Source of the DNA: Amnibacterium kyonggiense
GTDB lineage: Bacteria; Actinomycetota; Actinomycetes; Actinomycetales; Microbacteriaceae
NCBI RefSeq assembly: GCF_004364555.1
Contig: NZ_SOAM01000001.1
Coordinates: forward strand, 1,178,001 to 1,242,000
Direction of reading: 5' to 3'
DNA: 64,000 bases
The notes under the pieces are model-generated. The model did not search any database. It was not told the origin of the DNA and worked only from the letters and a program-made list of their open reading frames with translations. Below, piece by piece: positions 1-64,000 of the stretch. A program made the position numbers and the translations under genes. Each line of letters starts with the position of its first letter. Within the stretch, counting starts at the first letter, position 1.

Positions 1-384
1 GCGCTGCCCCGGGCGGGCTTCTTCGAGATCACGGGCACCGACGGCGCGATCGTGCTGCCGGACCCGAACATGTTCGACGGCGACTCGTCGCTCTGGACGC
101 TCGAGTCCTGGAAGGGGCTGACCGGCCCCGAGCAGCCGACGCCGGAGACGGTCGAGGCCACGGGGCCCGCCGACGGCCGCGGGCTCGGCGTCCTCGAGCT
201 CGCGCGGGCGATCGCCGCCGGCGTGCCCGAGCGCGCGTCGGGCGCCCTCGCGGCGCACGTGCTCGACGTCATGCTCGCCGCGGCGGAGTCCGCGGAGCGC
301 GGGGAGACCGTCGCGGTCACGAGCCGCGTCGCCCCGGTCGAGCCGCTGCCCGCGGACTGGAACCCGAAGGAGGCGACCCTCTGA
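1..384 (+). CDS. Gfo/Idh/MocA family oxidoreductase, C-terminal part (cut by window edge)
   Basis: The reading frame is open from base 1 and ends at TGA 382-384, so only about 127 C-terminal residues are present and the NAD-binding half lies outside the window. The visible part (GTDGAIVLPDPNMFDGD, then GRGLGVLELARAIAAG and ERASGALAAHVLDVM) is typical of the C-terminal substrate domain of NAD(P)-dependent sugar or cyclitol dehydrogenases. It closely parallels the end of the next gene, so the two are probably tandem paralogues. The junction is TGATG, meaning the next ATG shares one base with this stop, which implies coupled translation. The substrate cannot be told from sequence alone; an oxidised or keto sugar is likely from the neighbours. 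Confidence 0.85.
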   Translation, partial: ALPRAGFFEITGTDGAIVLPDPNMFDGDSSLWTLESWKGLTGPEQPTPETVEATGPADGRGLGVLELARAIAAGVPERASGALAAHVLDVMLAAAESAERGETVAVTSRVAPVEPLPADWNPKEATL

Positions 385-1484
385 TGGCGGAGACCCCCCT
401 GCGCATCGGCATCATCGGCGTCGGCAACATCAGCGCGCAGTACTTCGCGAGCCTGCCGTCGCTGCCGAACCTCCGGCTCGTCGCCGTCGCCGACCTCGAC
501 ATGGCCCGTGCGGGCGAGGTCGCGGCGGAGCAGGGTGTCGTGGCGCGGACGGTGGACGAGCTGCTGGCGTCCGACGACGTCGACGCGGTGCTCAACCTGA
601 CGATCCCGGCCGTGCACGTCGAGGTCGGCACCCGGGTGCTCGAGGCCGGCAAGCACGTGTACGCGGAGAAGCCGCTTGCGCTGCGCCCGGAGGACGCGGC
701 GCCGATGCTCGAGCTCGCGCAGGAGCGGGGGCTGCGGGTCGGCAGCGCGCCCGACACGGTGCTCGGCACGGGCATCCAGACCGCGCGGCGGCTCGTCGAC
801 GACGGGGCAATCGGGCAGGTCCTGACCGCGGACGCGCACTGGAGCGCCCCCGGTCACGAGCGCTGGCACCCGAATCCCGCGTTCTACTACCAGCCGGGCG
901 GAGGTCCGCTGCTCGACATGGGGCCGTACTACCTGACGGCGCTCGTCACGATGCTCGGCCCGGTCGTCCGCGTCTCCGGCGTGAGCATCCGCTCGCCGCG
1001 GGAGCGCAGCGTGGCCACGGGCCCGAAGGCGGGCGAGGCGATCGAGGTCGCCGTCGACACCGGTGTGAGCGGGATCCTCGAGCACGCGGGCGGCGCGGTC
1101 TCCCGCGTCTCGTTCTCGTTCGACACCTGGGCGACGCGCGCGCCGCTGTTCGAGCTGCACGGGACCACCGGGTCCATCGCGGTGCCCGACCCGAACAACT
1201 TCGCCGACCCGGTCGAGGTGTGGACCGTCGGGCAGCCGGAGTGGCGCACGGTCGCGCCGAACGCCGGGTACGAGGGCGCCGGCCGCGGCTACGGCCTCGC
1301 GGACATGGCGCACGCGATCGCGACGGGTCGGCCGCATCGCGCGAGCGGCGAGCTGGCGCAGCACGTGCTCGAGATCATGGACGCGATCCCGCGCTCGAGC
1401 CGCGACCACGCGGTCATCACGCTGACGACGACCGTCGAGCGCCCCGCCGCCGTCCCGGAGGGCGCGAAGCCCGACACCTGGTAG
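384..1484 (+). CDS. Gfo/Idh/MocA family NAD(P)-dependent sugar oxidoreductase
   Basis: This 366-residue protein is of usual length for the family. The N-terminal Rossmann fold begins RIGIIGVGNISAQYF (residues about 6-20), and the catalytic-site EKP motif appears in YAEKPLAL near residue 95. The C-terminal domain carries the GRGYGLADMAHAI and RASGELAQHVLEIM stretches also seen in the truncated gene upstream. Members interconvert a hydroxyl and a keto group on sugars, inositols or glycosides in the cytoplasm. The start overlaps the preceding stop (TGATG). The convergent operon on the other strand carries a GMC oxidoreductase, ThuA, a sugar isomerase and another Gfo/Idh/MocA protein, so this enzyme probably reduces or oxidises a ketosugar in the same pathway. 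The exact substrate is unknown. Confidence 0.9.
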   Translation: MAETPLRIGIIGVGNISAQYFASLPSLPNLRLVAVADLDMARAGEVAAEQGVVARTVDELLASDDVDAVLNLTIPAVHVEVGTRVLEAGKHVYAEKPLALRPEDAAPMLELAQERGLRVGSAPDTVLGTGIQTARRLVDDGAIGQVLTADAHWSAPGHERWHPNPAFYYQPGGGPLLDMGPYYLTALVTMLGPVVRVSGVSIRSPRERSVATGPKAGEAIEVAVDTGVSGILEHAGGAVSRVSFSFDTWATRAPLFELHGTTGSIAVPDPNNFADPVEVWTVGQPEWRTVAPNAGYEGAGRGYGLADMAHAIATGRPHRASGELAQHVLEIMDAIPRSSRDHAVITLTTTVERPAAVPEGAKPDTW

Positions 1485-1489
1485 CCCGA

Positions 1490-1545
1490 TCCTGTTCACG
1501 GATACGGAGATCCGGCTCGCCGGATCTCCGTATCCGTGAACAGGA
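1490..1545. repeat. 27-bp perfect inverted repeat between convergent genes (palindrome 1)
   Basis: Arms 1490-1516 and 1519-1545 are perfectly complementary around a 2-base loop. The repeat fills the space between two convergent stop codons, so it can act as a bidirectional terminator, although there is no T-run. Its core GATACGGAGATCCGG is shared with the repeat at 50551-50613. Confidence 0.9.
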
Positions 1546-2700
1546 CTAGCCGAGCGGGACCCAGTCGCCCTTCGAGTCCTCGATCGCGGCGAGGACCTTC
1601 TGCACCGCGAGGCCGTCGGCGAACGACGGCTCCGGGTCCCGGCCCTCGACGATCGCGTCGGTGAAGTCCTTCACCTCGTGCGTGAAGGTGTGCTCGTAGC
1701 CGAGGCCGTGCCCGGCCGGCCACCACGCGCCGACGTAGGGGTGCTCGGGCTCGGTGACGAGGATGCGGCGGAAGCCGCTCTCGACCGCGTCCTCGGTGAA
1801 GTCGAGGAACTCGAGCTCGTTCATCCGCTCGAAGTCGAACGCGAGCGATCCCTTCGAGCCGTTCAGCTCGATCCGCATCGCGTTCTTGCGGCCCGCGGCG
1901 AAGCGGGTCGCCTCGAACGTCGCGAGCGCGCCGCCGTCGGTCCGGCCGACCCACACCGCCGCGTCGTCGACCGTGACCTCGCCGCGCTCCTCGGAGCCCT
2001 TGGCGGTCAGGCCGCCCGTCTGCTCCGCGAGCTTCGGCCGCGTCTTCACGAAGGTCTCCGTGATGCCGGTCAGGCCGGTCAGACGGTGCCCGGTGAGGAA
2101 CGTCGCGAGGTCGATGATGTGCGCGCCGATGTCGCCGAGCGCGCCCGATCCCGCGGCGTCCTTGTCGAGCCGCCACACGAGCGGGAACTCCGGATCCGCG
2201 ATCCAGTCCTGCAGGTAGACGGCGCGGATGTGCCGGATCTCGCCGATCCGCCCCTCGTCCACGAGCCGCTTCGCGTAGGCGAGCGCGGGCGTGCGGCGGT
2301 AGGAGAACCCGGCCATCGAGCGGACGCCGCGCTGCTTCGCTGACTCCGCTGCGGCGACCATGCGCTCCGCGCCCTCCACCGAGTTCGCGAGGGGCTTCTC
2401 GCAGAGCACGTGCTTGCCGGCCTCGAGCGCCCCGATCGCGATGTCGACGTGGCTGTCGCCCGGCGTGCACACGTCGACGACGTGGATGTCCGGATCGGCG
2501 ACCGCGTCGCGCCAGTCGGTGAGCACGTTCGGGATGCCGAACGCGTCGGCGAAGGCCTGCGTGTTGTCCCGGTTCCGGCCGATCACGTGCGTGACCCGGG
2601 CCGGCGTCCCGAAGAACTTCGCGGCTTGCGCCCACCCCGCGGTGTGGATGCGGCCCATGAAGGCGTAGCCGGCGACGGCGACGTTCAGCGTCTCGGTCAT
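1546..2700 (-). CDS. Gfo/Idh/MocA family oxidoreductase
   Basis: This protein has 384 residues starting MTETLNVAVAGYAFMGRIH. A much longer frame continues upstream, but ATG 2698-2700 fits the family N-terminus (the strand turning into the Rossmann glycine motif) and the end of the preceding gene. Motifs are VAGYAFMG at residues about 8-15, the EKP motif in HVLCEKPLAN near residue 97, and GALGDIGAHIIDLA, the usual substrate-side helix with an active-site histidine. It starts 2 bp after the stop of the sugar isomerase, making it the last gene of the minus-strand operon that begins at the binding protein (9874). Its role is probably reduction or oxidation of a 3-keto or inosose-type intermediate. 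The substrate is inferred, not shown. Confidence 0.9.
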   Translation of the reverse strand: MTETLNVAVAGYAFMGRIHTAGWAQAAKFFGTPARVTHVIGRNRDNTQAFADAFGIPNVLTDWRDAVADPDIHVVDVCTPGDSHVDIAIGALEAGKHVLCEKPLANSVEGAERMVAAAESAKQRGVRSMAGFSYRRTPALAYAKRLVDEGRIGEIRHIRAVYLQDWIADPEFPLVWRLDKDAAGSGALGDIGAHIIDLATFLTGHRLTGLTGITETFVKTRPKLAEQTGGLTAKGSEERGEVTVDDAAVWVGRTDGGALATFEATRFAAGRKNAMRIELNGSKGSLAFDFERMNELEFLDFTEDAVESGFRRILVTEPEHPYVGAWWPAGHGLGYEHTFTHEVKDFTDAIVEGRDPEPSFADGLAVQKVLAAIEDSKGDWVPLG

Positions 2701-2702
2701 GG

Positions 2703-3722
<1,020 letters not shown>

Positions 3723-3754
3723 CGCGCTCCTCCTTCTCCTCGTATATAGGGACG

Positions 3755-4465
3755 TCAGTCGGCCGCCGGGCGCGCGGCCCAGAGCAGGCCCTGCTCGATG
3801 ATCTTCCGCACCGACGGGTCCTGCACGATCTCGATGCGGTGCCCGGGGGTCGAGACCACGATGCGGCCCTCGCCCCACTGCCGCGTCCAGACGGCGGGGA
3901 ACGTGACGGGCCGGTCCCAGGCGTCCCAGTCGCGCTTGGCCTGCGTGGTCGTCGCGAGCACCTGGTTGTACTCGTCGGAGAGCACCCAGTACTGCTCGGT
4001 CGTGAGCTCGAAGTCGTCGACGCCCGCGGTGACGGGGTGACTGCGACCGAGGTCCGTGATCTCGACCGTGTAGTGCTCGTAGTTGTCGGACTGCTCGCCG
4101 GTCGCCTGCTCCGGCGGGTTCACCGAGGCGTGGTGGGCGAACTGACCGCCGATCAGCTGCAGGTAGTCGGCGCTGTTCCGGTACGAGTCGGCGATGCCGC
4201 CGTGCCACCCGACCATGCCGGTGCCGGCCCGCACCGCGGCGATCAGGCCCGCGAGCGCCTCCGGGGAGATCTCCGACATCGTCACGACCTGCACGATCAG
4301 GTCGACGTCGGCCATGCGCGCGGCGTCGGCGTAGACCTCGTTCGACTCCTCGATCGTCACGGTGAAGCCGTTGTCCTCGAGGAACGGCACGAACGAGTCG
4401 GTGGTCTCGACGGGCATGTGACCGTCCCAGCCGCCACGGACGATGAGGGCGTTGCGCGTGGTCAT
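3755..4465 (-). CDS. ThuA domain-containing protein
   Basis: This 236-residue protein starts [19 protein letters not shown]. It has the ThuA glutamine-amidotransferase-like fold with [16 protein letters not shown] and [10 protein letters not shown]. It lacks the Cys-His pair of true amidotransferases as far as I can see. ThuA from rhizobia acts on 3-keto-trehalose together with the Gfo/Idh/MocA protein ThuB, and related proteins sit in 3-keto-glycoside pathways. Its ATG overlaps the TGA of the GMC oxidoreductase by 4 bp (4462-4465), showing translational coupling. A 32-bp gap separates it from the isomerase. It probably processes the ketosugar made by the GMC enzyme. Confidence 0.87.
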
Positions 4466-6492
4466 GCGGTCCTTCCTGCGGTCGCGGCCGGCCAGGCCGC
4501 CACCAGGTGCTCGGCGACGCGGAGGGCGTTCGCCACGATGGTCAGCGTCGGGTTGACGCTGCCGTTGGTCGGGTGGAGCGACGAGTCGCACACGACGATC
4601 CGCCGGGACCCCCAGGGGCGGCCGAACGGGTCGGTCGCGCTGTCCGCGGGATCCGTCCCCATCCTCGCCGTCCCGCATGAGTGCTCGCCCGCCGCCGAGG
4701 CGGTCGCGGTGCCGCGCTGCCGGAACACGTCCCGCGCGCCCGCGGCGAGCAGCCATTCCTCGCCGTGCACGGCCATCCCGTCCTCGACCTCGACGGACGC
4801 GCGGTGGACCCGCTTCTCGAGCGCCGCGCCGGGGCGTCCCCACCGGTCGCGGACGTCGGCGAGCGTGACGCGGGAGGTCGGCATCGGCACCTCCTGCCCC
4901 ATGCCGAAGACGCCGAACACGTTCGCGCGCTCCCCGGCCATCCAGGCCTTGTGCCCGGCGCCCCAGCCGGGCACGCCCGGCATCGGGTTTGTCGCCCAGG
5001 TCAGGGGGAGCAGGCCCATGAGGTCCACGAGGACGCCGCCGCCCCACGGGATCGTCTCGGCGTGCACGTGATCGAGTGTCGCGACGGAGTGCCCCGGGCC
5101 GATGTACGGCTTCACCGGGTGCTCGACCTTCCCGAGCATCGTGACGAACCGGTGGTCGTGCAGGTGGCGGCCCATCGCGTCGTTGCCGATGCCGCTCGCG
5201 AGCAGCAGGCGGGCCGTCTCGACCGCGCCGGCCGCCACGACGACCACGTCGGCCTCGACCTCGAGCTCGACCGGCGTGCTCGACGTGGACGCCATCACCG
5301 AGACGGCGGCGCGGTCGGCGCCGTCGCGGACCTCCACCACCTCGGCGTCGTAGAGCACGTGGAGGTTCCCCGTCGCGTGGGCGCGGGGGAGGAACGTATT
5401 GTGGCTGCCGTTCTTCGCGTTCACCGGGCACGCGTGCCCGACGCACTGCGGGCAGCGGACGCACGCCGGTCGGCCGTCGTGCGGGACGCTGTTCAGCGCG
5501 AGCGGGATCGGGCCCCAGCCCCACCCGAGGCGGTCGGCGGCGCCGGCGAGCAGCTCGCGGGCCGGCTCCGTGCCGAACGGCGGCATCGGGTAGCCGGCCG
5601 TGCGCGGGGTCCGGGCCGTGAGCGCGCCCTCCTCGCCCGCGACGCCGAGCTCCTGCTCCGCACGCGAGTAGTACGGCTCCATCTCGTCGTAGGAGACCGG
5701 CCAGTCCGCGAGGCTCGCGCCGTCCGGGTTCCCGTAGACCGAGCGCATCCGGAAGTCGTCGGGCATGAAGCGCCAGGCCATGCCCTGCCAGAGCCGGGTG
5801 CCGCCGCCCATGGCGTCCGCGTTCAGCCCGTAGAGCCAGGCGTCGTCGGTGCCGTCGAGGACGCGGTCGCCCTCCGGCAGGACCGCAACGCGGGGATGCC
5901 CGGCGCCGGGGCCGGCCGTCGGGCGGTAGACCGCGTTCCGCTTGCCGCGGAGGTGGTCGCCGCGCAGCGCGGCGTTCGGCAGTCGTGCGGCCCGCTCGAT
6001 CACGAGGACGCTGCGGCCCGCCTCTGTGAGCAGCTGGGCGGCGACGCCGCCGCCGGGCCCGCTTCCGACGACGATCGCGTCGTAGGAGCGGCGGACGCCG
6101 GCCGTGCCGACGTCCGGCACGAGGTCGGGCTCGACCGGGGTGACGCCGACCGGCACCGCGCGGAAGCCGACGAGGTCGAGACCGGCGGGCGCCGCGCCCT
6201 CACGGGCCGCGTAGTAGCCCTCGAAGGTCACGCGGCGGAGCGCGGCGAAGTCGTCCTCGTGCTCCAGGCCGCGGAGCAGCTCGTCCTGCCGGGCGGGCGG
6301 GAGGTCGGCGAAGGCCCGGTCGCCGGCGAGGACGTCGAGCCGCTCGGCGAGCCGGGCGAGCGCGGGCTCGGCCCAGGCGAGGTCGGGGGAGCCGGCGAGG
6401 TGGGCGTCGACGCCGCCGGCCCAGCCGCCCGGCCACCGGTCGGCCGGGATGACCCGGTCGACGGCGGCCCTGATCGCATCCGGCACGCGCAC
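4462..6492 (-). CDS. GMC family FAD-dependent oxidoreductase with gluconate-dehydrogenase-subunit-3-like N-terminus
   Basis: This 676-residue protein has an N-terminal 90-100 residues resembling the small subunit 3 of gluconate 2-dehydrogenase. An FAD-binding Rossmann motif follows in [16 protein letters not shown] (residues 138-152). A cysteine cluster [19 protein letters not shown] sits near residue 345 and is common in membrane- or electron-carrier-linked GMC sugar dehydrogenases. The C-terminus carries the GMC catalytic His and Asn motifs [10 protein letters not shown] and [12 protein letters not shown]. Such enzymes oxidise sugar or glycoside hydroxyls, often at C3. It is the first enzyme gene after the importer; a 126-bp gap with a large palindrome separates them. 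The acceptor (oxygen, quinone or cytochrome) cannot be told. I read it as the entry oxidase or dehydrogenase of the island. Confidence 0.9.
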
Positions 6493-6511
6493 GGTCGTCT
6501 CCTTCAGGGGT

Positions 6512-6614
6512 TCGCGGATCCGCAGAAACGGACCGACACGCCGTCGGATCGGAGCGATCCGGCGGCGTGTCGGTCGAGTTCTGCGGATCCGCGAGGGGAA
6601 TGCGGATCCGCGAG
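6512..6614. repeat. Long imperfect inverted repeat between permease and oxidoreductase genes (palindrome 2)
   Basis: Arms 6512-6551 and 6555-6593 pair over about 39 bp with a few mismatches. The outer core is CGCGGATCCGCAGAA and the inner core CCGACACGCCG. The distal arm end TGCGGATCCGCGAGGGG is then repeated directly at 6601-6617. It lies inside a co-oriented operon, so it could attenuate transcription or protect the importer mRNA. The outer core is shared with 53278-53375. Confidence 0.85.
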
Positions 6615-6618
6615 GGGG

Positions 6619-7509
6619 CTACCGCCCGGCGAGCGAGCCGCCGATGCCGCCGACGCTGAAGTACTTGTTCAGCACGGCGAAGATGATCACCGGGGGCGCC
6701 ATCATGACGACGGCGACGGCCATGACCGAGCCCCAGTCCGACGCGTTCTGCTGGAAGAACGTCTGCAGGCCGACCGGCAGGGTCAGGTTCTGCGGTGACT
6801 GGAGGAACAGCAGCGCGATCAGGTAGTCGTTCCAGGCGAGCAGGAACGAGAAGATCGCGGTCGACAGGATGCCGGGCAGCGAGTTCCGCAGCACCACGCG
6901 GATGAACCCGCCGAACACGCTCGCGCCGTCCATCCACGCCGCCTCCTCGAGGGAGATCGGGATGGAGTCGAAGTACGCCGCCATCATCCAGATCGCCACC
7001 GACATGGTCGAGCCGATGTAGACGATCGCGACGCCCGCGAGGCTGTCGACGAGACCGAGGGTCGTGAAGACGATGAACAGCGGGATCGCCGCGGTGACCA
7101 CCGGCAGGGACTGGACGACGAACAGGATCAGCGAGTAGCCGGACACGAGCCGGTTCCGGAGCCGGGAGAGCACGTAGCCCGCGGGCGCCGCCACGGCCAC
7201 CGCCACGACGACGGTCACGAGCGCGACGGTCAGGCTGTTGCCGAGCCAGGTGAACACGTCGCCGGCCGAGAAGATCCGCTGGAAGTTCTCGAACGTGAAC
7301 CCGGTCGCCGTGCTGTTCTGACCCGGCTGGGTCGAGAGGTACAGCACCGTGACGATCGGCGTGATGACGAAGGCCGTGACCACGAGGATCAGGAGGAAGC
7401 GCCACCACTGGCCCTTCTGCTCCCGCTCCCGGGCCGAGCGCCGCTTCACCTGCTGCTGCTGGCCGACGGTGGCCGAGGTGGCTCCGCCGGCCGCGATCGC
7501 CTGGCTCAT
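6619..7509 (-). CDS. Carbohydrate ABC transporter permease (MalG-like)
   Basis: This 296-residue protein starts MSQAIAAGGATSATVG. A cytoplasmic Gln-rich and basic N-terminal tail precedes six predicted membrane helices, the first being FLLILVVTAFVITPIVTVLY. The cytoplasmic EAA loop, which contacts the ATPase, reads SLEEAAWMDGASVFGGFIRV. Length and motif fit the MalG/LacG class of inner-membrane permeases. Its ATG overlaps the stop of the partner permease by 4 bp (7506-7509). No ATPase gene is present in the island, so the transporter probably uses a shared MsiK-type ATPase encoded elsewhere, as is common in actinobacteria. Confidence 0.92.
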   Translation of the reverse strand: MSQAIAAGGATSATVGQQQQVKRRSAREREQKGQWWRFLLILVVTAFVITPIVTVLYLSTQPGQNSTATGFTFENFQRIFSAGDVFTWLGNSLTVALVTVVVAVAVAAPAGYVLSRLRNRLVSGYSLILFVVQSLPVVTAAIPLFIVFTTLGLVDSLAGVAIVYIGSTMSVAIWMMAAYFDSIPISLEEAAWMDGASVFGGFIRVVLRNSLPGILSTAIFSFLLAWNDYLIALLFLQSPQNLTLPVGLQTFFQQNASDWGSVMAVAVVMMAPPVIIFAVLNKYFSVGGIGGSLAGR

Positions 7510-8507
7510 TCGATGCTCGCCTTCTTGATGCGCTGGAAGAGGATGACCGACACGATCACGAGGACGGTGGTCATCATGAACGCGATGGCCGTCGCCGGAC
7601 CGGTCTGCTGGTTCTGGAACGCGTACTGGTACGCGAGAATGATCAGCGAGGTCGTCGCCCCCGTCACGCCCGTCGACGGACCGCCCTGCGTCAGCAGGAA
7701 GATCGTCGGGAAGTCGTTGACGCAGAAGATCGTCATCAGGACCCAGCTGATGAACGTCGTGCGGGAGATGATCGGCAGCGTGACGCCCCGGAAGGCCTGC
7801 CAGCCCGTGGCGCCGTCCATCTTCGCCGCCTCGTAGACGTTGGTGTCCACCGACGCGAGCGCCGAGGACATCATCATCATCATGAACGGGAAGCTGATCC
7901 ACACCTTGAAGATGCAGACGACGACCTGCGCGAGGACCGGGTCGCCGAGGAAGTTCACGTTCTCGATCCCGATGGCGTTCAGCAGCATCGGGACCGGCGA
8001 CTGCGGCGTCGCGACGAGGAAGTTCCACGCGGTCGAGGACACGACGACCGGCACGATCCACGGCAGCAGCAGCAGCACCTTGAAGACCGCGTTGCCGGGG
8101 ATGCGGGTGCGCAGCAGCAGCGCGAGCGCGAGGCCGACGGCCCACGAGCCGAAGACCCCGACGACCGTGAAGATCACCGTGAAGATCGTCGCCTGGAGGG
8201 CGATCGGGGCGAACTGCGGCGACGTGAACGTGTCGATGTAGTTCTGCAGGCCGACGAACGGCGCCTCGGTGGGCAGCGTCGAGGGCGAGCCGTTCTGCAG
8301 CGACTGGAGGAACGCGTACCCGACCGGGAAGACGTTCAGCAGGACGAGCAGGATCAGCGACGGCAGCGCGAAGACAGCGAGCGTGAGGCCCGCCCGGCCG
8401 AGCGGCGTGCTCGGCCGACCGCGACGGGGGGCGCCCGGCCCTCGGCCGGACACCCCCACACCGCGCTTCGCCTGCTGGAATCGTTCCGTGACGGTGTCGA
8501 CAGCCAT
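7506..8507 (-). CDS. Carbohydrate ABC transporter permease (MalF/UgpA-like)
   Basis: This 333-residue protein starts MAVDTVTERFQQAKRG. An in-frame GTG one codon earlier is possible, but the Shine-Dalgarno AGGAAGGAG is only 2 nt from it and 5 nt from the ATG, so I chose the ATG. A basic N-terminal region of about 50 residues precedes six membrane helices, beginning GLTLAVFALPSLILLVLLNV. The EAA loop is VYEAAKMDGATGWQAFRGVTLP near residue 220. It pairs with the MalG-like permease and follows the lipoprotein binding protein by 47 bp. Substrate is likely a di- or oligosaccharide or a glycoside, from the family and the enzymes downstream. Confidence 0.92.
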   Translation of the reverse strand: MAVDTVTERFQQAKRGVGVSGRGPGAPRRGRPSTPLGRAGLTLAVFALPSLILLVLLNVFPVGYAFLQSLQNGSPSTLPTEAPFVGLQNYIDTFTSPQFAPIALQATIFTVIFTVVGVFGSWAVGLALALLLRTRIPGNAVFKVLLLLPWIVPVVVSSTAWNFLVATPQSPVPMLLNAIGIENVNFLGDPVLAQVVVCIFKVWISFPFMMMMMSSALASVDTNVYEAAKMDGATGWQAFRGVTLPIISRTTFISWVLMTIFCVNDFPTIFLLTQGGPSTGVTGATTSLIILAYQYAFQNQQTGPATAIAFMMTTVLVIVSVILFQRIKKASIE

Positions 8508-8554
8508 CACGACTCCTTCCTAGGCGTGCCCGCGACGGATCGCGGGCGGGCGGA

Positions 8555-9874
8555 TCAGGCGGACTTCAGTGCGTTCTGCAGCGTCGTCAGCGCCGTCTTC
8601 GCGTCGGTCTTGCCCGCGAGGATGGTCTGGGCGAAGTTGATCATCGGCTGCGTGCCGTCGACCTTGGTGACGTTCAGGAAGACGGTGTTCTGCCCGGGGG
8701 CGCCCCACGTCTTCGAGATCGGCTGCCAGTTCTCGACGATCGCCGTCGTCTTGGGGTCGTCGGCGTACGCGGCCTTGACGATCGACTGCAGCGGCGCGAG
8801 GCCGATGCCCGTCTTCTTCGTCCAGAGCGTCTTCATGTTCTGGTAGTAGTACGTGAGGAACGCCTCCGACGCCGCCTGGCTGGGGGTGTTCTTGTACATC
8901 ATGATGTTGTTCGGGAAGTAGAGCGCGCCCTTCTTGCCCGAGGGACCCGTCAGCGGCGTGCCGACCTCGAGGTTGCTCGCGACCGAGGCGTTGACGTTCG
9001 CCGGGGTGCCCGCGCCGTCCCAGATCATGCCGAACTTGTTGGCGTTCATCTGCGCGTAGGCGTTGGCCGACGTGTAGGTGCCCGACCGCGGGTCGACGTA
9101 GCCGTTCTTGACGAGCCCGATGACCCACTCCATCGCCTGGATGTTGGCGTCGGTGACCGCGTCGACCTCCTGGTTCTCGTTGAAGAGGCCGCCGCCGTTG
9201 TTGATCATGTGCGCGACGAGGGTGTGACCGCCGGTGAAGGCGCCGGCGCCCGAGTACGTGCCGTAGCCGTAGATGCCCTGCTTCTTGAGCGCCTTGCAGA
9301 CGTTCTCGAACTCGTCCCACGTCGTCGGCGCCTGGACGCCGGCCTTCTCCAGCAGGTCCTTGCGGTACCAGAAGAGGCGCATGTCGAGGTTGTAGGGGAC
9401 GGCCGCGTAGCCGTTCTTCGTCTTCAGCGTGTCGACGAGGCCCGGGAGGAAGTCGTCGTAGATGCCGTTCTTCTTCCACGAGTCGAGCAGGTCGTCCGCG
9501 TACGCGATCTTGCCCTGCGACTCGAAGAGGAAGGCCTGCGTGCCGCCGCCGGAGCTGACGGCGGGGCCGGTGTTCGCCGCGACCGCGGTGCTGTAGGTCT
9601 GCGTGAAGTTCGCCCACTGCACCTGGCGGTACTGGATCTTCCCGAAGCCGGACTTCGGCTTGTAGGCCGCGGCGATCCGCTGGTCCTCGGTGAGGAACGC
9701 CGGGGCGCCCCAGGGCTGGTTCCAGAACTTCAGCGGCTGGCTCGCCTTGCCGGCGCCGCCTCCGCCACCACCGCTCGTGCTGCAGGCGGCGAGAGCGCCG
9801 ACCGCGAGCGCGCTGACGCCTGCGCCCAGCAGCGTGCGCCGCGTGAAGCCGGATCCGGAGGGTAGAGATGCCAT
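8555..9874 (-). CDS. ABC transporter carbohydrate-binding lipoprotein (family 1 solute-binding protein)
   Basis: This 439-residue protein starts MASLPSGSGFTRRTLLGAG. A twin-arginine motif (RR at 12-13) and a lipobox LAAC with Cys31 indicate Tat export and lipid anchoring. A glycine-rich linker follows. The mature part has the extracellular solute-binding family 1 pattern, for example TTWDEFENVCKALKKQGIYG and the C-terminal TILAGKTDAKTALTTLQNALKSA. It captures the sugar outside the membrane for the two downstream permeases. The Shine-Dalgarno GGAGAGGA sits about 8 nt upstream. It is the first gene of the operon; a consensus -35 TTGACA lies in the 210-bp gap to the LacI gene. Confidence 0.93.
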   Translation of the reverse strand: MASLPSGSGFTRRTLLGAGVSALAVGALAACSTSGGGGGGAGKASQPLKFWNQPWGAPAFLTEDQRIAAAYKPKSGFGKIQYRQVQWANFTQTYSTAVAANTGPAVSSGGGTQAFLFESQGKIAYADDLLDSWKKNGIYDDFLPGLVDTLKTKNGYAAVPYNLDMRLFWYRKDLLEKAGVQAPTTWDEFENVCKALKKQGIYGYGTYSGAGAFTGGHTLVAHMINNGGGLFNENQEVDAVTDANIQAMEWVIGLVKNGYVDPRSGTYTSANAYAQMNANKFGMIWDGAGTPANVNASVASNLEVGTPLTGPSGKKGALYFPNNIMMYKNTPSQAASEAFLTYYYQNMKTLWTKKTGIGLAPLQSIVKAAYADDPKTTAIVENWQPISKTWGAPGQNTVFLNVTKVDGTQPMINFAQTILAGKTDAKTALTTLQNALKSA

Positions 9875-9987
9875 CTTCGGTGTCCTCTCCGACGCCCGGC
9901 TTCTTCGTCCGCCGCGTCGTCGTTCGTCGTTGAACTGCTGTGATTCTGCTCCGGCCCGCCCCGGATGGGGAGGCCCTCGGCTGGGTC

Positions 9988-10028
9988 AGTTTTGTTGCGG
10001 TTCGCGGCAATGTCAACGAAAACTTCCG
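9988..10028 (-). promoter_or_regulatory. Promoter with operator-like palindromes for the binding-protein operon
   Basis: On the minus strand a consensus -35 TTGACA (10011-10016) is separated by exactly 17 bp from AAAACT (9988-9993). The spacer is an imperfect palindrome TTGCCGCGAACCGCAA (9995-10010). Immediately upstream of the -35 lies CGGAAGTTTTCG (10017-10028), another imperfect palindrome. The string TTGCCGCG(G)AACCG also occurs upstream of the neighbouring LacI gene, so this is a candidate operator of that regulator. The remainder of the 9875-10084 gap shows nothing clear. Confidence 0.6.
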
Positions 10029-10084
10029 CGATTCTCGATCTCGGTTCGGTCACGTTCGGTCGGCCGCGCCGGTCGAGCGGGGCG

Positions 10085-11110
10085 TCACGCGGTCGGACGC
10101 GCCGTGCTGTCGCGGACGACGAGGTGCGTCGCGAGCTCGAGCCGCTGCCGTTCGACGGCCTCGCCCGCGGCGAGCGCGAGCACGATCCGGGTGGCCTCTG
10201 CGGCCATCCGGCGGATCGGCTGATGCACCGTCGTGAGCCGGGGCCGGGCCCAGGTGGCGACCTGCGTGTCGTCGTAGCCGACCACCGACAGGTCCTCCGG
10301 GACGCGCAGCCCGCGCTCGGTCGCGACCTCGATGATCCCGAGCGCCTGCATGTCGTTGCCCGCGAAGATCGCGGTCGGGCGGTCGTCGCCGGCGAGGAGC
10401 AGCTCGGCGGCGCGCCGCCCCCCGCTCGGCAGGAAGTCGCCCATGAGCACCCAGTCCTCGCGCACGGGCAGGCCGGCGGAGCCCATCCCCGAGCGGAAGC
10501 CGTCCAGCCGGGCCCAGGAGCACAGCTGGTGCGCGTGCCCGCTGACGGCCGCGATCCGCGTGTGCCCGAGCTCGATCAGGTGCCGCGTCGCGGCCAGGCC
10601 GCCCGCCCAGTTGGTGCTGCCGACGGCCGCGATCCCGGGCGCCAGCTCGCCCGCGGGGTCGATCACGGCGAAGGGGATGGAGCGCGAGGCGAGGCGCTCG
10701 GTGAGCTGTGCGGTCGGTTCCGTCGAGACGAGCAGGACCCCCGCGGGACGGCGCCGGAGCATGCCGGGCAGCCACTCGGGGCTCGGCTCGTGCCGCGCGC
10801 TGCTGGGGGAGAGCACGACGCTCATCCCCTCCTGGTGCGCGACCTCCTGGACGCCCGCCATGACCTCGGTGCCCCACGGGTTCGACAGGTCCGAGAACAC
10901 GAGCTCGACGAGGGTCGACCCCTTCGCCGCGGTGCCGCGGCGGCGGTACTCGTGCTCGTCGAGCAGCAGCTCCACGCGCTGCCGGGTCGACGGTGCGACG
11001 TCCGCGTGCCCGTTCAGCACCTTCGAGATCGTCGACAGCGACACCCCCGCCTCGGCGGCGAGCATCGACAGCGTGGTGCGCTCGCGCCGGCCGGCCTCCG
11101 TCGTGGACAT
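10085..11110 (-). CDS. LacI family transcriptional regulator
   Basis: This 341-residue protein has an N-terminal LacI helix-turn-helix LSMLAAEAGVSLSTISKVLNG (residues about 14-34). The hinge region, with EYRRRG, is followed by a periplasmic-binding-protein-like effector domain (TLVELVFSDLSNPWGTE onward; YDDTQVATWARPRLTTV near the end). It normally represses until a sugar ligand binds. It lies upstream of, and in the same direction as, the sugar importer and oxidoreductase operon, and is divergent from a TetR gene. Shared sequence elements in its own promoter region and in front of the binding-protein gene suggest it controls both. Ligand unknown, presumably the imported sugar or its keto derivative. 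Confidence 0.93.
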   Translation of the reverse strand: MSTTEAGRRERTTLSMLAAEAGVSLSTISKVLNGHADVAPSTRQRVELLLDEHEYRRRGTAAKGSTLVELVFSDLSNPWGTEVMAGVQEVAHQEGMSVVLSPSSARHEPSPEWLPGMLRRRPAGVLLVSTEPTAQLTERLASRSIPFAVIDPAGELAPGIAAVGSTNWAGGLAATRHLIELGHTRIAAVSGHAHQLCSWARLDGFRSGMGSAGLPVREDWVLMGDFLPSGGRRAAELLLAGDDRPTAIFAGNDMQALGIIEVATERGLRVPEDLSVVGYDDTQVATWARPRLTTVHQPIRRMAAEATRIVLALAAGEAVERQRLELATHLVVRDSTARPTA

Positions 11111-11179
11111 CGCTGCTCCTCACGCCCGCCGGGGCGCATGCCGCACGGGTCGTTCCGGGCGAGCAGCGGCCGAGAGGCC

Positions 11180-11248
11180 TTTCGGCCATTCTGCCGAAAG
11201 TTTCGGTTCCGCGGCAAGGGGCAACTTCGCCCGCCTCCGGTTCCGCGG
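11180..11248. promoter_or_regulatory. Divergent LacI/TetR intergenic region with stacked operator-like repeats
   Basis: TTTCGGC-N6-GCCGAAA (11180-11199) overlaps CCGAAAGTTTCGG (11194-11206), a perfect 13-bp palindrome with one central base. A directly repeated CGGTTCCGCGG occurs at 11204-11214 and 11238-11248. The last element also occurs, one base shorter, in the promoter of the sugar operon (9998-10010). These are probable sites for LacI autoregulation. Confidence 0.55.
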
Positions 11249-11274
11249 TGCCGATCGTTACATTGGGCGGCACC

Positions 11275-11862
11275 ATGAGCGACGCGGTCGACACCACGCC
11301 ACCCTCCGGTCGGCTCCGGCTCCTCGAGCGCGTGGCGGACCACGTGCTCGCCCATGGTGCGACGGATCTGAGCCTCAGCGAGCTCGCCCGCGCCGTGGGG
11401 TCGAGCAATCGCATGCTCCTGTACCACTTCGGGTCGAAGGAGGCGGCGCTGGGGCAGGCGATCCTCGTCGCCTTCACGCGCTTCCCGCACCTGCACGGCG
11501 CGCTCGTCCGGCTCGCGGAGGACGGCGGACCGCTCCGGGACCGGCTGCTGCGCGCGTGGCGGGACATCGCGCACGAGGAGAACCTTCCGTTCCTGGCGCT
11601 GTTCTTCCAGTCCTTCGGCGTCGCGCTCTACCACCCCGAGCGCAACACCGAGCTGCTCGACAGCATGGGCGGCGAGTGGGTCGAGGCCGTGCGCACCGTC
11701 CTCGAGCGGGAGGGCGCGGACGAACCGCTCGTGACCGCGACCGAGCTCGTCGCCGTGCTGCGCGGGCTGCAGTTCGCGCTGCTGTCCGGGACGGATCGCG
11801 CGGTGCTCGACGCGGCGTTCGCCGCGTACGTCGTCCGGATGCCGCTCCCGGCCGGGGCGTAA
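11275..11862 (+). CDS. TetR/AcrR family transcriptional regulator
   Basis: This 195-residue protein starts MSDAVDTTPPSGRLRLLERV. The frame is open much further upstream, but ATG 11275 places the TetR DNA-binding domain at the N-terminus. The helix-turn-helix is LSLSELARAVGSSNRMLLYHFGSKEAAL (residues about 30-57). The ligand-binding C-terminal half has no recognisable signature, as is usual. It ends 59 bp before a flavin reductase-like gene, and a 16-bp palindrome lies in that gap. It is probably the repressor of that gene and of itself. Confidence 0.9.
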   Translation: MSDAVDTTPPSGRLRLLERVADHVLAHGATDLSLSELARAVGSSNRMLLYHFGSKEAALGQAILVAFTRFPHLHGALVRLAEDGGPLRDRLLRAWRDIAHEENLPFLALFFQSFGVALYHPERNTELLDSMGGEWVEAVRTVLEREGADEPLVTATELVAVLRGLQFALLSGTDRAVLDAAFAAYVVRMPLPAGA

Positions 11863-11890
11863 CGCCGGCGAAACACGGGCCGCCTACCGT

Positions 11891-11906
11891 TGAACCGTTC
11901 GGTTCA
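11891..11906. promoter_or_regulatory. TGAACCG-TT-CGGTTCA palindrome, probable TetR operator
   Basis: This 16-bp palindrome has 7-bp arms and a 2-bp centre. It lies 15 bp before the start codon of the flavin reductase-like gene and after the TetR gene, overlapping the expected 5' end of its mRNA. A GAGGAGG ribosome-binding site follows directly. Confidence 0.6.
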
Positions 11907-11921
11907 GCCTGAGGAGGCCGC

Positions 11922-12449
11922 ATGGCTCCGCTCGTCCCGCTCGATCCCGCACCCGGCTCCATGGACGGCGCGCTGCGCCGCGCGTTCGGCCTCTTCCCGT
12001 CCGGCGTCGCGGCCGTGGCGGCGGAGGTGGACGGGGCGCCGCGCGTGCTCGTCGTCTCCTCCTTCCAGGTCGGCATCTCGGCCGACCCGCCGCTCGTCCT
12101 GTTCGCGGTGCAGCACACGAGCACGACGTGGCCGGTGCTGCGCCGCGCCGACCGGCTCGGGGTCTCTGTGCTCGGGGAGGCGCACGACGGCGTCGCGCGC
12201 CGGCTCGCGGCGAAGGGCGACCACGACCGCTTCCGCGACGTGGAGACGACCCGGACGCCGACCGGTGCGGTGCTCGTCGCGGGCGCCCCGCTGCACCTCG
12301 AGACCTCGATCGAGGGCGGCGTGCGCGCCGGCGACCACGACGTGGTGCTGCTGCGCGTCCACGCGGTGGGGAGCGAGCCCGCCGTCCCGCCGCTCGTGTT
12401 CCACGGCTCGGCGTTCCGGCGCCTCAGCCCGGCGGACGCCGCCGCCTGA
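11922..12449 (+). CDS. Flavin reductase-like / pyridoxamine-oxidase-fold FMN-binding protein
   Basis: This 175-residue protein starts MAPLVPLDPAPGSMDGALRRA. It has the flavin reductase (FMN split-barrel) pattern: FGLFPSGVAAVAAEVDG, VVSSFQVGISADPPLVLFAVQHTSTTWPVLR and GVSVLGEAHDGVARRLA. Such proteins supply reduced flavin to monooxygenases or act as small NAD(P)H:flavin reductases. Here it stands alone, with a TetR gene before it and a ROK regulator after, and no monooxygenase beside it. The Shine-Dalgarno GAGGAGG lies about 4 nt before the ATG. The upstream palindrome suggests TetR control. Actual substrate unknown. Confidence 0.87.
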   Translation: MAPLVPLDPAPGSMDGALRRAFGLFPSGVAAVAAEVDGAPRVLVVSSFQVGISADPPLVLFAVQHTSTTWPVLRRADRLGVSVLGEAHDGVARRLAAKGDHDRFRDVETTRTPTGAVLVAGAPLHLETSIEGGVRAGDHDVVLLRVHAVGSEPAVPPLVFHGSAFRRLSPADAAA

Positions 12450-12489
12450 TCCAGGCGGCGCCAGCCCCGGCGGCGCGCGAGGGCCCTCC

Positions 12490-12495
12490 TATGCT
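12490..12495 (+). promoter_or_regulatory. TATGCT -10 box, leaderless promoter for the ROK gene
   Basis: TATGCT ends 6 nt before the GTG start at 12502 and no Shine-Dalgarno is visible, so transcription probably begins at the start codon. Confidence 0.5.
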
Positions 12496-12501
12496 GGCGC
12501 G

Positions 12502-13680
12502 GTGCTGACCCCCGACCTCGGTGGCCGTGCCGGCGGCGCCGAGCGGCGGCGGAACCTCGCGCTCGTGCTGCAGCGCGTGCACGCCGGACCGGCGACGCGG
12601 AGCGAGCTGACCCGGGTCAGCGGCCTGAACCGGTCGACCGTCGGCGCCCTCGTGGCCGACCTCGTCGCCCGCGGGCTGGTCGTCGAGGACGAGCCCGCCG
12701 CCGGCGGCCAGGTCGGCCGCCCCAGCCCCGTCGTGCGGGCCGGCGAGCGGCCCGTAGCCATCGCGATCAACCCGGAGGTCGACGCGATCACGGTCGCCTT
12801 CGTGCGCCTCGGCGGCGAGGTGATCGCGGTCGACCGCACGCCGCTCGCCGCCCCGCCGACCGTCGACGAGGCCCTCGACGCGACCGCGGCGGCGGTCCGC
12901 CGCCTGCACGCCCGGCAGCCCGGCCACGAACCGGTCGGGGCGGGCCTCGCCGTGCCGGGCGTCGTCAGCACGGCCGACGGCGTCGTCCGGCTCGCGCCGC
13001 ACCTCCGCTGGCGCGACGTGCCGCTCGCGCAGCGGTTCGCCGAGGTGCTGCAGGTGCCCGTCGCCGCCGCGAACGACGCCACGCTCGGGGCGAGGGCGGA
13101 GGCGCTGTTCGGCGCGGGCCGCGGCGTCGCCGACCTCGTCTACCTGAACGGCGGCGCGAGCGGCATCGGCGGCGGCATCGTCGCGGGCGGCATGCCGCTC
13201 GCCGGCGCGACCGGCCACGCCGGCGAGTTCGGGCACACGATCCTCACCCCGGCGGGCGCCGCCGACACGCTCGGCGTGCGCGGCACCCTCGAGGCGACGG
13301 TCTCCCGCGCCGCGCTGCTCCGCGTGCTCCGCCTCGCCGACAGGGACGCCGACCGCCTCGAGGCCGCGCTCGCGGCCTCCACGGATCCGGCCGTCCAGCT
13401 GGAGGTGGCGCAGCAGGTCGACGTGCTCGCGACGGCGATCGCGAACGCGGTGACGGTGCTGAATCCCGCGCGGGTGATCCTCGGCGGCTTCCTCTCCGCG
13501 CTCGCCGGCGTGGCCGGTCCGCGGCTCGAGGCGCTCGTCGCGGACCGCGCGCTGCCCGGCATCGGCGAGCTGGTGGAGATCCGGCGGAGCGAGCTCGGCC
13601 CGAGCATCCTGCTCATCGGCGCCGCGGAGCTCGCATTCGGCCCCGTCCTCGCGGACCCGGCGACCTGGCCCGCCCGCTGA
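12502..13680 (+). CDS. ROK family transcriptional regulator (NagC/XylR-like)
   Basis: This 392-residue protein has a GTG start chosen because it directly follows a TATGCT box. An N-terminal winged helix (RRNLALVLQRVHAGPATRSELTRVSGLNRSTVGALVADLVARGLV, residues about 14-58) is followed by a ROK sugar-kinase-like domain with VGAGLAVPGVVS, AANDATLGARAEALFGAG and GGIGGGIVAGG. The usual ROK zinc site CxCGxxGCxE is replaced by a cysteine-free stretch (AADTLGVRGTLEATVS), although the preceding EFGH is kept. Loss of the zinc cysteines suggests a purely regulatory protein with altered ligand binding. Neighbours give no clear target; the convergent aldehyde dehydrogenase or distant sugar genes are possible. 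Confidence 0.9.
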   Translation: MLTPDLGGRAGGAERRRNLALVLQRVHAGPATRSELTRVSGLNRSTVGALVADLVARGLVVEDEPAAGGQVGRPSPVVRAGERPVAIAINPEVDAITVAFVRLGGEVIAVDRTPLAAPPTVDEALDATAAAVRRLHARQPGHEPVGAGLAVPGVVSTADGVVRLAPHLRWRDVPLAQRFAEVLQVPVAAANDATLGARAEALFGAGRGVADLVYLNGGASGIGGGIVAGGMPLAGATGHAGEFGHTILTPAGAADTLGVRGTLEATVSRAALLRVLRLADRDADRLEAALAASTDPAVQLEVAQQVDVLATAIANAVTVLNPARVILGGFLSALAGVAGPRLEALVADRALPGIGELVEIRRSELGPSILLIGAAELAFGPVLADPATWPAR

Positions 13681-13770
13681 CTTTGCACGGATCAGGACGC
13701 GCTGCGCGACACGCCGTCGTGATCCCCGCCGGACACGGCGTGTCGGCCGATCCGTCCTGATCCGTGAAAG
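13681..13770. repeat. Nested inverted repeat between convergent ROK and aldehyde dehydrogenase genes (palindrome 3)
   Basis: The outer arms CACGGATCAGGACG and CGTCCTGATCCGTG (inside 13681-13699 and 13753-13770) enclose inner arms CGACACGCCGT and ACGGCGTGTCG. It is a likely bidirectional terminator. The inner core CGACACGCCG recurs in palindromes 2 and 7. Confidence 0.85.
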
Positions 13771-13771
13771 G

Positions 13772-15502
13772 TCAGGCGCGGAAGGCGGAGGCGAGCGCCG
13801 CGGGCAGCAGCCAGGGCGCCCGGCCGCCGGCGAAGCCGGTGAGGAGCCGGCCCGTCGTCGCCGCGGTCCGCGCGGTCACGAACCAGGGCGGGCGCGGGGA
13901 GAGGGCCCGCTCGCCGCGGAGCACGGAGGCGGGGAAGGGGCGGAACGGCCCGTGCAGCACGGTCCGCTCGGCGCCGTCGATCAGCAGCGCGTTGTGCACG
14001 ACACCGATGCCGCTCCCGGCGTCCGCGAGCGTCCCGCCGGGGAACGCGCCCCACGGCGTCGCGGCGAGGAGGAACCCGAGGCCGGTCCACGCGTTGATGG
14101 CGATCGTGCCGTACCGCAGCGCGGCGATCGCCCTGCCGAAGCCGGCGCCGAGCGCCGCGCGGTCCTCCGGCCGGATCAGCACGTTCGCGCCGAGCGTGCC
14201 GACGAGGTCGTCGTTCGCGAGCCGCACCGCGGCGTCGAGGAACGCCTGACCGGTGCCGGGCACGTCGACGACGCCGAGGACGGGGGCGAAGCACTCGGTC
14301 GTCTCGATCGCGTGCGGGTCGCCCGAGCCGACCTCCACGAGGACGCGCCCGCCGTCCGGCCCGAGCCGCTCGGCCTCCGGGTAGGCGGCGACGGCGGCCG
14401 CCGTGCGGTCGGCGCTGCCGGGGTACCAGGCGGGCCGCGGAGGAGCGGCGGCGATCGCCGCCCGCACGGCGTCGAGGAACGCCGCGCGCTGCGGCCAGTC
14501 CGCGGAGACGACGAGGACCTGGCCCGCGATGCAGTTGTAGCCGCCGTTGTGGAGCCGCATCGTCGCCACGTGCTCGGCCTGGAAGGCGAGCTCCGCGTCC
14601 GTCCACGCGCCCGGCACCACGATGATCGGCGAGGCGCCGCCGAGCTCGCTCGTGATCGGCACCTCGAGCAGCGGTGTCCCGGCGCGCTTGCGCTCGGCCG
14701 CCTCCTCGCCGGTGCCCCAGACGATCGCGTCGTGGCTCACGACACTGCCCGTGATGTGCACGTGGGCGACGAGCCGGTGGTGCGCGAGGAAGCCGCCGAC
14801 GGCCGCGCCGCCCTGCACGATGCGCAGCAGCCCGGCGTCCACGAGCGGCGCGAACGCCCGCGAGAACGGGCCCTCGAGCTCCGCGAGCACCGGGTTCAGC
14901 TTGAGGACCGCCGCGCGGTTGTGCGCGACGACCTCGTACAGGACGTCGAGCGGGGGGATGGAGGTGATGTTCCCCGCGCCGAGGACGAGGCCGACCCCGC
15001 CGGACTCGCCGACGCGCAGTGCGCCGAGACCGGCGGTCAGCATGGCCCGCTGATCCGTCGTGCCCGGCGGGAACCAGACCTCCGCGCGGAACCCGTTGAG
15101 CAGCAGCGACTCGGTGCGGTCGAGCGGCAGGACGTCGACGGCGCGGCGGCCGCCGGGCGCGGCGTGGAACGAGAGGCCGCGGAGCGGGCTGCGGCCCGCG
15201 GCGAGCACGTCGAGGGTGCTCGCCAGGCGTGCGAGCGCGGTGAGCGCGGCGTAGGGGCCCGAGAGCCACTCCTCGCCGACGAGCGGCGAGGCCGGGTCGA
15301 GGCCCTTGACGCGGGCGGCGGTCAGCGCCCACTCCTCCGCGTGCTCGGCGACGGCGGCGTGCGTGCGGCGGAGCAGCGCGGCCCGCTCCGGCAGCGGTGT
15401 GGTCGCCCAGCGCGTCGCGCCCGCTTCGAGGTCCTCCAGCGCCCGGTCGAGCGCCGCCTCGTCGACGACGTCGTCCGAAGCGCGTGCGGTGCCGACGCTC
15501 AT
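13772..15502 (-). CDS. Aldehyde dehydrogenase family protein
   Basis: This 576-residue protein starts MSVGTARASDDVVDEAALDR after a GGAGGGAG ribosome-binding site. It shows the NAD(P)-dependent aldehyde dehydrogenase superfamily fold with VVAHNRAAVLKLNPV, ELGGASPIIVVPGAW (general-base Glu region) and the catalytic cysteine Cys324 in NCIAGQVLV. It is longer than the usual ~480-500 residues because of an N-terminal extension and insertions around residues 90-130. That fits the subgroup of long actinobacterial aldehyde dehydrogenases of uncertain substrate. It is divergent from an alditol oxidase, whose aldose product could be related, but this link is only positional. Confidence 0.9.
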   Translation of the reverse strand: MSVGTARASDDVVDEAALDRALEDLEAGATRWATTPLPERAALLRRTHAAVAEHAEEWALTAARVKGLDPASPLVGEEWLSGPYAALTALARLASTLDVLAAGRSPLRGLSFHAAPGGRRAVDVLPLDRTESLLLNGFRAEVWFPPGTTDQRAMLTAGLGALRVGESGGVGLVLGAGNITSIPPLDVLYEVVAHNRAAVLKLNPVLAELEGPFSRAFAPLVDAGLLRIVQGGAAVGGFLAHHRLVAHVHITGSVVSHDAIVWGTGEEAAERKRAGTPLLEVPITSELGGASPIIVVPGAWTDAELAFQAEHVATMRLHNGGYNCIAGQVLVVSADWPQRAAFLDAVRAAIAAAPPRPAWYPGSADRTAAAVAAYPEAERLGPDGGRVLVEVGSGDPHAIETTECFAPVLGVVDVPGTGQAFLDAAVRLANDDLVGTLGANVLIRPEDRAALGAGFGRAIAALRYGTIAINAWTGLGFLLAATPWGAFPGGTLADAGSGIGVVHNALLIDGAERTVLHGPFRPFPASVLRGERALSPRPPWFVTARTAATTGRLLTGFAGGRAPWLLPAALASAFRA

Positions 15503-15534
15503 CGAGCTCCCTCCGTGCCGGCCCAACGGTAACC

Positions 15535-15552
15535 CCTGCCGCGTCCGGCAGG
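15535..15552. promoter_or_regulatory. Inverted repeat CCTGCCG-N4-CGGCAGG in a divergent promoter region
   Basis: This perfect 7-bp inverted repeat with a 4-bp centre lies between the divergent aldehyde dehydrogenase and alditol oxidase genes. It could be an operator or a short leader hairpin of the oxidase mRNA. Confidence 0.4.
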
Positions 15553-15583
15553 ATGGGGAGGCTTCCGAGACGAAGGGGTTCGC

Positions 15584-16828
15584 ATGCGCAACTGGTCCGG
15601 CACGGTCGAGTACCGGGCGACGGCGGTCGAGGCGCCGACGTCGATCGAGGAGGTGCAGCGGCTCGTCGAGCGGACGCCGCGCATCCGCGCGCTCGGGACG
15701 CGGCACTCGTTCAACGACGTCGCGGACACCGACGGCGTGCTCGTCACGACGACGGAGATCCCCCCGGACTTCGCGCTCGACGAGGAGCGCCGGGTCGTCG
15801 CGGTCGGCGCGGGCACGCGCTACGCCGCGGTCGCGACGTACCTGACCGAGCAGGGCTGGGCCCTCCACAACATGGGCTCGCTGCCGCACATCTCCGTCGC
15901 CGGGGCGATCTCGACCGGCACCCACGGCTCGGGCGACCTGAACGGCAACCTCTCGACCGCGGTCCGCGGGCTGCAGCTCGTCGGGCCGGACGGCGCCCTG
16001 CGCTGGGTCCGGCACGGCGACGCGGACTTCCCGGGCTCCGTCGTCGCGCTCGGCCTGCTCGGCGTGGTGGTCCGCGTCGAGCTCGCGATCGAGCCGTCCT
16101 ACCTCGTCCGCCAGGACGTGTACCGCGGCCTGCGCTGGGCGACGCTGCTCGCCGACGTGCCGGCCGTGACGTCCGCCGGCTACAGCGTCAGCGTGTTCAC
16201 CGACTGGGCGACCGACCCGATCGGGCAGGTCTGGGTGAAGCGGCGGATCGCCGCCCTGGACGAGGCGGTGCCGGAGGAGCTCGCGGGCGCGACCAGGATC
16301 GAGGGCCCGTCGCAGATCCTCGAGTCCGAGGACGACAACACCACGCAGCAGGGGTTCGCGGGCGCCTGGTCCGCGCACCTGCCGCACTTCCGGATCGACA
16401 GCACGCCCTCGAACGGCGACGAGATCCAGACCGAGTACTTCATCGACCGGTCGGACGCCGCGCCGGCGCTCGAGGCGGTCCGCGCGCTCGCGGCGGACAT
16501 CGCCCCGCTCCTGCTCATCACCGAGCTGCGGACCATGGCCGCCGACGACCTCTGGCTCAGCCAGGCGTCCGGCCGCGACTCCATGGCGATCCACTTCACC
16601 TGGCGGAACGCCCCCGACGCCGTCGTCGCGCTGACGCCCGAGATCGAGGCCGCGCTCGACCCCTTCGGCCCGCGCCCGCACTGGGGCAAGGTGCACACGA
16701 TCCCGGCGGCCGTCGTCGCGTCGCGCTACCCGCGCTTCGCGGACTTCCGCGTGCTCGCGCACCGCATCGACCCGGAGGGCAAGTTCCGGGGCCCCGCGAC
16801 CGATCGACTCCTGGAGGCGTCCGCATGA
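15584..16828 (+). CDS. FAD-dependent alditol/xylitol oxidase-like protein
   Basis: This 414-residue protein starts MRNWSGTVEYRATAVEAPTS. It has the VAO-type FAD domain with RALGTRHSFND, whose His41 aligns with the histidine that binds FAD covalently in the Streptomyces alditol oxidase (His46), and SVAGAISTGTHGSGD. The C-terminal substrate domain ends near RYPRFADFRVLAHRIDPEGKF. Length (about 410-420) and motifs match alditol/xylitol oxidases, which oxidise the terminal hydroxyl of polyols with oxygen to give the aldose and H2O2. The next gene, an aldose 1-epimerase, overlaps by 4 bp (16825-16828), so the released aldose is probably mutarotated next. A gulonolactone-oxidase-like activity is an alternative. 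Confidence 0.87.
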   Translation: MRNWSGTVEYRATAVEAPTSIEEVQRLVERTPRIRALGTRHSFNDVADTDGVLVTTTEIPPDFALDEERRVVAVGAGTRYAAVATYLTEQGWALHNMGSLPHISVAGAISTGTHGSGDLNGNLSTAVRGLQLVGPDGALRWVRHGDADFPGSVVALGLLGVVVRVELAIEPSYLVRQDVYRGLRWATLLADVPAVTSAGYSVSVFTDWATDPIGQVWVKRRIAALDEAVPEELAGATRIEGPSQILESEDDNTTQQGFAGAWSAHLPHFRIDSTPSNGDEIQTEYFIDRSDAAPALEAVRALAADIAPLLLITELRTMAADDLWLSQASGRDSMAIHFTWRNAPDAVVALTPEIEAALDPFGPRPHWGKVHTIPAAVVASRYPRFADFRVLAHRIDPEGKFRGPATDRLLEASA

Positions 16829-17724
16829 GCGCGCTGCCCATCAGCGGGACCGCGGTCCCGCTCCGCCACGGCGCCTACGCCGCCGAGATCGCGTCGGTCG
16901 GCGCGACGCTCCGCTCGCTGACGCACGACGGCCGCGACCTCGTCGCCCCGTTCGCGCAGGACGAGCTGCGCCCCGTCTACCGCGGCGTCGTGCTCGCGCC
17001 GTGGCCGAACCGCGTCGTCGACGGACGCTACGCGTTCGACGGGCAGGAGCAGCAGCTGCCCCTCACGGAGCCCGACCGCGGGCACGCCCTGCACGGCCTC
17101 GTCTGCTGGAGCGACTTCCGCGTGGTGCACCGCGCGACCGACGCCGTGACCCTCACGACGGACGTCGTCGCGCAGGCCGGGTACCCGCACCCGCTGCGCG
17201 TCGAGGTCGAGCACCGCCTCGCCGACGACGGGCTCCGGACCCGGATCACGACGACGAACACGGGGGACGCGAGAGCGCCCTACGGCGCCTCCGGGCACCC
17301 GTACCTCGTCGCCGGTCCCGGCCGGGTCGACGACTGGACGCTCGAGCTCGCGGCGGACCGGGTGCTCGAGGTGGACGAGCGGCTCGTCCCGACCGGCCTC
17401 GGCGAGGTCGCCGGCGGTCCGTTCGACTTCGCGGCCCCGCGGCGCATCGGCGACCTCTTCATCGACCACGCGTTCACCGGGCTGCGCGCGCACCGGGCGC
17501 GGGTGATCGCGGCCGACGGGCGCGGCACCGAGCTGCGCTGGGACGCGGTCGCGCCGTGGGTGCAGGTGCACACGGCCGACCGCCCCGAGCCGGCGCTGAA
17601 CCGCGCGGGCCTCGCCGTCGAGCCGATGACGTGCCCGCCCGACGCGTTCAACTCCGGCACGGACCTCGTCGTGCTGGAGCCGGGCGCGTCGCACGCGGTG
17701 GAGTGGACGATCGAGGCGGTGTAG
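16825..17724 (+). CDS. Aldose 1-epimerase family protein
   Basis: This 299-residue protein starts MSALPISGTAVPLRHGAYAA, with its ATG inside the stop of the oxidase gene. It is a galactose mutarotase-like beta-sandwich: APWPNRVVDGRYAFDG, RGHALHGLVCWSDF (first active-site His) and GASGHPYLVAGPG (second His), with a Glu near VVLEPGASHAVEW. It interconverts alpha and beta anomers of aldoses in the cytoplasm. Translational coupling to an alditol oxidase and convergence with an alpha-xylosidase suggest that xylose or a related aldose is the physiological substrate. Low residue-level constraint in this family prevents a firmer call. Confidence 0.9.
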   Translation: MSALPISGTAVPLRHGAYAAEIASVGATLRSLTHDGRDLVAPFAQDELRPVYRGVVLAPWPNRVVDGRYAFDGQEQQLPLTEPDRGHALHGLVCWSDFRVVHRATDAVTLTTDVVAQAGYPHPLRVEVEHRLADDGLRTRITTTNTGDARAPYGASGHPYLVAGPGRVDDWTLELAADRVLEVDERLVPTGLGEVAGGPFDFAAPRRIGDLFIDHAFTGLRAHRARVIAADGRGTELRWDAVAPWVQVHTADRPEPALNRAGLAVEPMTCPPDAFNSGTDLVVLEPGASHAVEWTIEAV

Positions 17725-17742
17725 TCCCGACTCGACCGGCGC

Positions 17743-20064
17743 TCAGTCGGGGAGGACCGGGCCCGGCACCGGCTCCGCGGTGCGGCGGAGGTGCGCGGCG
17801 CCCCCGTCGGCCGCCTGCTGGGCGCCGCCGAGGCGCAGCGACCACCGGCCCTCCGGCCCGGTCGCGTGCACCTCGTCGTCCGACGTCTCGACCGCGAACA
17901 CGGCGTCGCCGACCCGGACCTCCCGCACGCCGTCCGCGCCCGGGAAGGCGACCAGGGTCAGGCCGTCGAGGTGGTCCGTGTCGGGCCGGTCGTCGCGTGC
18001 GCCGATCGGCAGCACGGCGCCCTCCCGCACGTAGAGCGGCAACGAGTCGAAGCCGTGGCGCTCGCGGCGCCACGTCGGCCCCTGCACCCGCTCGCCCGTC
18101 AGGAGGTGCGTCCACGTGCCGGCGGGCAGGTAGAGCTCGACGTCGCCCTCGGCGGAGAACACCGGCGCGACGAGCAGGTCCGGGCCGAGCAGGTACTGCC
18201 GGTCGAGCGGCCGCGCCGTGGGGTCCTCCGGGAAGGCGAGCACCATCGGTCGCATCACCGGCATGCCGGTCGCGGCCGCCTCGCGGCCCGCCGCGATCAG
18301 GTACGGCGCGAGCCGGTTCTTCAGCGTCGCGAAGCGGCGCGTGACGCTCACCGCCGAGTCCGGCGCAGCTTCGTCGCCGTCGTCGAACAGCCACGGCACG
18401 CGGTAGGAGTCCGAGCCGTGGAAGCGGCTGTGGCTCGACAGCAGCCCGAAGGCGACCCAGCGCTTGAACACCGCCGCGTCGGGCGTGCCCTCGAAGCCGC
18501 CGATGTCGTGGCTCCAGTAGCCGAAGCCGGACAGCGACAGCGACAGGCCGCCGCGGAGGGTCTCCGCCATCGACGCGAACGTCGAGGTGGAGTCGCCGCC
18601 CCAGTGCACCGGGTGCCGCTGGCCGCCGGCGGTCGCCGACCGGGCGAAGACCACCGCCTCGCCCGGCCGCTCCTCGTCGAGCACCGCGTGGACCGCCGCG
18701 TTGTAGCGCTCGGCGTACAGGTTGTGCATGCGCTTCGGGTCGGACCCGTCCGCGAAGACGACGTCCAGCGGGATGCGCTCGCCGAAGTCGGTCTTGATCG
18801 CGTCGACGCCCTGCCGCAGGAGCCGCCGCACGTGCTCCTGGAACCAGGTCGTGGCGGCCTCGCTCGTGAAGTCGACGACCCCCATGCCCGCCTGCCAGAG
18901 GTCCCACTGCCACACCGAGCCGTCCGGCCGCCGGAGCAGGTGCCCGGCCGCCGCGGCCTCCTGGAACAGCGGCGACTGCTGCGCGATGTACGGGTTGATC
19001 CAGGCGGACACCCGCAGGCCCCGGTCGTGGAGCCGCCGCAGCATGCCCTCCGGATCGGGGAACACCCGCTCGTCCCACACGAAGTCGGTCCACTGCAGCT
19101 CGCGCATCCAGGAGCAGTCGAAGTGGAACACCGACAGCGGCAGATCGCGGTCGCGCATGCCGTCGAGGAACGACGTCACGGTCGCCTCGTCGTAGTCGGT
19201 CGTGAAGCTCGTCGAGAGCCACGTGCCCCAGCTCCACGCCGGCACCTCGGGCGGGCGGCCCGTCAGCGCCGTGTAGCGCTCGAGGATCTGCGCGGGGGAG
19301 TCCCCGGCGATCACGAAGTACTGCAGCGACTCGCCCTCGACCGAGAACTGGACGCGCTGCACGGCCTCGGAGCCGACCTCGAACGAGACGTGGCCGGGCT
19401 CGTCGACGAGCACGCCGTAGCCCGCGTCGGTCAGGTAGAACGGCACGTTCTTGTACGCCTGCTCGCTCGACGTGCCGCCGTCCGCGTTCCAGATCTCGAC
19501 CGTCTGGCCGTTCTTCACGAGCGGCCCGAACCGCTCGCCGAGCCCGAAGACCTGCGTCCCGACGCCGAGGTCGAGCTGCTCGTGCACGTACGCGCCGCCG
19601 AGCGGCAGCCCGACCGGGGGCGCGTCGACGGCCGCGTCGGGCGCGAGCCGGATCCACGCCTGGGACCGGTGCCCGCTCGAGGTGAGGACGCGGCCACCCG
19701 AGGCGAACTCGAGGCGCCACGGGGCGCCGGGGGACACGCGGGCGACCAGGTCGCCGCTCGTCACGACGCCCGTGCCGTCGTCCTCCACCGCCACCGAACC
19801 GCCCGATGCCGGCGCGGTCTCGAACCGCAGCGCCTCACCGCCGCCGGTGTGGTGCTCGATCCGCACCCGGACCACGCCGGGTGCGTGCGGCGCGACCGTC
19901 ACAGTCAGCACCGGCAGGTTCAGCGTGTCGCCGCGGGTCTCGATCACCTTCGTCGGCGCGGTCACGACGAGGGCGTCGTCCGCGACCGCGAGGGCGTAGG
20001 CCTGGCGCGCGTAGTGCGCCTCCACGCCGGGTCGCATGAGCCAGAACCCGTCGGTGAACCGCAC
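17743..20064 (-). CDS. GH31 alpha-xylosidase (YicI type)
   Basis: This 773-residue protein begins at an internal GTG giving MRFTDGFWLMRPG, which matches the N-terminus of E. coli YicI. The Shine-Dalgarno GGAAGGCGG precedes it. A GTG 21 bp upstream is possible but has no good ribosome-binding site. The catalytic nucleophile Asp426 lies in KTDFGERIP and the acid/base Asp491 in HWGGDSTS; their 66-residue spacing equals that of YicI. The enzyme removes alpha-linked xylose from the non-reducing end of xyloglucan-type oligosaccharides such as isoprimeverose. No signal peptide is present, so it acts on imported sugars. It is divergent from a xylose-type ABC importer and shares an operator-bearing region with it. 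Confidence 0.92.
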   Translation of the reverse strand: MRFTDGFWLMRPGVEAHYARQAYALAVADDALVVTAPTKVIETRGDTLNLPVLTVTVAPHAPGVVRVRIEHHTGGGEALRFETAPASGGSVAVEDDGTGVVTSGDLVARVSPGAPWRLEFASGGRVLTSSGHRSQAWIRLAPDAAVDAPPVGLPLGGAYVHEQLDLGVGTQVFGLGERFGPLVKNGQTVEIWNADGGTSSEQAYKNVPFYLTDAGYGVLVDEPGHVSFEVGSEAVQRVQFSVEGESLQYFVIAGDSPAQILERYTALTGRPPEVPAWSWGTWLSTSFTTDYDEATVTSFLDGMRDRDLPLSVFHFDCSWMRELQWTDFVWDERVFPDPEGMLRRLHDRGLRVSAWINPYIAQQSPLFQEAAAAGHLLRRPDGSVWQWDLWQAGMGVVDFTSEAATTWFQEHVRRLLRQGVDAIKTDFGERIPLDVVFADGSDPKRMHNLYAERYNAAVHAVLDEERPGEAVVFARSATAGGQRHPVHWGGDSTSTFASMAETLRGGLSLSLSGFGYWSHDIGGFEGTPDAAVFKRWVAFGLLSSHSRFHGSDSYRVPWLFDDGDEAAPDSAVSVTRRFATLKNRLAPYLIAAGREAAATGMPVMRPMVLAFPEDPTARPLDRQYLLGPDLLVAPVFSAEGDVELYLPAGTWTHLLTGERVQGPTWRRERHGFDSLPLYVREGAVLPIGARDDRPDTDHLDGLTLVAFPGADGVREVRVGDAVFAVETSDDEVHATGPEGRWSLRLGGAQQAADGGAAHLRRTAEPVPGPVLPD

Positions 20065-20120
20065 GCTGCCGCCTTCCGGGCGCACCCCTGCGCCGCCTCG
20101 TCATGCTGACACAGACCTGC

Positions 20121-20189
20121 ATGCCGGTTCGTTGTTACGGCATCGTTATGTGACGGGTCACAAAGGGTTCCCCTCCTCCTGGGTACAGT
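20121..20189 (+). promoter_or_regulatory. Promoter region with a lac-type operator (TGTGAC-GG-GTCACA)
   Basis: The palindrome TGTGACGGGTCACA (20149-20162) has the TGTGA-N4-TCACA form of the symmetric lac operator. A -10-like TACAGT lies at 20184-20189, so the operator covers the -35 region. A second inverted repeat, ATGCCG-N11-CGGCAT, is at 20121-20143. This 188-bp region separates the divergent alpha-xylosidase and sugar-binding protein genes, and the downstream LacI gene (28953) is the candidate repressor. Confidence 0.6.
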
Positions 20190-20252
20190 CTGCGAGTTCC
20201 TCGACGCCGAGGATGCGGGTCCCGTCCCGCCCTGACGAAAGGTAAAGACGCC

Positions 20253-21323
20253 TTGAAGCGCACGATCATGGGCATGGTGGCCGTCGCCGCCATGTCGACC
20301 ATCGCCCTCGCGGGCTGTTCCTCGAACGGCAGCGGCGGCGGCTCCGGCTCCTCCGGGGGCGCGACCAGCGCGGCCAAGAAGACCGCGTGCGTGATCCTCC
20401 CCGACACCGAGTCGTCCCCCCGCTGGGAGAGCGGCGACCGCCCCGCCCTCAACAAGGCGCTGAACGACGCCGGGTTCAACGCGAACATCCAGAACGCGCA
20501 GAACAGCACCTCCAAGTACACGCAGATCGCGCAGTCGCAGCTCACGAAGGGCTGCGGCGTGATGCTGCTCGTCGACCTGAACGGCGTGGGCGCCACGGTG
20601 CTGCAGAAGGCGCACACCGCCGGCGTGCCGGTCATCGCCTACGACCGCCCGATCAAGGGCGCCGACTACTACGTCTCGTTCGACAACGAGAAGGTCGGCG
20701 AGCTCGAGGGCCAGATGATCGTCGACGGCCTGAAGGCGGAGAAGAAGGACCCGAAGACGGCGAAGGTCGTCTGCATGTCCGGCGACCCGACCGACGGCAA
20801 CGCGGCGTTCTTCAAGAGCGGCGCGCTGAAGGTCATGGGCGCGGCCGGCATCAAGTGCGCGCTGTCCCCGGCCGGCACGTGGGACGCCACGAAGTCGGGC
20901 ACCGAGTTCCAGCAGGCGTACACGACGCTCAAGGGGAACATCGACGCCGTCTGGACCGCGAACGACGCGAACAACGCGGCCGTCATCACGGTGCTGAACA
21001 AGTACAACAAGACGGTCCCGACCTCCGGTCAGGACGCGTCGGTCGCCGGTCTGCAGAACATCCTGCTCGGCAAGCAGTACGGCACGGTCTACAAGCCGTA
21101 CCAGCTCGAGGCGAAGCAGGCGTCCGAGGTCGCGATCTCGCTGCTCCAGGGCAAGAAGCCGTCGGCCCCGACGACGCAGGACGGCGTGCCGTCCTACCTC
21201 CTCACGCCGATCCTCGTGAAGGCCGACAACATGAAGCAGGTCTTCGACGACGGCAACGCCACGACCTCCGCGGTCTGCACGGGCAACGTCGCGGCGAAGT
21301 GCTCCGCGGCCGGCATCAGCTGA
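20253..21323 (+). CDS. Sugar ABC transporter substrate-binding lipoprotein (xylose/ribose type)
   Basis: This 356-residue protein has a TTG start giving MKRTIMGMVAVAAMSTIALAGC, a Sec signal with lipobox LAGC and Cys22. ATG 20268 would remove the positive residues, so I keep the TTG. The mature part is a Peripla_BP_4 type sugar-binding protein (ACVILPDTESSPRWESGDRPAL; AYDRPIKGADYYVSFDNEKVG; AVWTANDANNAAV). The family binds xylose, ribose, fructose or arabinose. It heads an operon with a one-domain ATPase and a permease; a strong hairpin lies between it and the ATPase gene. The divergent alpha-xylosidase favours xylose as ligand. Confidence 0.9.
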   Translation: MKRTIMGMVAVAAMSTIALAGCSSNGSGGGSGSSGGATSAAKKTACVILPDTESSPRWESGDRPALNKALNDAGFNANIQNAQNSTSKYTQIAQSQLTKGCGVMLLVDLNGVGATVLQKAHTAGVPVIAYDRPIKGADYYVSFDNEKVGELEGQMIVDGLKAEKKDPKTAKVVCMSGDPTDGNAAFFKSGALKVMGAAGIKCALSPAGTWDATKSGTEFQQAYTTLKGNIDAVWTANDANNAAVITVLNKYNKTVPTSGQDASVAGLQNILLGKQYGTVYKPYQLEAKQASEVAISLLQGKKPSAPTTQDGVPSYLLTPILVKADNMKQVFDDGNATTSAVCTGNVAAKCSAAGIS

Positions 21324-21339
21324 TCACCCCGTGACGCGG

Positions 21340-21379
21340 CCAGCGGGTCCGGAGCGCGAGCGCGCTCCGGACCCGCTGG
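21340..21379. terminator. 19-bp perfect hairpin after the binding-protein gene
   Basis: Arms 21340-21358 and 21361-21379 pair perfectly (CCAGCGGGTCCGGAGCGCG) around 2 bases. It lies between the binding-protein and ATPase genes of one operon, so it is probably a partial terminator or mRNA-protecting structure that raises binding-protein output. Confidence 0.8.
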
Positions 21380-21440
21380 TCCGTTCCCCCTCCGCCGGTC
21401 CCGGCGGACCTCGTCGCAGCGCTGCAAGAAGGAGAGGGCC

Positions 21441-22205
21441 TTGGTCGCCCCGTACATCGAACTCAGAGACGTCCGGAAGGGCTTCGGCCCCGTCGAGGTG
21501 CTGAAGGGGGTGAACCTCAAGGTCTACCCGGGCCAGGTCAGCGCGCTCGTCGGCGACAACGGCGCGGGCAAGTCGACCCTGATCAAGGGCCTCGCGGGCG
21601 TGCAGCCCTACGACTCCGGCGAGGTGCTGGTCGGCGGCGAACCCGTCCACCTGACCAGCCCGAAGGACGCGTCGAAGCTCGGCATCGAGGTCGTCTACCA
21701 GGACCTCGCGCTCTGCGAGAACCTCGACATCGTCCAGAACATGTTCCTCGGCCGCGAGGAGGTCCACCAGGGCACCCTCAGCAACGGCGAGATGGAGAAG
21801 CAGGCGTCCTCGACGCTCGGCTCGCTGTCCGTCCGCACGATGAAGTCCGTGCGGCAGAAGGTCTCCTCGCTCTCCGGCGGTCAGCGGCAGACGGTCGCGA
21901 TCGCGCGGGCCGTGCTGCAGCAGGCGAAGGTCGTCATCCTCGACGAGCCGACGGCCGCGCTGGGCGTCGCGCAGACCGAGCAGGTGCTCCTGCTCGTCCG
22001 CCGCCTCGCCGAGCAGGGCGTCGGCGTGCTGATCATCAGCCACAACCTCGCCGACGTCTTCGCCGTGGCCGACCACATCAACGTGCTCTACCTCGGCACC
22101 ATGGTCGCCGAGGTCGAGACCAAGGACTCGAACCGCGACGACGTCGTGGGCTACATCACCGGCGCGAAGACCTTCACGCCGAACCTCGAAGGAGCGGCTC
22201 GATGA
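21441..22205 (+). CDS. Sugar ABC transporter ATP-binding protein (single-domain)
   Basis: This 254-residue protein has a TTG start after AAGGAGAGG, giving MVAPYIELRDVRKGFGPVEV. Walker A is GDNGAGKS (38-45), the signature is SLSGGQRQ, Walker B is [11 protein letters not shown], and the switch histidine is in IISHN. One nucleotide-binding domain, rather than the two of XylG/MmsA, matches FrcA-type ATPases of xylose/fructose importers. It energises the permease encoded by the next gene, whose start overlaps this stop by 4 bp. Confidence 0.92.
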   Translation: MVAPYIELRDVRKGFGPVEVLKGVNLKVYPGQVSALVGDNGAGKSTLIKGLAGVQPYDSGEVLVGGEPVHLTSPKDASKLGIEVVYQDLALCENLDIVQNMFLGREEVHQGTLSNGEMEKQASSTLGSLSVRTMKSVRQKVSSLSGGQRQTVAIARAVLQQAKVVILDEPTAALGVAQTEQVLLLVRRLAEQGVGVLIISHNLADVFAVADHINVLYLGTMVAEVETKDSNRDDVVGYITGAKTFTPNLEGAAR

Positions 22206-23503
22206 CGACCGAGCAGAAGGACGTCGACACGTCGCTCGCGGCGAAGATCGACACCGCCGGCGGCGCGACGCCGCCCGGCATCGCCACCGGCTACGAGGGC
22301 ACGGCCGCGGACCAGTTCCGCGCCTACGTGTCGCGGGTCCGCTCCGGGGAGATGGGCATGCTGCCCGCCCTCGGCGGCTTCGTCGTGCTCTGCATCCTGT
22401 TCCAGATCCTCAGCCCCGACTTCCTCAGCCTGCCGAACATCGCGAACCTGATGACGCAGACCGCCTTCCTCGGCATGCTCGCGGTCGCGCTGGTCTTCGT
22501 GATCCTGATCGCGGAGATCGACCTCTCGGCCGGGGTCACCGCCGGTGTCGGCATGGCCGTGTTCGTGCAGCTGAACAACGGCATGGGCGTCAACTGGATC
22601 CTCGCGTTCGCGATCTCGCTCGCCGTGGGCATCGTGATCGGCCTCTTCATCGGCTACTTCGTGGCGAAGGTCGGCATCCCGTCGTTCGTCGTCACCCTGG
22701 GCCTGTTCCTCGGCTTCCAGGGCCTCCAACTCGTCATCCTCGGCGACGGCAACACGTACCGGGTGACGGAGCCGGCCGTGACCGCGATCGAGAACAGCAA
22801 CATCCCGCCGGTCGTCGGCTGGATCCTGTGGGCGATCGCCGTCCTCGTGACGCTCGGCACCGCGTTCTACGACCGCGGGCGCCGGGTGCGGGCGGGCGTC
22901 CCGGTGCGCGGCATCGGCCTGCTCTTCGCGCGGGTCGCCGTCATCGCCGTCGTGTCGGGCGCCGTCGTGTTCCTGCTGAACCTCAACCGGGGCAACAACC
23001 CGCTGTTCCCGATCGCCGGCGTGCCGATCGTCGTCCCGATCGTCGTCGCGCTGCTCTGGATCGGCACGCAGATCCTCGATCGCACCCGCTGGGGCATCCA
23101 CCTCTACGCGGTCGGCGGCAACCCGGAGGCGGCCCGCCGCGCCGGCATCAACGTCGCCGCCATCCGGATCTCGGCCTTCGTGCTCTGCTCCGGTCTCGCG
23201 ATCGTGTCGGGCCTGTTCCAAGCCAGCCAGGTCGGCGTCGTCGGGTCGAGCTTCGGTCAGACCGACGTGCTGAACGGCGTCGCCGCGGCGGTCGTCGGCG
23301 GCGTCAGCCTCTTCGGCGGTCGCGGCCGGCTCGTCCAGGGCCTCGTCGGCGCCCTCGTGATCACGGCGATCGCGAACGGCCTCGGCCTGCTCGCCCTCCC
23401 GGGCGGCATCAACCTGCTCGTCACCGGCGGCGTGCTGGTGCTCGCGGCCACGGTCGACGCGCTGTCCCGCAAGCGCGCGGGCGCCTCGCTGGCCCGCGTC
23501 TGA
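22202..23503 (+). CDS. Sugar ABC transporter permease (XylH/FrcC type)
   Basis: This 433-residue protein starts MTTEQKDVDTSLAAKIDTAG. A polar N-terminal tail of about 50 residues precedes about ten membrane helices. Family motifs are VFVILIAEIDLSAGVTAGVG and the conserved GGNPEAARRAGIN cytoplasmic stretch with DVLNGVAAAVVGGVSLFGGRG. It is of BPD_transp_2 type, which carries monosaccharides such as xylose, ribose and fructose. Translationally coupled to the ATPase gene, it closes this three-gene importer. Two strong hairpins follow its stop codon. Confidence 0.92.
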   Translation: MTTEQKDVDTSLAAKIDTAGGATPPGIATGYEGTAADQFRAYVSRVRSGEMGMLPALGGFVVLCILFQILSPDFLSLPNIANLMTQTAFLGMLAVALVFVILIAEIDLSAGVTAGVGMAVFVQLNNGMGVNWILAFAISLAVGIVIGLFIGYFVAKVGIPSFVVTLGLFLGFQGLQLVILGDGNTYRVTEPAVTAIENSNIPPVVGWILWAIAVLVTLGTAFYDRGRRVRAGVPVRGIGLLFARVAVIAVVSGAVVFLLNLNRGNNPLFPIAGVPIVVPIVVALLWIGTQILDRTRWGIHLYAVGGNPEAARRAGINVAAIRISAFVLCSGLAIVSGLFQASQVGVVGSSFGQTDVLNGVAAAVVGGVSLFGGRGRLVQGLVGALVITAIANGLGLLALPGGINLLVTGGVLVLAATVDALSRKRAGASLARV

Positions 23504-23508
23504 TCGAT

Positions 23509-23567
23509 CTCGTCGCCCGCGGGCGACGAGCGAGGAGGGGCGTCCGGTCAGCCGGGCGCCCCTTCTC
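23509..23567 (+). terminator. Two successive hairpins after the permease gene
   Basis: The 22-bp perfect palindrome CTCGTCGCCCG/CGGGCGACGAG (23509-23530) is followed by GGGGCG-TCCGG...CCGG-GCGCCCC with CT-rich flank (23533-23567). It probably terminates the first importer operon. The 23504-23885 gap also holds the operators, promoter and leader listed separately. Confidence 0.75.
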
Positions 23568-23578
23568 GCGCGCGCGAA

Positions 23579-23592
23579 AGTGAGCGCTCATA
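23579..23592. promoter_or_regulatory. Upstream lac-type auxiliary operator AGTGAGCGCTCATA
   Basis: The 10-bp perfect core TGAGCGCTCA equals the centre of the symmetric lac operator, with half-sites AGTGA and TCATA. Its centre is 93 bp upstream of the centre of the operator at 23672-23685. Confidence 0.55.
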
Positions 23593-23631
23593 ACGACCGC
23601 GTCACGATGGGCGACGCGCGCCCCCGTGAAC

Positions 23632-23660
23632 TTGACCTGCACTGAGGATGAGAGCACTAT
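23632..23660 (+). promoter_or_regulatory. Promoter of the ChvE-MmsA-MmsB operon
   Basis: -35 TTGACC (23632-23637) is followed after 17 bp by the -10-like CACTAT (23655-23660). Transcription would start near 23667, giving a leader of roughly 220 nt before the GTG at 23886, in which I recognise no known riboswitch. Confidence 0.5.
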
Positions 23661-23671
23661 CTCCCCTCGGA

Positions 23672-23685
23672 TGTGACCGTTCACA
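23672..23685. promoter_or_regulatory. Lac-type operator TGTGACCGTTCACA just after the promoter
   Basis: This TGTGA-N4-TCACA palindrome, centred about 12 bp after the predicted transcription start, occupies the position of lac O1 in E. coli. The LacI-family protein at the end of this operon has a LacI-like recognition helix and is the likely repressor. Confidence 0.6.
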
Positions 23686-23885
23686 CGGTGTCACACGAAC
23701 GGCGAAGACGGCGTCGGCCGGCCCTGAGGGCCGCCCCGGGTCCGTGGCCGCCCGAGAGTGCCACCGCAGCGGGCGATCGCTCCGCACCATCCGGATCGTG
23801 CCCCGCCCCGCGCGGACGTGCGACCCGGTGTTCCTCGCCCACGAGCGACACGATGACGTCCGCCAAGGACAGACAAGGAACCACA

Positions 23886-25013
23886 GTGAAGTTCAAGAAG
23901 CTGGCCGTCGGCGCCGTCGCCGTCGGCATGGCCTTCTCCCTCGCGGCTTGCTCCGGCGGTCGTGGCAGCGACACCGCCGCATCCGGGAGCACGGACAACA
24001 AGGGCGCCCTCGTCGGCGTGCTCATGCCGAACAAGACCTCGACCCGCTGGATCCACGACGGCGACGCCGTCAAGGCCGGCCTCGAGAAGCTCGGCTACAA
24101 GGTCCAGCTCGACTACGCGAACGACAACATCCCGACCCAGGTCCAGCAGGTGTCGAACGACATCACCAAGGGCGCCAAGGTCCTGATCATCGCGTCGATC
24201 GACGGCACCGCGCTGTCCGACCAGCTCGACACCGCCGGCAAGAAGGGCGTCAAGGTCATCGCCTACGACCGCCTGATCAACGGCAACAAGAACGTCGACT
24301 ACTACACGACCTTCGACAACTACAAGGTCGGCGTCGACCAGGCGACGAGCCTCCTCACGGGCCTCGGTCTGGTGGACGCGGACGGCAAGAAGACCGACAA
24401 GAAGGGCCCGTTCAACGTCGAGCTCTTCGCCGGCTCGGCCGACGACAACAACGCGACGTTCTTCTTCAACGGCGCGATGGACACCCTGAAGCCGTACATC
24501 GCGGACAAGACGATCGTCATCCGCTCCGGCCAGACCGCGTTCCAGCAGGTCGCGACCCAGCAGTGGGACGCGAACCGCGCCAAGCAGCGCATGCAGAACC
24601 TGATCGCGAAGTCCTACTCGTCCGGCCAGAAGGTGGACGGCGTGCTGTCGCCCTACGACGGCATGTCGATCGGCATCATCTCGGCCCTCACGGGTGCCGG
24701 CTACGGCGACTCGGGCAAGAAGCTCCCGATCATCACCGGTCAGGACGCGGAGATCCCGAGCGTCAAGTCGATCATCGCCGGCCAGCAGTACTCGACCGTC
24801 TACAAGGACACCCGTCAGCTGGCGGACGAGTCCGTGAAGATGGCGAACGACCTGCTCACGGGCAAGACCCCCGAGGTCAACGACACCAAGAGCTACAACA
24901 ACAAGGTCAAGGTCGTCCCGTCCTACCTGTTCCAGCCGGTCGTCGTGACGAAGGACAACTACCAGAAGGTCCTCGTCGACAGCGGCTACTACTCGGCCTC
25001 CGACCTCAAGTAG
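23886..25013 (+). CDS. chvE: Multiple-monosaccharide ABC transporter substrate-binding lipoprotein (ChvE-like)
   Basis: This 375-residue protein has a GTG start after AAGGAA, giving MKFKKLAVGAVAVGMAFSLAAC, a Sec signal with lipobox LAAC. The upstream in-frame extension is arginine-rich and was rejected. The mature part has GVLMPNKTSTRWIHDGDAVKAGL, AYDRLINGNKNVDYYTTFDNYKVG and GVLSPYDGMSIG, features of the ChvE family that binds arabinose, galactose, glucose and xylose. The downstream two-domain ATPase and permease are of the GguA/GguB (MmsA/MmsB) type, which normally pair with ChvE. A long hairpin follows its stop. Confidence 0.92.
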   Translation: MKFKKLAVGAVAVGMAFSLAACSGGRGSDTAASGSTDNKGALVGVLMPNKTSTRWIHDGDAVKAGLEKLGYKVQLDYANDNIPTQVQQVSNDITKGAKVLIIASIDGTALSDQLDTAGKKGVKVIAYDRLINGNKNVDYYTTFDNYKVGVDQATSLLTGLGLVDADGKKTDKKGPFNVELFAGSADDNNATFFFNGAMDTLKPYIADKTIVIRSGQTAFQQVATQQWDANRAKQRMQNLIAKSYSSGQKVDGVLSPYDGMSIGIISALTGAGYGDSGKKLPIITGQDAEIPSVKSIIAGQQYSTVYKDTRQLADESVKMANDLLTGKTPEVNDTKSYNNKVKVVPSYLFQPVVVTKDNYQKVLVDSGYYSASDLK

Positions 25014-25029
25014 CAGCCCCCACCGCCGC

Positions 25030-25080
25030 GGCGCTCCCGCCGGCCGGTCCGCCCTCGGGCGAACGGCCGGCGGGAGCGCC
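25030..25080. terminator. 17-bp hairpin after the ChvE-like gene
   Basis: Arms 25030-25046 and 25064-25080 (GGCGCTCCCGCCGGCCG) enclose a loop that itself can form CGCCC/GGGCG. It occupies the same position, binding protein to ATPase, as the hairpin at 21340-21379 in the other importer, suggesting a shared expression-balancing device. Confidence 0.8.
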
Positions 25081-25118
25081 TCCGGTGCGTCAAGCAGGAA
25101 GAGAAGAAGAGGAGCGGC

Positions 25119-26656
<1,538 letters not shown>

Positions 26657-26660
<4 letters not shown>

Positions 26661-27892
26661 CCAGCACCCTCACCCCCGAGCAGCGCGGCGCCGCTCCCGT
26701 GCCGCCCGCGCCGCAGGGCAACCCCGTGGCCCGCGCGGCGCGCTACCTGCGCAGCCAGCTGAGCCAGACCGGCCTGTTCCTGGCCCTGATCGTCATCGTG
26801 CTGTTCTTCCAGATCACCACGGCCGGCGTGACGCTGCAGCCGGACAACGTCTCGAACCTGATCAACCAGAACAGCTACATCCTCATCCTCGCGGTGGGCA
26901 TGGTGATGGTGATCATCGCGGGCCACATCGACCTGTCGGTCGGCTCGGTCGTGGCGTTCATCGGCGCGGTCGCCGGCGTCATGATCACCCGCTGGGGCCT
27001 GCCCTGGCCGCTCGCGATCGTCCTCTGCCTCGTCCTCGGCGCGATCGTCGGTGCGTGGCAGGGCTTCTGGGTCGCGTACTTCGGGATCCCCGCGTTCATC
27101 GTGACGCTCGCCGGCATGCTCCTGTTCCGCGGCCTCGCGCAGGTCGTGCTCGGCGGCACGCAGATCTCCCCGTTCCCGGACGGCTTCCGCGCGATCGGTT
27201 CCGGTTTCCTGCCGGCGTTCGGCACGACGGGCTACGAACCGCTGACGATGATCCTGGGCACGCTCGCGTCCCTCGCGATCATCGGCACGCAGCTGCGCCA
27301 GCGCCGCGTCCGCAAGAAGTACGACCTCGAGGACGAGCCGCTGGTGTGGTTCCTCGTCAAGCTCGTCTTCACCGTCGCGCTCGTGATGCTCGTCACCGTG
27401 CTGCTCGCGAGCTACAACGGCACCCCGATCGTGCTGCTGATCCTCGGCGCGCTCGTCGTGATCTACACGCTCGTCATGGGCCGCACCGTCTTCGGCCGCC
27501 ACATCTACGCCATCGGCGGCAACCTCGCCGCGGCGCAGCTGTCCGGCGTGAAGACGAAGCGGACCACGTTCCTGCTGTTCGTGAACATGGGCGTCATCGC
27601 CGCGTTGGGCGGTCTCGTCTTCACGGCGCAGCTGAACCTCGCGAGCCCGGTGAACGGCAACGGCTTCGAGCTCGACGCCATCTCCGCCGTCTTCATCGGC
27701 GGTGCGGCGGTGACCGGCGGCATCGGCACGGTGCCGGGCGCCATCATCGGCGGTCTGATCATCGGCATCCTCAACAACGGCATGTCGATCCTGAACGTCG
27801 GCATCGACGTGCAGCAGGTCATCAAGGGCCTCGTGCTGCTCGCCGCGGTCGCGTTCGACATCTACAACAAGCGCCGCAGCGGCGGCCGCTGA
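26657..27892 (+). CDS. mmsB: Multiple-monosaccharide ABC transporter permease
   Basis: This 411-residue protein starts [21 protein letters not shown] short polar N-terminus precedes about ten membrane helices. Motifs are [44 protein letters not shown] and [23 protein letters not shown], which match the GguB/MmsB permeases. It completes the ChvE-type importer. A 34-bp perfect palindrome after the stop separates it from the convergent LacI gene. Confidence 0.94.
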
Positions 27893-27902
27893 CCCGAGTC
27901 GC

Positions 27903-27936
27903 ACGAAGGGCCCCGCCGATCGGCGGGGCCCTTCGT
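27903..27936. terminator. Perfect bidirectional hairpin between importer and LacI gene
   Basis: ACGAAGGGCCCCGCCGA pairs with TCGGCGGGGCCCTTCGT (27903-27919 and 27920-27936), a 34-bp perfect palindrome placed between convergent genes. Confidence 0.9.
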
Positions 27937-27948
27937 CGTCCGGGCCCG

Positions 27949-28953
27949 TCAGGAGCGCGGGGCCGCCGTCGAGCCGCGGAGCACGAGCTCGGGCAGCATC
28001 GGGGTCGCGGGCGGCTCCTCGCCGAGCAGCGTCGTGATGCACCGACGGCCCATCTCGGCGAAGTCCTGCCGCACGGTCGTCAGCGGCGGCCAGAGGTGGG
28101 CGGCCTCCGGCACGTCGTCGTACCCGACGATCGAGAGGTCGCCGGGGACGTCGAGGCCGAGGTCGCGCGCGGCGTGCATGAGACCGATCGCCATCGCGTC
28201 GTTGCTGCAGAACCAGGCGGTGACGTCGCGCCACCCGAGCAGCTGCAGGCCGGCCCGGTAGCCGAAGTCGGCGGTCCAGTCGCCGAGTACCGGAACGGTG
28301 ACCGGCAGGTCCTGGGCGTTCAGCTCCTGCAGGAAGCCCTGCATGCGCGCCTCCGCCTCGATCCAGTCCCGCGGGCCGGCGAGGTGCCCGATCGAGCGGT
28401 GACCGAGGTCGACGAGGTGCCGCGTCGCGGTGCGGGCACCCGCGATCTCGTCGACGCGCAGCGCCGACGGATCGCCGGGGCCGAGGGCGCGCAGGGTGAT
28501 GTACGGCACGCGCGGCGCGAGATCCGCGATCGTGTCGAACACGCGCTGCTGCGGGGCGATGACGACGAGCGCCTCGATGTCCTGGTCGAAGAGGTTCGCG
28601 AGCGCGTCCCGCAGCGACGCCTCGTCGGGCTCCGCGACGGACGACGAGGTCACGAACCAGCCGCGCTCGCGCGCCGCCTGCTCGATCGCCTGGATGCTGC
28701 GGGCCGGCCCGTACTGGGCGCGGGTGGAGGCGAGGACGCCGATCGTCTTCGAGCGACTCGTGCTGAGCGCGCGGGCCGCCGCGCTCGGCCGGTACTGCAG
28801 CTCCGCCATCGCGGCGAGCACGCGGTCCCGGGTCTCGTCCCGGATGCTCACGTGGTTGTTGAGGACGCGGGACACCGTCTGGTGCGACACCCCCGCGATG
28901 CGCGCGACGTCGCGGATCGACGCCGCGCGCGGCGACCGCGTGGGGGTCGACAT
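27949..28953 (-). CDS. LacI family transcriptional regulator, probable repressor of the two sugar importers
   Basis: This 334-residue protein starts [21 protein letters not shown]. The helix-turn-helix is [22 protein letters not shown] (residues about 13-34). The recognition helix HQTVSR is nearly that of E. coli LacI (YQTVSR), whose Gln and Arg contact the TGTGA half-site. The hinge helix follows ([21 protein letters not shown]). The effector domain has [20 protein letters not shown] and [24 protein letters not shown]. It is convergent with the ChvE-type operon. TGTGA-N4-TCACA palindromes in front of both importers fit its recognition helix. Effector probably xylose, arabinose or galactose. 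Confidence 0.93.
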
Positions 28954-29055
28954 CCAGCGCCTCCATCGGTCGCGCGACTCTCCCGGTCAGGTTACCGCGC
29001 TGTCGGCTCGTCGGGCGGCGGCCCCGTGCGGCAATACGCTCGCCGGGGAGGTGCG

Positions 29056-29895
29056 ATGGACCAGGGACTGCTCGGCGCCGCGGACGTGCGGCGGCTCGCG
29101 GCGGCGCTCGGCGTCGCGCCGACGAAGACGCTCGGGCAGAACTTCGTGCACGACGCGAACACGGTCCGCCGCATCGTTCGCATCGCCGGCGTCGCGAGCG
29201 GGGAGCCGGTGCTCGAGGTCGGCCCCGGGCTCGGTTCGCTGACCCTCGGCCTGCTCGAGACCGGCGCGGACGTCACCGCGGTGGAGATCGACGAGCGGCT
29301 CGCCGCGGGCCTCGCGGCCACCGCCGCGGACCGCCTGCCGGACCGCGCCGACCGGCTGACCGTCGTGACCGGCGACGCGGTTCGCGTGGCCGTGCCGGGG
29401 GAGCCCCTGCGCCTCGTCGCGAACCTGCCCTACAACGTCGCCGTGCCCATCCTGCTGCGCCTGCTCGCGGACGTGCCCTCGCTCGTCTCGGGCGTGGTGA
29501 TGGTCCAGGCGGAGGTGGGCGAGCGGCTCGCCGCCCCGCCCGGGTCGAAGGTGTACGGGTCGCCGAGCGTGAAGGCCGCCTGGTACGGCCCGTTCGCGCT
29601 CGCGGGCACCGTGCCGCGCGGCGTCTTCTGGCCCGTGCCGAACGTCGACTCGGTGCTCGTGCGCTTCGAGCGCGGCGCGCCGCCCGGCGACGAGTCGCTG
29701 CGGCTCGCCGTGTTCCGGCTCGTCGACGCCGCCTTCGTGCAGCGGCGGAAGACGCTGCGTCAGTCGCTGGCGCCGGTGCTCGGCGGGGCGTCCGCCGCGG
29801 CGGAGGTCCTCGAGCGCGCCGGCGTCGACCCCGGCCTGCGCGGCGAGGTCCTCGACGTCGGCCGCTTCACGGCGATCGCCCGCGCGGCCGGCTGA
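29056..29895 (+). CDS. ksgA: 16S rRNA (adenine1518/1519-N6)-dimethyltransferase
   Basis: This 279-residue protein starts [20 protein letters not shown] after GGGGAGG. The [14 protein letters not shown]-terminal motif, S-adenosylmethionine site EVGPGLG (54-60) and catalytic NLPYN (123-127) are diagnostic. The C-terminal [12 protein letters not shown] helix region is also present. The enzyme dimethylates two adjacent adenosines in helix 45 during small-subunit maturation. In actinobacteria it usually lies directly before ispE; here an opposite-strand gene intervenes and overlaps its last 136 bp. Expression probably starts from the divergent gap with the LacI gene. Confidence 0.96.
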
Positions 29896-30728
29896 GGGGC
29901 CGCCGGCTCCACCGTCTCCGCGTCCACGGGCTCCGGCTCGGGGTCCACGACCTCGGGCTCCTCGGGCGGCAGGGCGACGGCCGCGGCGTCGTCCTCGAGC
30001 TCGATGCGCTCGAGCCGGACCTCGCCGGTCACCTCCCGCTGCTCGACGACGTCCTCCTTCACGAGGCGCACGCGCTCGACGGGGACGACCTCGGTCGTGA
30101 GGACGATCCGCTCCTCGTGGAGCACGACCTCCTGCTCCTCCGGTCCGACGGCGCCGCCCGCGACGGGCTCGCCGTCGATGATCGGCTCCCGGATCAGCCG
30201 GTACTCCTCGCGCCGGACGGGCACGGTCAGCGTGCGCTGCTCGGTCACGACCACCTTGCGCAGCCGGACGCGGGTCCGCGGCACCCGCTCCGTCTCGACG
30301 TGCAGCCGCTCCTCGGAGGCCGTCATCACGCCGGGCTCCGGCACCGGGTCTGCCGGCGGGGCGGACGGCGCGGCGGGTCCGTCCTGCGCCCGGGAGGCGG
30401 GAGCGGGCGCAGGCTCCGCGACCGGCTCCGACCAGAACGCGCGGAGCTCCGCGCGCTCGTCGTCCCGGAGGACCGCGTCCGGCCGTCGTCGCGGCGCCGC
30501 CTGGAAGCGCGCGCGGGCGACCGGGACCGCGATGACCTCGTCCTCGAGCTCGGCGCCGTCGAGCGGGACGAGCACCTCCTCGGTGCCGAACAGGTTGCCG
30601 CGCACGCCGACCCAGCCGAGGTCGGCGCCGTCGGAGTAGACCTGCCGGACGCGGCCGAGCCGTTCGCCGCGACGGTCGACGACCTCCAGCCCGGCGAGGG
30701 ACGACGGGGCGGTGTCTGCTGCGAGCAC
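29760..30728 (-). CDS. PRC-barrel and DUF2382 (YsnF/AvaK) domain protein overlapping ksgA
   Basis: This 322-residue protein has a GTG start with AGGAG 8 nt upstream. The PRC-barrel (residues about 10-72) has [20 protein letters not shown] and [14 protein letters not shown]. An acidic/Ala-Pro linker leads to a DUF2382 domain (about 138-245) with [31 protein letters not shown] and [15 protein letters not shown] Pro-Glu tail (250-280) is followed by a basic Ala-Ser-Arg tail. The first stop in frame lies inside ksgA, so residues about 278-322 are encoded antisense to ksgA. Such proteins are general-stress associated in actinobacteria and soluble or surface-associated. Their biochemical role is unknown. 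Confidence 0.88.
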
Positions 30729-30803
30729 GGGCGGAACTCCTGATCAGCGCGGGGTGGGGCGAGACTAGGCCATCGCGCGGGGCGCCGCTCGGGGAATGGT
30801 CGA

Positions 30804-30809
30804 TAGGTT
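30804..30809 (+). promoter_or_regulatory. TAGGTT -10 box, leaderless promoter of ispE
   Basis: TAGGTT ends 6 nt before the ispE ATG and there is no Shine-Dalgarno sequence. This would give ispE its own start after the reversed DUF2382 gene cut it from ksgA. Confidence 0.5.
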
Positions 30810-30815
30810 CTTCGC

Positions 30816-31739
30816 ATGAGCGCTGCTCTCCGCTCGGTGCAGGTGCGGGCACCGGGGAAGGTCAACGTCTCGATGCGCGTCGGCGCGCCGATGGCGGACG
30901 GCTACCACGACGTCGCGACGGCGTACCAGGCGGTCTCGCTCTACGAGGAGCTGCGGGCCGAGGCGGACGACGAGCTGTCGCTGACGTTCTCCGGCCCGAT
31001 CGGGACCGGTGCCCTCCCCGTGGACCGGACGAACCTCGTGATCCGGGCGGCGCATCTGCTGCAGGCGCGCTCCGGCCACCGCGGCGGGGCGCGCATCCAG
31101 GTCGTGAAGCGGGTGCCGATCGCCGGCGGGATGGGCGGCGGCTCCGCCGACGCCGCGGCGGCGCTCGTCGGTCTCGACGCGCTGTGGGGGCTCGGGCTCG
31201 GCCGCGACGAGCTGCTCGAGCTCGGCGCCGAGCTCGGCGCCGACGTGCCGTTCGCCCTCACGGGCGGCACCGCGATCGGCACAGGGCGCGGCGACCGCCT
31301 CAGCCCGGCGCTCGCGAAGGGGCCGTTCCACTGGGTGATCGCGCTCAGCGAGCCGGGGCTCAGCACGCCGCTCGTCTACGGCGCGCTCGACGAGCACCGC
31401 GAGCGGCACGCGGCCGACCTGCCGGCCCTCTCGGCGCCGCAGGTGGACGCCGACGTGCTGCAGGCGCTCCGGTCCGGCGACCCGGCGGCGCTCGCCGAGG
31501 CGCTGCACAACGACCTCCAGGTCGCCGCGCTGCACCTGCGGCCCGAGCTCGCGGACCTGCTGGAGCTGGGGGAGGGCAACGGCGCGCTCGCCGGCGTCGT
31601 CTCCGGCTCCGGCCCGACCATCGCCTTCCTCGCCGCCGACCTCGACGCGGCGCTCAGCCTGCAGATCGCGTTGTCGGCCGCGCGGCACACGGTGCTGCGG
31701 GCGACCGGGCCGGTGCCCGGCGCCCGCGTCGTCGGCTGA
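30816..31739 (+). CDS. ispE: 4-diphosphocytidyl-2-C-methyl-D-erythritol kinase
   Basis: This 307-residue protein starts [20 protein letters not shown]. It is a GHMP kinase with APGKVN at the N-terminus, the ATP-binding [17 protein letters not shown] (residues about 104-120) and the C-terminal [12 protein letters not shown]. It phosphorylates CDP-methylerythritol in the MEP pathway of isoprenoid precursor synthesis. It follows ksgA in the standard actinobacterial order. A 21-bp hairpin ends the transcript. Confidence 0.96.
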
Positions 31740-31783
31740 GCACGAGGAGGGCCCCCGCCGTGCGGCGGGGGCCCTCCTCGTGC
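31740..31783. terminator. 21-bp perfect hairpin between ispE and a convergent lipoprotein gene
   Basis: Arms 31740-31760 and 31763-31783 pair perfectly around TG (core GGAGGGCCCCCGCC). It is a bidirectional terminator. Confidence 0.9.
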
Positions 31784-31799
31784 TGTGGCGCGGGTGCGA

Positions 31800-32501
31800 T
31801 CAGCTGCCGGTGACGGTGAGCTTCGCGATGCCGACCTTGAGCTCGCCGGTGACGGCCGTGGTCTTGAACGTGGCGTTCAGGAGCTTGGCGGCCTCGTCCG
31901 AGATGTAGACGGTCGTGCCCTCGAGGATGTACGCGTCGCCGTCCTTCGTGACCGGGTTCAGCGTCGAACCGTCGAGGCGGAAGAGGTTCGCGCCCTTGGC
32001 GGCCTCCTTGCCGTTCACGTACACGTCGCCGTTCACGTGGCTGTTGTTGCCCGGGTCGATGACGAAGTCCTTCAGCTCGACCTTGGTGCCGCCCGCGGTG
32101 AGCGACAGGCCGGAACCGCTGTGGTCGAGCTCGCCCTGGACGTACGGACGCACCTTCGTGGCCGGGTCGTAGTACGTGATGTTGCCGCCCGTGATCGGGA
32201 AGGTCAGCACGCCGGCCTTCGACAGGGTCGCCGAGCCGATGGTGCCCGGGGTGAGCTTCAGCGACGTGAGCGCCGAGACGAAACCGGAGTCGAGCGTGAT
32301 CTGCGTCGTCTTGCCGCTGACCGAGGTGAAGACCGCCGCGGGGGTCGGCGACGCCGACGGGGTGGCGGAGGAGGACGACGATCCGTTGCCGGCGCCCGAG
32401 GAGTTCGGGTCGCCCGTGCCGGACTGCGAGCAGCCGGCGAGCGCGGCGACGACGAGGCCGGCGCTGAGCAGCGCGGTGATGGACTTGGTTGCAGTGCGCA
32501 T
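31800..32501 (-). CDS. Secreted lipoprotein of unknown function
   Basis: This 233-residue protein starts MRTATKSITALLSAGLVVAA, with lipobox LAGC giving the lipidated cysteine at about residue 24. A Ser/Gly/Pro-rich linker (about 27-55) precedes a beta-rich domain with VSGKTTQITLDSGFVSALTS, VLTFPITGGNITYYD, GTKVELKDFVIDPGNNSHV and ILEGTTVYISDEAAKLLNAT. The strand pattern recalls secreted beta-sandwich proteins, but I recognise no named family. The longer frame upstream was not used because the signal peptide starts here. It is probably anchored to the outer face of the membrane, with no operon partner. Confidence 0.85.
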   Translation of the reverse strand: MRTATKSITALLSAGLVVAALAGCSQSGTGDPNSSGAGNGSSSSSATPSASPTPAAVFTSVSGKTTQITLDSGFVSALTSLKLTPGTIGSATLSKAGVLTFPITGGNITYYDPATKVRPYVQGELDHSGSGLSLTAGGTKVELKDFVIDPGNNSHVNGDVYVNGKEAAKGANLFRLDGSTLNPVTKDGDAYILEGTTVYISDEAAKLLNATFKTTAVTGELKVGIAKLTVTGS

Positions 32502-32620
32502 GGCGGGGAATTCCTCTCGGGGAGCACCCAGTACGCGGACGGTCCGCGTTCGGTTCACTCCCTGCTCCTGTGGTGCAGGTGTCGAGGGTTCGGAGTGGTC
32601 GGCCCACCGGATCGGTGCGG

Positions 32621-33997
32621 TCAGGCGTCTATCAGCTTTCGAGGGGCCCGGCGGCGGAGCAGCGCTCCCGCGACGGGGAGCAGCGCGGCCGCGAGCAGCA
32701 CGCCGCGGAAGGCCCAGAGCTGGTGGCTCTGGAACCCGAGCAGGGACAGCACGATCACGACACCGAACCACTCCCACCGGCCGCTCATGACCAGGAACGG
32801 CACGAGGAGCAGCGAGTACCAGCCGTAGCCGGGGCTCAGGATCACGAGCGCGGCGCCGACCATGAGCGTCTGCGCGGCCCACGGCTCGCGCGGGTCCGTG
32901 CGGATGAGGAGGACCAGCGCGAGGGCGGCGAGCAGCACCGCCGCGACCGGGGTCGTCGCCGCCGGCGGCAGGACCGCGGAGAGCAGCGCCGACCGGGTGC
33001 CGCCGTCGTACCCCTCCTCGTTCAGGTACCCCGGGAGGTAGCCGATCACCGAGGGGCCGACGGCGAGCACGTGGGGGAGGTAGACGACCACGACGGCGCC
33101 GAGCGCGGCGAGGCCGATCAGCCAGGGCCGGCGACGGCCGAGGGGCGGCGCGATGAGGACGGGGAGGAACTTCGTCGCGATCGCCAGGCCGAGCACGGCG
33201 CCGCCCGCGACGAGCCGGCCGCGCGTCACGAGCAGCGTCGCGGCCAGCGCGAGCAGCGCGGCCCAGGCGTCGACGTGCGCGTTCGTGACCGCCTCCATCC
33301 CGACGAACGGGCACCAGCCGAAGACGGCGGCGTGCCGCGGGTCGCGGCCGGTGGTGCGGAGCGCGCGGAGGAGCAGCGCGGTCGTCAGCAGCACCGCGGC
33401 GAGGCCGAGCAGCTGCATCGGCAGGTAGGCGACGTCGTGCGGCACCGCGATCCGTGCGAGGGCGAACAGCGCCTCGGCGACCGGCGGGTAGATCGTCGGC
33501 ACCTGCGGCCGGTTGATGACCGTGCAGATCGTGCCCGGCGCCCCCACCTGCTCGGTCGGCCGGGCGCGGAGCCCCGGGCAGTCGACGGTCCCGTCCGCGC
33601 GCTCGGTGCCGGCGGGGAACAGCCAGTCGGGCCGGAGCGGGGCGAGGGCGGCGTCGGCGGGGACGTGGGCGTACGGGGAGATCCCCGCGTCCTGCACGAT
33701 GCCGTCCCAGTTGTAGCGCGCGGAGTCCGTGCTGATCGTGGGCTGCCCGGACGCGCCCGCGGCGCCGAGCAGCAGCGCGCCGAGCAGCACGAGCGCCGGC
33801 ACCGCCTTGTCCGGCACCCGCCGCAGCAGGAGGACGGCCGCGGCGAAGAGCGTCCAGCAGACGCCCTCGACGGCGAAGTACAGCGGCACCTGCCGCCCGG
33901 TGAGGACGCCGACGCCCGCGACGAGCCACGTCGTCAGCGCGGCGATCGCGAGGAGGAGCCCGGCGACCGGCAGGATGCGGACCGGACCGCTGCGCAT
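32621..33997 (-). CDS. Polytopic membrane glycosyltransferase (GT87/DUF2029-like)
   Basis: This 458-residue protein starts MRSGPVRILPVAGLLLAIAA. The ATG ten codons upstream lacks a ribosome-binding site, whereas GAGGATGACGGG lies before this one. About ten to twelve hydrophobic segments are visible. The loop PQVPTIYPPVAEALFALARI and the segment GLAIATKFLPVLIAPPLGRRR are typical of mannosyltransferase-like GT-C enzymes that use polyprenyl-phosphate sugars. A large extracellular loop (about residues 90-160) contains two cysteines. It probably adds sugars to lipids or wall polymers outside the membrane. Head-to-head with the molybdoenzyme gene, 56 bp apart. Confidence 0.85.
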   Translation of the reverse strand: MRSGPVRILPVAGLLLAIAALTTWLVAGVGVLTGRQVPLYFAVEGVCWTLFAAAVLLLRRVPDKAVPALVLLGALLLGAAGASGQPTISTDSARYNWDGIVQDAGISPYAHVPADAALAPLRPDWLFPAGTERADGTVDCPGLRARPTEQVGAPGTICTVINRPQVPTIYPPVAEALFALARIAVPHDVAYLPMQLLGLAAVLLTTALLLRALRTTGRDPRHAAVFGWCPFVGMEAVTNAHVDAWAALLALAATLLVTRGRLVAGGAVLGLAIATKFLPVLIAPPLGRRRPWLIGLAALGAVVVVYLPHVLAVGPSVIGYLPGYLNEEGYDGGTRSALLSAVLPPAATTPVAAVLLAALALVLLIRTDPREPWAAQTLMVGAALVILSPGYGWYSLLLVPFLVMSGRWEWFGVVIVLSLLGFQSHQLWAFRGVLLAAALLPVAGALLRRRAPRKLIDA

Positions 33998-34053
33998 CCC
34001 GTCATCCTCGCGCTCCGCTCCGAACATCGGAGCATGCGCGCGGAGGGTCGGCA

Positions 34054-35289
34054 GTGATCGGTTCCACCCTGTCCCTCGTCCGCACGGCGCTCGCGTCGCC
34101 GGCGCGGCACCCGCGCACCGCCGTGGTCCTCGGCCGCCTGCTCGGGCTCGGCTTCCTGATCTGCTTCGGCACCGGCCTGTTCAGCCACCTCCTGCAGGAC
34201 CCACTGCCCGGCATGGCGTTCCTCACCCGCCCCGTCTGGCTCTACCGCCTCACGCAGGGCGCGCACGTGATCGTCGGTACCGCGCTCATCCCGCTGCTGC
34301 TCGCGAAGCTCTGGACCGTCTACCCGCTGCTGTTCGCCTGGCCGCCGGTCCGCTCCGTCGCGGGCCTGCTCGAGCGGGCGATGATCGCCCTGCTCGTCGC
34401 CGCCGCGTTCGTGGAGCTGGCGACGGGGTTGGCGAACACGTTCCAGTGGTACCCGTGGCCGTTCCGCTTCCGCGAGACGCACTTCGCGCTCGCGTGGGCG
34501 ATCGTCGGCGCGCTCGCGATCCACATCGGCGTGAAGCTGCCCGTCATCGTGCGCTGGTGGCGGCGGTCCGGCAGCACGGACGCCGACGGCGCACTGCTCC
34601 CGGTCGCCGACGGCGAGGGCGACCTCCGCCCCGAGCCGCGGGCCAAGGGCGTGACGGGCGCGATCCAGCGGCGACTCGAGCGCGCGCCGGTCCCGCCCGC
34701 GGCGGTGAGCCGCCGAACGGTCCTGATCGGCACCGGCCTCGCCTCCGCGGCCGTCGTGGCCACCACGGCGGGGGAGACGCTCCCCGCGCTCGCGCCGCTC
34801 AACGTGCTCGCGCCCCGCGCCCTCCGATACGGCCCGCAGGGGCTGCCGGTGAACCGGACCGCGGCGGAGGCGAGGGTGCAGCGCACGGCGCTCGATCCGG
34901 CATGGCGCCTCGTGGTCCGCGGCCCGGAGCGGAGCGTGGCGCTCTCGCTCGACGACCTCCGCGCGATGCCCCAGACCGACGCCGGGCTGCCGATCGCCTG
35001 CGTGGAGGGCTGGAGCACGCAGGCAGCGTGGCGGGGCGTCGCGGTCCGGGACCTCGCCGACCTCGTCGGCGCGCGGGACCGCGAGTGGCTCGTGCGCAGC
35101 TTCGCGGCGGGCGCCTACTCCTCGACGGTGCTGCAGCGCGAGTTCGCCGAGGACCCGCTCACGCTGATCGCGCTCGAGCTGAACGGCGAGGTCCTGCACG
35201 TCGACCACGGGTACCCGGCGCGGCTGATCTCGCCCGCGCGGCCCGGGGTGCTGCAGACCAAGTGGCTGCGGTCGTTGGAGGTGCGCTGA
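34054..35289 (+). CDS. Molybdopterin-dependent oxidoreductase fused to a cytochrome b561-like membrane domain
   Basis: This 411-residue protein has a GTG start after GGAGGG, giving MIGSTLSLVRTALASPARHP. Residues about 25-165 form four or five membrane helices with histidines placed as in diheme b561 domains (TGLFSHLLQ, QGAHVIVGTA, RETHFALAW, ALAIHIGVK). A twin-arginine-like SRRTVLIGTG follows. The C-terminal third has the sulfite-oxidase molybdopterin fold, with the molybdenum-ligand Cys316 in PIACVEGWS and YSSTVLQREF. The architecture suggests a membrane-bound reductase or oxidase exchanging electrons with quinones. The substrate is unknown. It couples by a TGATG junction to a small membrane protein and faces the MTAP-glycosyltransferase operon. 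Confidence 0.87.
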   Translation: MIGSTLSLVRTALASPARHPRTAVVLGRLLGLGFLICFGTGLFSHLLQDPLPGMAFLTRPVWLYRLTQGAHVIVGTALIPLLLAKLWTVYPLLFAWPPVRSVAGLLERAMIALLVAAAFVELATGLANTFQWYPWPFRFRETHFALAWAIVGALAIHIGVKLPVIVRWWRRSGSTDADGALLPVADGEGDLRPEPRAKGVTGAIQRRLERAPVPPAAVSRRTVLIGTGLASAAVVATTAGETLPALAPLNVLAPRALRYGPQGLPVNRTAAEARVQRTALDPAWRLVVRGPERSVALSLDDLRAMPQTDAGLPIACVEGWSTQAAWRGVAVRDLADLVGARDREWLVRSFAAGAYSSTVLQREFAEDPLTLIALELNGEVLHVDHGYPARLISPARPGVLQTKWLRSLEVR

Positions 35290-35729
35290 TGCGCGCGGCC
35301 AGGATCGCGCTCGTGGTGCTGGGCGGCCTGCTGCTCGTCGTGGCGGCCGTCGCGCTCGTCGCGGGCGTGCCCGCGCGGCAGTGGGCGGGCATCCTGCTCT
35401 GGCTCGCGAGCGCCGTGGTCCTCCACGACGCCGTCTTCGCGCCCCTGGTCCTCGTCGGCACGCGGATCCTGCGCCGGTTCGGCGCGCGCACGTCGTGGGC
35501 CGGGCTCGCCGTCGTGCAGGTCGCGCTCGTGGTCGGCGCCGCGCTGACGCTCGTCGCGTTCCCGGGCATCCGGGCGCAGGCGCTCGGCGCGCGCAACCCG
35601 TCGGTGCTCGTCTTCCCGTACGCCCTCCACCTCGCTCTGCTGTGGGGCGGGATCGCGGTCGTGACCGCGGCAGCGGTGCTGCTGCTCGGCGCCCGACGCC
35701 GGCGCGCCGACGGCGGGCGCGGGGCCTAG
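35289..35729 (+). CDS. Small membrane protein linked to the molybdoenzyme
   Basis: This 146-residue protein starts MRAARIALVVLGGLLLVVAA. Four membrane helices are apparent (about 5-25, 32-58, 70-92, 108-135), with a basic C-terminus. The ATG overlaps the stop of the molybdoenzyme (TGATG), which implies co-translation and perhaps a physical partner. No family is recognised. Its stop overlaps the stop region of the convergent methyltransferase by 4 bp. Confidence 0.83.
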   Translation: MRAARIALVVLGGLLLVVAAVALVAGVPARQWAGILLWLASAVVLHDAVFAPLVLVGTRILRRFGARTSWAGLAVVQVALVVGAALTLVAFPGIRAQALGARNPSVLVFPYALHLALLWGGIAVVTAAAVLLLGARRRRADGGRGA

Positions 35730-36388
35730 AGCGCCCGGAGGCGGACGAACCAGCGGCCGTCCAGCTCCCACACCCGCTCCAGCGCGAAGTCGTGGGCGGC
35801 GCGGAGCACCGCGATCAGCCCGACGCGCGCCCAGGGGAAGGCGGCGCTCTCCGAGCCGTCCGAGGACCGGACCCGGCATTCGTCCGTGTCGTCGCGGCGG
35901 GGATCGGCGTCCGTCTCGACGACGAGCAGGCCGCCCCGGCGGAGGAGCTCGCCGCACCGCGCGAGCAGTGCCGCGACGTCCCCGCCGATCCCGACGTTGC
36001 CGTCGAGGAGGAGCGCGGAGCCCCAGCGGCCCTCCCGGGGCAGCGGGTCGAAGACGCTGCCCGCGATCACGGCGAGGCCGCGCGCCCGGCTGCGGCGGAC
36101 GGCGGTCGGGTCCGCCTCGACGCCGGACGCGTCGAGGTGCGCGGCGGCGCGGATCATGCGCCCGGGGCCGCTGCCGACGTCGAGGAGCGGCCCGGCGAGG
36201 CCGGCGAGGGCGGCGCGGTCCGCGCGATCGGCGGGGCCGGACCAGCGGCGCACGTCGAGCGGCTCGGGCCGGACCAGGGGATCGGCGGGGACCAGGCGCA
36301 GCGACACGGGCGCGCCCGCGAGCGCGGCAGCCCAGGGCTCCGCGCCGCCCGCGCCGAACCGCGGGACGACGGCCGCGACCGCGCTCAC
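35726..36388 (-). CDS. Class I SAM-dependent methyltransferase
   Basis: This 220-residue protein starts at the GTG overlapping the upstream stop (GTGA, 36385-36388), giving MSAVAAVVPRFGAGGAEPWA. The SAM-binding motif I is GPLLDVGSGPGRMI (residues about 68-81). DASGVEADPTAVRRSRARG, with the acidic ribose-binding residue, follows, and then LLRRGGLLVVETDADPR. The substrate cannot be predicted. It is the last gene of a minus-strand operon MTAP - epimerase - GT2 - DUF2064 - methyltransferase, so it probably methylates a sugar-containing product of that pathway. Confidence 0.87.
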   Translation of the reverse strand: MSAVAAVVPRFGAGGAEPWAAALAGAPVSLRLVPADPLVRPEPLDVRRWSGPADRADRAALAGLAGPLLDVGSGPGRMIRAAAHLDASGVEADPTAVRRSRARGLAVIAGSVFDPLPREGRWGSALLLDGNVGIGGDVAALLARCGELLRRGGLLVVETDADPRRDDTDECRVRSSDGSESAAFPWARVGLIAVLRAAHDFALERVWELDGRWFVRLRAL

Positions 36389-37014
36389 GCGACGGCGAGT
36401 CTGCGCGCCGGGAACGCGGCGAGCTGCGCCGCGAAGCGCGAGAGCGGTGCGGCGTCCGCGACGGCGAGGGCCTCGGCGACGTGGTCGAAGTCGGTCAGCG
36501 TCGGGAGCGGCCGCACGCGCAGGCCGGCGTCCGCGAGCCGCAGGTGCGTCGCCGCACCGGTGCGCGACGTCGACATCGGCACGCCCCGGATCAGGTCGCC
36601 CCGGCGCGGCATCGGGTCGAGCCCGAGCGCCCACCAGCCGCCGTCCGTCGCCGGCCCGAACCAGGCGTCCGCCGCGTCGTCGTCGAGCACGTCCTGCAGG
36701 ACGGCGGGGTCGAGCTGCGGCGTGTCCATGCCGACGAGCACCGCGCGGTCGGTCACGGCGTCGAACGCGGCGGCGATGCGCTCGTCGAGGCCGCCGGCGG
36801 GCTGCTGCACGACGTCGAACCCGGTGCCGCGGGGCGCGGTCCCGTCGAACCAGAGCAGGTGGCGGTCGGCCGTGACGCGGCCCGCCGCCTCGATCGTGTC
36901 GGCGAGGCTCGCGGCCGCGAGCGCGGCCGCCTCCTCGGGCGCGAAGGGGGGCGTCAGCCTGGTCTTGACCCGGCCCGGGACGCATTCCTTGGCCAGCACG
37001 ATCACGGTCGTCAT
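36385..37014 (-). CDS. DUF2064 (TIGR04282-type) glycosyltransferase
   Basis: This 209-residue protein starts MTTVIVLAKECVPGRVKTRL. The KxxxPGxVKTRL N-terminus and RAVLVGMDTPQLDPAVLQDVL plus WFGPATDGGWWALGLD are diagnostic of the DUF2064/TIGR04282 family. It resembles nucleotide-sugar transferases with a GT-A fold. Family members have been annotated near arsenosugar-type biosynthesis genes, but no arsenic gene is visible here. It starts 1 bp after the GT2 stop and couples by GTGA to the methyltransferase. Function is unproven, probably transfer of a sugar or nucleotidyl group. Confidence 0.87.
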   Translation of the reverse strand: MTTVIVLAKECVPGRVKTRLTPPFAPEEAAALAAASLADTIEAAGRVTADRHLLWFDGTAPRGTGFDVVQQPAGGLDERIAAAFDAVTDRAVLVGMDTPQLDPAVLQDVLDDDAADAWFGPATDGGWWALGLDPMPRRGDLIRGVPMSTSRTGAATHLRLADAGLRVRPLPTLTDFDHVAEALAVADAAPLSRFAAQLAAFPARRLAVA

Positions 37015-37015
37015 G

Positions 37016-37708
37016 TCAGCGGTTCGGAGCGTTCCTGCGGTTCGCCGGGTCTCCTCGCCGTTCTCGAAGGATGCGGCGCATGTCCGCGACCGCGGTGAGC
37101 GTGCCGCGGACGGTCCCGGTGACCTTCGAGCGCCCGATCCGAGGGCGGTACGGCACGTCGAGCTCCCGGATCCGGAGGCCCGCCTGCGCGGCGGCGAGCA
37201 GCATCTCGAGCGGGTACCCGCTGCGTCGGTCCTGCAGCGCGAGCCCGAGCAGCTGCGTCCGGCGCGCCACGCGCATGGGGCCGAGGTCGTGGACCGGCAG
37301 CCCCGTCGCGCGGCGGATCGTGCGGGCCAGGGCCCGATTGGCGATGCGCGCGTGCAGCGGCCAGGCCGAGCGGGGGATCGGCCGCCGCCGGCCGAGCACG
37401 AGGTCCGCCTCCCCGGCGAGCACCGGGGCGGCGAGGCGGGGGAGGTCCTTCGGGTCGAGCGAGCCGTCCGCGTCGAGGATCGCGACGAGGTCCGCCTCGG
37501 CGGCGAGCACGCCGGCGTGCACGGCCGCGCCGAAGCCGCGCCGCCCCTCGTGTACCACGACCGCGCCGTGCGCCGCCGCGACCTCCGCCGACCCGTCCGT
37601 CGAGCCGTTGTCGACGACGATCGCGCGGTACCCGGCCGGGAGCGCCCCGAGCACGCCGGGCAGCGCCGCCGCCTCGTCGAGGCACGGCAGGACGACGTCG
37701 ACGGTCAC
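37016..37708 (-). CDS. Family 2 glycosyltransferase
   Basis: This 230-residue protein starts MTVDVVLPCLDEAAALPGVL, with its GTG overlapping the epimerase stop (GTGA). It has a GT-A fold with IVVDNGSTDGSAEVAAAHG, EGRRGFGAAVHAGVLAA and the metal-binding VAILDADGSLDP. A C-terminal stretch PVHDLGPMRVARRTQLLGL follows. It lacks the membrane helices of DPM1-like polyprenyl-phosphate transferases, so it is cytosolic or peripheral. It uses a nucleotide-sugar donor; acceptor unknown. It is part of the five-gene operon. Confidence 0.9.
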   Translation of the reverse strand: MTVDVVLPCLDEAAALPGVLGALPAGYRAIVVDNGSTDGSAEVAAAHGAVVVHEGRRGFGAAVHAGVLAAEADLVAILDADGSLDPKDLPRLAAPVLAGEADLVLGRRRPIPRSAWPLHARIANRALARTIRRATGLPVHDLGPMRVARRTQLLGLALQDRRSGYPLEMLLAAAQAGLRIRELDVPYRPRIGRSKVTGTVRGTLTAVADMRRILRERRGDPANRRNAPNR

Positions 37709-38760
37709 GGCGCCTCGCGGAGCGGTGCGAGGGCGAACGCGCGCACGCCCTCGTCGAACGGCACGGGCGCCGGGACGTCCAGCTCCGCACGGAGCCGCTC
37801 GGACGAGGCGGTGATGTGCCGCACGTCGCCGAGCCGGTAGCCGCCGGTCACCACCGGACTCGGGCCGCCGCGGGCGGCCGACAGCGCCTCGGCGAGATCG
37901 CCGATCGTGTGCACGACGCCGCTGCCCGCGTTGAAGGCCCGGACCGCGCCGGCGGGCTGCCCGGCCGTCCAGGCGAGCGCGGCGACGTTCGCAGCCGCGA
38001 TGTCGTCGACGTGGACGAAGTCCCGGCGCTGCCGGCCGTCCTCCAGCACGGTCGGCGCCTCGCCGCGCTCCAGCTGCGACCGGAACAGCGCCGCGACGCC
38101 GGCGTACGGGGTGTCCCGCGGCATGCCCGGGCCGTAGACGTTGTGGTACCGGAGGGCGGCGACCCGGCCGCCGGTCTCGCGCGCCCACACGGTCGCGAGC
38201 GCCTCCTGCTGCGCCTTCGTCGCCGCGTAGACGTTGCGCGGGTCGATCGGAGCGTCCTCCGGCACGAGCCGCGGTTCGAGGTCCTCCCCGGTCTCCGGGT
38301 CGATCGGCTCGAAGCGGCCCGCCGCAAGGTCCTCCGGGCGACGCGGCGGCACCGCGACCGGGCCGCGCGACGAGGCGTATGCGCCCTCGCCGTAGACGAC
38401 CATCGACGACGCGAGCACGAGCCGGTCGATCCGGGCCGCCGCCATCGCGGCGAGCAGCACCGCGGTGCCGAGGTCGTTCGTGCGGACGTAGTCGGGCGCG
38501 TCGGCGAAGTCGACGCCGAGCCCGACCTTCGCGGCCTGGTGGCAGACGACGTCGACGCCCTCGAGCGCGGCGGCGACGGTGGCCGGGTCGGTGACGTCGC
38601 CCACCACCGTCTCGAGGTCCGAGGGCGGCGTCGCGTCCGCCGCGTGCACGTCCGGCCGCAGCGAGTCGAGCACGCGGACCGTCAGGCCGCGAGCCTGCGC
38701 CCGGCGCGCGACGGCGCCGCCGATGAACCCGGCGCCGCCGGTGACGAGGAGCACGCCCAC
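37705..38760 (-). CDS. NAD-dependent epimerase/dehydratase (extended SDR)
   Basis: This 351-residue protein starts at GTG, giving MGVLLVTGGAGFIGGAVARR. NAD-binding is by TGGAGFIG (residues 7-14). The catalytic triad includes Ser-Ser in LASSMVVYGEGAY and the YxxxK motif in NVYAATKAQQE. RDFVHVDDIAAANVAAL is typical of nucleotide-sugar epimerases and dehydratases. It should epimerise or oxidise the activated sugar used by the two downstream glycosyltransferases. It lies 6 bp after the MTAP-like gene. Confidence 0.9.
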   Translation of the reverse strand: MGVLLVTGGAGFIGGAVARRAQARGLTVRVLDSLRPDVHAADATPPSDLETVVGDVTDPATVAAALEGVDVVCHQAAKVGLGVDFADAPDYVRTNDLGTAVLLAAMAAARIDRLVLASSMVVYGEGAYASSRGPVAVPPRRPEDLAAGRFEPIDPETGEDLEPRLVPEDAPIDPRNVYAATKAQQEALATVWARETGGRVAALRYHNVYGPGMPRDTPYAGVAALFRSQLERGEAPTVLEDGRQRRDFVHVDDIAAANVAALAWTAGQPAGAVRAFNAGSGVVHTIGDLAEALSAARGGPSPVVTGGYRLGDVRHITASSERLRAELDVPAPVPFDEGVRAFALAPLREAP

Positions 38761-38766
38761 GCCGGG

Positions 38767-39591
38767 TCAGACCGCCGGGCGGGCGAGGACGCCGGCGACG
38801 AGGTCCGTCGGCACCGCGGTCGCGGGCCGGAAGCCGGCGGGGACGCGCCGCGCGATCTCGGTCACGGTGCGGACGAGCACCGGCCGGGCCTGCGCGACGC
38901 GGCGCCTCACGAGCTCGGCGCTCACCTGCTCGGCCGGCCCGCCGCTCGTGCCCGCGTCGCTGTCCGTCACGAACGACACGTTGACCACGCCCATGCCGAG
39001 CTCGAGCGCGAGCACCGTCTCCGGCATGAGGGTCGTGACGACGAGGTCGGCGCCGGCGGCGGCGTGCCAGCGCGACTCGGCGCGGGTCGAGAAGCGCGGC
39101 CCGTTGATCACGACGGCGGTGCCGAAGTCGCGGTGCCGGACCCCCTGATCGACGAGCGCCTCCGCCGCGAGGCCGCGCAGCGTCGGGTCGAAGGGCTCGG
39201 TCGGCGCGAGCTCGAACGCCTCGCCGCGGTCGAAGAAGGTGAGCGGCCGGTTCGACGTCCGGTCGATCAGCTGGTCGGTGACGACGAAGACGCCCGGCGG
39301 GAAGGAGTCGCGCAGACCGCCGGCCGCGGTCGTCGTGATGAGCGAGGTGACGCCGAGCGACGCCAGCGCCCACACGTTCGCGCAGTACGGGACGAGGTGC
39401 GGCTGGATGGTGCTGTCGACGCCGCGGCGGATCACGTAGGCGACGCGCTTGCCCCCGAGCTGCCCGACGGCGACCGGCGTGGACGTGGGGCCGTAGGGGG
39501 TGCGGACGTCGATCCGCTCCGCCTCCTGCAGCTCGAGCTGCTGCCCGACGCCGCCGATGATGCCGATCTCGATCGGTGCCGTCGATGCCAT
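38767..39591 (-). CDS. S-methyl-5'-thioadenosine phosphorylase / purine nucleoside phosphorylase family protein
   Basis: This 274-residue protein starts MASTAPIEIGIIGGVGQQLE. It has the phosphorylase fold with TTTAAGGLRDSFPPGVFVVTDQLID, the RTSNRP loop and INGPRFSTRAESRWH. Also present is VVTTLMPETVLALELGMGVVNVSFVTDSDAG, whose Asp contacts the purine base. It splits an adenosine-type nucleoside with phosphate. MTAP usually stands in methionine salvage, but no salvage genes are near. Instead it opens an operon of epimerase, two glycosyltransferases and a methyltransferase, so it may release adenine from a 5'-modified nucleoside intermediate. Five-prime gap to the divergent ABC-F gene is 108 bp. 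Confidence 0.88.
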   Translation of the reverse strand: MASTAPIEIGIIGGVGQQLELQEAERIDVRTPYGPTSTPVAVGQLGGKRVAYVIRRGVDSTIQPHLVPYCANVWALASLGVTSLITTTAAGGLRDSFPPGVFVVTDQLIDRTSNRPLTFFDRGEAFELAPTEPFDPTLRGLAAEALVDQGVRHRDFGTAVVINGPRFSTRAESRWHAAAGADLVVTTLMPETVLALELGMGVVNVSFVTDSDAGTSGGPAEQVSAELVRRRVAQARPVLVRTVTEIARRVPAGFRPATAVPTDLVAGVLARPAV

Positions 39592-39685
39592 GCGCCGATC
39601 CTGTCAGCCCGCGGTGCGATTCCTTCGGACGTCGCGCGCACCGTCCGGGTGCCGCCCGCTGCGCGGGACCGGACGCCGCGCTCCG

Positions 39686-39691
39686 TAGGCT
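39686..39691 (+). promoter_or_regulatory. TAGGCT -10 box, leaderless promoter of the ABC-F gene
   Basis: TAGGCT ends 8 nt before the GTG at 39700 and no Shine-Dalgarno precedes it. Confidence 0.5.
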
Positions 39692-39699
39692 CGACCCCC

Positions 39700-41472
39700 G
39701 TGGCTCATCTCGTCGGTGCGGAGCGGATCCGGCTGGAGACGCCGACCCGCGTGATCCTCGACGACCTGTCGCTCGGCCTCGAAACCGGCGATCGGATCGG
39801 CGTCGTCGGCCGCAACGGCGAGGGCAAGTCGACGCTGCTCGGCATCCTCGCCGGGACGCGCGAGCCCGACTCCGGCCGTGTGACGACGAGGAACGGCGTC
39901 CGGATCGGCGTCCTCGACCAGGAGGACCGCCTCGGCGCCGGGACGGTGCTCGCCTCCATCGTCGGCGGCCGCGAGGAGCACGAGTGGGCCGGCGACCGAC
40001 GCGTGCGCGAGGTGCTCTCCGGGCTGCTGCACGGCGTCGACCCGGAGACCGACCTCGACGCGCTCTCCGGCGGCCAGCGCCGCCGCGTCGCGCTCGCCGC
40101 GCTGCTGACCGGCGACCACGACGTGCTGCTGCTCGACGAGCCGACGAACCACCTCGACATCGAGGGCGTGCGCTGGCTGGCCGCGCACCTGAACGCGCGG
40201 TGGGCCGCCGGGCAGGGCGCGCTCGTCACCGTGAGCCACGACCGCTGGTTCCTCGACGCGGTGTGCACGCGGATGTGGGAGGTGCACGACCGCACCGTCG
40301 ACGCGTTCGAGGGCGGCTACGCCGCGTACGTCCTCCAGCGGCTCGAGCGCGACCGGCAGGCGCGGGCCATGGAGGAGCGCCGGCAGAACCTCATGCGCAA
40401 GGAGCTCGCCTGGCTGCGCCGCGGCGCGCCGGCCCGCACCGCGAAGCCGAAGTTCCGGATCGAGGCCGCGAACGAGCTGATCGCCGACGTGCCGCCGCCG
40501 CGCGACTCGGTGGCGCTGCACGGGATGGCCTCCGCGCGCCTCGGCAAGGACGTCGTCGACCTGATCGACGCCTCCGCCGCGTACGACGGCACCCCGATCC
40601 TCGAGCACGTGGAGTGGCGGATCGCGCCGGGGGAGCGCACGGGGATCCTCGGACGGAACGGCGCGGGCAAGTCGACGCTGCTCGCGCTCGTCGACGGCAC
40701 GCTCGCGCCCTCCTCCGGCCGGGTGAAGCACGGCAAGACCGTGCGGGTGCGGCGGCTGACGCAGCAGCTCGACGAGCTGGAGGACGTGCAGGGCGACCGC
40801 GTGCTCGACGTGATCGGGCGCCTGAAGACCGGCTACCGCGTCGGCGACACGGAGCTCGCGCCGGGACAGCTGCTCGAGCGGCTCGGCTTCCCGTCCCAGC
40901 AGCTCTCGACCCGGATCGCGGAGCTCTCCGGCGGGTGGAAGCGGCGCCTCCAGCTGCTGCTCGTGCTGCTCGACGCGCCCAACGTGCTGATCCTCGACGA
41001 GCCGACGAACGACCTCGACACGGACATGCTCACGGCGATGGAGGACGTGCTCGACACCTGGCCGGGCACGCTGATCGTCGTCAGCCACGACCGCTACCTG
41101 ATCGAGCGGGTGACCGACCAGCAGTACGCCGTCGCGGGCGGCCGCCTCCGCCACCTGCCGGGCGGCGTCGACGAGTACCTCGCGCTCGAGGACGGGGCGT
41201 CCGTCGTCGTGCCGAGCGCGGAGGCCGTGCGCTCGCCCGGCCTCTCCGGCGCGGAGCGGCGGGACCTCGAGAAGCAGCTCGCCTCCCTCGACCGCCGCAT
41301 GCAGCGCCTCACCGCCGAGACCCGCGCGGACCACGACGCGCTCGCGACCCACGACCAGAGCGACTACGTGGGCCTCGAGGCCATCGCGGGCCGCATCCGG
41401 GAGCGGGAGGAGGAGCGCGAGTCCCTCGAGCTCGAGTGGATCGAGGCGGCGGAGCGCCTCGAGTCCGCCTGA
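39700..41472 (+). CDS. ABC-F family ATPase (ribosome-associated type)
   Basis: This 590-residue protein starts at GTG, giving MAHLVGAERIRLETPTRVIL. Two ATPase domains carry Walker A GRNGEGKST and GRNGAGKST, signatures DALSGGQRRR and ELSGGWKRR, and Walker B VLLLDEPTNHLD and [12 protein letters not shown]. There are no membrane segments. The linker between the domains is charged (ERRQNLMRKELAWLRRGAPART) and the C-terminus is a coiled coil (about 520-590). This is the Uup/EttA-like architecture, which acts on translating ribosomes. The Uup-like C-terminal coiled coil favours that subgroup. In actinobacteria the gene commonly follows ispE, as here after an accessory insertion. Confidence 0.92.
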   Translation: MAHLVGAERIRLETPTRVILDDLSLGLETGDRIGVVGRNGEGKSTLLGILAGTREPDSGRVTTRNGVRIGVLDQEDRLGAGTVLASIVGGREEHEWAGDRRVREVLSGLLHGVDPETDLDALSGGQRRRVALAALLTGDHDVLLLDEPTNHLDIEGVRWLAAHLNARWAAGQGALVTVSHDRWFLDAVCTRMWEVHDRTVDAFEGGYAAYVLQRLERDRQARAMEERRQNLMRKELAWLRRGAPARTAKPKFRIEAANELIADVPPPRDSVALHGMASARLGKDVVDLIDASAAYDGTPILEHVEWRIAPGERTGILGRNGAGKSTLLALVDGTLAPSSGRVKHGKTVRVRRLTQQLDELEDVQGDRVLDVIGRLKTGYRVGDTELAPGQLLERLGFPSQQLSTRIAELSGGWKRRLQLLLVLLDAPNVLILDEPTNDLDTDMLTAMEDVLDTWPGTLIVVSHDRYLIERVTDQQYAVAGGRLRHLPGGVDEYLALEDGASVVVPSAEAVRSPGLSGAERRDLEKQLASLDRRMQRLTAETRADHDALATHDQSDYVGLEAIAGRIREREEERESLELEWIEAAERLESA

Positions 41473-41483
41473 TCGGCCGCCGG

Positions 41484-42962
41484 TCAGCGGGTCCAGCGCA
41501 GCAGGAGGGCGCCGGGCGCCCGGAACCGTCCGGTCTCGGTGAAGCCGAGTGCGCGCATGCCGGCGGCGGGCACCGCGGTCGCGGGCCGGGAGCCGGGGTC
41601 GATCAGCACCCACACCGTACGGAGGTGCGCCGTCTTCGGCACTGCGGCGGCCGTGGTCGTGTCCTCGCCGAAGAGGTCGGTGCTCCGCTCGAGCGGCACC
41701 CGGGCGATGAGGTCCTCCAGCCCGCGGAAGGGCGCCGGGTCGGCGATCGCCGCCGCCCGCGTCGTGAGGCCCTCGACGCGGTCCTGCTGGCCGTAGACGA
41801 TCCCGGAGGGTCCGTCGCCCGGGGACCTCGACCGCTCGACGAGCCGCGCCTCGTCCTGCAGCGTGCTGGCGGCCTTCGCGCGCGGCTGCCGGTCGGCGCG
41901 CTCCTGCGGCACAGCGACGAGCGCGAGTGCGAGCGCGACCGAGACCGCGGCCGGGAGGGGCAGCGCCGCGACCGCAGCGCCGACGAGCAGCGCCACCGCG
42001 GGTGCGGTGAAGGTCACGTAGCGCGGCCAGTACAGCGGATCGCCGACGAGGGCGGGCGCGGCGAGCAGGACCGGCGGGAGCACGACCCACGGGAGCGCGA
42101 CGGCCGCGAGGCGCGACGCCGGACGGCGACGGAGGACCGCGCTCGCCGCCCCGACCAGGAGCGCGACGCCCCACGCGATCGCGATCGCGTCGGCCCGGAA
42201 CCACTGCTGCACGACGCCGTCCGGCACGAGCGGCGGCTGCCCGAGCTGCGCGATCCAGTCGACCTGGCCGGTCTGCCCCCTCGCGACGAGCAGCAGGGGC
42301 GCGGCCGGGAGGACGCCGGCGACGACCGCGACCGCGCCGGCCGCGCGACGACCGCGGCCGATGAGCAGCACCGTCGCCAGGTGCGCCAGCGCGAGCAGCG
42401 CCGCGTCGACGAAGACCGCGATCGTCAGCGCCAGCAGTGCGGACGAAGCGGCCCAGGCGAGCGCCCGTCGCCGGTCCGTCTCGAGCGCGTGCAGCAGGGC
42501 GAGGGTCGCCGCCGTCGCGAGCAGCGCCGTGAGCGCGCTCGACCGGCCCTCGCCGCCCGCCCAGATCATCGCCGGGAGCACGGCGGACAGCGCCCCCGCG
42601 GCGATGCCGGCGCGCGGACCGGCGAGGCGGCGGCCCAGCACGACGAGGAGCGCCGCGGTGCCGGCGGCCGCGGCGACCGAGGGCAGGCGCAGGGTGGTCG
42701 GCGAGTACGGCACGACCGCGAACCACAGGTGCAGACCGGCGTAGTAGAGCGCGTGCACCGCGTCGACGTGCGCGATCGTCGCCCAGAACGGCCCCCAGTC
42801 GCGCTGCGCCATGGCGATCGACGCGACCTCGTCCCGCCACGGCGCGGGCCGACCGACCTGCACCCCGGCGATCCCTGCCGCTGCCAGTCCGACGAGCAGG
42901 GGAGCCGCCGCCCCGCGCGCCCGGATCCGCGGGCGCCGCAGGGGTGCGGCCGTGGTGCTCAT
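41484..42962 (-). CDS. Polytopic membrane glycosyltransferase (GT39-like)
   Basis: This 492-residue protein starts MSTTAAPLRRPRIRARGAAA. Around ten hydrophobic helices are visible. The first extracellular loop carries PAPWRDEVASIAMAQRDWGP, the acidic catalytic-loop pattern (Asp-Glu) of GT39/ArnT-like enzymes. A C-terminal soluble domain (about 370-492) follows. It would transfer a sugar from a polyprenyl-phosphate donor to an outside acceptor. It is convergent with the ABC-F gene and divergent from the amino-acid permease. Acceptor and donor unknown. Confidence 0.87.
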   Translation of the reverse strand: MSTTAAPLRRPRIRARGAAAPLLVGLAAAGIAGVQVGRPAPWRDEVASIAMAQRDWGPFWATIAHVDAVHALYYAGLHLWFAVVPYSPTTLRLPSVAAAAGTAALLVVLGRRLAGPRAGIAAGALSAVLPAMIWAGGEGRSSALTALLATAATLALLHALETDRRRALAWAASSALLALTIAVFVDAALLALAHLATVLLIGRGRRAAGAVAVVAGVLPAAPLLLVARGQTGQVDWIAQLGQPPLVPDGVVQQWFRADAIAIAWGVALLVGAASAVLRRRPASRLAAVALPWVVLPPVLLAAPALVGDPLYWPRYVTFTAPAVALLVGAAVAALPLPAAVSVALALALVAVPQERADRQPRAKAASTLQDEARLVERSRSPGDGPSGIVYGQQDRVEGLTTRAAAIADPAPFRGLEDLIARVPLERSTDLFGEDTTTAAAVPKTAHLRTVWVLIDPGSRPATAVPAAGMRALGFTETGRFRAPGALLLRWTR

Positions 42963-43009
42963 CCGGCCTGGGTAGCAGCGCCCGGTGGCCGGCGGGTGTC
43001 CGGCAGAAG

Positions 43010-43027
43010 CTGCAAACAACCTGCAAA
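43010..43027. promoter_or_regulatory. Direct repeat CTGCAAA with 11-bp period in a divergent promoter
   Basis: CTGCAAA occurs at 43010-43016 and 43021-43027. Direct repeats with an 11-bp period are the usual binding pattern of OmpR/PhoB-type response regulators. The site lies between the GT39-like and amino-acid permease genes. Confidence 0.35.
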
Positions 43028-43091
43028 TCGGCCCGACGGGGGCGCGTCCTCCGGAACGCTGAGGGGGATCGGACCCCGGAGGAGGCAGCGC

Positions 43092-44507
43092 ATGACCGTC
43101 ACGACCGAGCCCGACCGCAGCACCGGTGAGCGGCCGCCCGAGCTGAAGCGGGCCATCGGGCCGAAGCTGCTGCTCCTCTTCGTCATCGGCGACATCCTCG
43201 GCACGGGCGTCTACGCCCTGACCGGCCAGGTCGCCGGGGAGGTCGGCGGCGCCGCCTGGCTGCCCTTCCTCGTCGCGTTCGTCGTCGCGACGATCACGGC
43301 GTTCTCCTACCTCGAGCTCGTGACGAAGTACCCGCAGGCGGCGGGCGCGGCCCTGTACGTCCACAAGGCGTTCGGCATCCACATCGTCACGTTCATCGTG
43401 ATGTTCGTCGTCATGTGCTCCGGCATCACGTCCGCCTCGGCGGCGTCGGTCGCGTTCGCGTCGAACTTCGCGGTCGCGTTCGGCATCGAGCCGAGCGGCG
43501 GATCGGCGCTCGCCGTCGCCCTCGTGTTCATGCTGCTGATCCTGCTCGTGAACCTCCGCGGGGTGGCGGAGGGCGTCGGGCTCAACGTGGTGTTCACGCT
43601 CATCGAGCTCTCCGGCCTGCTGCTCGTGCTGCTCCTCGGCTCGTTCGCGATCGTCGCCGGGGACGCGGACTTCTCCCGCGTCGTGCTCTTCGAGGGCGCC
43701 GAGGACAAGTCGTTCCTTCTCGCCGTGACGACCGCGACGTCGCTGGCCTTCTTCGCGATGGTCGGGTTCGAGGACAGCGTGAACATGGCGGAGGAGACGA
43801 AGGACCCGTCGCGGATCTTCCCCCGCACGCTGCTGACGGGGCTCGGCCTCGCGGCGGTGATCTACGTGCTCGTCTCGATCGTCGCCGTCGCCGTGGTGCC
43901 CGTCGGCGAGCTGGCGGCCAGCGAGACGCCGCTCACCACCGTCGTGCAGACCGCGGTGCCGGGGTTCCCGATCGCCGCCCTGCTGCCGTTCATCTCGATG
44001 TTCGCCGTCGCGAACAGCGCGCTGATCAACATGCTGATGGCGAGCCGGCTGCTCTACGGCATGAGCCGCCAGGCGGTCCTGCCGCGCTTCCTCGGGCTGG
44101 TCCTGCCGCGCCGGCGCACCCCCTACGCAGCCGTGATCTTCACGACGGCGCTCGCATGCGCCCTCATCGTCGTGCTGTCGCTCCGCGCGGACGACCCGAT
44201 CGTCGGGCTGCTCGGCGGCACGACCTCCCTGCTGCTGCTCTCCGTCTTCGCGGTGGTGAACGTCGCGGTGCTCGTGCTGCGGCGCGACCCCGTCGATCAC
44301 GACCACTTCCGCACGCCGACCCCGCTGCCCGTCGTCGGGGTGGTCGCGTGCGTCGCGCTCGTGCTGCCGTGGACCTCCGGCCGCGACCTCGAGCAGTACG
44401 TCATCGGCGGCGCCCTGCTCGCGCTCGGGCTCGTGCTCTGGGTCGTGACGGTCGTCGCGAACCGGGCGACCGGGGTGCGGGCGGGGGACCTGCAGGACGT
44501 CGGGTGA
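43092..44507 (+). CDS. APC family amino acid permease
   Basis: This 471-residue protein starts MTVTTEPDRSTGERPPELKR after GGAGG. About twelve membrane helices are visible. The first helix has LLLFVIGDILGTGVYALTGQVAGEVGG, the unwound glycine motif of the amino acid-polyamine-organocation family. The sixth has FFAMVGFEDSVNMAEETKDPSRIFPR, also conserved. It imports an amino acid or polyamine by cation symport; the substrate cannot be told. The upstream long frame was rejected because the family N-terminus begins here. An inverted repeat and tRNA-Gln follow. Confidence 0.92.
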   Translation: MTVTTEPDRSTGERPPELKRAIGPKLLLLFVIGDILGTGVYALTGQVAGEVGGAAWLPFLVAFVVATITAFSYLELVTKYPQAAGAALYVHKAFGIHIVTFIVMFVVMCSGITSASAASVAFASNFAVAFGIEPSGGSALAVALVFMLLILLVNLRGVAEGVGLNVVFTLIELSGLLLVLLLGSFAIVAGDADFSRVVLFEGAEDKSFLLAVTTATSLAFFAMVGFEDSVNMAEETKDPSRIFPRTLLTGLGLAAVIYVLVSIVAVAVVPVGELAASETPLTTVVQTAVPGFPIAALLPFISMFAVANSALINMLMASRLLYGMSRQAVLPRFLGLVLPRRRTPYAAVIFTTALACALIVVLSLRADDPIVGLLGGTTSLLLLSVFAVVNVAVLVLRRDPVDHDHFRTPTPLPVVGVVACVALVLPWTSGRDLEQYVIGGALLALGLVLWVVTVVANRATGVRAGDLQDVG

Positions 44508-44508
44508 T

Positions 44509-44565
44509 CGTGCTCCGGATCCGTGCCGCTCGACAGGCGTCGACGCGACGCGGATCCGGAGCACG
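44509..44565. repeat. Inverted repeat between permease and tRNA-Gln (palindrome 4)
   Basis: Arms 44509-44525 and 44549-44565 pair at 16 of 17 positions (core TGCTCCGGATCCGTG). An inner TCGAC/GTCGA hairpin is also possible. The arms match those at 63485-63543. Confidence 0.85.
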
Positions 44566-44605
44566 TTCAGGAGCGGGGCGGGTGCGGCAGACTTGGCGCG
44601 CCCGA

Positions 44606-44677
44606 TCCGCCTTGGTGTAACGGCAGCACGACAGCCTTTGGAGCTGTGAGGACTAGGTTCGAATCCTGGAGGCGGAG
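44606..44677 (+). tRNA. tRNA-Gln (anticodon TTG)
   Basis: The acceptor stem TCCGCCT pairs with AGGCGGA, with discriminator G at 44677. The D-arm is GGTGTAACGGCAGCAC. The anticodon stem ACAGC/GCTGT surrounds the loop CTTTGGA, giving anticodon TTG. The T-arm contains GGTTCGAATCC. The 3' CCA is not encoded in full (GCACC follows). It lies 31 bp before glmU, the order seen in related actinobacteria. Confidence 0.95.
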
Positions 44678-44707
44678 CACCGTACGTCTGCCGCGCGAAG
44701 GAGCCCT

Positions 44708-46162
44708 GTGACCCCCAGCCCGGAACGTCCGCTCGCGGTCGTCGTCCTCGCCGCCGGACAGGGCACGCGGATGCGGTCCAGCCGGCCGAAGGTCCTGCAC
44801 GAGCTCGCGGGGCTGCCGATGCTCGCGCACGTGCTCGTCGCCGCCCGCGCCCTGCGGCCGACGCGCCTCGCCGTCGTCGTCCGGCACGAGCGGGACGCCG
44901 TGGCCGCAGCGGCCGCCGAGCACGCCCCCGACGCCGTGATCGTCGACCAGGACGAGGTGCCCGGCACCGGCCGGGCGCTCGAGGTCGCGGTCGCGGCGCT
45001 CGGCGGGTTCGAGGGCGACGTGCTCGTCCTGTCCGGGGACGTGCCGCTCGTGGACGAGGGCGTCCTCGCGCCCCTGCTCGACGTCCACCGGTCCGGTGTC
45101 GCCTCCGCGACCATGGTCACCGCCGTCGTACCGGACCCGACCGGGTACGGGCGCGTGCTGCGCGGCGTCGGAGGCGACGTCGAGCGCATCGTCGAGCACA
45201 AGGACGCGACCGACGACGAGCGCGCGATCGCGGAGATCAACGCCGGCCTCTACGTCTTCCGGTCCGCCGGCCTCTCCGAGCGGCTCGCGGCGCTCGGCTC
45301 CGCGAACGCCCAGGGCGAGCGCTACCTCACGGACCTCGTGGCGGCTGCCCGAGCCGCGGGGGAGCGGGTCGGCGCCCTCGTCGCGCCGGACCTCGAGGCC
45401 GTCGCGGGCGTGAACGACCGCGTGCAGCTCGCCGCGGCCGCGCGGCGCATGAACGACGCGATCGTGCGGCGGCACCAGCGCGCGGGCGTCACGGTGATCG
45501 ACCCGGCGACCACCTGGATCGACGCGACGGTGACGATCGGCGAGGACGCCGAGATCCGCCCGAACACGCAGCTGCAGCGCGCCACCGCGATCGAGCGCGG
45601 CGCGGTCGTCGGCCCGGACACGACGCTCGTCGACACGGAGGTCGGCGAGGGCGCCCGGGTGAACCGCACCGACGCGACGCTCGCGGTGATCGGCGCGGGC
45701 GCGGACGTCGGCCCCTTCGCCTACCTCCGTCCCGGTACGCGGCTCGGCGCGAAGGGCAAGATCGGCACCTTCGTCGAGACGAAGAACGCGGTCATCGGCG
45801 ACGGGTCGAAGGTGCCGCACCTCTCCTACATCGGCGACACCGAGGTGGGGGAGCGTTCGAACATCGGCGCGAACACGATCACCGCGAACTACGACGGCGT
45901 GCACAAGCACCGCACCGTCGTGGGGTCCGCGGTGCGCACCGGCTCGCACAACGTGTTCGTCGCCCCGGTTACCATCGGGGACGGCGTCTACACGGGCGCC
46001 GGCACGGTCGTCCGCAAGGACGTGCCGGCCGGTGCGCTCGCCGTGAACCCGGCGCCGCAACGCAACATCGAGGGATGGGTCGAGGCGAACCGCCCCGGCA
46101 CCGACGCGGCCCTCACCGCAGCGCGCGTCGCAGCGCCCGAGGAGGACGTGGATTCCCCGTGA
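44708..46162 (+). CDS. glmU: Bifunctional UDP-N-acetylglucosamine pyrophosphorylase / glucosamine-1-phosphate N-acetyltransferase
   Basis: This 484-residue protein has a GTG start after AAGGAG, giving MTPSPERPLAVVVLAAGQGT. The nucleotidyltransferase motif is LAAGQGTRMRSSRPKVLHELAG (residues about 14-35). The C-terminal left-handed beta-helix with hexapeptide repeats runs from about residue 270 (for example AEIRPNTQLQRATAIERGAVVG and IGANTITANYDGVHKHRTVV). It makes UDP-GlcNAc for peptidoglycan. The stop overlaps the prs GTG by 4 bp, so the pair is translationally coupled. Confidence 0.97.
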   Translation: MTPSPERPLAVVVLAAGQGTRMRSSRPKVLHELAGLPMLAHVLVAARALRPTRLAVVVRHERDAVAAAAAEHAPDAVIVDQDEVPGTGRALEVAVAALGGFEGDVLVLSGDVPLVDEGVLAPLLDVHRSGVASATMVTAVVPDPTGYGRVLRGVGGDVERIVEHKDATDDERAIAEINAGLYVFRSAGLSERLAALGSANAQGERYLTDLVAAARAAGERVGALVAPDLEAVAGVNDRVQLAAAARRMNDAIVRRHQRAGVTVIDPATTWIDATVTIGEDAEIRPNTQLQRATAIERGAVVGPDTTLVDTEVGEGARVNRTDATLAVIGAGADVGPFAYLRPGTRLGAKGKIGTFVETKNAVIGDGSKVPHLSYIGDTEVGERSNIGANTITANYDGVHKHRTVVGSAVRTGSHNVFVAPVTIGDGVYTGAGTVVRKDVPAGALAVNPAPQRNIEGWVEANRPGTDAALTAARVAAPEEDVDSP

Positions 46163-47136
46163 CCGGCATCAAGACCCAGGGCGAGAAACGACTCGTCGTC
46201 ATCAGCGGCCGATCGCACCCCGAGCTCGCGAAGAAGGTCGCCGAGGAGCTGGCGACGAGCCTCCTGCCGGTCGACGCGCGCACCTTCGCCTCGGGCGAGA
46301 TCTACACGCGCATGGAGGAGAGCGTCCGCGGCTGCGACGCGTTCGTCATCCAGTCCTACTCGGGCCCGGTCAACGAGTGGCTCATCGAGCAGCTCATCAT
46401 GATCGACACCCTGAAGCGGGCGTCGGCGAAGCGCATCACCGCGGTCGTGCCGTACTACCCGTACTCGCGGCAGGACAAGAAGAGCCGCGGGCGAGACCCG
46501 ATCTCCGCCCGCCTCGTCGCCGACCTGTTCAAGACGGCGGGGGCCGATCGGATCATCTCCGTCGACCTGCACGCCGCGCAGATCCAGGGCTTCTTCGACG
46601 GTCCCCTCGACCAGCTGTTCGCGATGCCGGTGCTCGTCGAGCACATCCAGCGCACGGTCGACCCGGCGAACCTCATCGTGGTGTCGCCGGACATGGGCCG
46701 CGTCCGCGTCGCCGACATCTGGAGCGACACCCTCGACGTCCCGCTCGCGATCATCCACAAGCGCCGCGACCCGGCCGTGCCGAACCAGGTGACGGTCCAC
46801 GAGATCGTCGGCGACGTCAAGGGCAAGATGTGCCTGCTCGTCGACGACATGATCGACACGGGCGGCACGATCGTGAAGGGCGCGGAGGCGCTGAAGGCGA
46901 ACGGCGCGACCGGCGTGATCGTCGCCGCGACGCACGCGATCTTCTCCGACCCGGCGGTCGAGCGGCTCGCATCTCCCGCGATCGACCGCGTGATCGTGAC
47001 GGACACCCTGCCGCTGCCGCCCGAGAAGCTCTTCGACAAGCTCGAGGTGCTGTCGATGGCGCCGATCATCGCGCAGGCCATCCACGAGGTCTTCGAGGAC
47101 GGCTCGGTCACGTCGATGTTCAACGGTGCCGCCTGA
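46159..47136 (+). CDS. prs: Ribose-phosphate pyrophosphokinase
   Basis: This 325-residue protein starts at the GTG inside the glmU stop, giving MTGIKTQGEKRLVVISGRSH. Motifs are RITAVVPYYPYSRQDKKSRGRDPISARL, DLHAAQIQGFFDGPLDQL and the PRPP-binding loop LVDDMIDTGGTIVKGA. It makes PRPP from ribose 5-phosphate and ATP for nucleotide, histidine, tryptophan and arabinosyl-lipid synthesis. The glmU-prs pair is standard in Actinobacteria. Confidence 0.97.
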   Translation: MTGIKTQGEKRLVVISGRSHPELAKKVAEELATSLLPVDARTFASGEIYTRMEESVRGCDAFVIQSYSGPVNEWLIEQLIMIDTLKRASAKRITAVVPYYPYSRQDKKSRGRDPISARLVADLFKTAGADRIISVDLHAAQIQGFFDGPLDQLFAMPVLVEHIQRTVDPANLIVVSPDMGRVRVADIWSDTLDVPLAIIHKRRDPAVPNQVTVHEIVGDVKGKMCLLVDDMIDTGGTIVKGAEALKANGATGVIVAATHAIFSDPAVERLASPAIDRVIVTDTLPLPPEKLFDKLEVLSMAPIIAQAIHEVFEDGSVTSMFNGAA

Positions 47137-47139
47137 CCC

Positions 47140-47751
47140 GTGGTCGCCAGGCCCGGCGAGCGCACCGTGCTCGTGATGTGGGAGTACTGGTGCGAGCACT
47201 CGCCGATCTGGGCCCGCAGCACCGACCTCGACGTCGGGCAGCTCGACGCGCGCGAGCTGGGGCTCCCGGAGGACCTCCGCGACGACCTCGCCGACTGGAA
47301 CCGGCGCTGCGAGGCCGCCGCCGATCCCGACGACCTCCTGGACCGGCCCCCGACCGCGGCCGAGTCGCGTGCGACGGGCGTCGAGGCGTTCGCGCTCGCC
47401 GCCCGGGTGCAGCGGGCGCTCGGCGCCGCGTGGACGGTGTGGTGCCTCGCCGGCGGCGGTGACGGCGGGATGCGGGAGCCGGGCGCGTTCCGGTACCTGC
47501 AGCGGTCGTCCGGTCCGCAGGTGCTGCTCCGCGACGGGGGACCGGTCGACTGGACGCCGACGCACGTCGCGCCGGCGCTCGACGACTTCGCGCCCGCGCT
47601 GCGCCGCGAGGCGCTCGTGTGGCGCGCCTCCGCCGACCGGCTCGAACCCGCCGAGTTCCGCGCGCGGGCGCTGGAGCTCGCCGGCCGCCTGCACGGCGCG
47701 CTCGAGCACGGGCGCGTGCTCTGGTTCGGCGGCGGGGACGTCTCCGCCTGA
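47140..47751 (+). CDS. Hypothetical protein downstream of prs
   Basis: This 203-residue protein has a GTG start at 47140, 3 bp after the prs stop. An internal ATG (giving MWEYWCEHSPIWARSTDLDV) is possible. The N-terminal third is acidic (DLDVGQLDARELGLPEDLRDDLADWNRRCE). The second half contains ALGAAWTVWCLAGGGDGG and LLRDGGPVDWTP. No signal peptide or membrane helix is present and no family is recognised. The tight spacing suggests it is expressed with glmU-prs. The product is a soluble cytosolic protein of unknown role. Confidence 0.75.
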   Translation: MVARPGERTVLVMWEYWCEHSPIWARSTDLDVGQLDARELGLPEDLRDDLADWNRRCEAAADPDDLLDRPPTAAESRATGVEAFALAARVQRALGAAWTVWCLAGGGDGGMREPGAFRYLQRSSGPQVLLRDGGPVDWTPTHVAPALDDFAPALRREALVWRASADRLEPAEFRARALELAGRLHGALEHGRVLWFGGGDVSA

Positions 47752-47803
47752 CGCCTCCGATCGCTCGGGCTCCTCCCGGGCGACGACGCCGAGACTGGCG
47801 GCC

Positions 47804-49135
47804 ATGATCACGCCGGTGCAGTCCGAGTCGGCCCGCCTGTTCGACACCGGCGCCGTCACCGAGGTGCGCGGCTCGACCGGGCTGGTCGCCGCGTGGGACG
47901 TCGACGCGCTCGCGACCGGCGCCGTCGCCGCGTTCGCGGACGCGGTCGTCGCGCTGCTCGCCGCCGGTGGCGTTCCGGCGTCCGCCACCGTCGACGCACC
48001 GCTCGTCGGGGCCTGGTTCAAGCAGGCGCTCCGCCCCGTCGGCTGGGAGGTCCCGTCGCCGTGGGACCCGATCGCCGGCGACTACGCCGCCGCGGACGGC
48101 TGGATCCGCCTGCACACGAACGCGCCGCGGCACCGCGAGGCCGCCCTCCGCGTGCTCGGCGTCCCCGCCGACCGGGACGCGGTCGCCGCCGCCGTGGCCC
48201 GGTGGCAGGCGGAGGAGCTGGAGACCGCCGTCGTCGACGCCGGCGGTGCCGCGGCCGCCATGCGCGGGCAGGAGGCGTGGCTGCGCCATCCGCAGGGCGT
48301 CGCGAGCCGGCGGGAGCCCCTCGTCGACCGCCTCCACACCGTCCCCGCGACGACGGCGTGGCATCCCGATCCCGTGCGGCCGCTCGCGGGTGTCCGCGTC
48401 CTCGACCTGACCCGCGTGCTCGCCGGGCCGGTCGCGACCCGGGCCCTCGCCGCGCTCGGCGCCACCGTGCTGCGCGTCGACCCGCCGGAGTGGGACGAGC
48501 CCGCGGTGGTGCCGGACATGACGCTCGGCAAGCTGCCGACCCGCATCGACGCCCGAACCGCGGAGGGGCGGGAGCGCCTCGGCGACCTCCTCGCCGGCGC
48601 GGACGTCCTCGTCCACGGCTACCGCCGCGGCGCGCTGGACGCGATCGGGCTGGGCGACGCGGAGCGGCAGGACATCCGGCCGGGCCTCGTCGAGGTCGCG
48701 CTCACCGCCTACGGCTGGAGCGGCCCGTGGACCGGCCGCCGCGGGTTCGACTCGCTCGTGCAGATGTCCGCCGGCATCGCCGCGCGCGGGATGCGCCTCT
48801 CCGCCGACGAGCGCCCCGTGCCGCTGCCGGTGCAGGCCCTCGACCACGCGACCGGGTGGCTCATGGCCGCCGCCGCGGTGACGGGCCTCCGCGACCGCCT
48901 CCGCGGCGGCAGCGGCTCGCACGCGTTCCTGTCGCTCGCGCGCACGGCGGCCGAGCTCGTGCCGACCGAGCCGGGTCCGTGGGCGGTGCGCGACGAGCCG
49001 GACGGCGCCGACCTCATCACGCCGTGGGGCGCGGCGCGGCTCCTCCCGTTCCCGCTCGCGGTCGACGGGGTCGCCCTGCGGTTCGACGCGGGGCCCGCGC
49101 CGCTCGGCAGCGCGGCGCCGTCCTGGCCCGCCTGA
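47804..49135 (+). CDS. Class III CoA-transferase (CaiB/BaiF family)
   Basis: This 443-residue protein starts MITPVQSESARLFDTGAVTE. The second half begins with the canonical family start PLAGVRVLDLTRVLAGPVATRALAALGATVLRVD (residues about 191-224) and continues with VHGYRRGALDAIGLG and LVEVALTAYGWSGPWTGRRGFDSLVQ. The first 190 residues include AADGWIRLHTNAPRHREAALRVLG, a pattern normally found in the acyl-binding portion downstream of the core. The order therefore looks permuted or partly duplicated. CoA-transferases of this class move CoA between carboxylic acids. Substrate unknown, no partner genes nearby. Confidence 0.87.
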   Translation: MITPVQSESARLFDTGAVTEVRGSTGLVAAWDVDALATGAVAAFADAVVALLAAGGVPASATVDAPLVGAWFKQALRPVGWEVPSPWDPIAGDYAAADGWIRLHTNAPRHREAALRVLGVPADRDAVAAAVARWQAEELETAVVDAGGAAAAMRGQEAWLRHPQGVASRREPLVDRLHTVPATTAWHPDPVRPLAGVRVLDLTRVLAGPVATRALAALGATVLRVDPPEWDEPAVVPDMTLGKLPTRIDARTAEGRERLGDLLAGADVLVHGYRRGALDAIGLGDAERQDIRPGLVEVALTAYGWSGPWTGRRGFDSLVQMSAGIAARGMRLSADERPVPLPVQALDHATGWLMAAAAVTGLRDRLRGGSGSHAFLSLARTAAELVPTEPGPWAVRDEPDGADLITPWGAARLLPFPLAVDGVALRFDAGPAPLGSAAPSWPA

Positions 49136-49154
49136 GCCGGACCTCGACCCCCGT

Positions 49155-49177
49155 CCGGGGGACCCGGGTTCCCCCGG
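49155..49177 (+). terminator. GC-rich hairpin after the CoA-transferase gene
   Basis: CCGGGGG (49155-49161) pairs with CCCCCGG (49171-49177), and a central CCCGGG can also pair. Located 20 bp after the stop codon. Confidence 0.6.
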
Positions 49178-49269
49178 CGCCCCCTCTGGGCATCGACCGA
49201 CGATCCGTGCACGCGAGAGCGTGAGTCCGCGCACCGCCCATCCGTCCGTCCCCGTCCCGAGGAGCCCTC

Positions 49270-49575
49270 ATGGGTGCACCGAAGCTCCGCCCCCTGCTCG
49301 CCCTCGCCGCCGTCGTGCTCGGCGTCGCACTCGCCCCGGCCGCCGTCGCGGCGGCGGAACCGATCCGCGCTGCGGCCCTCCAGCAGACCGACGTCGCGTC
49401 GCTGACGCAGGCGGAGGCGCGACTGGACGCGGCGTCCCAGCGCACCACGGACGGCGGCAGCCGCGCGATCGGCGACGGGGCGCCGACGCCGCCCGCATGG
49501 CTCCTCCTGCTCCTCGTGCCGATCCTCGCCGGTGGCGGGATCGCGGTCGGGTCCACCGTCCGGCGCCTGCAGTAG
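49270..49575 (+). CDS. Small secreted, C-terminally anchored protein
   Basis: This 101-residue protein starts MGAPKLRPLLALAAVVLGVA after GAGGAG. A Sec signal peptide with likely cleavage after AAVAAAE (about residue 30) precedes a short polar segment (Gln/Ala-rich, about 33-75). A C-terminal membrane helix WLLLLLVPILAGGGIAVGS and a short basic tail STVRRLQ follow. No LPXTG motif. It is probably exposed on the outer membrane face. No family is recognised; short surface proteins of this plan vary widely. Confidence 0.7.
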   Translation: MGAPKLRPLLALAAVVLGVALAPAAVAAAEPIRAAALQQTDVASLTQAEARLDAASQRTTDGGSRAIGDGAPTPPAWLLLLLVPILAGGGIAVGSTVRRLQ

Positions 49576-49602
49576 GCGGCGGTTTCCGCTGACCGGATGG
49601 TC

Positions 49603-49621
49603 CCGCGACGCCCCGTCGCGG
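49603..49621. terminator. Short GC hairpin between two secreted-protein genes
   Basis: CCGCGACG pairs with CGTCGCGG around CCC, 28 bp after the preceding stop. A TACCGT box further on (49648-49653) could be the -10 of the next gene. Confidence 0.6.
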
Positions 49622-49689
49622 CGCTCCCGTCCGGCCGCGGTGCTGCTTACCGTGATCGGGCCACCCGTCCGATCCGGAAGGACCTCCGC

Positions 49690-50541
49690 ATGCCCCTGCT
49701 CCGTCGCTCACCTCGGCGCACCGTCGCCATCGCACTCGCCACGGCCGCCCTCGTCGCAGGAGGCGGCGCGGCCGGAGCCGTCGCCGTCACGGTCGCGACG
49801 CAGCCCGCGATCCGCACCACCACGCCGAAGCACGCGTCCGACGTCACGAACGTCGACGTGCTGCGGCAGCAGATCGCGAACTACTACGGCGACCCGCTGA
49901 AGACCGGGACCATCGGGAAGCACTCGAACTACGTGAAGGAGCTGCACGGGATCGAGCGCAACGCCGCGAGCTACCTCGCGCACGCCCACCACGCGAAGGG
50001 GAAGAAGAAGGCGATCCTGCTCGACGTCGACGACACCGCGCTCGCGACCTGGAACTACGAGACCTCCAGCAACTGGGCGTACGACCCGACGACGAACGCC
50101 GAGTACGTGACCGACGAGCGGTTCCCGGCCGTGCCGGGCATGGTCCGCCTCGTGAAGGCCGCGAAGGCGCACGGCTACGCCGTGTTCTTCCTCACCGGCC
50201 GGCCCGCCGCGCAGGAGGCGGCGACCCTCGGGAACCTGACCGACTCCGACACGATCGGCCTGGACGCGGGGTACCCGACGCCGACCGACCCGGACGGGAC
50301 GGGCCCGGAGGACGGCCTCTACACGAAGCCCCCGCTCGGCAGCCCGACCCCGTGGCTCGCGTCGACCTGCGGGACGACCGTCGCCTGCACGACCGTCCAG
50401 TACAAGTCGCTGACGCGGAAGCACATCGAGTCGCTCGGCTACGACATCGTCGCGAACTTCGGCGACCAGTACAGCGACCTGAAGGGCGGCTCGGCGGACA
50501 AGGGCTTCAAGCTCCCGAACCCGAACTACTACCTGCCCTGA
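49690..50541 (+). CDS. Secreted HAD-type acid phosphatase (class B/IIIB)
   Basis: This 283-residue protein starts MPLLRRSPRRTVAIALATAA after GGAAGGA. The earlier in-frame start was rejected because this one gives a clean export signal (hydrophobic 11-40, probably an uncleaved anchor or late cleavage). The HAD motif I is ILLDVDDTAL with nucleophile Asp112 and Asp114. Motif II is FFLTGRPAAQ and motif IV is ANFGDQYSDLKGG. The protein resembles plant-type and actinobacterial acid phosphatases, which hydrolyse phosphomonoesters outside the cell. An alternative is a 5'-nucleotidase-like activity. Confidence 0.88.
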   Translation: MPLLRRSPRRTVAIALATAALVAGGGAAGAVAVTVATQPAIRTTTPKHASDVTNVDVLRQQIANYYGDPLKTGTIGKHSNYVKELHGIERNAASYLAHAHHAKGKKKAILLDVDDTALATWNYETSSNWAYDPTTNAEYVTDERFPAVPGMVRLVKAAKAHGYAVFFLTGRPAAQEAATLGNLTDSDTIGLDAGYPTPTDPDGTGPEDGLYTKPPLGSPTPWLASTCGTTVACTTVQYKSLTRKHIESLGYDIVANFGDQYSDLKGGSADKGFKLPNPNYYLP

Positions 50542-50550
50542 CCCCTCCGT

Positions 50551-50613
50551 CGGGTTCTCCGATACGGAGATCCGGGGGCTTCGCCTCGCCGGATCCCCGT
50601 ATCGGTGAACCCG
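50551..50613. repeat. Inverted repeat after the phosphatase gene (palindrome 6)
   Basis: Arms 50551-50575 and 50589-50613 pair over 25 bp with two mismatches. The core GATACGGAGATCCGG and flank GTGAAC are shared with 1490-1545. The genes on both sides run in the same direction, so it may end the phosphatase transcript. Confidence 0.87.
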
Positions 50614-50680
50614 GCCCCACCTCGCGGGGCACCGGAACCGGGGCTGCCGGAAGGTCCCGCTGACCAGCAGGATCACGATC

Positions 50681-51025
50681 ATGACCAGAGGTCTGTTCGT
50701 GACGGGGCGACGACGCCCCACGCTCGGCGCGCTCTACGTCGCCGCGGTCGGCGCGTTCGCCGTCCTCCTGCTCGCGCTCGTCGGCGCCGGCCTCGCGAGC
50801 CCCGTCGCCGTGATCATCGTCGCGGTCCCGCTCGGCCCGATCGGGGTCGTCGCCGCAGCGCTGGCGCTGCCCGTCCTCGGCGCGATCCCGTCCCCGCCCG
50901 TCGCCGTGCTGATCCTGGCCGCGGTGCTCGCCATCGCCGCGGCGAACGTGATGCTCGCCGCGGCGGCCTCCTTCGTCGCGGCCGCCCGCCTGGACCGCCT
51001 CCGGGAGCACGCCCTGGTCCGCTGA
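50681..51025 (+). CDS. Small membrane protein of unknown function
   Basis: This 114-residue protein starts MTRGLFVTGRRRPTLGALYV. Three hydrophobic segments (about 16-38, 42-66, 72-100) form a compact membrane protein with basic ends. There is no recognisable motif and no clear Shine-Dalgarno immediately upstream (an AGCAGGA is 9 nt away). Codon use has the strong third-position GC of its neighbours, which supports coding. It is convergent with glgX. Confidence 0.65.
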   Translation: MTRGLFVTGRRRPTLGALYVAAVGAFAVLLLALVGAGLASPVAVIIVAVPLGPIGVVAAALALPVLGAIPSPPVAVLILAAVLAIAAANVMLAAAASFVAAARLDRLREHALVR

Positions 51026-51047
51026 CCTCCGGTGCGCCCGGCCCAGC

Positions 51048-51125
51048 GCTTCGGCAGGCCGGGAGCGCTGCAGCAGGCTGCGAGGCGCCGTTCGGACCTG
51101 CCGAAGCACTCGCAGCCTGCTGCAG
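51048..51125. repeat. Interleaved inverted repeats with pseudoknot topology (palindrome 10)
   Basis: Element A GCTTCGGCAGG (51048-51058) pairs with 51097-51107. Element B CTGCAGCAGGCTGCGAG (51068-51084) pairs with 51109-51125. The order is A, B, A', B', which cannot nest as a simple hairpin. It lies between convergent genes, ending 6 bp before the glgX stop. Confidence 0.85.
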
Positions 51126-51131
51126 GGGGGC

Positions 51132-53177
<2,046 letters not shown>

Positions 53178-53277
53178 GAGGGCCTTTCCGGGGAAGCGGT
53201 CGGCCGAGGGTAACGACCGCGTCGCCCGCGACCCTGGACGGAGGTCGACCGGGAGCAGGGAGCGGACCGTGCGCCTG

Positions 53278-53375
53278 GCGGATCCGCAGATCCTCCGCCG
53301 ATCCGCGGATCCCGGCCGACACGCCGGTCCGACCCCTCCGCCGCGCGGCGCGTCCGCCCGGTTCTGCGGATCCGC
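53278..53375. repeat. Inverted repeat in a divergent promoter region (palindrome 7)
   Basis: Arms GCGGATCCGCAGA (53278-53290) and 53363-53375 pair perfectly over 13 bp. Extra GATCCGCGGATC and CGACACGCCGG cores lie between. It sits between the starts of glgX and a lipoprotein gene, so it cannot be a terminator of either. The arms match palindrome 2. Confidence 0.8.
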
Positions 53376-53411
53376 GAGCGGATCGGGTCGACTCGGCGGA
53401 GGATGGAGGGG

Positions 53412-54860
53412 ATGCGCCGACTGCTCCTCGTCCTGACGGCCGCCGCGGCGCTCGTGCTCGCCGGATGCACGGCGGATCCGCAGCCGCAGCCGTCGCGATC
53501 GGTCGTCGCGCCGGTCCGACTCGCGACCGCCCGTGCGACGGTCGCCGTGGACGGCTCCTCGGCCGCCGCCCGCGCCGCGGCCGCGAGTCGCGCCCTCTTC
53601 ACGGCGTCGCCCGGCGTGGTCCTCGCGCCCGCGGGCGATTCGTCGGCGCAGCGCGCCGCCGCTGCGGCGGCCGTGCGCCTCCGCGTGCCGCTGCTGCTCA
53701 CGGGCGGTGGCGACGCGGCCGTCGAGGCGCGGCGGCTCGGCGCGACCTGGAGCGTCGGGTTCGGCGCCGGGTCCCGCCTCGCCGGCCTGCGGACGCGGTC
53801 CGCGAGCGCCTCGCCGCCGCCGCTCGCCTCGCGGCCAGGCGCGGTCGTCGTGGCGACCGACGAGCGCGCGGACGCCGTCGCGCTCGCCACCGCGAAGGCG
53901 GCGGGCGCGACCGTCGTGGCGGCGCGCTCGACGGACCTGAACGGCGACCCCGCCGTCGTGAAGGCGATCGCCGCGGAGGAGGACGACCGGGTCGTCCTCG
54001 TCGGCGCCGCATTCGCGAGCCGCGCCGACCTCGCCTGGTCGGTCGCCGCCGCACGGACCGGCTGGACCTATGCGGACGGATCGCAGCGCGCCTGGGACGG
54101 CCGCAGCCTCCACGTCGCCCTCTACGGCACCCCGAGCGACGGCGTGCTCGGCGTGCTCGGGCAGCAGAGCGGACCCGCGACGATCGCGCGGGTGAAGGCG
54201 CTGTCCCGGCAGTACGCGAAGCGCACGAGCCGGACCGTCTCGCCGATGCTCGAGGTCATCGCGACCGTCGCCGCGGGCGGCCCGACGGACGACGGCGACT
54301 ACTCGAGCGAGATCGACGCCTCGACGCTCGAGCCGTACGTCGACCGCGCGCTGGCGGCCGGCGTCCCGGTGATCCTCGACCTGCAGCCCGGCCGGAGCGA
54401 CTTCCTGACCCAGGCGAAGGCCTACGCGTCGCTGCTCGAGAAGCCCGGCGTCGGGCTCGCGCTCGACCCGGAGTGGCGCCTCGGACCGAAGCAGAAGCCG
54501 CTCGTCCAGATCGGGCGCGTGTCCGCGGCGGAGGTGAACCGCACCTCCGCCTGGCTCGCGGACCTCGTGCGGACGAAGGGGCTGCCGCCGAAGCCGTTCG
54601 TCCTCCACGAGTTCCGGCTGACGATGCTGCAGCAGCGGCAGGACGTCGTCGTCGACCGGCCCGAGCTCGACGTGCTCATCCACGTCGACGGGCAGGGGTC
54701 GCAGCCCGACAAGCAGGCGACGTGGCGGGCCGTCCGCGCGGGCGCGCCGGACGTCGGCTGGGGCTGGAAGAACTTCCTGAAGAAGGACCGGCCCGTCCTC
54801 ACGCCGCAGCAGACGCTGCAGCAGGTGCATCCGACGCCGGACCTCATCACCTACCAGTGA
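53412..54860 (+). CDS. Secreted lipoprotein with cell-wall-binding-repeat-like and TIM-barrel-like regions
   Basis: This 482-residue protein starts MRRLLLVLTAAAALVLAGC; GGAGG 9 nt upstream favours this ATG over one three codons earlier. The lipobox LAGC lies around Cys19. Residues about 35-190 show alternating pattern (LLLTGGGDAAVEARRLGATW; GAVVVATDERADAVALATAKAAG) reminiscent of cell wall binding repeat 2. Residues about 230-480 resemble a TIM-barrel hydrolase region (VPVILDLQPGRSDFLTQAKA; LALDPEWRLGPKQKP; HEFRLTMLQQR). It is probably anchored outside the membrane. No enzymatic function can be assigned. Confidence 0.83.
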   Translation: MRRLLLVLTAAAALVLAGCTADPQPQPSRSVVAPVRLATARATVAVDGSSAAARAAAASRALFTASPGVVLAPAGDSSAQRAAAAAAVRLRVPLLLTGGGDAAVEARRLGATWSVGFGAGSRLAGLRTRSASASPPPLASRPGAVVVATDERADAVALATAKAAGATVVAARSTDLNGDPAVVKAIAAEEDDRVVLVGAAFASRADLAWSVAAARTGWTYADGSQRAWDGRSLHVALYGTPSDGVLGVLGQQSGPATIARVKALSRQYAKRTSRTVSPMLEVIATVAAGGPTDDGDYSSEIDASTLEPYVDRALAAGVPVILDLQPGRSDFLTQAKAYASLLEKPGVGLALDPEWRLGPKQKPLVQIGRVSAAEVNRTSAWLADLVRTKGLPPKPFVLHEFRLTMLQQRQDVVVDRPELDVLIHVDGQGSQPDKQATWRAVRAGAPDVGWGWKNFLKKDRPVLTPQQTLQQVHPTPDLITYQ

Positions 54861-54878
54861 CGGGGGAGTGCACGCCGG

Positions 54879-55457
54879 TCAGCCGAGGCTCGCGGCCGCC
54901 GCACGCAGCTCGTCGAGCGCGTCGACCGAGTAGCGCGCCATCGCGTCCGGGGTCGCGTCCGGCTCGCCCGCCCAGCGCTCGAAGGCGCGATGGTGCGCGA
55001 GGACGCCGAGCTCCGCGGCGAGGCGCGCGACGACCGGCGCCGTGCCGCGGGCGACGAGGGCGTCCTCCATCGCGGCCGCGAGCCCGACGGCCTTCTGCGC
55101 GTTCCGGTCGCGCAGCTCCGCGCTCGCGCTGACGACCGCCTCGATGCGCGGGGCGATCTCCCGGCTCATCGGGCCGTAGACCTCCGCGGCGCGGCGGAGG
55201 CCCTCCGCGACCGCGTCGAGCGGGCCCGCGTCCACCGGCGCAGCGGCGATGCCCTCGGCGAGGAGCGCGCTGAGCGCCGCCTGGCCGGCGACGAGCACGT
55301 CGCGCTTGTCGGGGAAGTGCCGGAAGAACGTGCTCCGCGTCACGCCCGCCCGCTCGGCGATCTGCGCGACGGTCGTCTCGTCGTAGCCCTGCTCGTGGAA
55401 CAGGTCGACGGCAGCGAGCACGAGCCGCTCGCGTGCTCCCGGCTCCCAGCGACCCAT
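54879..55457 (-). CDS. TetR/AcrR family transcriptional regulator
   Basis: This 192-residue protein starts MGRWEPGARERLVLAAVDLF. The helix-turn-helix is TVAQIAERAGVTRSTFFRHFPDKRDVL (residues about 29-55). The C-terminal ligand domain is not assignable. It is divergent from an NmrA-like oxidoreductase gene, and two copies of the palindrome GATGGGAC-N4-GTCGCATC lie between the starts. It is most likely the repressor of that gene and of itself. Confidence 0.93.
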   Translation of the reverse strand: MGRWEPGARERLVLAAVDLFHEQGYDETTVAQIAERAGVTRSTFFRHFPDKRDVLVAGQAALSALLAEGIAAAPVDAGPLDAVAEGLRRAAEVYGPMSREIAPRIEAVVSASAELRDRNAQKAVGLAAAMEDALVARGTAPVVARLAAELGVLAHHRAFERWAGEPDATPDAMARYSVDALDELRAAAASLG

Positions 55458-55501
55458 CCGAGCAGGGTATTCGACGGGACGGTCGTCCCGTCGCCCCCAG
55501 T

Positions 55502-55554
55502 GATGGGACCGATGTCGCATCGCGGTGCTACGGTGATGGGACACAAGTCGCATC
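55502..55554. promoter_or_regulatory. Doubled TetR operator flanking a -10 box
   Basis: The 20-bp palindrome GATGGGAC-N4-GTCGCATC is present at 55502-55521 and 55535-55554, 33 bp apart (about three helical turns). A -10-like TACGGT (55529-55534) lies between them. Binding there would block the NmrA-like gene and probably the TetR gene. Confidence 0.75.
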
Positions 55555-55570
55555 ACCACGGGAGGTCCCC

Positions 55571-56458
55571 ATGCAGCTCTTCATCACCGGCGGCACCGGC
55601 AACATCGGCTCGGCGGTGGTCGCCGAGCTCCTCGAGCACGGCCACGGCGCGACCGTGCTCGCCCGGTCCGACGCCTCGGCCGCGCTCGCGCGGGACGCCG
55701 GCGCGAGCGTCGTCCGCGGGGGCCTCGCCGACCTCGCTGCGATCCGCGCCGCGACGGAAGCGGCGGACGGCGCGATCCATCTCGCGTTCGGCAACGACTT
55801 CTCGGGCCCGGACGCGCTCGCGGCGAACATCGCGGAGGAGACGGCGGCGATCGAGACGATCGCCGAGGCGCTCGTCGGCGGCGACCGGCCCTTCGCGATC
55901 GTGTCCGGCACGCCCTGGGAGGAGGGTCGCCCCTCCGTCGAGACCGACCCGCTGCCGACGACCGGCCCCGTCGGCGGCCGGGGCGCCACCGTGACGCGCG
56001 TGCTGCGCGACTTCGCCGGCCGCGGCGTGCGGACCTCCGCGATCCGGCTGCCGCGCACGGTGCACAAGGACGGGGGCGGCGGGTTCGCCGGCCTGCTGAC
56101 CGACCAGGCGCGCCGGACCGGCGTCTCCGGCTACCCGGGCACGGGTGAGCAGCGGTGGCCGGCGGTCCACTCGCTCGACGCCGCGGTGCTCTTCCGGCTC
56201 GCGATCGAGCGTGCGCCGGCCGGCTCCTCGTGGCACGCGGTCCAGGACGAGGGCGACGCCGTGCGCGACATCGCGGCCGTGATCGGGCGCCGCCTCGGGC
56301 TGCCCGTCCAGCAGCTGCCGGACGAGGCGTTCGGTCCCCTCGGGCCGATCTTCGCTGCCGACCAGCCCTCGTCGAGCGCGATCACACGCGCGGAGCTGGG
56401 GTGGACGCCGACGCACCCCACCCTGCTCGAGGACCTCGAGCGCCACCTCCGCCCCTGA
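55571..56458 (+). CDS. NmrA-like / atypical SDR NAD(P)-binding oxidoreductase
   Basis: This 295-residue protein starts MQLFITGGTGNIGSAVVAEL after GGAGG. The NAD(P)-binding motif is TGGTGNIG (6-13). The typical SDR YxxxK is not evident, and AWNSDQ-type motifs are replaced by SGTPWEEGRPSVETD. GYPGTGEQRWPAVHSLDAAVLFRLAIE matches the atypical SDR (NmrA/YesF-like) class. Such proteins bind NAD(P) as enzyme or redox sensor. The adjacent TetR gene and doubled operator indicate induction by a small molecule. Confidence 0.9.
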   Translation: MQLFITGGTGNIGSAVVAELLEHGHGATVLARSDASAALARDAGASVVRGGLADLAAIRAATEAADGAIHLAFGNDFSGPDALAANIAEETAAIETIAEALVGGDRPFAIVSGTPWEEGRPSVETDPLPTTGPVGGRGATVTRVLRDFAGRGVRTSAIRLPRTVHKDGGGGFAGLLTDQARRTGVSGYPGTGEQRWPAVHSLDAAVLFRLAIERAPAGSSWHAVQDEGDAVRDIAAVIGRRLGLPVQQLPDEAFGPLGPIFAADQPSSSAITRAELGWTPTHPTLLEDLERHLRP

Positions 56459-56467
56459 GCCCTGCAC

Positions 56468-56746
56468 TTGCGATCGGGGCCACGGGCGTTCGAGGCGCTG
56501 CAGTCGGAGCACCCGGACGAGCCGCGGCTCGTCCACGAGGTCGCGGGTGCCTACGACACCGCGGGTGATCAGGAGCGGGCGGCGCCGCTGTACGAACGAG
56601 CGCTCGCTGCGGGGCTCGCGGGCGACGTCCTCCGCCGCTGCCTCGAGCAGCGCGGCAGCACGCTGCGGAACCTCGGCCGGTACGCGGCCGCCGCTGCCGG
56701 GAACGCGGAGCACCTGCTCGAGCGCGATCGCGCGCCATGGGGCTGA
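56468..56746 (+). pseudogene. Tetratricopeptide repeat protein remnant
   Basis: The open frame of 92 codons from TTG encodes RAFEALQSEHPDEPRLVHEVAGAY and PLYERALAAGL, GSTLRNLGRYAAA, which match the beginning of a widespread actinobacterial TPR family of about 150 residues. The C-terminal half is missing: the frame stops right after LLERDRAPWG. The N-terminus is also short and the start codon lacks a ribosome-binding site. It is probably a decayed fragment left 9 bp after the preceding gene. Confidence 0.5.
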
Positions 56747-56754
56747 TGTGCGTC

Positions 56755-56783
56755 TTGTGCAGCCGTCCTGACCGTCGTAACGT
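56755..56783 (+). promoter_or_regulatory. Promoter upstream of a 24-residue ORF and rtcB
   Basis: -35 TTGTGC (56755-56760), 17-bp spacer, -10 TAACGT (56778-56783). Transcription from here would read through the short ORF into rtcB. Confidence 0.55.
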
Positions 56784-56838
56784 CTGACGGCTGCGCCGGA
56801 CCCGGCGCGCGTCCGGTCGAGCAGAGGAAGGAACCGCG

Positions 56839-56913
56839 ATGTCGTATCGGAAGAGCGAACGCCCCGTGAACCTCCAGCCCCTGCTCCCGGCCCGTCCGAG
56901 CGCGACCCTCTAG
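56839..56913 (+). CDS. Short leader ORF (24 residues) upstream of rtcB
   Basis: This ATG ORF is preceded by an excellent Shine-Dalgarno (GAGGAAGGA, about 6 nt spacing). It encodes a basic peptide beginning MSYRKSERPV and ending ARPSATL, closed by TAG. It lies between a good promoter and rtcB. A CGCCCGG/CCGGGCG hairpin (56925-56951) follows. It could be a true small protein or a leader peptide controlling rtcB. No similar peptide is known to me. Confidence 0.5.
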   Translation: MSYRKSERPVNLQPLLPARPSATL

Positions 56914-57029
56914 TCGTCGCGTCTCGCCCGGGCCGGGTCATGGTCCGGGCGTCCCCGTCTGCCTTCCGCGCGGGAGGCCGCGTGCCCGAACCGTGGTCAC
57001 CGGTCTCCACCACAGGAAGGAGCGGTCTC

Positions 57030-58202
57030 GTGCAGACCCTCGCCAAGCGGCTCGTGAGCTGGGCGAGCGTGCTCGAGGAGTCCACCCTCGAGCAGGCCCG
57101 CACCAGTGCGCGGATGCCGTTCATCCACCCGCACATCGCCCTGATGCCGGACGCCCACCTCGGGCTCGGCGCCACGGTCGGTTCGGTGATCCCGACGCTC
57201 GGCGCCGTGATGCCCGCCGCCGTCGGCGTCGACATCGGCTGCGGGATGATCGCGGTCCGCACGCAGTTCGACCGGGGCGCCCTCGAGGCGCGCGGCGACC
57301 TGCCGGCCCTCCGGGCGCAGATCGAGCGCGCCGTCCCGCTGTCCGCGGGCGCGGCGAACGCGAAGATCGTCGCGACCGCGGCGCCGCGGATCACGGAGCT
57401 GGAGGCGCTCGCCGCCGAGGCCGGGTTCACGCCGGACCGGTACGCCGAGGCGTGGCGGCAGCAGCTCGGGTCGCTCGGGAGCGGGAACCACTTCATCGAG
57501 GTCTCCGTCGACGAGCAGGACCGGGTGTGGGCGTTCCTCCACTCGGGCAGCCGAGGCGTCGGGAACCGGATCGCGCAGGCGCACATCAAGGTCGCGCAGG
57601 CCCTGGTGACGCAGTGGTGGATCGAGCTGCCGGACCGCGACCTCGCCTACCTGGTGGAGGGGACCGCCGAGTTCGATCGGTACATCGCCGAGCTGCGGTG
57701 GGCGCAGCGGTTCGCGCTGCTCAACCGCGAGGAGATGATGGACCGCGTCGTGCGGCAGCTCTCGGAGCACCTCGGCGAGACCGTCGTGGAGCAGGAGCGG
57801 ATCAACTGCCACCACAACTTCACGCAGCGGGAGCAGCACTTCAAGAAGACCGTCTGGGTCTCCCGGAAGGGCGCGATCTCCGCGCGCGAGGGCGAGGCCG
57901 GATTGATCCCGGGATCGATGGGCACCGCCTCCTACGTGGTGGAGGGGCTCGGGAACCGGATGGCGCTCGAGTCGTCGCCGCACGGCGCGGGCCGGGCGTA
58001 CTCCCGGTCGGCCGCGCGGCGGACCTTCACGCACGACCAGCTCCGCGAGGCGATGGCCGGCATCGAGTTCCGCGACACCGACGCGTTCCTCGACGAGATC
58101 CCGCAGGCGTACAAGCCGATCGAGCAGGTCATGGCCGACGCCGCCGACCTCGTCCGGATCCGGCACGTGCTGCGGCAGCTCGTCAACGTGAAGGGCGACT
58201 GA
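57030..58202 (+). CDS. rtcB: RNA-splicing ligase RtcB
   Basis: This 390-residue protein has its GTG start chosen by GAAGGAG 7 nt upstream and by the family N-terminus (QTLAKRLVSWASVLEESTLEQ). The metal ligand Cys71 lies in GVDIGCGMIAVRT. The metal-binding SLGSGNHFIE and HSGSRGVGNR follow. The guanylate-forming His318 is in SSPHGAGRAYSR. RtcB joins RNA 2',3'-cyclic phosphate or 3'-phosphate ends to 5'-OH ends with GTP and Mn2+, repairing cleaved tRNA or rRNA. No archease or RtcA gene is visible. An upstream ORF and long leader suggest post-transcriptional control. Confidence 0.94.
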   Translation: MQTLAKRLVSWASVLEESTLEQARTSARMPFIHPHIALMPDAHLGLGATVGSVIPTLGAVMPAAVGVDIGCGMIAVRTQFDRGALEARGDLPALRAQIERAVPLSAGAANAKIVATAAPRITELEALAAEAGFTPDRYAEAWRQQLGSLGSGNHFIEVSVDEQDRVWAFLHSGSRGVGNRIAQAHIKVAQALVTQWWIELPDRDLAYLVEGTAEFDRYIAELRWAQRFALLNREEMMDRVVRQLSEHLGETVVEQERINCHHNFTQREQHFKKTVWVSRKGAISAREGEAGLIPGSMGTASYVVEGLGNRMALESSPHGAGRAYSRSAARRTFTHDQLREAMAGIEFRDTDAFLDEIPQAYKPIEQVMADAADLVRIRHVLRQLVNVKGD

Positions 58203-58210
58203 GCCCGGCC

Positions 58211-58253
58211 CCGTTCCGTCCTGCAGGACGCCCCGTCCTGCAGGACGGAACGG
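58211..58253. repeat. 20-bp perfect inverted repeat between convergent genes (palindrome 8)
   Basis: Arms 58211-58230 and 58234-58253 (CCGTTCCGTCCTGCAGGACG) enclose CCC. Each arm itself holds the palindrome CGTCCTGCAGGACG. It is a probable bidirectional terminator of rtcB and the small convergent gene. Confidence 0.9.
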
Positions 58254-58260
58254 CCGTCGA

Positions 58261-58458
58261 TCACCCCAGCCCGCCGAAGCCGCCGTTGATGATGCTGCCC
58301 GCGGCGCCCCGCTCGAGGAGCGTCTGGACGTCGTCGTCGCGCTCGTGCTCCGCCTCGGCGTCGAAGTCGACCACGCCGTTCGTCTGGTCGAACGGCTTCT
58401 CGGATCCGGTGAGGTGGACCCAGGGCTTGGCCGCCGGGTTCGGGTGCTTCTTCGACAC
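58261..58458 (-). CDS. Small hypothetical protein (65 residues)
   Basis: The GTG start with GAGAGGAG 6 nt upstream gives MSKKHPNPAAKPWVHLTGSE. It is hydrophilic, with a C-terminal glycine-rich end (SIINGGFGGLG). There are no membrane helices. The Shine-Dalgarno, codon bias and clean stop support a real gene. The function is unknown; the Thr-Gly-Ser-Glu segment and acidic middle (DAEAEHERDDD) give no family. Confidence 0.65.
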   Translation of the reverse strand: MSKKHPNPAAKPWVHLTGSEKPFDQTNGVVDFDAEAEHERDDDVQTLLERGAAGSIINGGFGGLG

Positions 58459-58586
58459 CGTGCGCTCCTCTCGAGCAGGCCCGCGCCGTCGCGGGGGACG
58501 GAACGGTACTCGCGGTACGCCCAGAAGACCTGAAGCGCGCATGAACGCGGCCGGAGGTGCGTCGTCCGCGTGTCGCGGCGCCGCGG

Positions 58587-58703
58587 TAGCGTCTGGCCGT
58601 GCATGGACGGAGCCTGGTGATCGGCGGTGCCGGCGCCCTCGCGCTGCCCGCCGCGGGCTCGGTGGGCGGCGCGCACGGCGGCCACGGCGTGATCCGCTTC
58701 TGA
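58587..58703 (+). CDS. Possible leaderless 34-residue ORF
   Basis: TAGCGT (58587-58592) is followed after 6 nt by GTG 58599, the same geometry as other leaderless starts in this window. The ORF runs to TGA 58701-58703. It encodes a small Ala/Gly-rich, weakly hydrophobic peptide beginning MHGRSLVIGG and ending HGVIRF. It lies just upstream of the response regulator gene. It may instead be the 5' part of that gene's leader. Coding status is uncertain. Confidence 0.3.
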
Positions 58704-58732
58704 CACCTGCTGACGTAGTTCGAGGAGGACCC

Positions 58733-59395
58733 ATGGCAACGGTCGGGCTGTGCGAGGACGACCCGCAGGTGCGGCGCGTCGTCGTCGAGGCGCTCGCGGC
58801 GGTCGATCTCGACGTCGCGGTGGCGCATCGCGCGTCGGAGGCGATCCGCGAGTTCACGCCGGACGCCGGGCTGCGTGCCCTGGTGCTCGACATCGGGCTG
58901 CCCGACGGCGACGGGCGGGACCTCTGCCAGGCGCTCCGCGCGAGCGGGGTGACCGCGCCGGTCCTCTTCCTCACCGCGCGCGGCGGCGTGCACGAGGTCG
59001 TCGCCGGGTTCGGCGCCGGCGGCGACGACTACCTCGTGAAGCCCTTCGCGGTCGCGGAGCTGCAGGCCCGGGTGGCCGCGCTCGTGCGGCGCGCGCCGAC
59101 CGCCCCGGCGTCGCCGAGGGCGCTGCACCTCGACGCCGAGCGGTTCTCCGTCCGCCGCGGGGACAAGGAGGAGCGGCTGACGCCGACGGAGTTCCGCCTC
59201 CTCGCGACCCTCCTCGCCCGGCCGGGCGAGGTCGTCCGGCGCCGCGAGCTCGTCGCCGCGGCGTGGCCCGTCGGCGCGGTCGTGCAGGCGAACACCCTCG
59301 ACTCCTACATGCGCCGCATCCGCCGCCTGCTCGAGCAGGTGGGGTCGCCCGACGAGCTGCACACCGCCCGCGGCGTCGGCTTCCGGCTGGGATGA
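58733..59395 (+). CDS. Two-component response regulator (OmpR/PhoB-type)
   Basis: This 220-residue protein starts MATVGLCEDDPQVRRVVVEA after GAGGAGG. The receiver domain has acidic residues EDD at 8-10, the phospho-acceptor Asp53 in LVLDIGLPDGDG, and the conserved Lys in YLVKPFAVAEL (about 102). The C-terminal winged helix (about 130-220) has RLTPTEFRLLATLLARPGEVVRRRELVAAAW and NTLDSYMRRIRRLL. It binds DNA after phosphorylation by the kinase encoded next, whose ATG overlaps this stop (GATGA). Target genes are not evident apart from the co-encoded operon. Confidence 0.95.
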   Translation: MATVGLCEDDPQVRRVVVEALAAVDLDVAVAHRASEAIREFTPDAGLRALVLDIGLPDGDGRDLCQALRASGVTAPVLFLTARGGVHEVVAGFGAGGDDYLVKPFAVAELQARVAALVRRAPTAPASPRALHLDAERFSVRRGDKEERLTPTEFRLLATLLARPGEVVRRRELVAAAWPVGAVVQANTLDSYMRRIRRLLEQVGSPDELHTARGVGFRLG

Positions 59396-60711
59396 CGGAC
59401 GGCGAGCTGCGCTCCAGCGCCTCCGTCCGCCGCCGCCTGACCGCGACCACGGCGGCGATCATCTCGATCGGGATGATCGCGCTCGTCGTCGTGGTGCTGC
59501 TCGTGGCCTGGCGCACGACGGACCACGAGATGGACCAGGTCCTCGACACCCGGGTCGCCGCGGTGCGGGACGCCGCGGAGGTCGTCCGCGGGAAGCCGGT
59601 CGTCGCGGACGCGGACGACCCGACGTTCGACACCTCGAACTGGGTCGCAGACCCGGACGGGACGCTGATCGCGGGCCCGAACGTGCCGTCGGCGATCCGG
59701 GCCGAGGTGAACCGGCTCGCCCGCGGTGAGAACGGCGTGGTGGAGGTCGACTCGTGGCGGCTGCGCGGCGCCGCGCTGCGCCCCGGCGCCGACGTCGGGC
59801 GGGTCGTCGTCGCGATCGACACCGGGCCGTACCGCTCCGGCCTCGGCCGGCTCGTCGCCGCGTCGATCGTCACCGGCCTGGTCGTGGTCGCGGGCGTCAC
59901 GCTGCTCGCGGGTCTCATCGTCCGTCGGGCCCTCGCGCCGGTCGCGACCATGACCGCGACCGCCGTCGCGTGGTCGCACGAGCGCCCCGACCGCCGCTTC
60001 GGTCTGGGCGCGCCGAAGGACGAGATCACCGGGCTCGCGGCCGTGCTCGACGGCCTGCTCGACCGGGTCGACCGCGCGATCCGCGCGGAGCAGCGGCTGA
60101 CCGCCGAGGTCGCCCACGAGCTGCGGACGCCGCTCACCGTGATGCGCGGCGAGGCCGAGCTCGGCGCGGCGACCCCGCGGCTGCGCAAGGCGGAGCGGGA
60201 GCGCTTCGAGCGCATCGTCGCCGCGGCGGACGAGATGGGCTCGGCCATGACGACGCTGCTCGACGCCGCCCGCGGCTCCGGCTCCGCCGCCACGGCGGAC
60301 GTGTCGGCGGTGCTCGCGACCGTCGCCGCCCGCACCGGCCTCGCGCTCCCGATCGTCGTGGACGAGCCGGACGAGGAGCTCGTCGCCGCGGTCCCCGCTG
60401 ACCTGCTCGGCCGCGCGCTCGCCCCGCTCGTCGACAACGCGGCCCGGTACGGTCGCACGGCCGTGCACCTCGCGGCGGAGCGCGACGGCGACCGGATCGC
60501 GGTGTCCGTCACGGACGACGGCGACGGGGTCCGGGAGGGGGTCGGCGACGTGTTCGAGCCCGGCGTGCGCGACCCCGCGAGCGAAGGCGCGGGGCTCGGC
60601 CTCGCGCTCGCACGGCGGCTCGCCCGCTCCGTCGGCGGCGACGCGGTGCTCGTCTCCCGGAAGCCCGCGGTCCTCCGCGTCGTCGTGCCCGCGGCGACCG
60701 AGCTCACGTGA
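59392..60711 (+). CDS. Two-component sensor histidine kinase
   Basis: This 439-residue protein starts MTDGELRSSASVRRRLTATT. Two membrane helices (about 21-42 and 155-178) flank an extracytoplasmic sensor of about 110 residues. A HAMP-like linker and then the HisKA box follow, with His242 in AEVAHELRTPLTVMRGE. The ATPase domain has PLVDNAARYG (N box) and GAGLGLALARRLARSVGG (G2 box). It autophosphorylates and passes phosphate to the preceding regulator. Its stop overlaps the GTG of a membrane glycosyltransferase, which suggests that the pair senses an envelope condition. Confidence 0.94.
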   Translation: MTDGELRSSASVRRRLTATTAAIISIGMIALVVVVLLVAWRTTDHEMDQVLDTRVAAVRDAAEVVRGKPVVADADDPTFDTSNWVADPDGTLIAGPNVPSAIRAEVNRLARGENGVVEVDSWRLRGAALRPGADVGRVVVAIDTGPYRSGLGRLVAASIVTGLVVVAGVTLLAGLIVRRALAPVATMTATAVAWSHERPDRRFGLGAPKDEITGLAAVLDGLLDRVDRAIRAEQRLTAEVAHELRTPLTVMRGEAELGAATPRLRKAERERFERIVAAADEMGSAMTTLLDAARGSGSAATADVSAVLATVAARTGLALPIVVDEPDEELVAAVPADLLGRALAPLVDNAARYGRTAVHLAAERDGDRIAVSVTDDGDGVREGVGDVFEPGVRDPASEGAGLGLALARRLARSVGGDAVLVSRKPAVLRVVVPAATELT

Positions 60712-62159
60712 GCGTCCCGCGGTCCGTCCTCCTCGTCGCGGTGCTCGTCGGGCTCCTCGGCGGCGTCGTGCGGGCCGCCGTGCTGCTCGCGACCGACGGC
60801 TGGCTCGGCTCGTCCGCCTACGACGACGGCGTCTACTTCGCCGCCGCGGCGTCCTTCGCGCACGGCCGCTGGCCCTACGCCGACTTCCTCTTCCTCCAGC
60901 CGCCCGCAGTCCTCGTCGCGCTCGCGCCGCTCGCCGCCCTGGGCCGCGTCATCGGCGACCCGGCGGCCGTCGTCGTCGCGCGGATCGTCTGGATCGGGAT
61001 CGGCGCCACGAGCTGCGCCCTGGTGGCCGTGCTCGCGGGGCGCCGGTCGCTGCCCGCCGGGCTCGTCGCCGGCGCGATCGCGGCGACCTTCTTCCCGCTC
61101 GCGTACGGCGAGCGGAGCACCCTCCTCGAGCCCCTGGCGACCCTCCTGCTGCTCGTCGCGATCCTCGTGCGCGAGCGGGGCGGCCCGCGCGCGGCGCTCG
61201 TCGCCGGCGCGATCGCCGGGGCGTCCGTCGACGTGAAGGTCTGGTACGTCGTGCCGGTGCTCGTCCTGGCCGCGTTCCCCGGGCACCGCCTCCGCTTCCT
61301 CCTCGGCGCCGTCGCCGGCGGTGCGGTCGTCGTGGCCCCGTTCCTGATCCGCGCCCCGGAGGCGCTCGTGCGGCAGGTGTTCCTCGACCAGCTCGGGCGG
61401 CCGCGGCAGCCGGGGGCCGGGGTCCGTCTGCGGCTGTCGGAGATCACGGGCGCGCGGTGGCTGACGGGGTCGGGCGGGCTCGACGTGCCGGAGGTCGTCC
61501 TGCCGACCGCCGTCATCGCGGTCGTGGTCCTGGTCGCGGCGGTGCTCGCCTGCCGGACCCCGCTCGGCCGCCGGGCCGTGGCGCTCCTCGCCGCGACGGG
61601 CCTCGTGGTGCTCGCCTCGCCGTCCTTCTTCGTGCACTACGTCTCGCTCACGGCGCCGTGGATGGCGCTCGTCGTCGGCATCGGAGCCGGCGTCGCGCTC
61701 GAGCGGGTGCGGCGGCGCGCGCTCCTCGTCGCAGCCACCGGCGTGCTCACCGCCGTCGTCGTCGCGCCGACCGCCGAGAAGGACCTCCAGCCGCCCGCGC
61801 CGCCGCGCCCGCTCGCCACGATCGCCGCCGCCGCGGCGCGGGTCGACGGCTGCACGCGCTCCGACGACCCCGGCCTGCTCGCGGCGATCGGGGTGCTCTC
61901 GACGCAGCTCGAGCGCGACTGCCCGGTCTGGCCCGACGTGACGGGCTGGACGTTCGACCGCCCGGGCTTCCCGGTCGCGAGCGACGACCGCCCGACCAGT
62001 GCGCGGTGGCAGCGCTTCGTCACCGGCTACCTCCTCGGCGGCGACGCCGTGATCGTGGACCGGACCGGCACCGGCCTGTCGGACGCGAGCCGACGGCGCA
62101 TCGCCGACCTCCCGGTGCTCGCCCGGTCCGGCGACCTGACGCTCCACGCCGTGCCGTAG
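60708..62159 (+). CDS. Polytopic membrane glycosyltransferase-like protein
   Basis: This 483-residue protein starts at GTG, giving MSVPRSVLLVAVLVGLLGGV. About ten hydrophobic segments are visible. The first loop has SSAYDDGVYFAAAASFAHGRWPYADFLFLQPPAVLVAL, with the Asp-Asp and Gln-Pro-Pro pattern of GT-C enzymes (DUF2029/GT39-like). The soluble C-terminal part (about 365-483) is polar. It overlaps the sensor kinase stop by 4 bp. It probably transfers sugars from a polyprenyl carrier to an envelope polymer or lipid. Confidence 0.85.
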   Translation: MSVPRSVLLVAVLVGLLGGVVRAAVLLATDGWLGSSAYDDGVYFAAAASFAHGRWPYADFLFLQPPAVLVALAPLAALGRVIGDPAAVVVARIVWIGIGATSCALVAVLAGRRSLPAGLVAGAIAATFFPLAYGERSTLLEPLATLLLLVAILVRERGGPRAALVAGAIAGASVDVKVWYVVPVLVLAAFPGHRLRFLLGAVAGGAVVVAPFLIRAPEALVRQVFLDQLGRPRQPGAGVRLRLSEITGARWLTGSGGLDVPEVVLPTAVIAVVVLVAAVLACRTPLGRRAVALLAATGLVVLASPSFFVHYVSLTAPWMALVVGIGAGVALERVRRRALLVAATGVLTAVVVAPTAEKDLQPPAPPRPLATIAAAAARVDGCTRSDDPGLLAAIGVLSTQLERDCPVWPDVTGWTFDRPGFPVASDDRPTSARWQRFVTGYLLGGDAVIVDRTGTGLSDASRRRIADLPVLARSGDLTLHAVP

Positions 62160-62184
62160 CGGCGCGGGGTGGCACGATCGGACC

Positions 62185-62703
62185 GTGCTGTCCCGCCTCC
62201 GTCCCCTCGTCCCCGACGACGCGGCGGAGATCGCGCGGCTGCAGGCAGCGAACCGCGCCTTCCTGGCGCCGTGGGACGCGATCCGGCCGGACGTCTTCTA
62301 CACGGAGCCGGGCCAGGCGGTCGAGGTCGAGCGGATGCTCGCGCGGGAGGCCGAGGGCACCGCGGCCGCGCGCGCGATCCTCGACGACGCGGGGCGGCTC
62401 GCGGGGGTGATCCGCCTGAACGGGATCACGCGCGGTGCCTTCGAGTCCTGCTCGGTCGGCTACTGGGTCGACCAGGAGCGGAACGGGCAGGGGCTCGCGT
62501 CGTCGGCGGTCGCCGCGGTGCTCGACCTCGCGTTCCGCGACCTCGGCCTGCACCGGGTGCAGGCGGAGACGCTGCGGCACAACGCGCGCTCCCAGCGGGT
62601 GCTCGCGAAGAACGGCTTCGAGCGCTTCGGCATGGCGCCAGCCTTCCTCCGCATCGCGGGGGAGTGGCAGGACCACGACCTGTTCCAGCGCCTCGCCGAC
62701 TGA
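62185..62703 (+). CDS. GNAT family N-acetyltransferase (RimJ/RimL-like)
   Basis: This 172-residue protein has a GTG start giving MLSRLRPLVPDDAAEIARLQ. The acetyl-CoA loop is in DQERNGQGLASSAVAAVLDLAF (residues about 92-113, motif A Q/RxxGxG/A variant). HRVQAETLRHNARSQRVLAKNGFERFG is the RimJ/RimL ribosomal-protein acetyltransferase signature. It acetylates the N-terminus of a protein or a small molecule. It is placed alone between a glycosyltransferase and a convergent kinase gene. Confidence 0.92.
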   Translation: MLSRLRPLVPDDAAEIARLQAANRAFLAPWDAIRPDVFYTEPGQAVEVERMLAREAEGTAAARAILDDAGRLAGVIRLNGITRGAFESCSVGYWVDQERNGQGLASSAVAAVLDLAFRDLGLHRVQAETLRHNARSQRVLAKNGFERFGMAPAFLRIAGEWQDHDLFQRLAD

Positions 62704-62731
62704 CCCTCGGAGCGCGTCAGCAGGAAGCCCC

Positions 62732-62818
62732 GAGCACGTCAGCAGGAACCAGGTGCTTCAGCAGGAAGGAGTCGCGCGCTGCTTCCTGCTGAAGGCGCTC
62801 GTTCCTGCTGACGTGCTC
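62732..62818. repeat. Nested inverted repeat between convergent genes (palindrome 9)
   Basis: The outer arms GAGCACGTCAGCAGGAAC (62732-62749) and 62801-62818 enclose inner arms CTTCAGCAGGAAG (62756-62768) and 62782-62794. A further half-copy GAGCGCGTCAGCAGGAAG lies at 62709-62726. The distal arm covers the last codon region of the kinase gene. Confidence 0.88.
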
Positions 62819-63467
62819 AGGCGGTGCGGACGACGGCGGCGGCCCGAGCGCGCGTCGGGGCGATGAGCGCGGCGTTCGGGAGGTCGACCGCGTCGACCCA
62901 CGCCTCCGCGGCCGCCGGGGTCTTGCCGAAGGCGACGTGGCGCGCGACGAGCCGCTCCCGCAGCAGGTCGGCGGGCGCGTCCGCGAACCAGACCTCGTCG
63001 AACAGCCCGGCGGCGTCGGACCACGGCGCCGCGTCGACCAGCAGCCAGTTGCCCTCCGAGACGACGAGGTCGACCTCCGGCCCGACCGCGATGCTGCCCG
63101 CGATCGGCTGCTCGAGGACGCGCTCGAAGCCGGGCGCGTACACCGGCTCGTCCGCGCGGTCCCGGAGGCGCTGCAGCAGCGCGCGGTAGCCCCAGCCGTC
63201 GAACGTGTCGATCGCGCCCTTCCGGCCCCGCCGGCCAAGCCGGTCGAGGGCCGCGTCGGCGAGGTGGAAGCCGTCCATCGGCACGTGCGCGGCGCGGAAC
63301 CGGCCGTCCGCCTCGACGGCGGCGACGAGCCGCTCGGCGAGCGTCGTCTTGCCGGCGCCGGGCGGTCCGGCGACGCCGAGCAGCACCCGGCGTCGCCGTG
63401 AGGCGCTCGAAGGGTCACCGCCCTCGAGCATCTCGAGCACGCGGTCCAGCGCCTGATCGAACTCCAC
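62817..63467 (-). CDS. Nucleoside/nucleotide kinase family protein (uridine kinase/FrcK-like P-loop kinase)
   Basis: This 216-residue protein has a GTG start with GGGAGGG 8 nt upstream, giving MEFDQALDRVLEMLEGGDPS. The P-loop is GVAGPPGAGKTTLAE (residues about 31-45). The substrate-side HVPMDGFHLADAAL and GAIDTFDGWGYRALL, and the lid-like LVARHVAFGKTPAAAEAW, match the uridine kinase/pantothenate kinase-like and FrcK groups. It phosphorylates a nucleoside, vitamin or sugar. No operon partner indicates which. The longer frame upstream was rejected, since the family N-terminus starts here. Confidence 0.88.
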   Translation of the reverse strand: MEFDQALDRVLEMLEGGDPSSASRRRRVLLGVAGPPGAGKTTLAERLVAAVEADGRFRAAHVPMDGFHLADAALDRLGRRGRKGAIDTFDGWGYRALLQRLRDRADEPVYAPGFERVLEQPIAGSIAVGPEVDLVVSEGNWLLVDAAPWSDAAGLFDEVWFADAPADLLRERLVARHVAFGKTPAAAEAWVDAVDLPNAALIAPTRARAAAVVRTA

Positions 63468-63484
63468 GCCCCCACCCTCCCCGA

Positions 63485-63543
63485 ACTTGCTCCGGATCCG
63501 TGCCGCCCGGAGTGGCGTGGAACGGCACGGATCCGGAGCAAGT
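63485..63543. repeat. 21-bp perfect inverted repeat in a divergent promoter region (palindrome 5)
   Basis: Arms 63485-63505 and 63523-63543 (ACTTGCTCCGGATCCGTGCCG) pair perfectly around 17 bases. It lies between the starts of the kinase and aminotransferase genes and shares its core with 44509-44565. Confidence 0.9.
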
Positions 63544-63632
63544 CCGGCGGGAGAGCCGTGCGGAGGCGACGCGCGGGTGCGCGAGGCGGGCGATCGCGGC
63601 GATCCTCCCGGCCGAGCGTCGGGGGATGTCCC

Positions 63633-63638
63633 TAGCGT
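63633..63638 (+). promoter_or_regulatory. TAGCGT -10 box, leaderless promoter of the aminotransferase gene
   Basis: TAGCGT ends 7 nt before ATG 63646 and no Shine-Dalgarno is present. Confidence 0.5.
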
Positions 63639-63645
63639 GGGGGTC

Positions 63646-64000
63646 ATGACGCCGGCCGAGCCCCGCACATTCGCCGTCCCGCAGGAGCGCAAGGTCGTCA
63701 CGGCCCTGCCCGGCCCGAACTCCCTCGCGCTGCAGGCGCGTCGGGTCGCGTCGGTGAGCCGCGGCGCGGGCACGCTCGCGAACATCTACATGGAGCGCGG
63801 CGCCGGCGCGATCCTGGAGGACGTCGACGGCAACCGCCTGATCGACCTGGGCTGCGGCATCGGCGTCACCACGATCGGCCACGCGCACCCGGCCGTCGCC
63901 GCCGCGGTCGCCGAGCAGGCGCACAAGCTCACCCACACGCTCTTCACCGTCACGCCGTACGAGAACTACGTGAAGGTCGCCGAGAAGCTCGCGGAGATCA
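63646..64000 (+). CDS. gabT: 4-aminobutyrate-type (class III) aminotransferase, N-terminal part (cut by window edge)
   Basis: The ATG gives MTPAEPRTFAVPQERKVVTA, and the frame is open to the end of the window (118 residues). AGTLANIYMERGAGAILEDVDGNRLIDLGCGIGVTTIGHAHPAVAAAVAEQ and HTLFTVTPYENYVKVAEKL are typical of class III PLP aminotransferases such as GabT, which converts GABA to succinic semialdehyde. The PLP lysine region lies beyond the window. The gene has its own leaderless-type promoter. Confirmation needs the C-terminal part; other omega-aminotransferases share this N-terminus. Confidence 0.85.
   Translation, partial: MTPAEPRTFAVPQERKVVTALPGPNSLALQARRVASVSRGAGTLANIYMERGAGAILEDVDGNRLIDLGCGIGVTTIGHAHPAVAAAVAEQAHKLTHTLFTVTPYENYVKVAEKLAEI

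Follow-up and report, generated by a model that had tools for sequence, protein, structure and literature searches.

How is rtcB controlled in bacteria that lack RtcR, its known regulator? The question is raised by the rtcB locus of Amnibacterium kyonggiense. The window (the whole 64,000-nucleotide stretch of DNA analysed here) belongs to a 3.71 Mb genome in which searches gave no match to RtcR (PF06956), with a positive E. coli control, and no RtcA; a PrfH partner was represented there by only two sub-cut-off matches, probably ordinary release factors. The nearest relatives of its rtcB are from Microbacteriaceae. Elsewhere, tRNA fragments induce rtcB by way of RtcR, which in Salmonella binds tRNA 5' halves and switches on rtcBA (PMC7790460). 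The comparisons set out below make it quite likely that the leader of rtcB in Amnibacterium is itself the control element, a transcription attenuator governed by the ribosome and responding to failing translation.

Anatomy of the leader and the proposed switch

The elements of the leader, with the helices as predicted, are as follows.

56755..56760, plus strand: -35 box TTGTGC, read from the sequence; the relatives have TTGAC-like boxes at the equivalent place
56778..56783, plus strand: -10 box TAACGT, 17-base spacer from the -35 box
56793..56808, plus strand: 5' hairpin GCGCCG/CGGCGC, directly after the likely transcription start
56825..56831, plus strand: Shine-Dalgarno sequence of the upstream open reading frame (uORF), AGGAAGG, 7 bases before the ATG at 56839
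56839..56913, plus strand: uORF MSYRKSERPVNLQPLLPARPSATL, 24 codons, from ATG 56839 to stop TAG 56911-56913
56886..56894, plus strand: region 2, the 5' strand of antiterminator helix A, CCCGGCCCG, within the uORF
56897..56906, plus strand: 5' strand of antiterminator helix B, CGAGCGCGAC, partner 56916-56926
56916..56926, plus strand: 3' strand of antiterminator helix B
56925..56951, plus strand: terminator hairpin, regions 3 and 4, CGCCCGG...CCGGGCG, 11 bp, -22.1 kcal/mol
56952..56960, plus strand: weak U-tract TCCCCGTCT, 3 T in 9; most relatives have strong T-runs
56983..56992, plus strand: possible region 5, TGCCCGAACC (tentative), repeating part of the terminator 5' arm
57030..58202, plus strand: rtcB, RNA ligase, 390 codons, GTG start

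Much of this had been recognized in the initial annotation, whose TTGTGC-N17-TAACGT promoter, 24-codon reading frame with its Shine-Dalgarno sequence, CGCCCGG/CCGGGCG hairpin and 116-base gap between the uORF stop and the rtcB GTG at 57030 are all found in place. That the uORF is strongly translated, as was also stated there, is what its Shine-Dalgarno sequence would suggest. What went unnoticed is that the hairpin is one arm of a switch. Its 5' arm is common to the terminator and the antiterminator: in helix A, CCCGGCCCG (56886-56894) pairs perfectly over 9 bp with CGGGCCGGG (56929-56937) of that arm. Helix B is a second, 10-bp helix that carries the stop codon in its loop; in L082, a relative of the same genus, the loop bases have changed and the stem bases are identical.

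The leader follows a TPR-like reading frame, FEALQSEHPDEPRLVHEVAGAYDTAGDQERAAPLYERAL... (56468-56746, plus strand), which lies between an oxidoreductase gene and the leader and has the appearance of a short or truncated gene. Directly 3' of rtcB is a perfect 20-bp inverted repeat, CCGTTCCGTCCTGCAGGACG / CGTCCTGCAGGACGGAACGG (58211-58253), probably a two-way terminator toward the small minus-strand reading frame, SKKHPNPAAKPWVHLTGSEKPFDQTNG... (58261-58458), that is convergent with rtcB.

In the proposed switch, RNA polymerase would transcribe the uORF with a ribosome following behind. On reaching the uORF stop, that ribosome would cover region 2 at the uORF end, and regions 3 and 4 would then fold into the terminator; a ribosome stalled early in the uORF, or never loaded, would instead leave region 2 free to form a helix with region 3 that encloses the stop codon, blocking the terminator and permitting transcription of rtcB. 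The model predicts, in short, that finished translation of the uORF turns rtcB off and that stalled or absent translation turns it on. Translation of the uORF, termination at the hairpin in this organism and the natural signal are each things that we infer.

Conservation and base pairing in front of rtcB

Regions of up to 600 nt 5' of rtcB were taken from the window and from two sets of 80 loci (161 regions, 154 distinct). Curation, partly by eye, assigned a short uORF bearing a Shine-Dalgarno sequence to 73 of the 161, namely the window, 45/80 loci of the first set and 27/80 of the second, mostly from Microbacteriaceae; the 71 distinct peptides run to 19-52 codons, and putative homology among such very short uORFs is based on position, not on peptide sequence. 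The gene rtcB itself was found in 26 of the 150 family genomes searched and, at the level of the order, in 80 of 297. In a phage collection, RtcB relatives are encoded in 640 records (655 when L016 was the query), many of them from actinobacterial phages.

The initial annotation had proposed a leader ORF that senses the state of the ribosome and had looked to its conservation as a check. Of the 81 rtcB genes represented in an RtcB protein tree, 46 have the uORF leader and 35 lack it; where kept, it comes with a covarying antiterminator and terminator, and the sensing proposal is well supported by comparison. Presence of the leader changes 7 times on the tree versus 26.5 times with shuffled labels; the 46 leader genes all group together with 12 leaderless ones on the same side of a split whose support is weak (70/89). 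Subtercola boreus P27479 carries rtcB twice, and of the two copies L009 has the uORF leader and L067 lacks it.

The flanking elements recur as well. A TTGN3-N16..18-TAN3T box lies at most 120 nt upstream in 52/71 uORF leaders versus a fraction of about 0.00 in mononucleotide shuffles, and a hairpin of at least 6 bp within 120 nt of the uORF occurs in 63/71 versus 25% of shuffles. Downstream, a GC-rich stem begins 11-39 nt past the uORF stop in nearly all of the 71, often as GCCCCGcACC..GGTcCGGGGC followed by T-runs, so that in the relatives an intrinsic terminator is found between uORF and gene. A strict automatic rule, calling for a uORF with Shine-Dalgarno sequence and then a T-tailed terminator stem within 80 nt, is satisfied at 30/80 rtcB loci of the first set and 22/80 of the second, versus 1/187 for other genes in the uORF-bearing loci. 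The window itself fails this rule because its T-tract is weak.

Such weak T-runs, which the window shares with Curtobacterium and Rathayibacter, allow a different reading, in which the uORF acts through Rho or a pause hairpin and not through an intrinsic terminator, at least in these lineages. The stem is kept in all three despite the weak tract, and in the window the RNA after the hairpin is C-rich, as this reading would have it; the clear T-runs of most relatives speak against it, and we consider it unlikely.

Evidence for attenuation by alternative pairing comes from tests of the two helices against each other. For 39 of 41 representative leaders (L040 and L090, with misassigned or doubtful terminators, were omitted from the pairing, substitution and ribosome-folding tests), the terminator 5' arm makes 9.65 expected pairs with the uORF end or stop region versus 6.67 in dinucleotide shuffles (p=5e-9). 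The control pairing of the terminator 3' arm with upstream sequence gives no signal in the same 39 (8.96 vs 8.90, p=0.94), nor does the test on 22 ordinary terminators of similar sequence, found by a covariance model built in this analysis (6.90 vs 7.26, p=0.50). Two further signals in 39 leaders are tentative, one in which the terminator 3' arm pairs with sequence downstream of it (10.25 vs 9.36 in shuffles, p=0.001) and one for pairing of the Shine-Dalgarno sequence with the uORF end (14.9 vs 12.3, p=2e-4). By minimum free energy, at least 5 antiterminator pairs form in 67 of 68 leaders (71 less L040, L090 and L038). The minimum free energy fold of L113 has no 2:3 helix.

The bases that make these pairs differ among lineages. 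In Microbacterium the partner of ACGCCCCGCACCG is the uORF end, which is near-invariant (PPARAV); other lineages have GGTTAC:GTAACC, GGCACG:CGTGCC and others in place of this pairing, and in Curtobacterium-type leaders region 2 coincides with the stop or follows it. An alignment of 32 leaders, chosen by the author from 65 prepared and leaving out most of the Curtobacterium type, has the antiterminator 74.4% paired versus 29-49% when slid, with 13 double-change cells, a number reached in 0/500 shuffles; on the same alignment the terminator is 87.5% paired with 11 double-change cells (0/500). Counted by pairs, only 4 antiterminator pairs show a double change, which is not unusual (298/500 shuffles reach it). 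The two helices share a strand, and on this one alignment both carry compensatory changes. By sequence comparison, then, the uORF, the terminator and the predicted, mutually exclusive 2:3 helix are conserved and covarying, and the antiterminator shares the terminator 5' arm and overlaps the uORF end or stop, as in an attenuator.

The leader also appears specific to rtcB, judging by a search of 150 family genomes with the RNA model, in which the 21 non-rtcB matches inspected were ordinary gene-end terminators; 3 of the 21 had been flagged with a short in-frame ORF and were read as ends of longer genes. Neither the window's leader nor those of 7 relatives matched any Rfam cis-regulatory family above the gathering score, and an E-value search of 56740-57060 returned just three matches, all far below gathering. 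An M-box magnesium riboswitch lies near rtcB in a Renibacterium MAG (L046:656-826).

The switch can also be modelled, by folding the RNA ahead of a ribosome set codon by codon (assumed ribosome edge 14). In the window, the modelled terminator probability is 0.00 for naked RNA, 0.00-0.02 for A-site codons up to L12, and 0.89-0.97 from Q13 to the stop, where it is 0.97; a different assumed edge displaces the switch point at L12-Q13 by one codon. Equilibrium folding does not reproduce the switch in most relatives, for which it favours the terminator everywhere, even on naked RNA (median 0.95; 39/41 representatives). In these relatives the antiterminator must therefore win in time, forming before the terminator 3' arm is made.

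The uORF peptide and the likely signal

The substitution pattern of the uORF bears on two other readings. Among 20 independent related uORF pairs, with the last six codons excluded, changes at codon positions 1/2/3 number 74/74/66, and of 139 changed codons 116 are nonsynonymous and 23 synonymous; the frame is therefore kept and the peptide is not. A CCTCCGG-type anchor near the uORF end sits in frame 0 in 27 of 33 matching leaders, at several spacings from the start, the remaining 6 being variant forms or from other genera. An independent small protein, the other possibility raised in the initial annotation, could claim the good Shine-Dalgarno sequence and start and a frame open in every curated leader. 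With no purifying selection on the peptide, and with base pairing accounting for the uORF end, we reject it as very improbable.

The same lack of peptide conservation tells against a drug-specific arrest-peptide leader of the erm/ABC-F kind, in which one antibiotic would stall the ribosome at a set motif. The layout equals that of antibiotic-inducible uORF attenuators, and in E. coli a link between rtc genes and antibiotics that target the ribosome has been described (PMC12606134). The peptides, however, evolve without constraint over their varied lengths, and no conserved stalling motif of the erm type was found in them; LQ occurs in 23/41 representatives versus 12.7 in shuffled peptides, and LQ aside the peptide is free. 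We judge this reading improbable, and a fixed arrest motif is rejected.

Codon content is unusual. Glutamine makes up 8.7% of uORF residues versus 2.4% of those encoded by the first 30 codons of genes, a 3.6-fold enrichment (p about 7e-31, without correction for relatedness), and is present in 41/41 representative uORFs; Gly, Ile, Val, Met and Trp are low. UAG is the stop in 27/41 representatives versus 38/251 genes (Fisher 6e-11), and may be favoured by pairing in Curtobacterium-type leaders. One could accordingly propose that the leader works like the trp/ilv attenuators of amino-acid biosynthesis and senses charged tRNA-Gln (perhaps also Asn or Tyr) and not general failure of translation, the more so as the modelled switch point in the window falls at L12-Q13. 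Against this, glutamine is enriched but dispersed, with no run of one regulatory codon for an end product, its positions show no peak with respect to region 2 (15 vs 14.2 in shuffles; 37/41 representatives), and we know of no role for RtcB in glutamine supply. Such an attenuator strikes us as rather unlikely.

RelE-type A-site cleavage prefers CAG and UAG, and would suit the Gln codons, the UAG stops and the chemistry of RtcB; this candidate was set aside, as the PF05016 toxin has no match in the genome and CAA is enriched in the uORFs too.

For the preferred reading, an attenuator responding to failing translation, the natural signal would be cut tRNAs, damaged ribosomes or ribosome-targeting drugs, and damage that RtcB can repair would therefore raise RtcB. 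We offer only tentatively the more specific idea of a self-closing damage circuit in actinobacteria that lack RtcR, in which a Gln-rich uORF, ending mostly in UAG, would directly sense cut tRNAs or damaged ribosomes when its translation fails, and so turn on the ligase that rejoins them, its codon make-up mirroring the tRNAs that these bacteria most often have cut.

Relation to known regulatory systems

No rtcB attenuator, leader peptide or uORF of this kind is described in the titles and abstracts of the open-access papers searched, a body of work outside which most subscription papers fall. The leader would put a known kind of switch to a new use, a reading well supported by comparison, with a signal that we infer. 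Antibiotic-responsive uORF leaders precede whiB7/wblC and ABC-F genes, and in these, as in toiL-topAI of E. coli, a uORF reports translation stress as proposed here, with a different target gene. The toiL leader responds to at least five drug classes, stalls ribosomes at different positions and works through translation control and Rho, in contrast to the intrinsic terminator proposed for the rtcB leader (PMC12121999).

The architecture itself, a uORF followed by a 2:3 antiterminator that competes with a 3:4 terminator, is shared with trpL, with ilvB1 of M. tuberculosis (PMC13236596) and with the ilvB-II motif, a uORF attenuator in Corynebacterium (PMC10272879). In ilvB1 a ribosome that has reached the stop hides region 2, which is the logic proposed for rtcB (PMC13236596). 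Unlike the amino-acid attenuators, the rtcB leader has no single-codon run, and its target is an RNA ligase and not a biosynthetic gene.

Also close is the RtcR/sigma-54 control of rtcBA in Salmonella and E. coli, which acts on the same gene and whose trigger, RNA damage in the translation apparatus, is plausibly shared (PMC7790460). That system employs a protein that binds tRNA 5' halves, whereas here the control would sit in an RNA leader. A conserved switch of this kind would tie RNA repair to ribosome performance without a protein sensor, and would carry ribosome-controlled attenuation beyond biosynthesis and drug resistance into the repair of the translation machinery.
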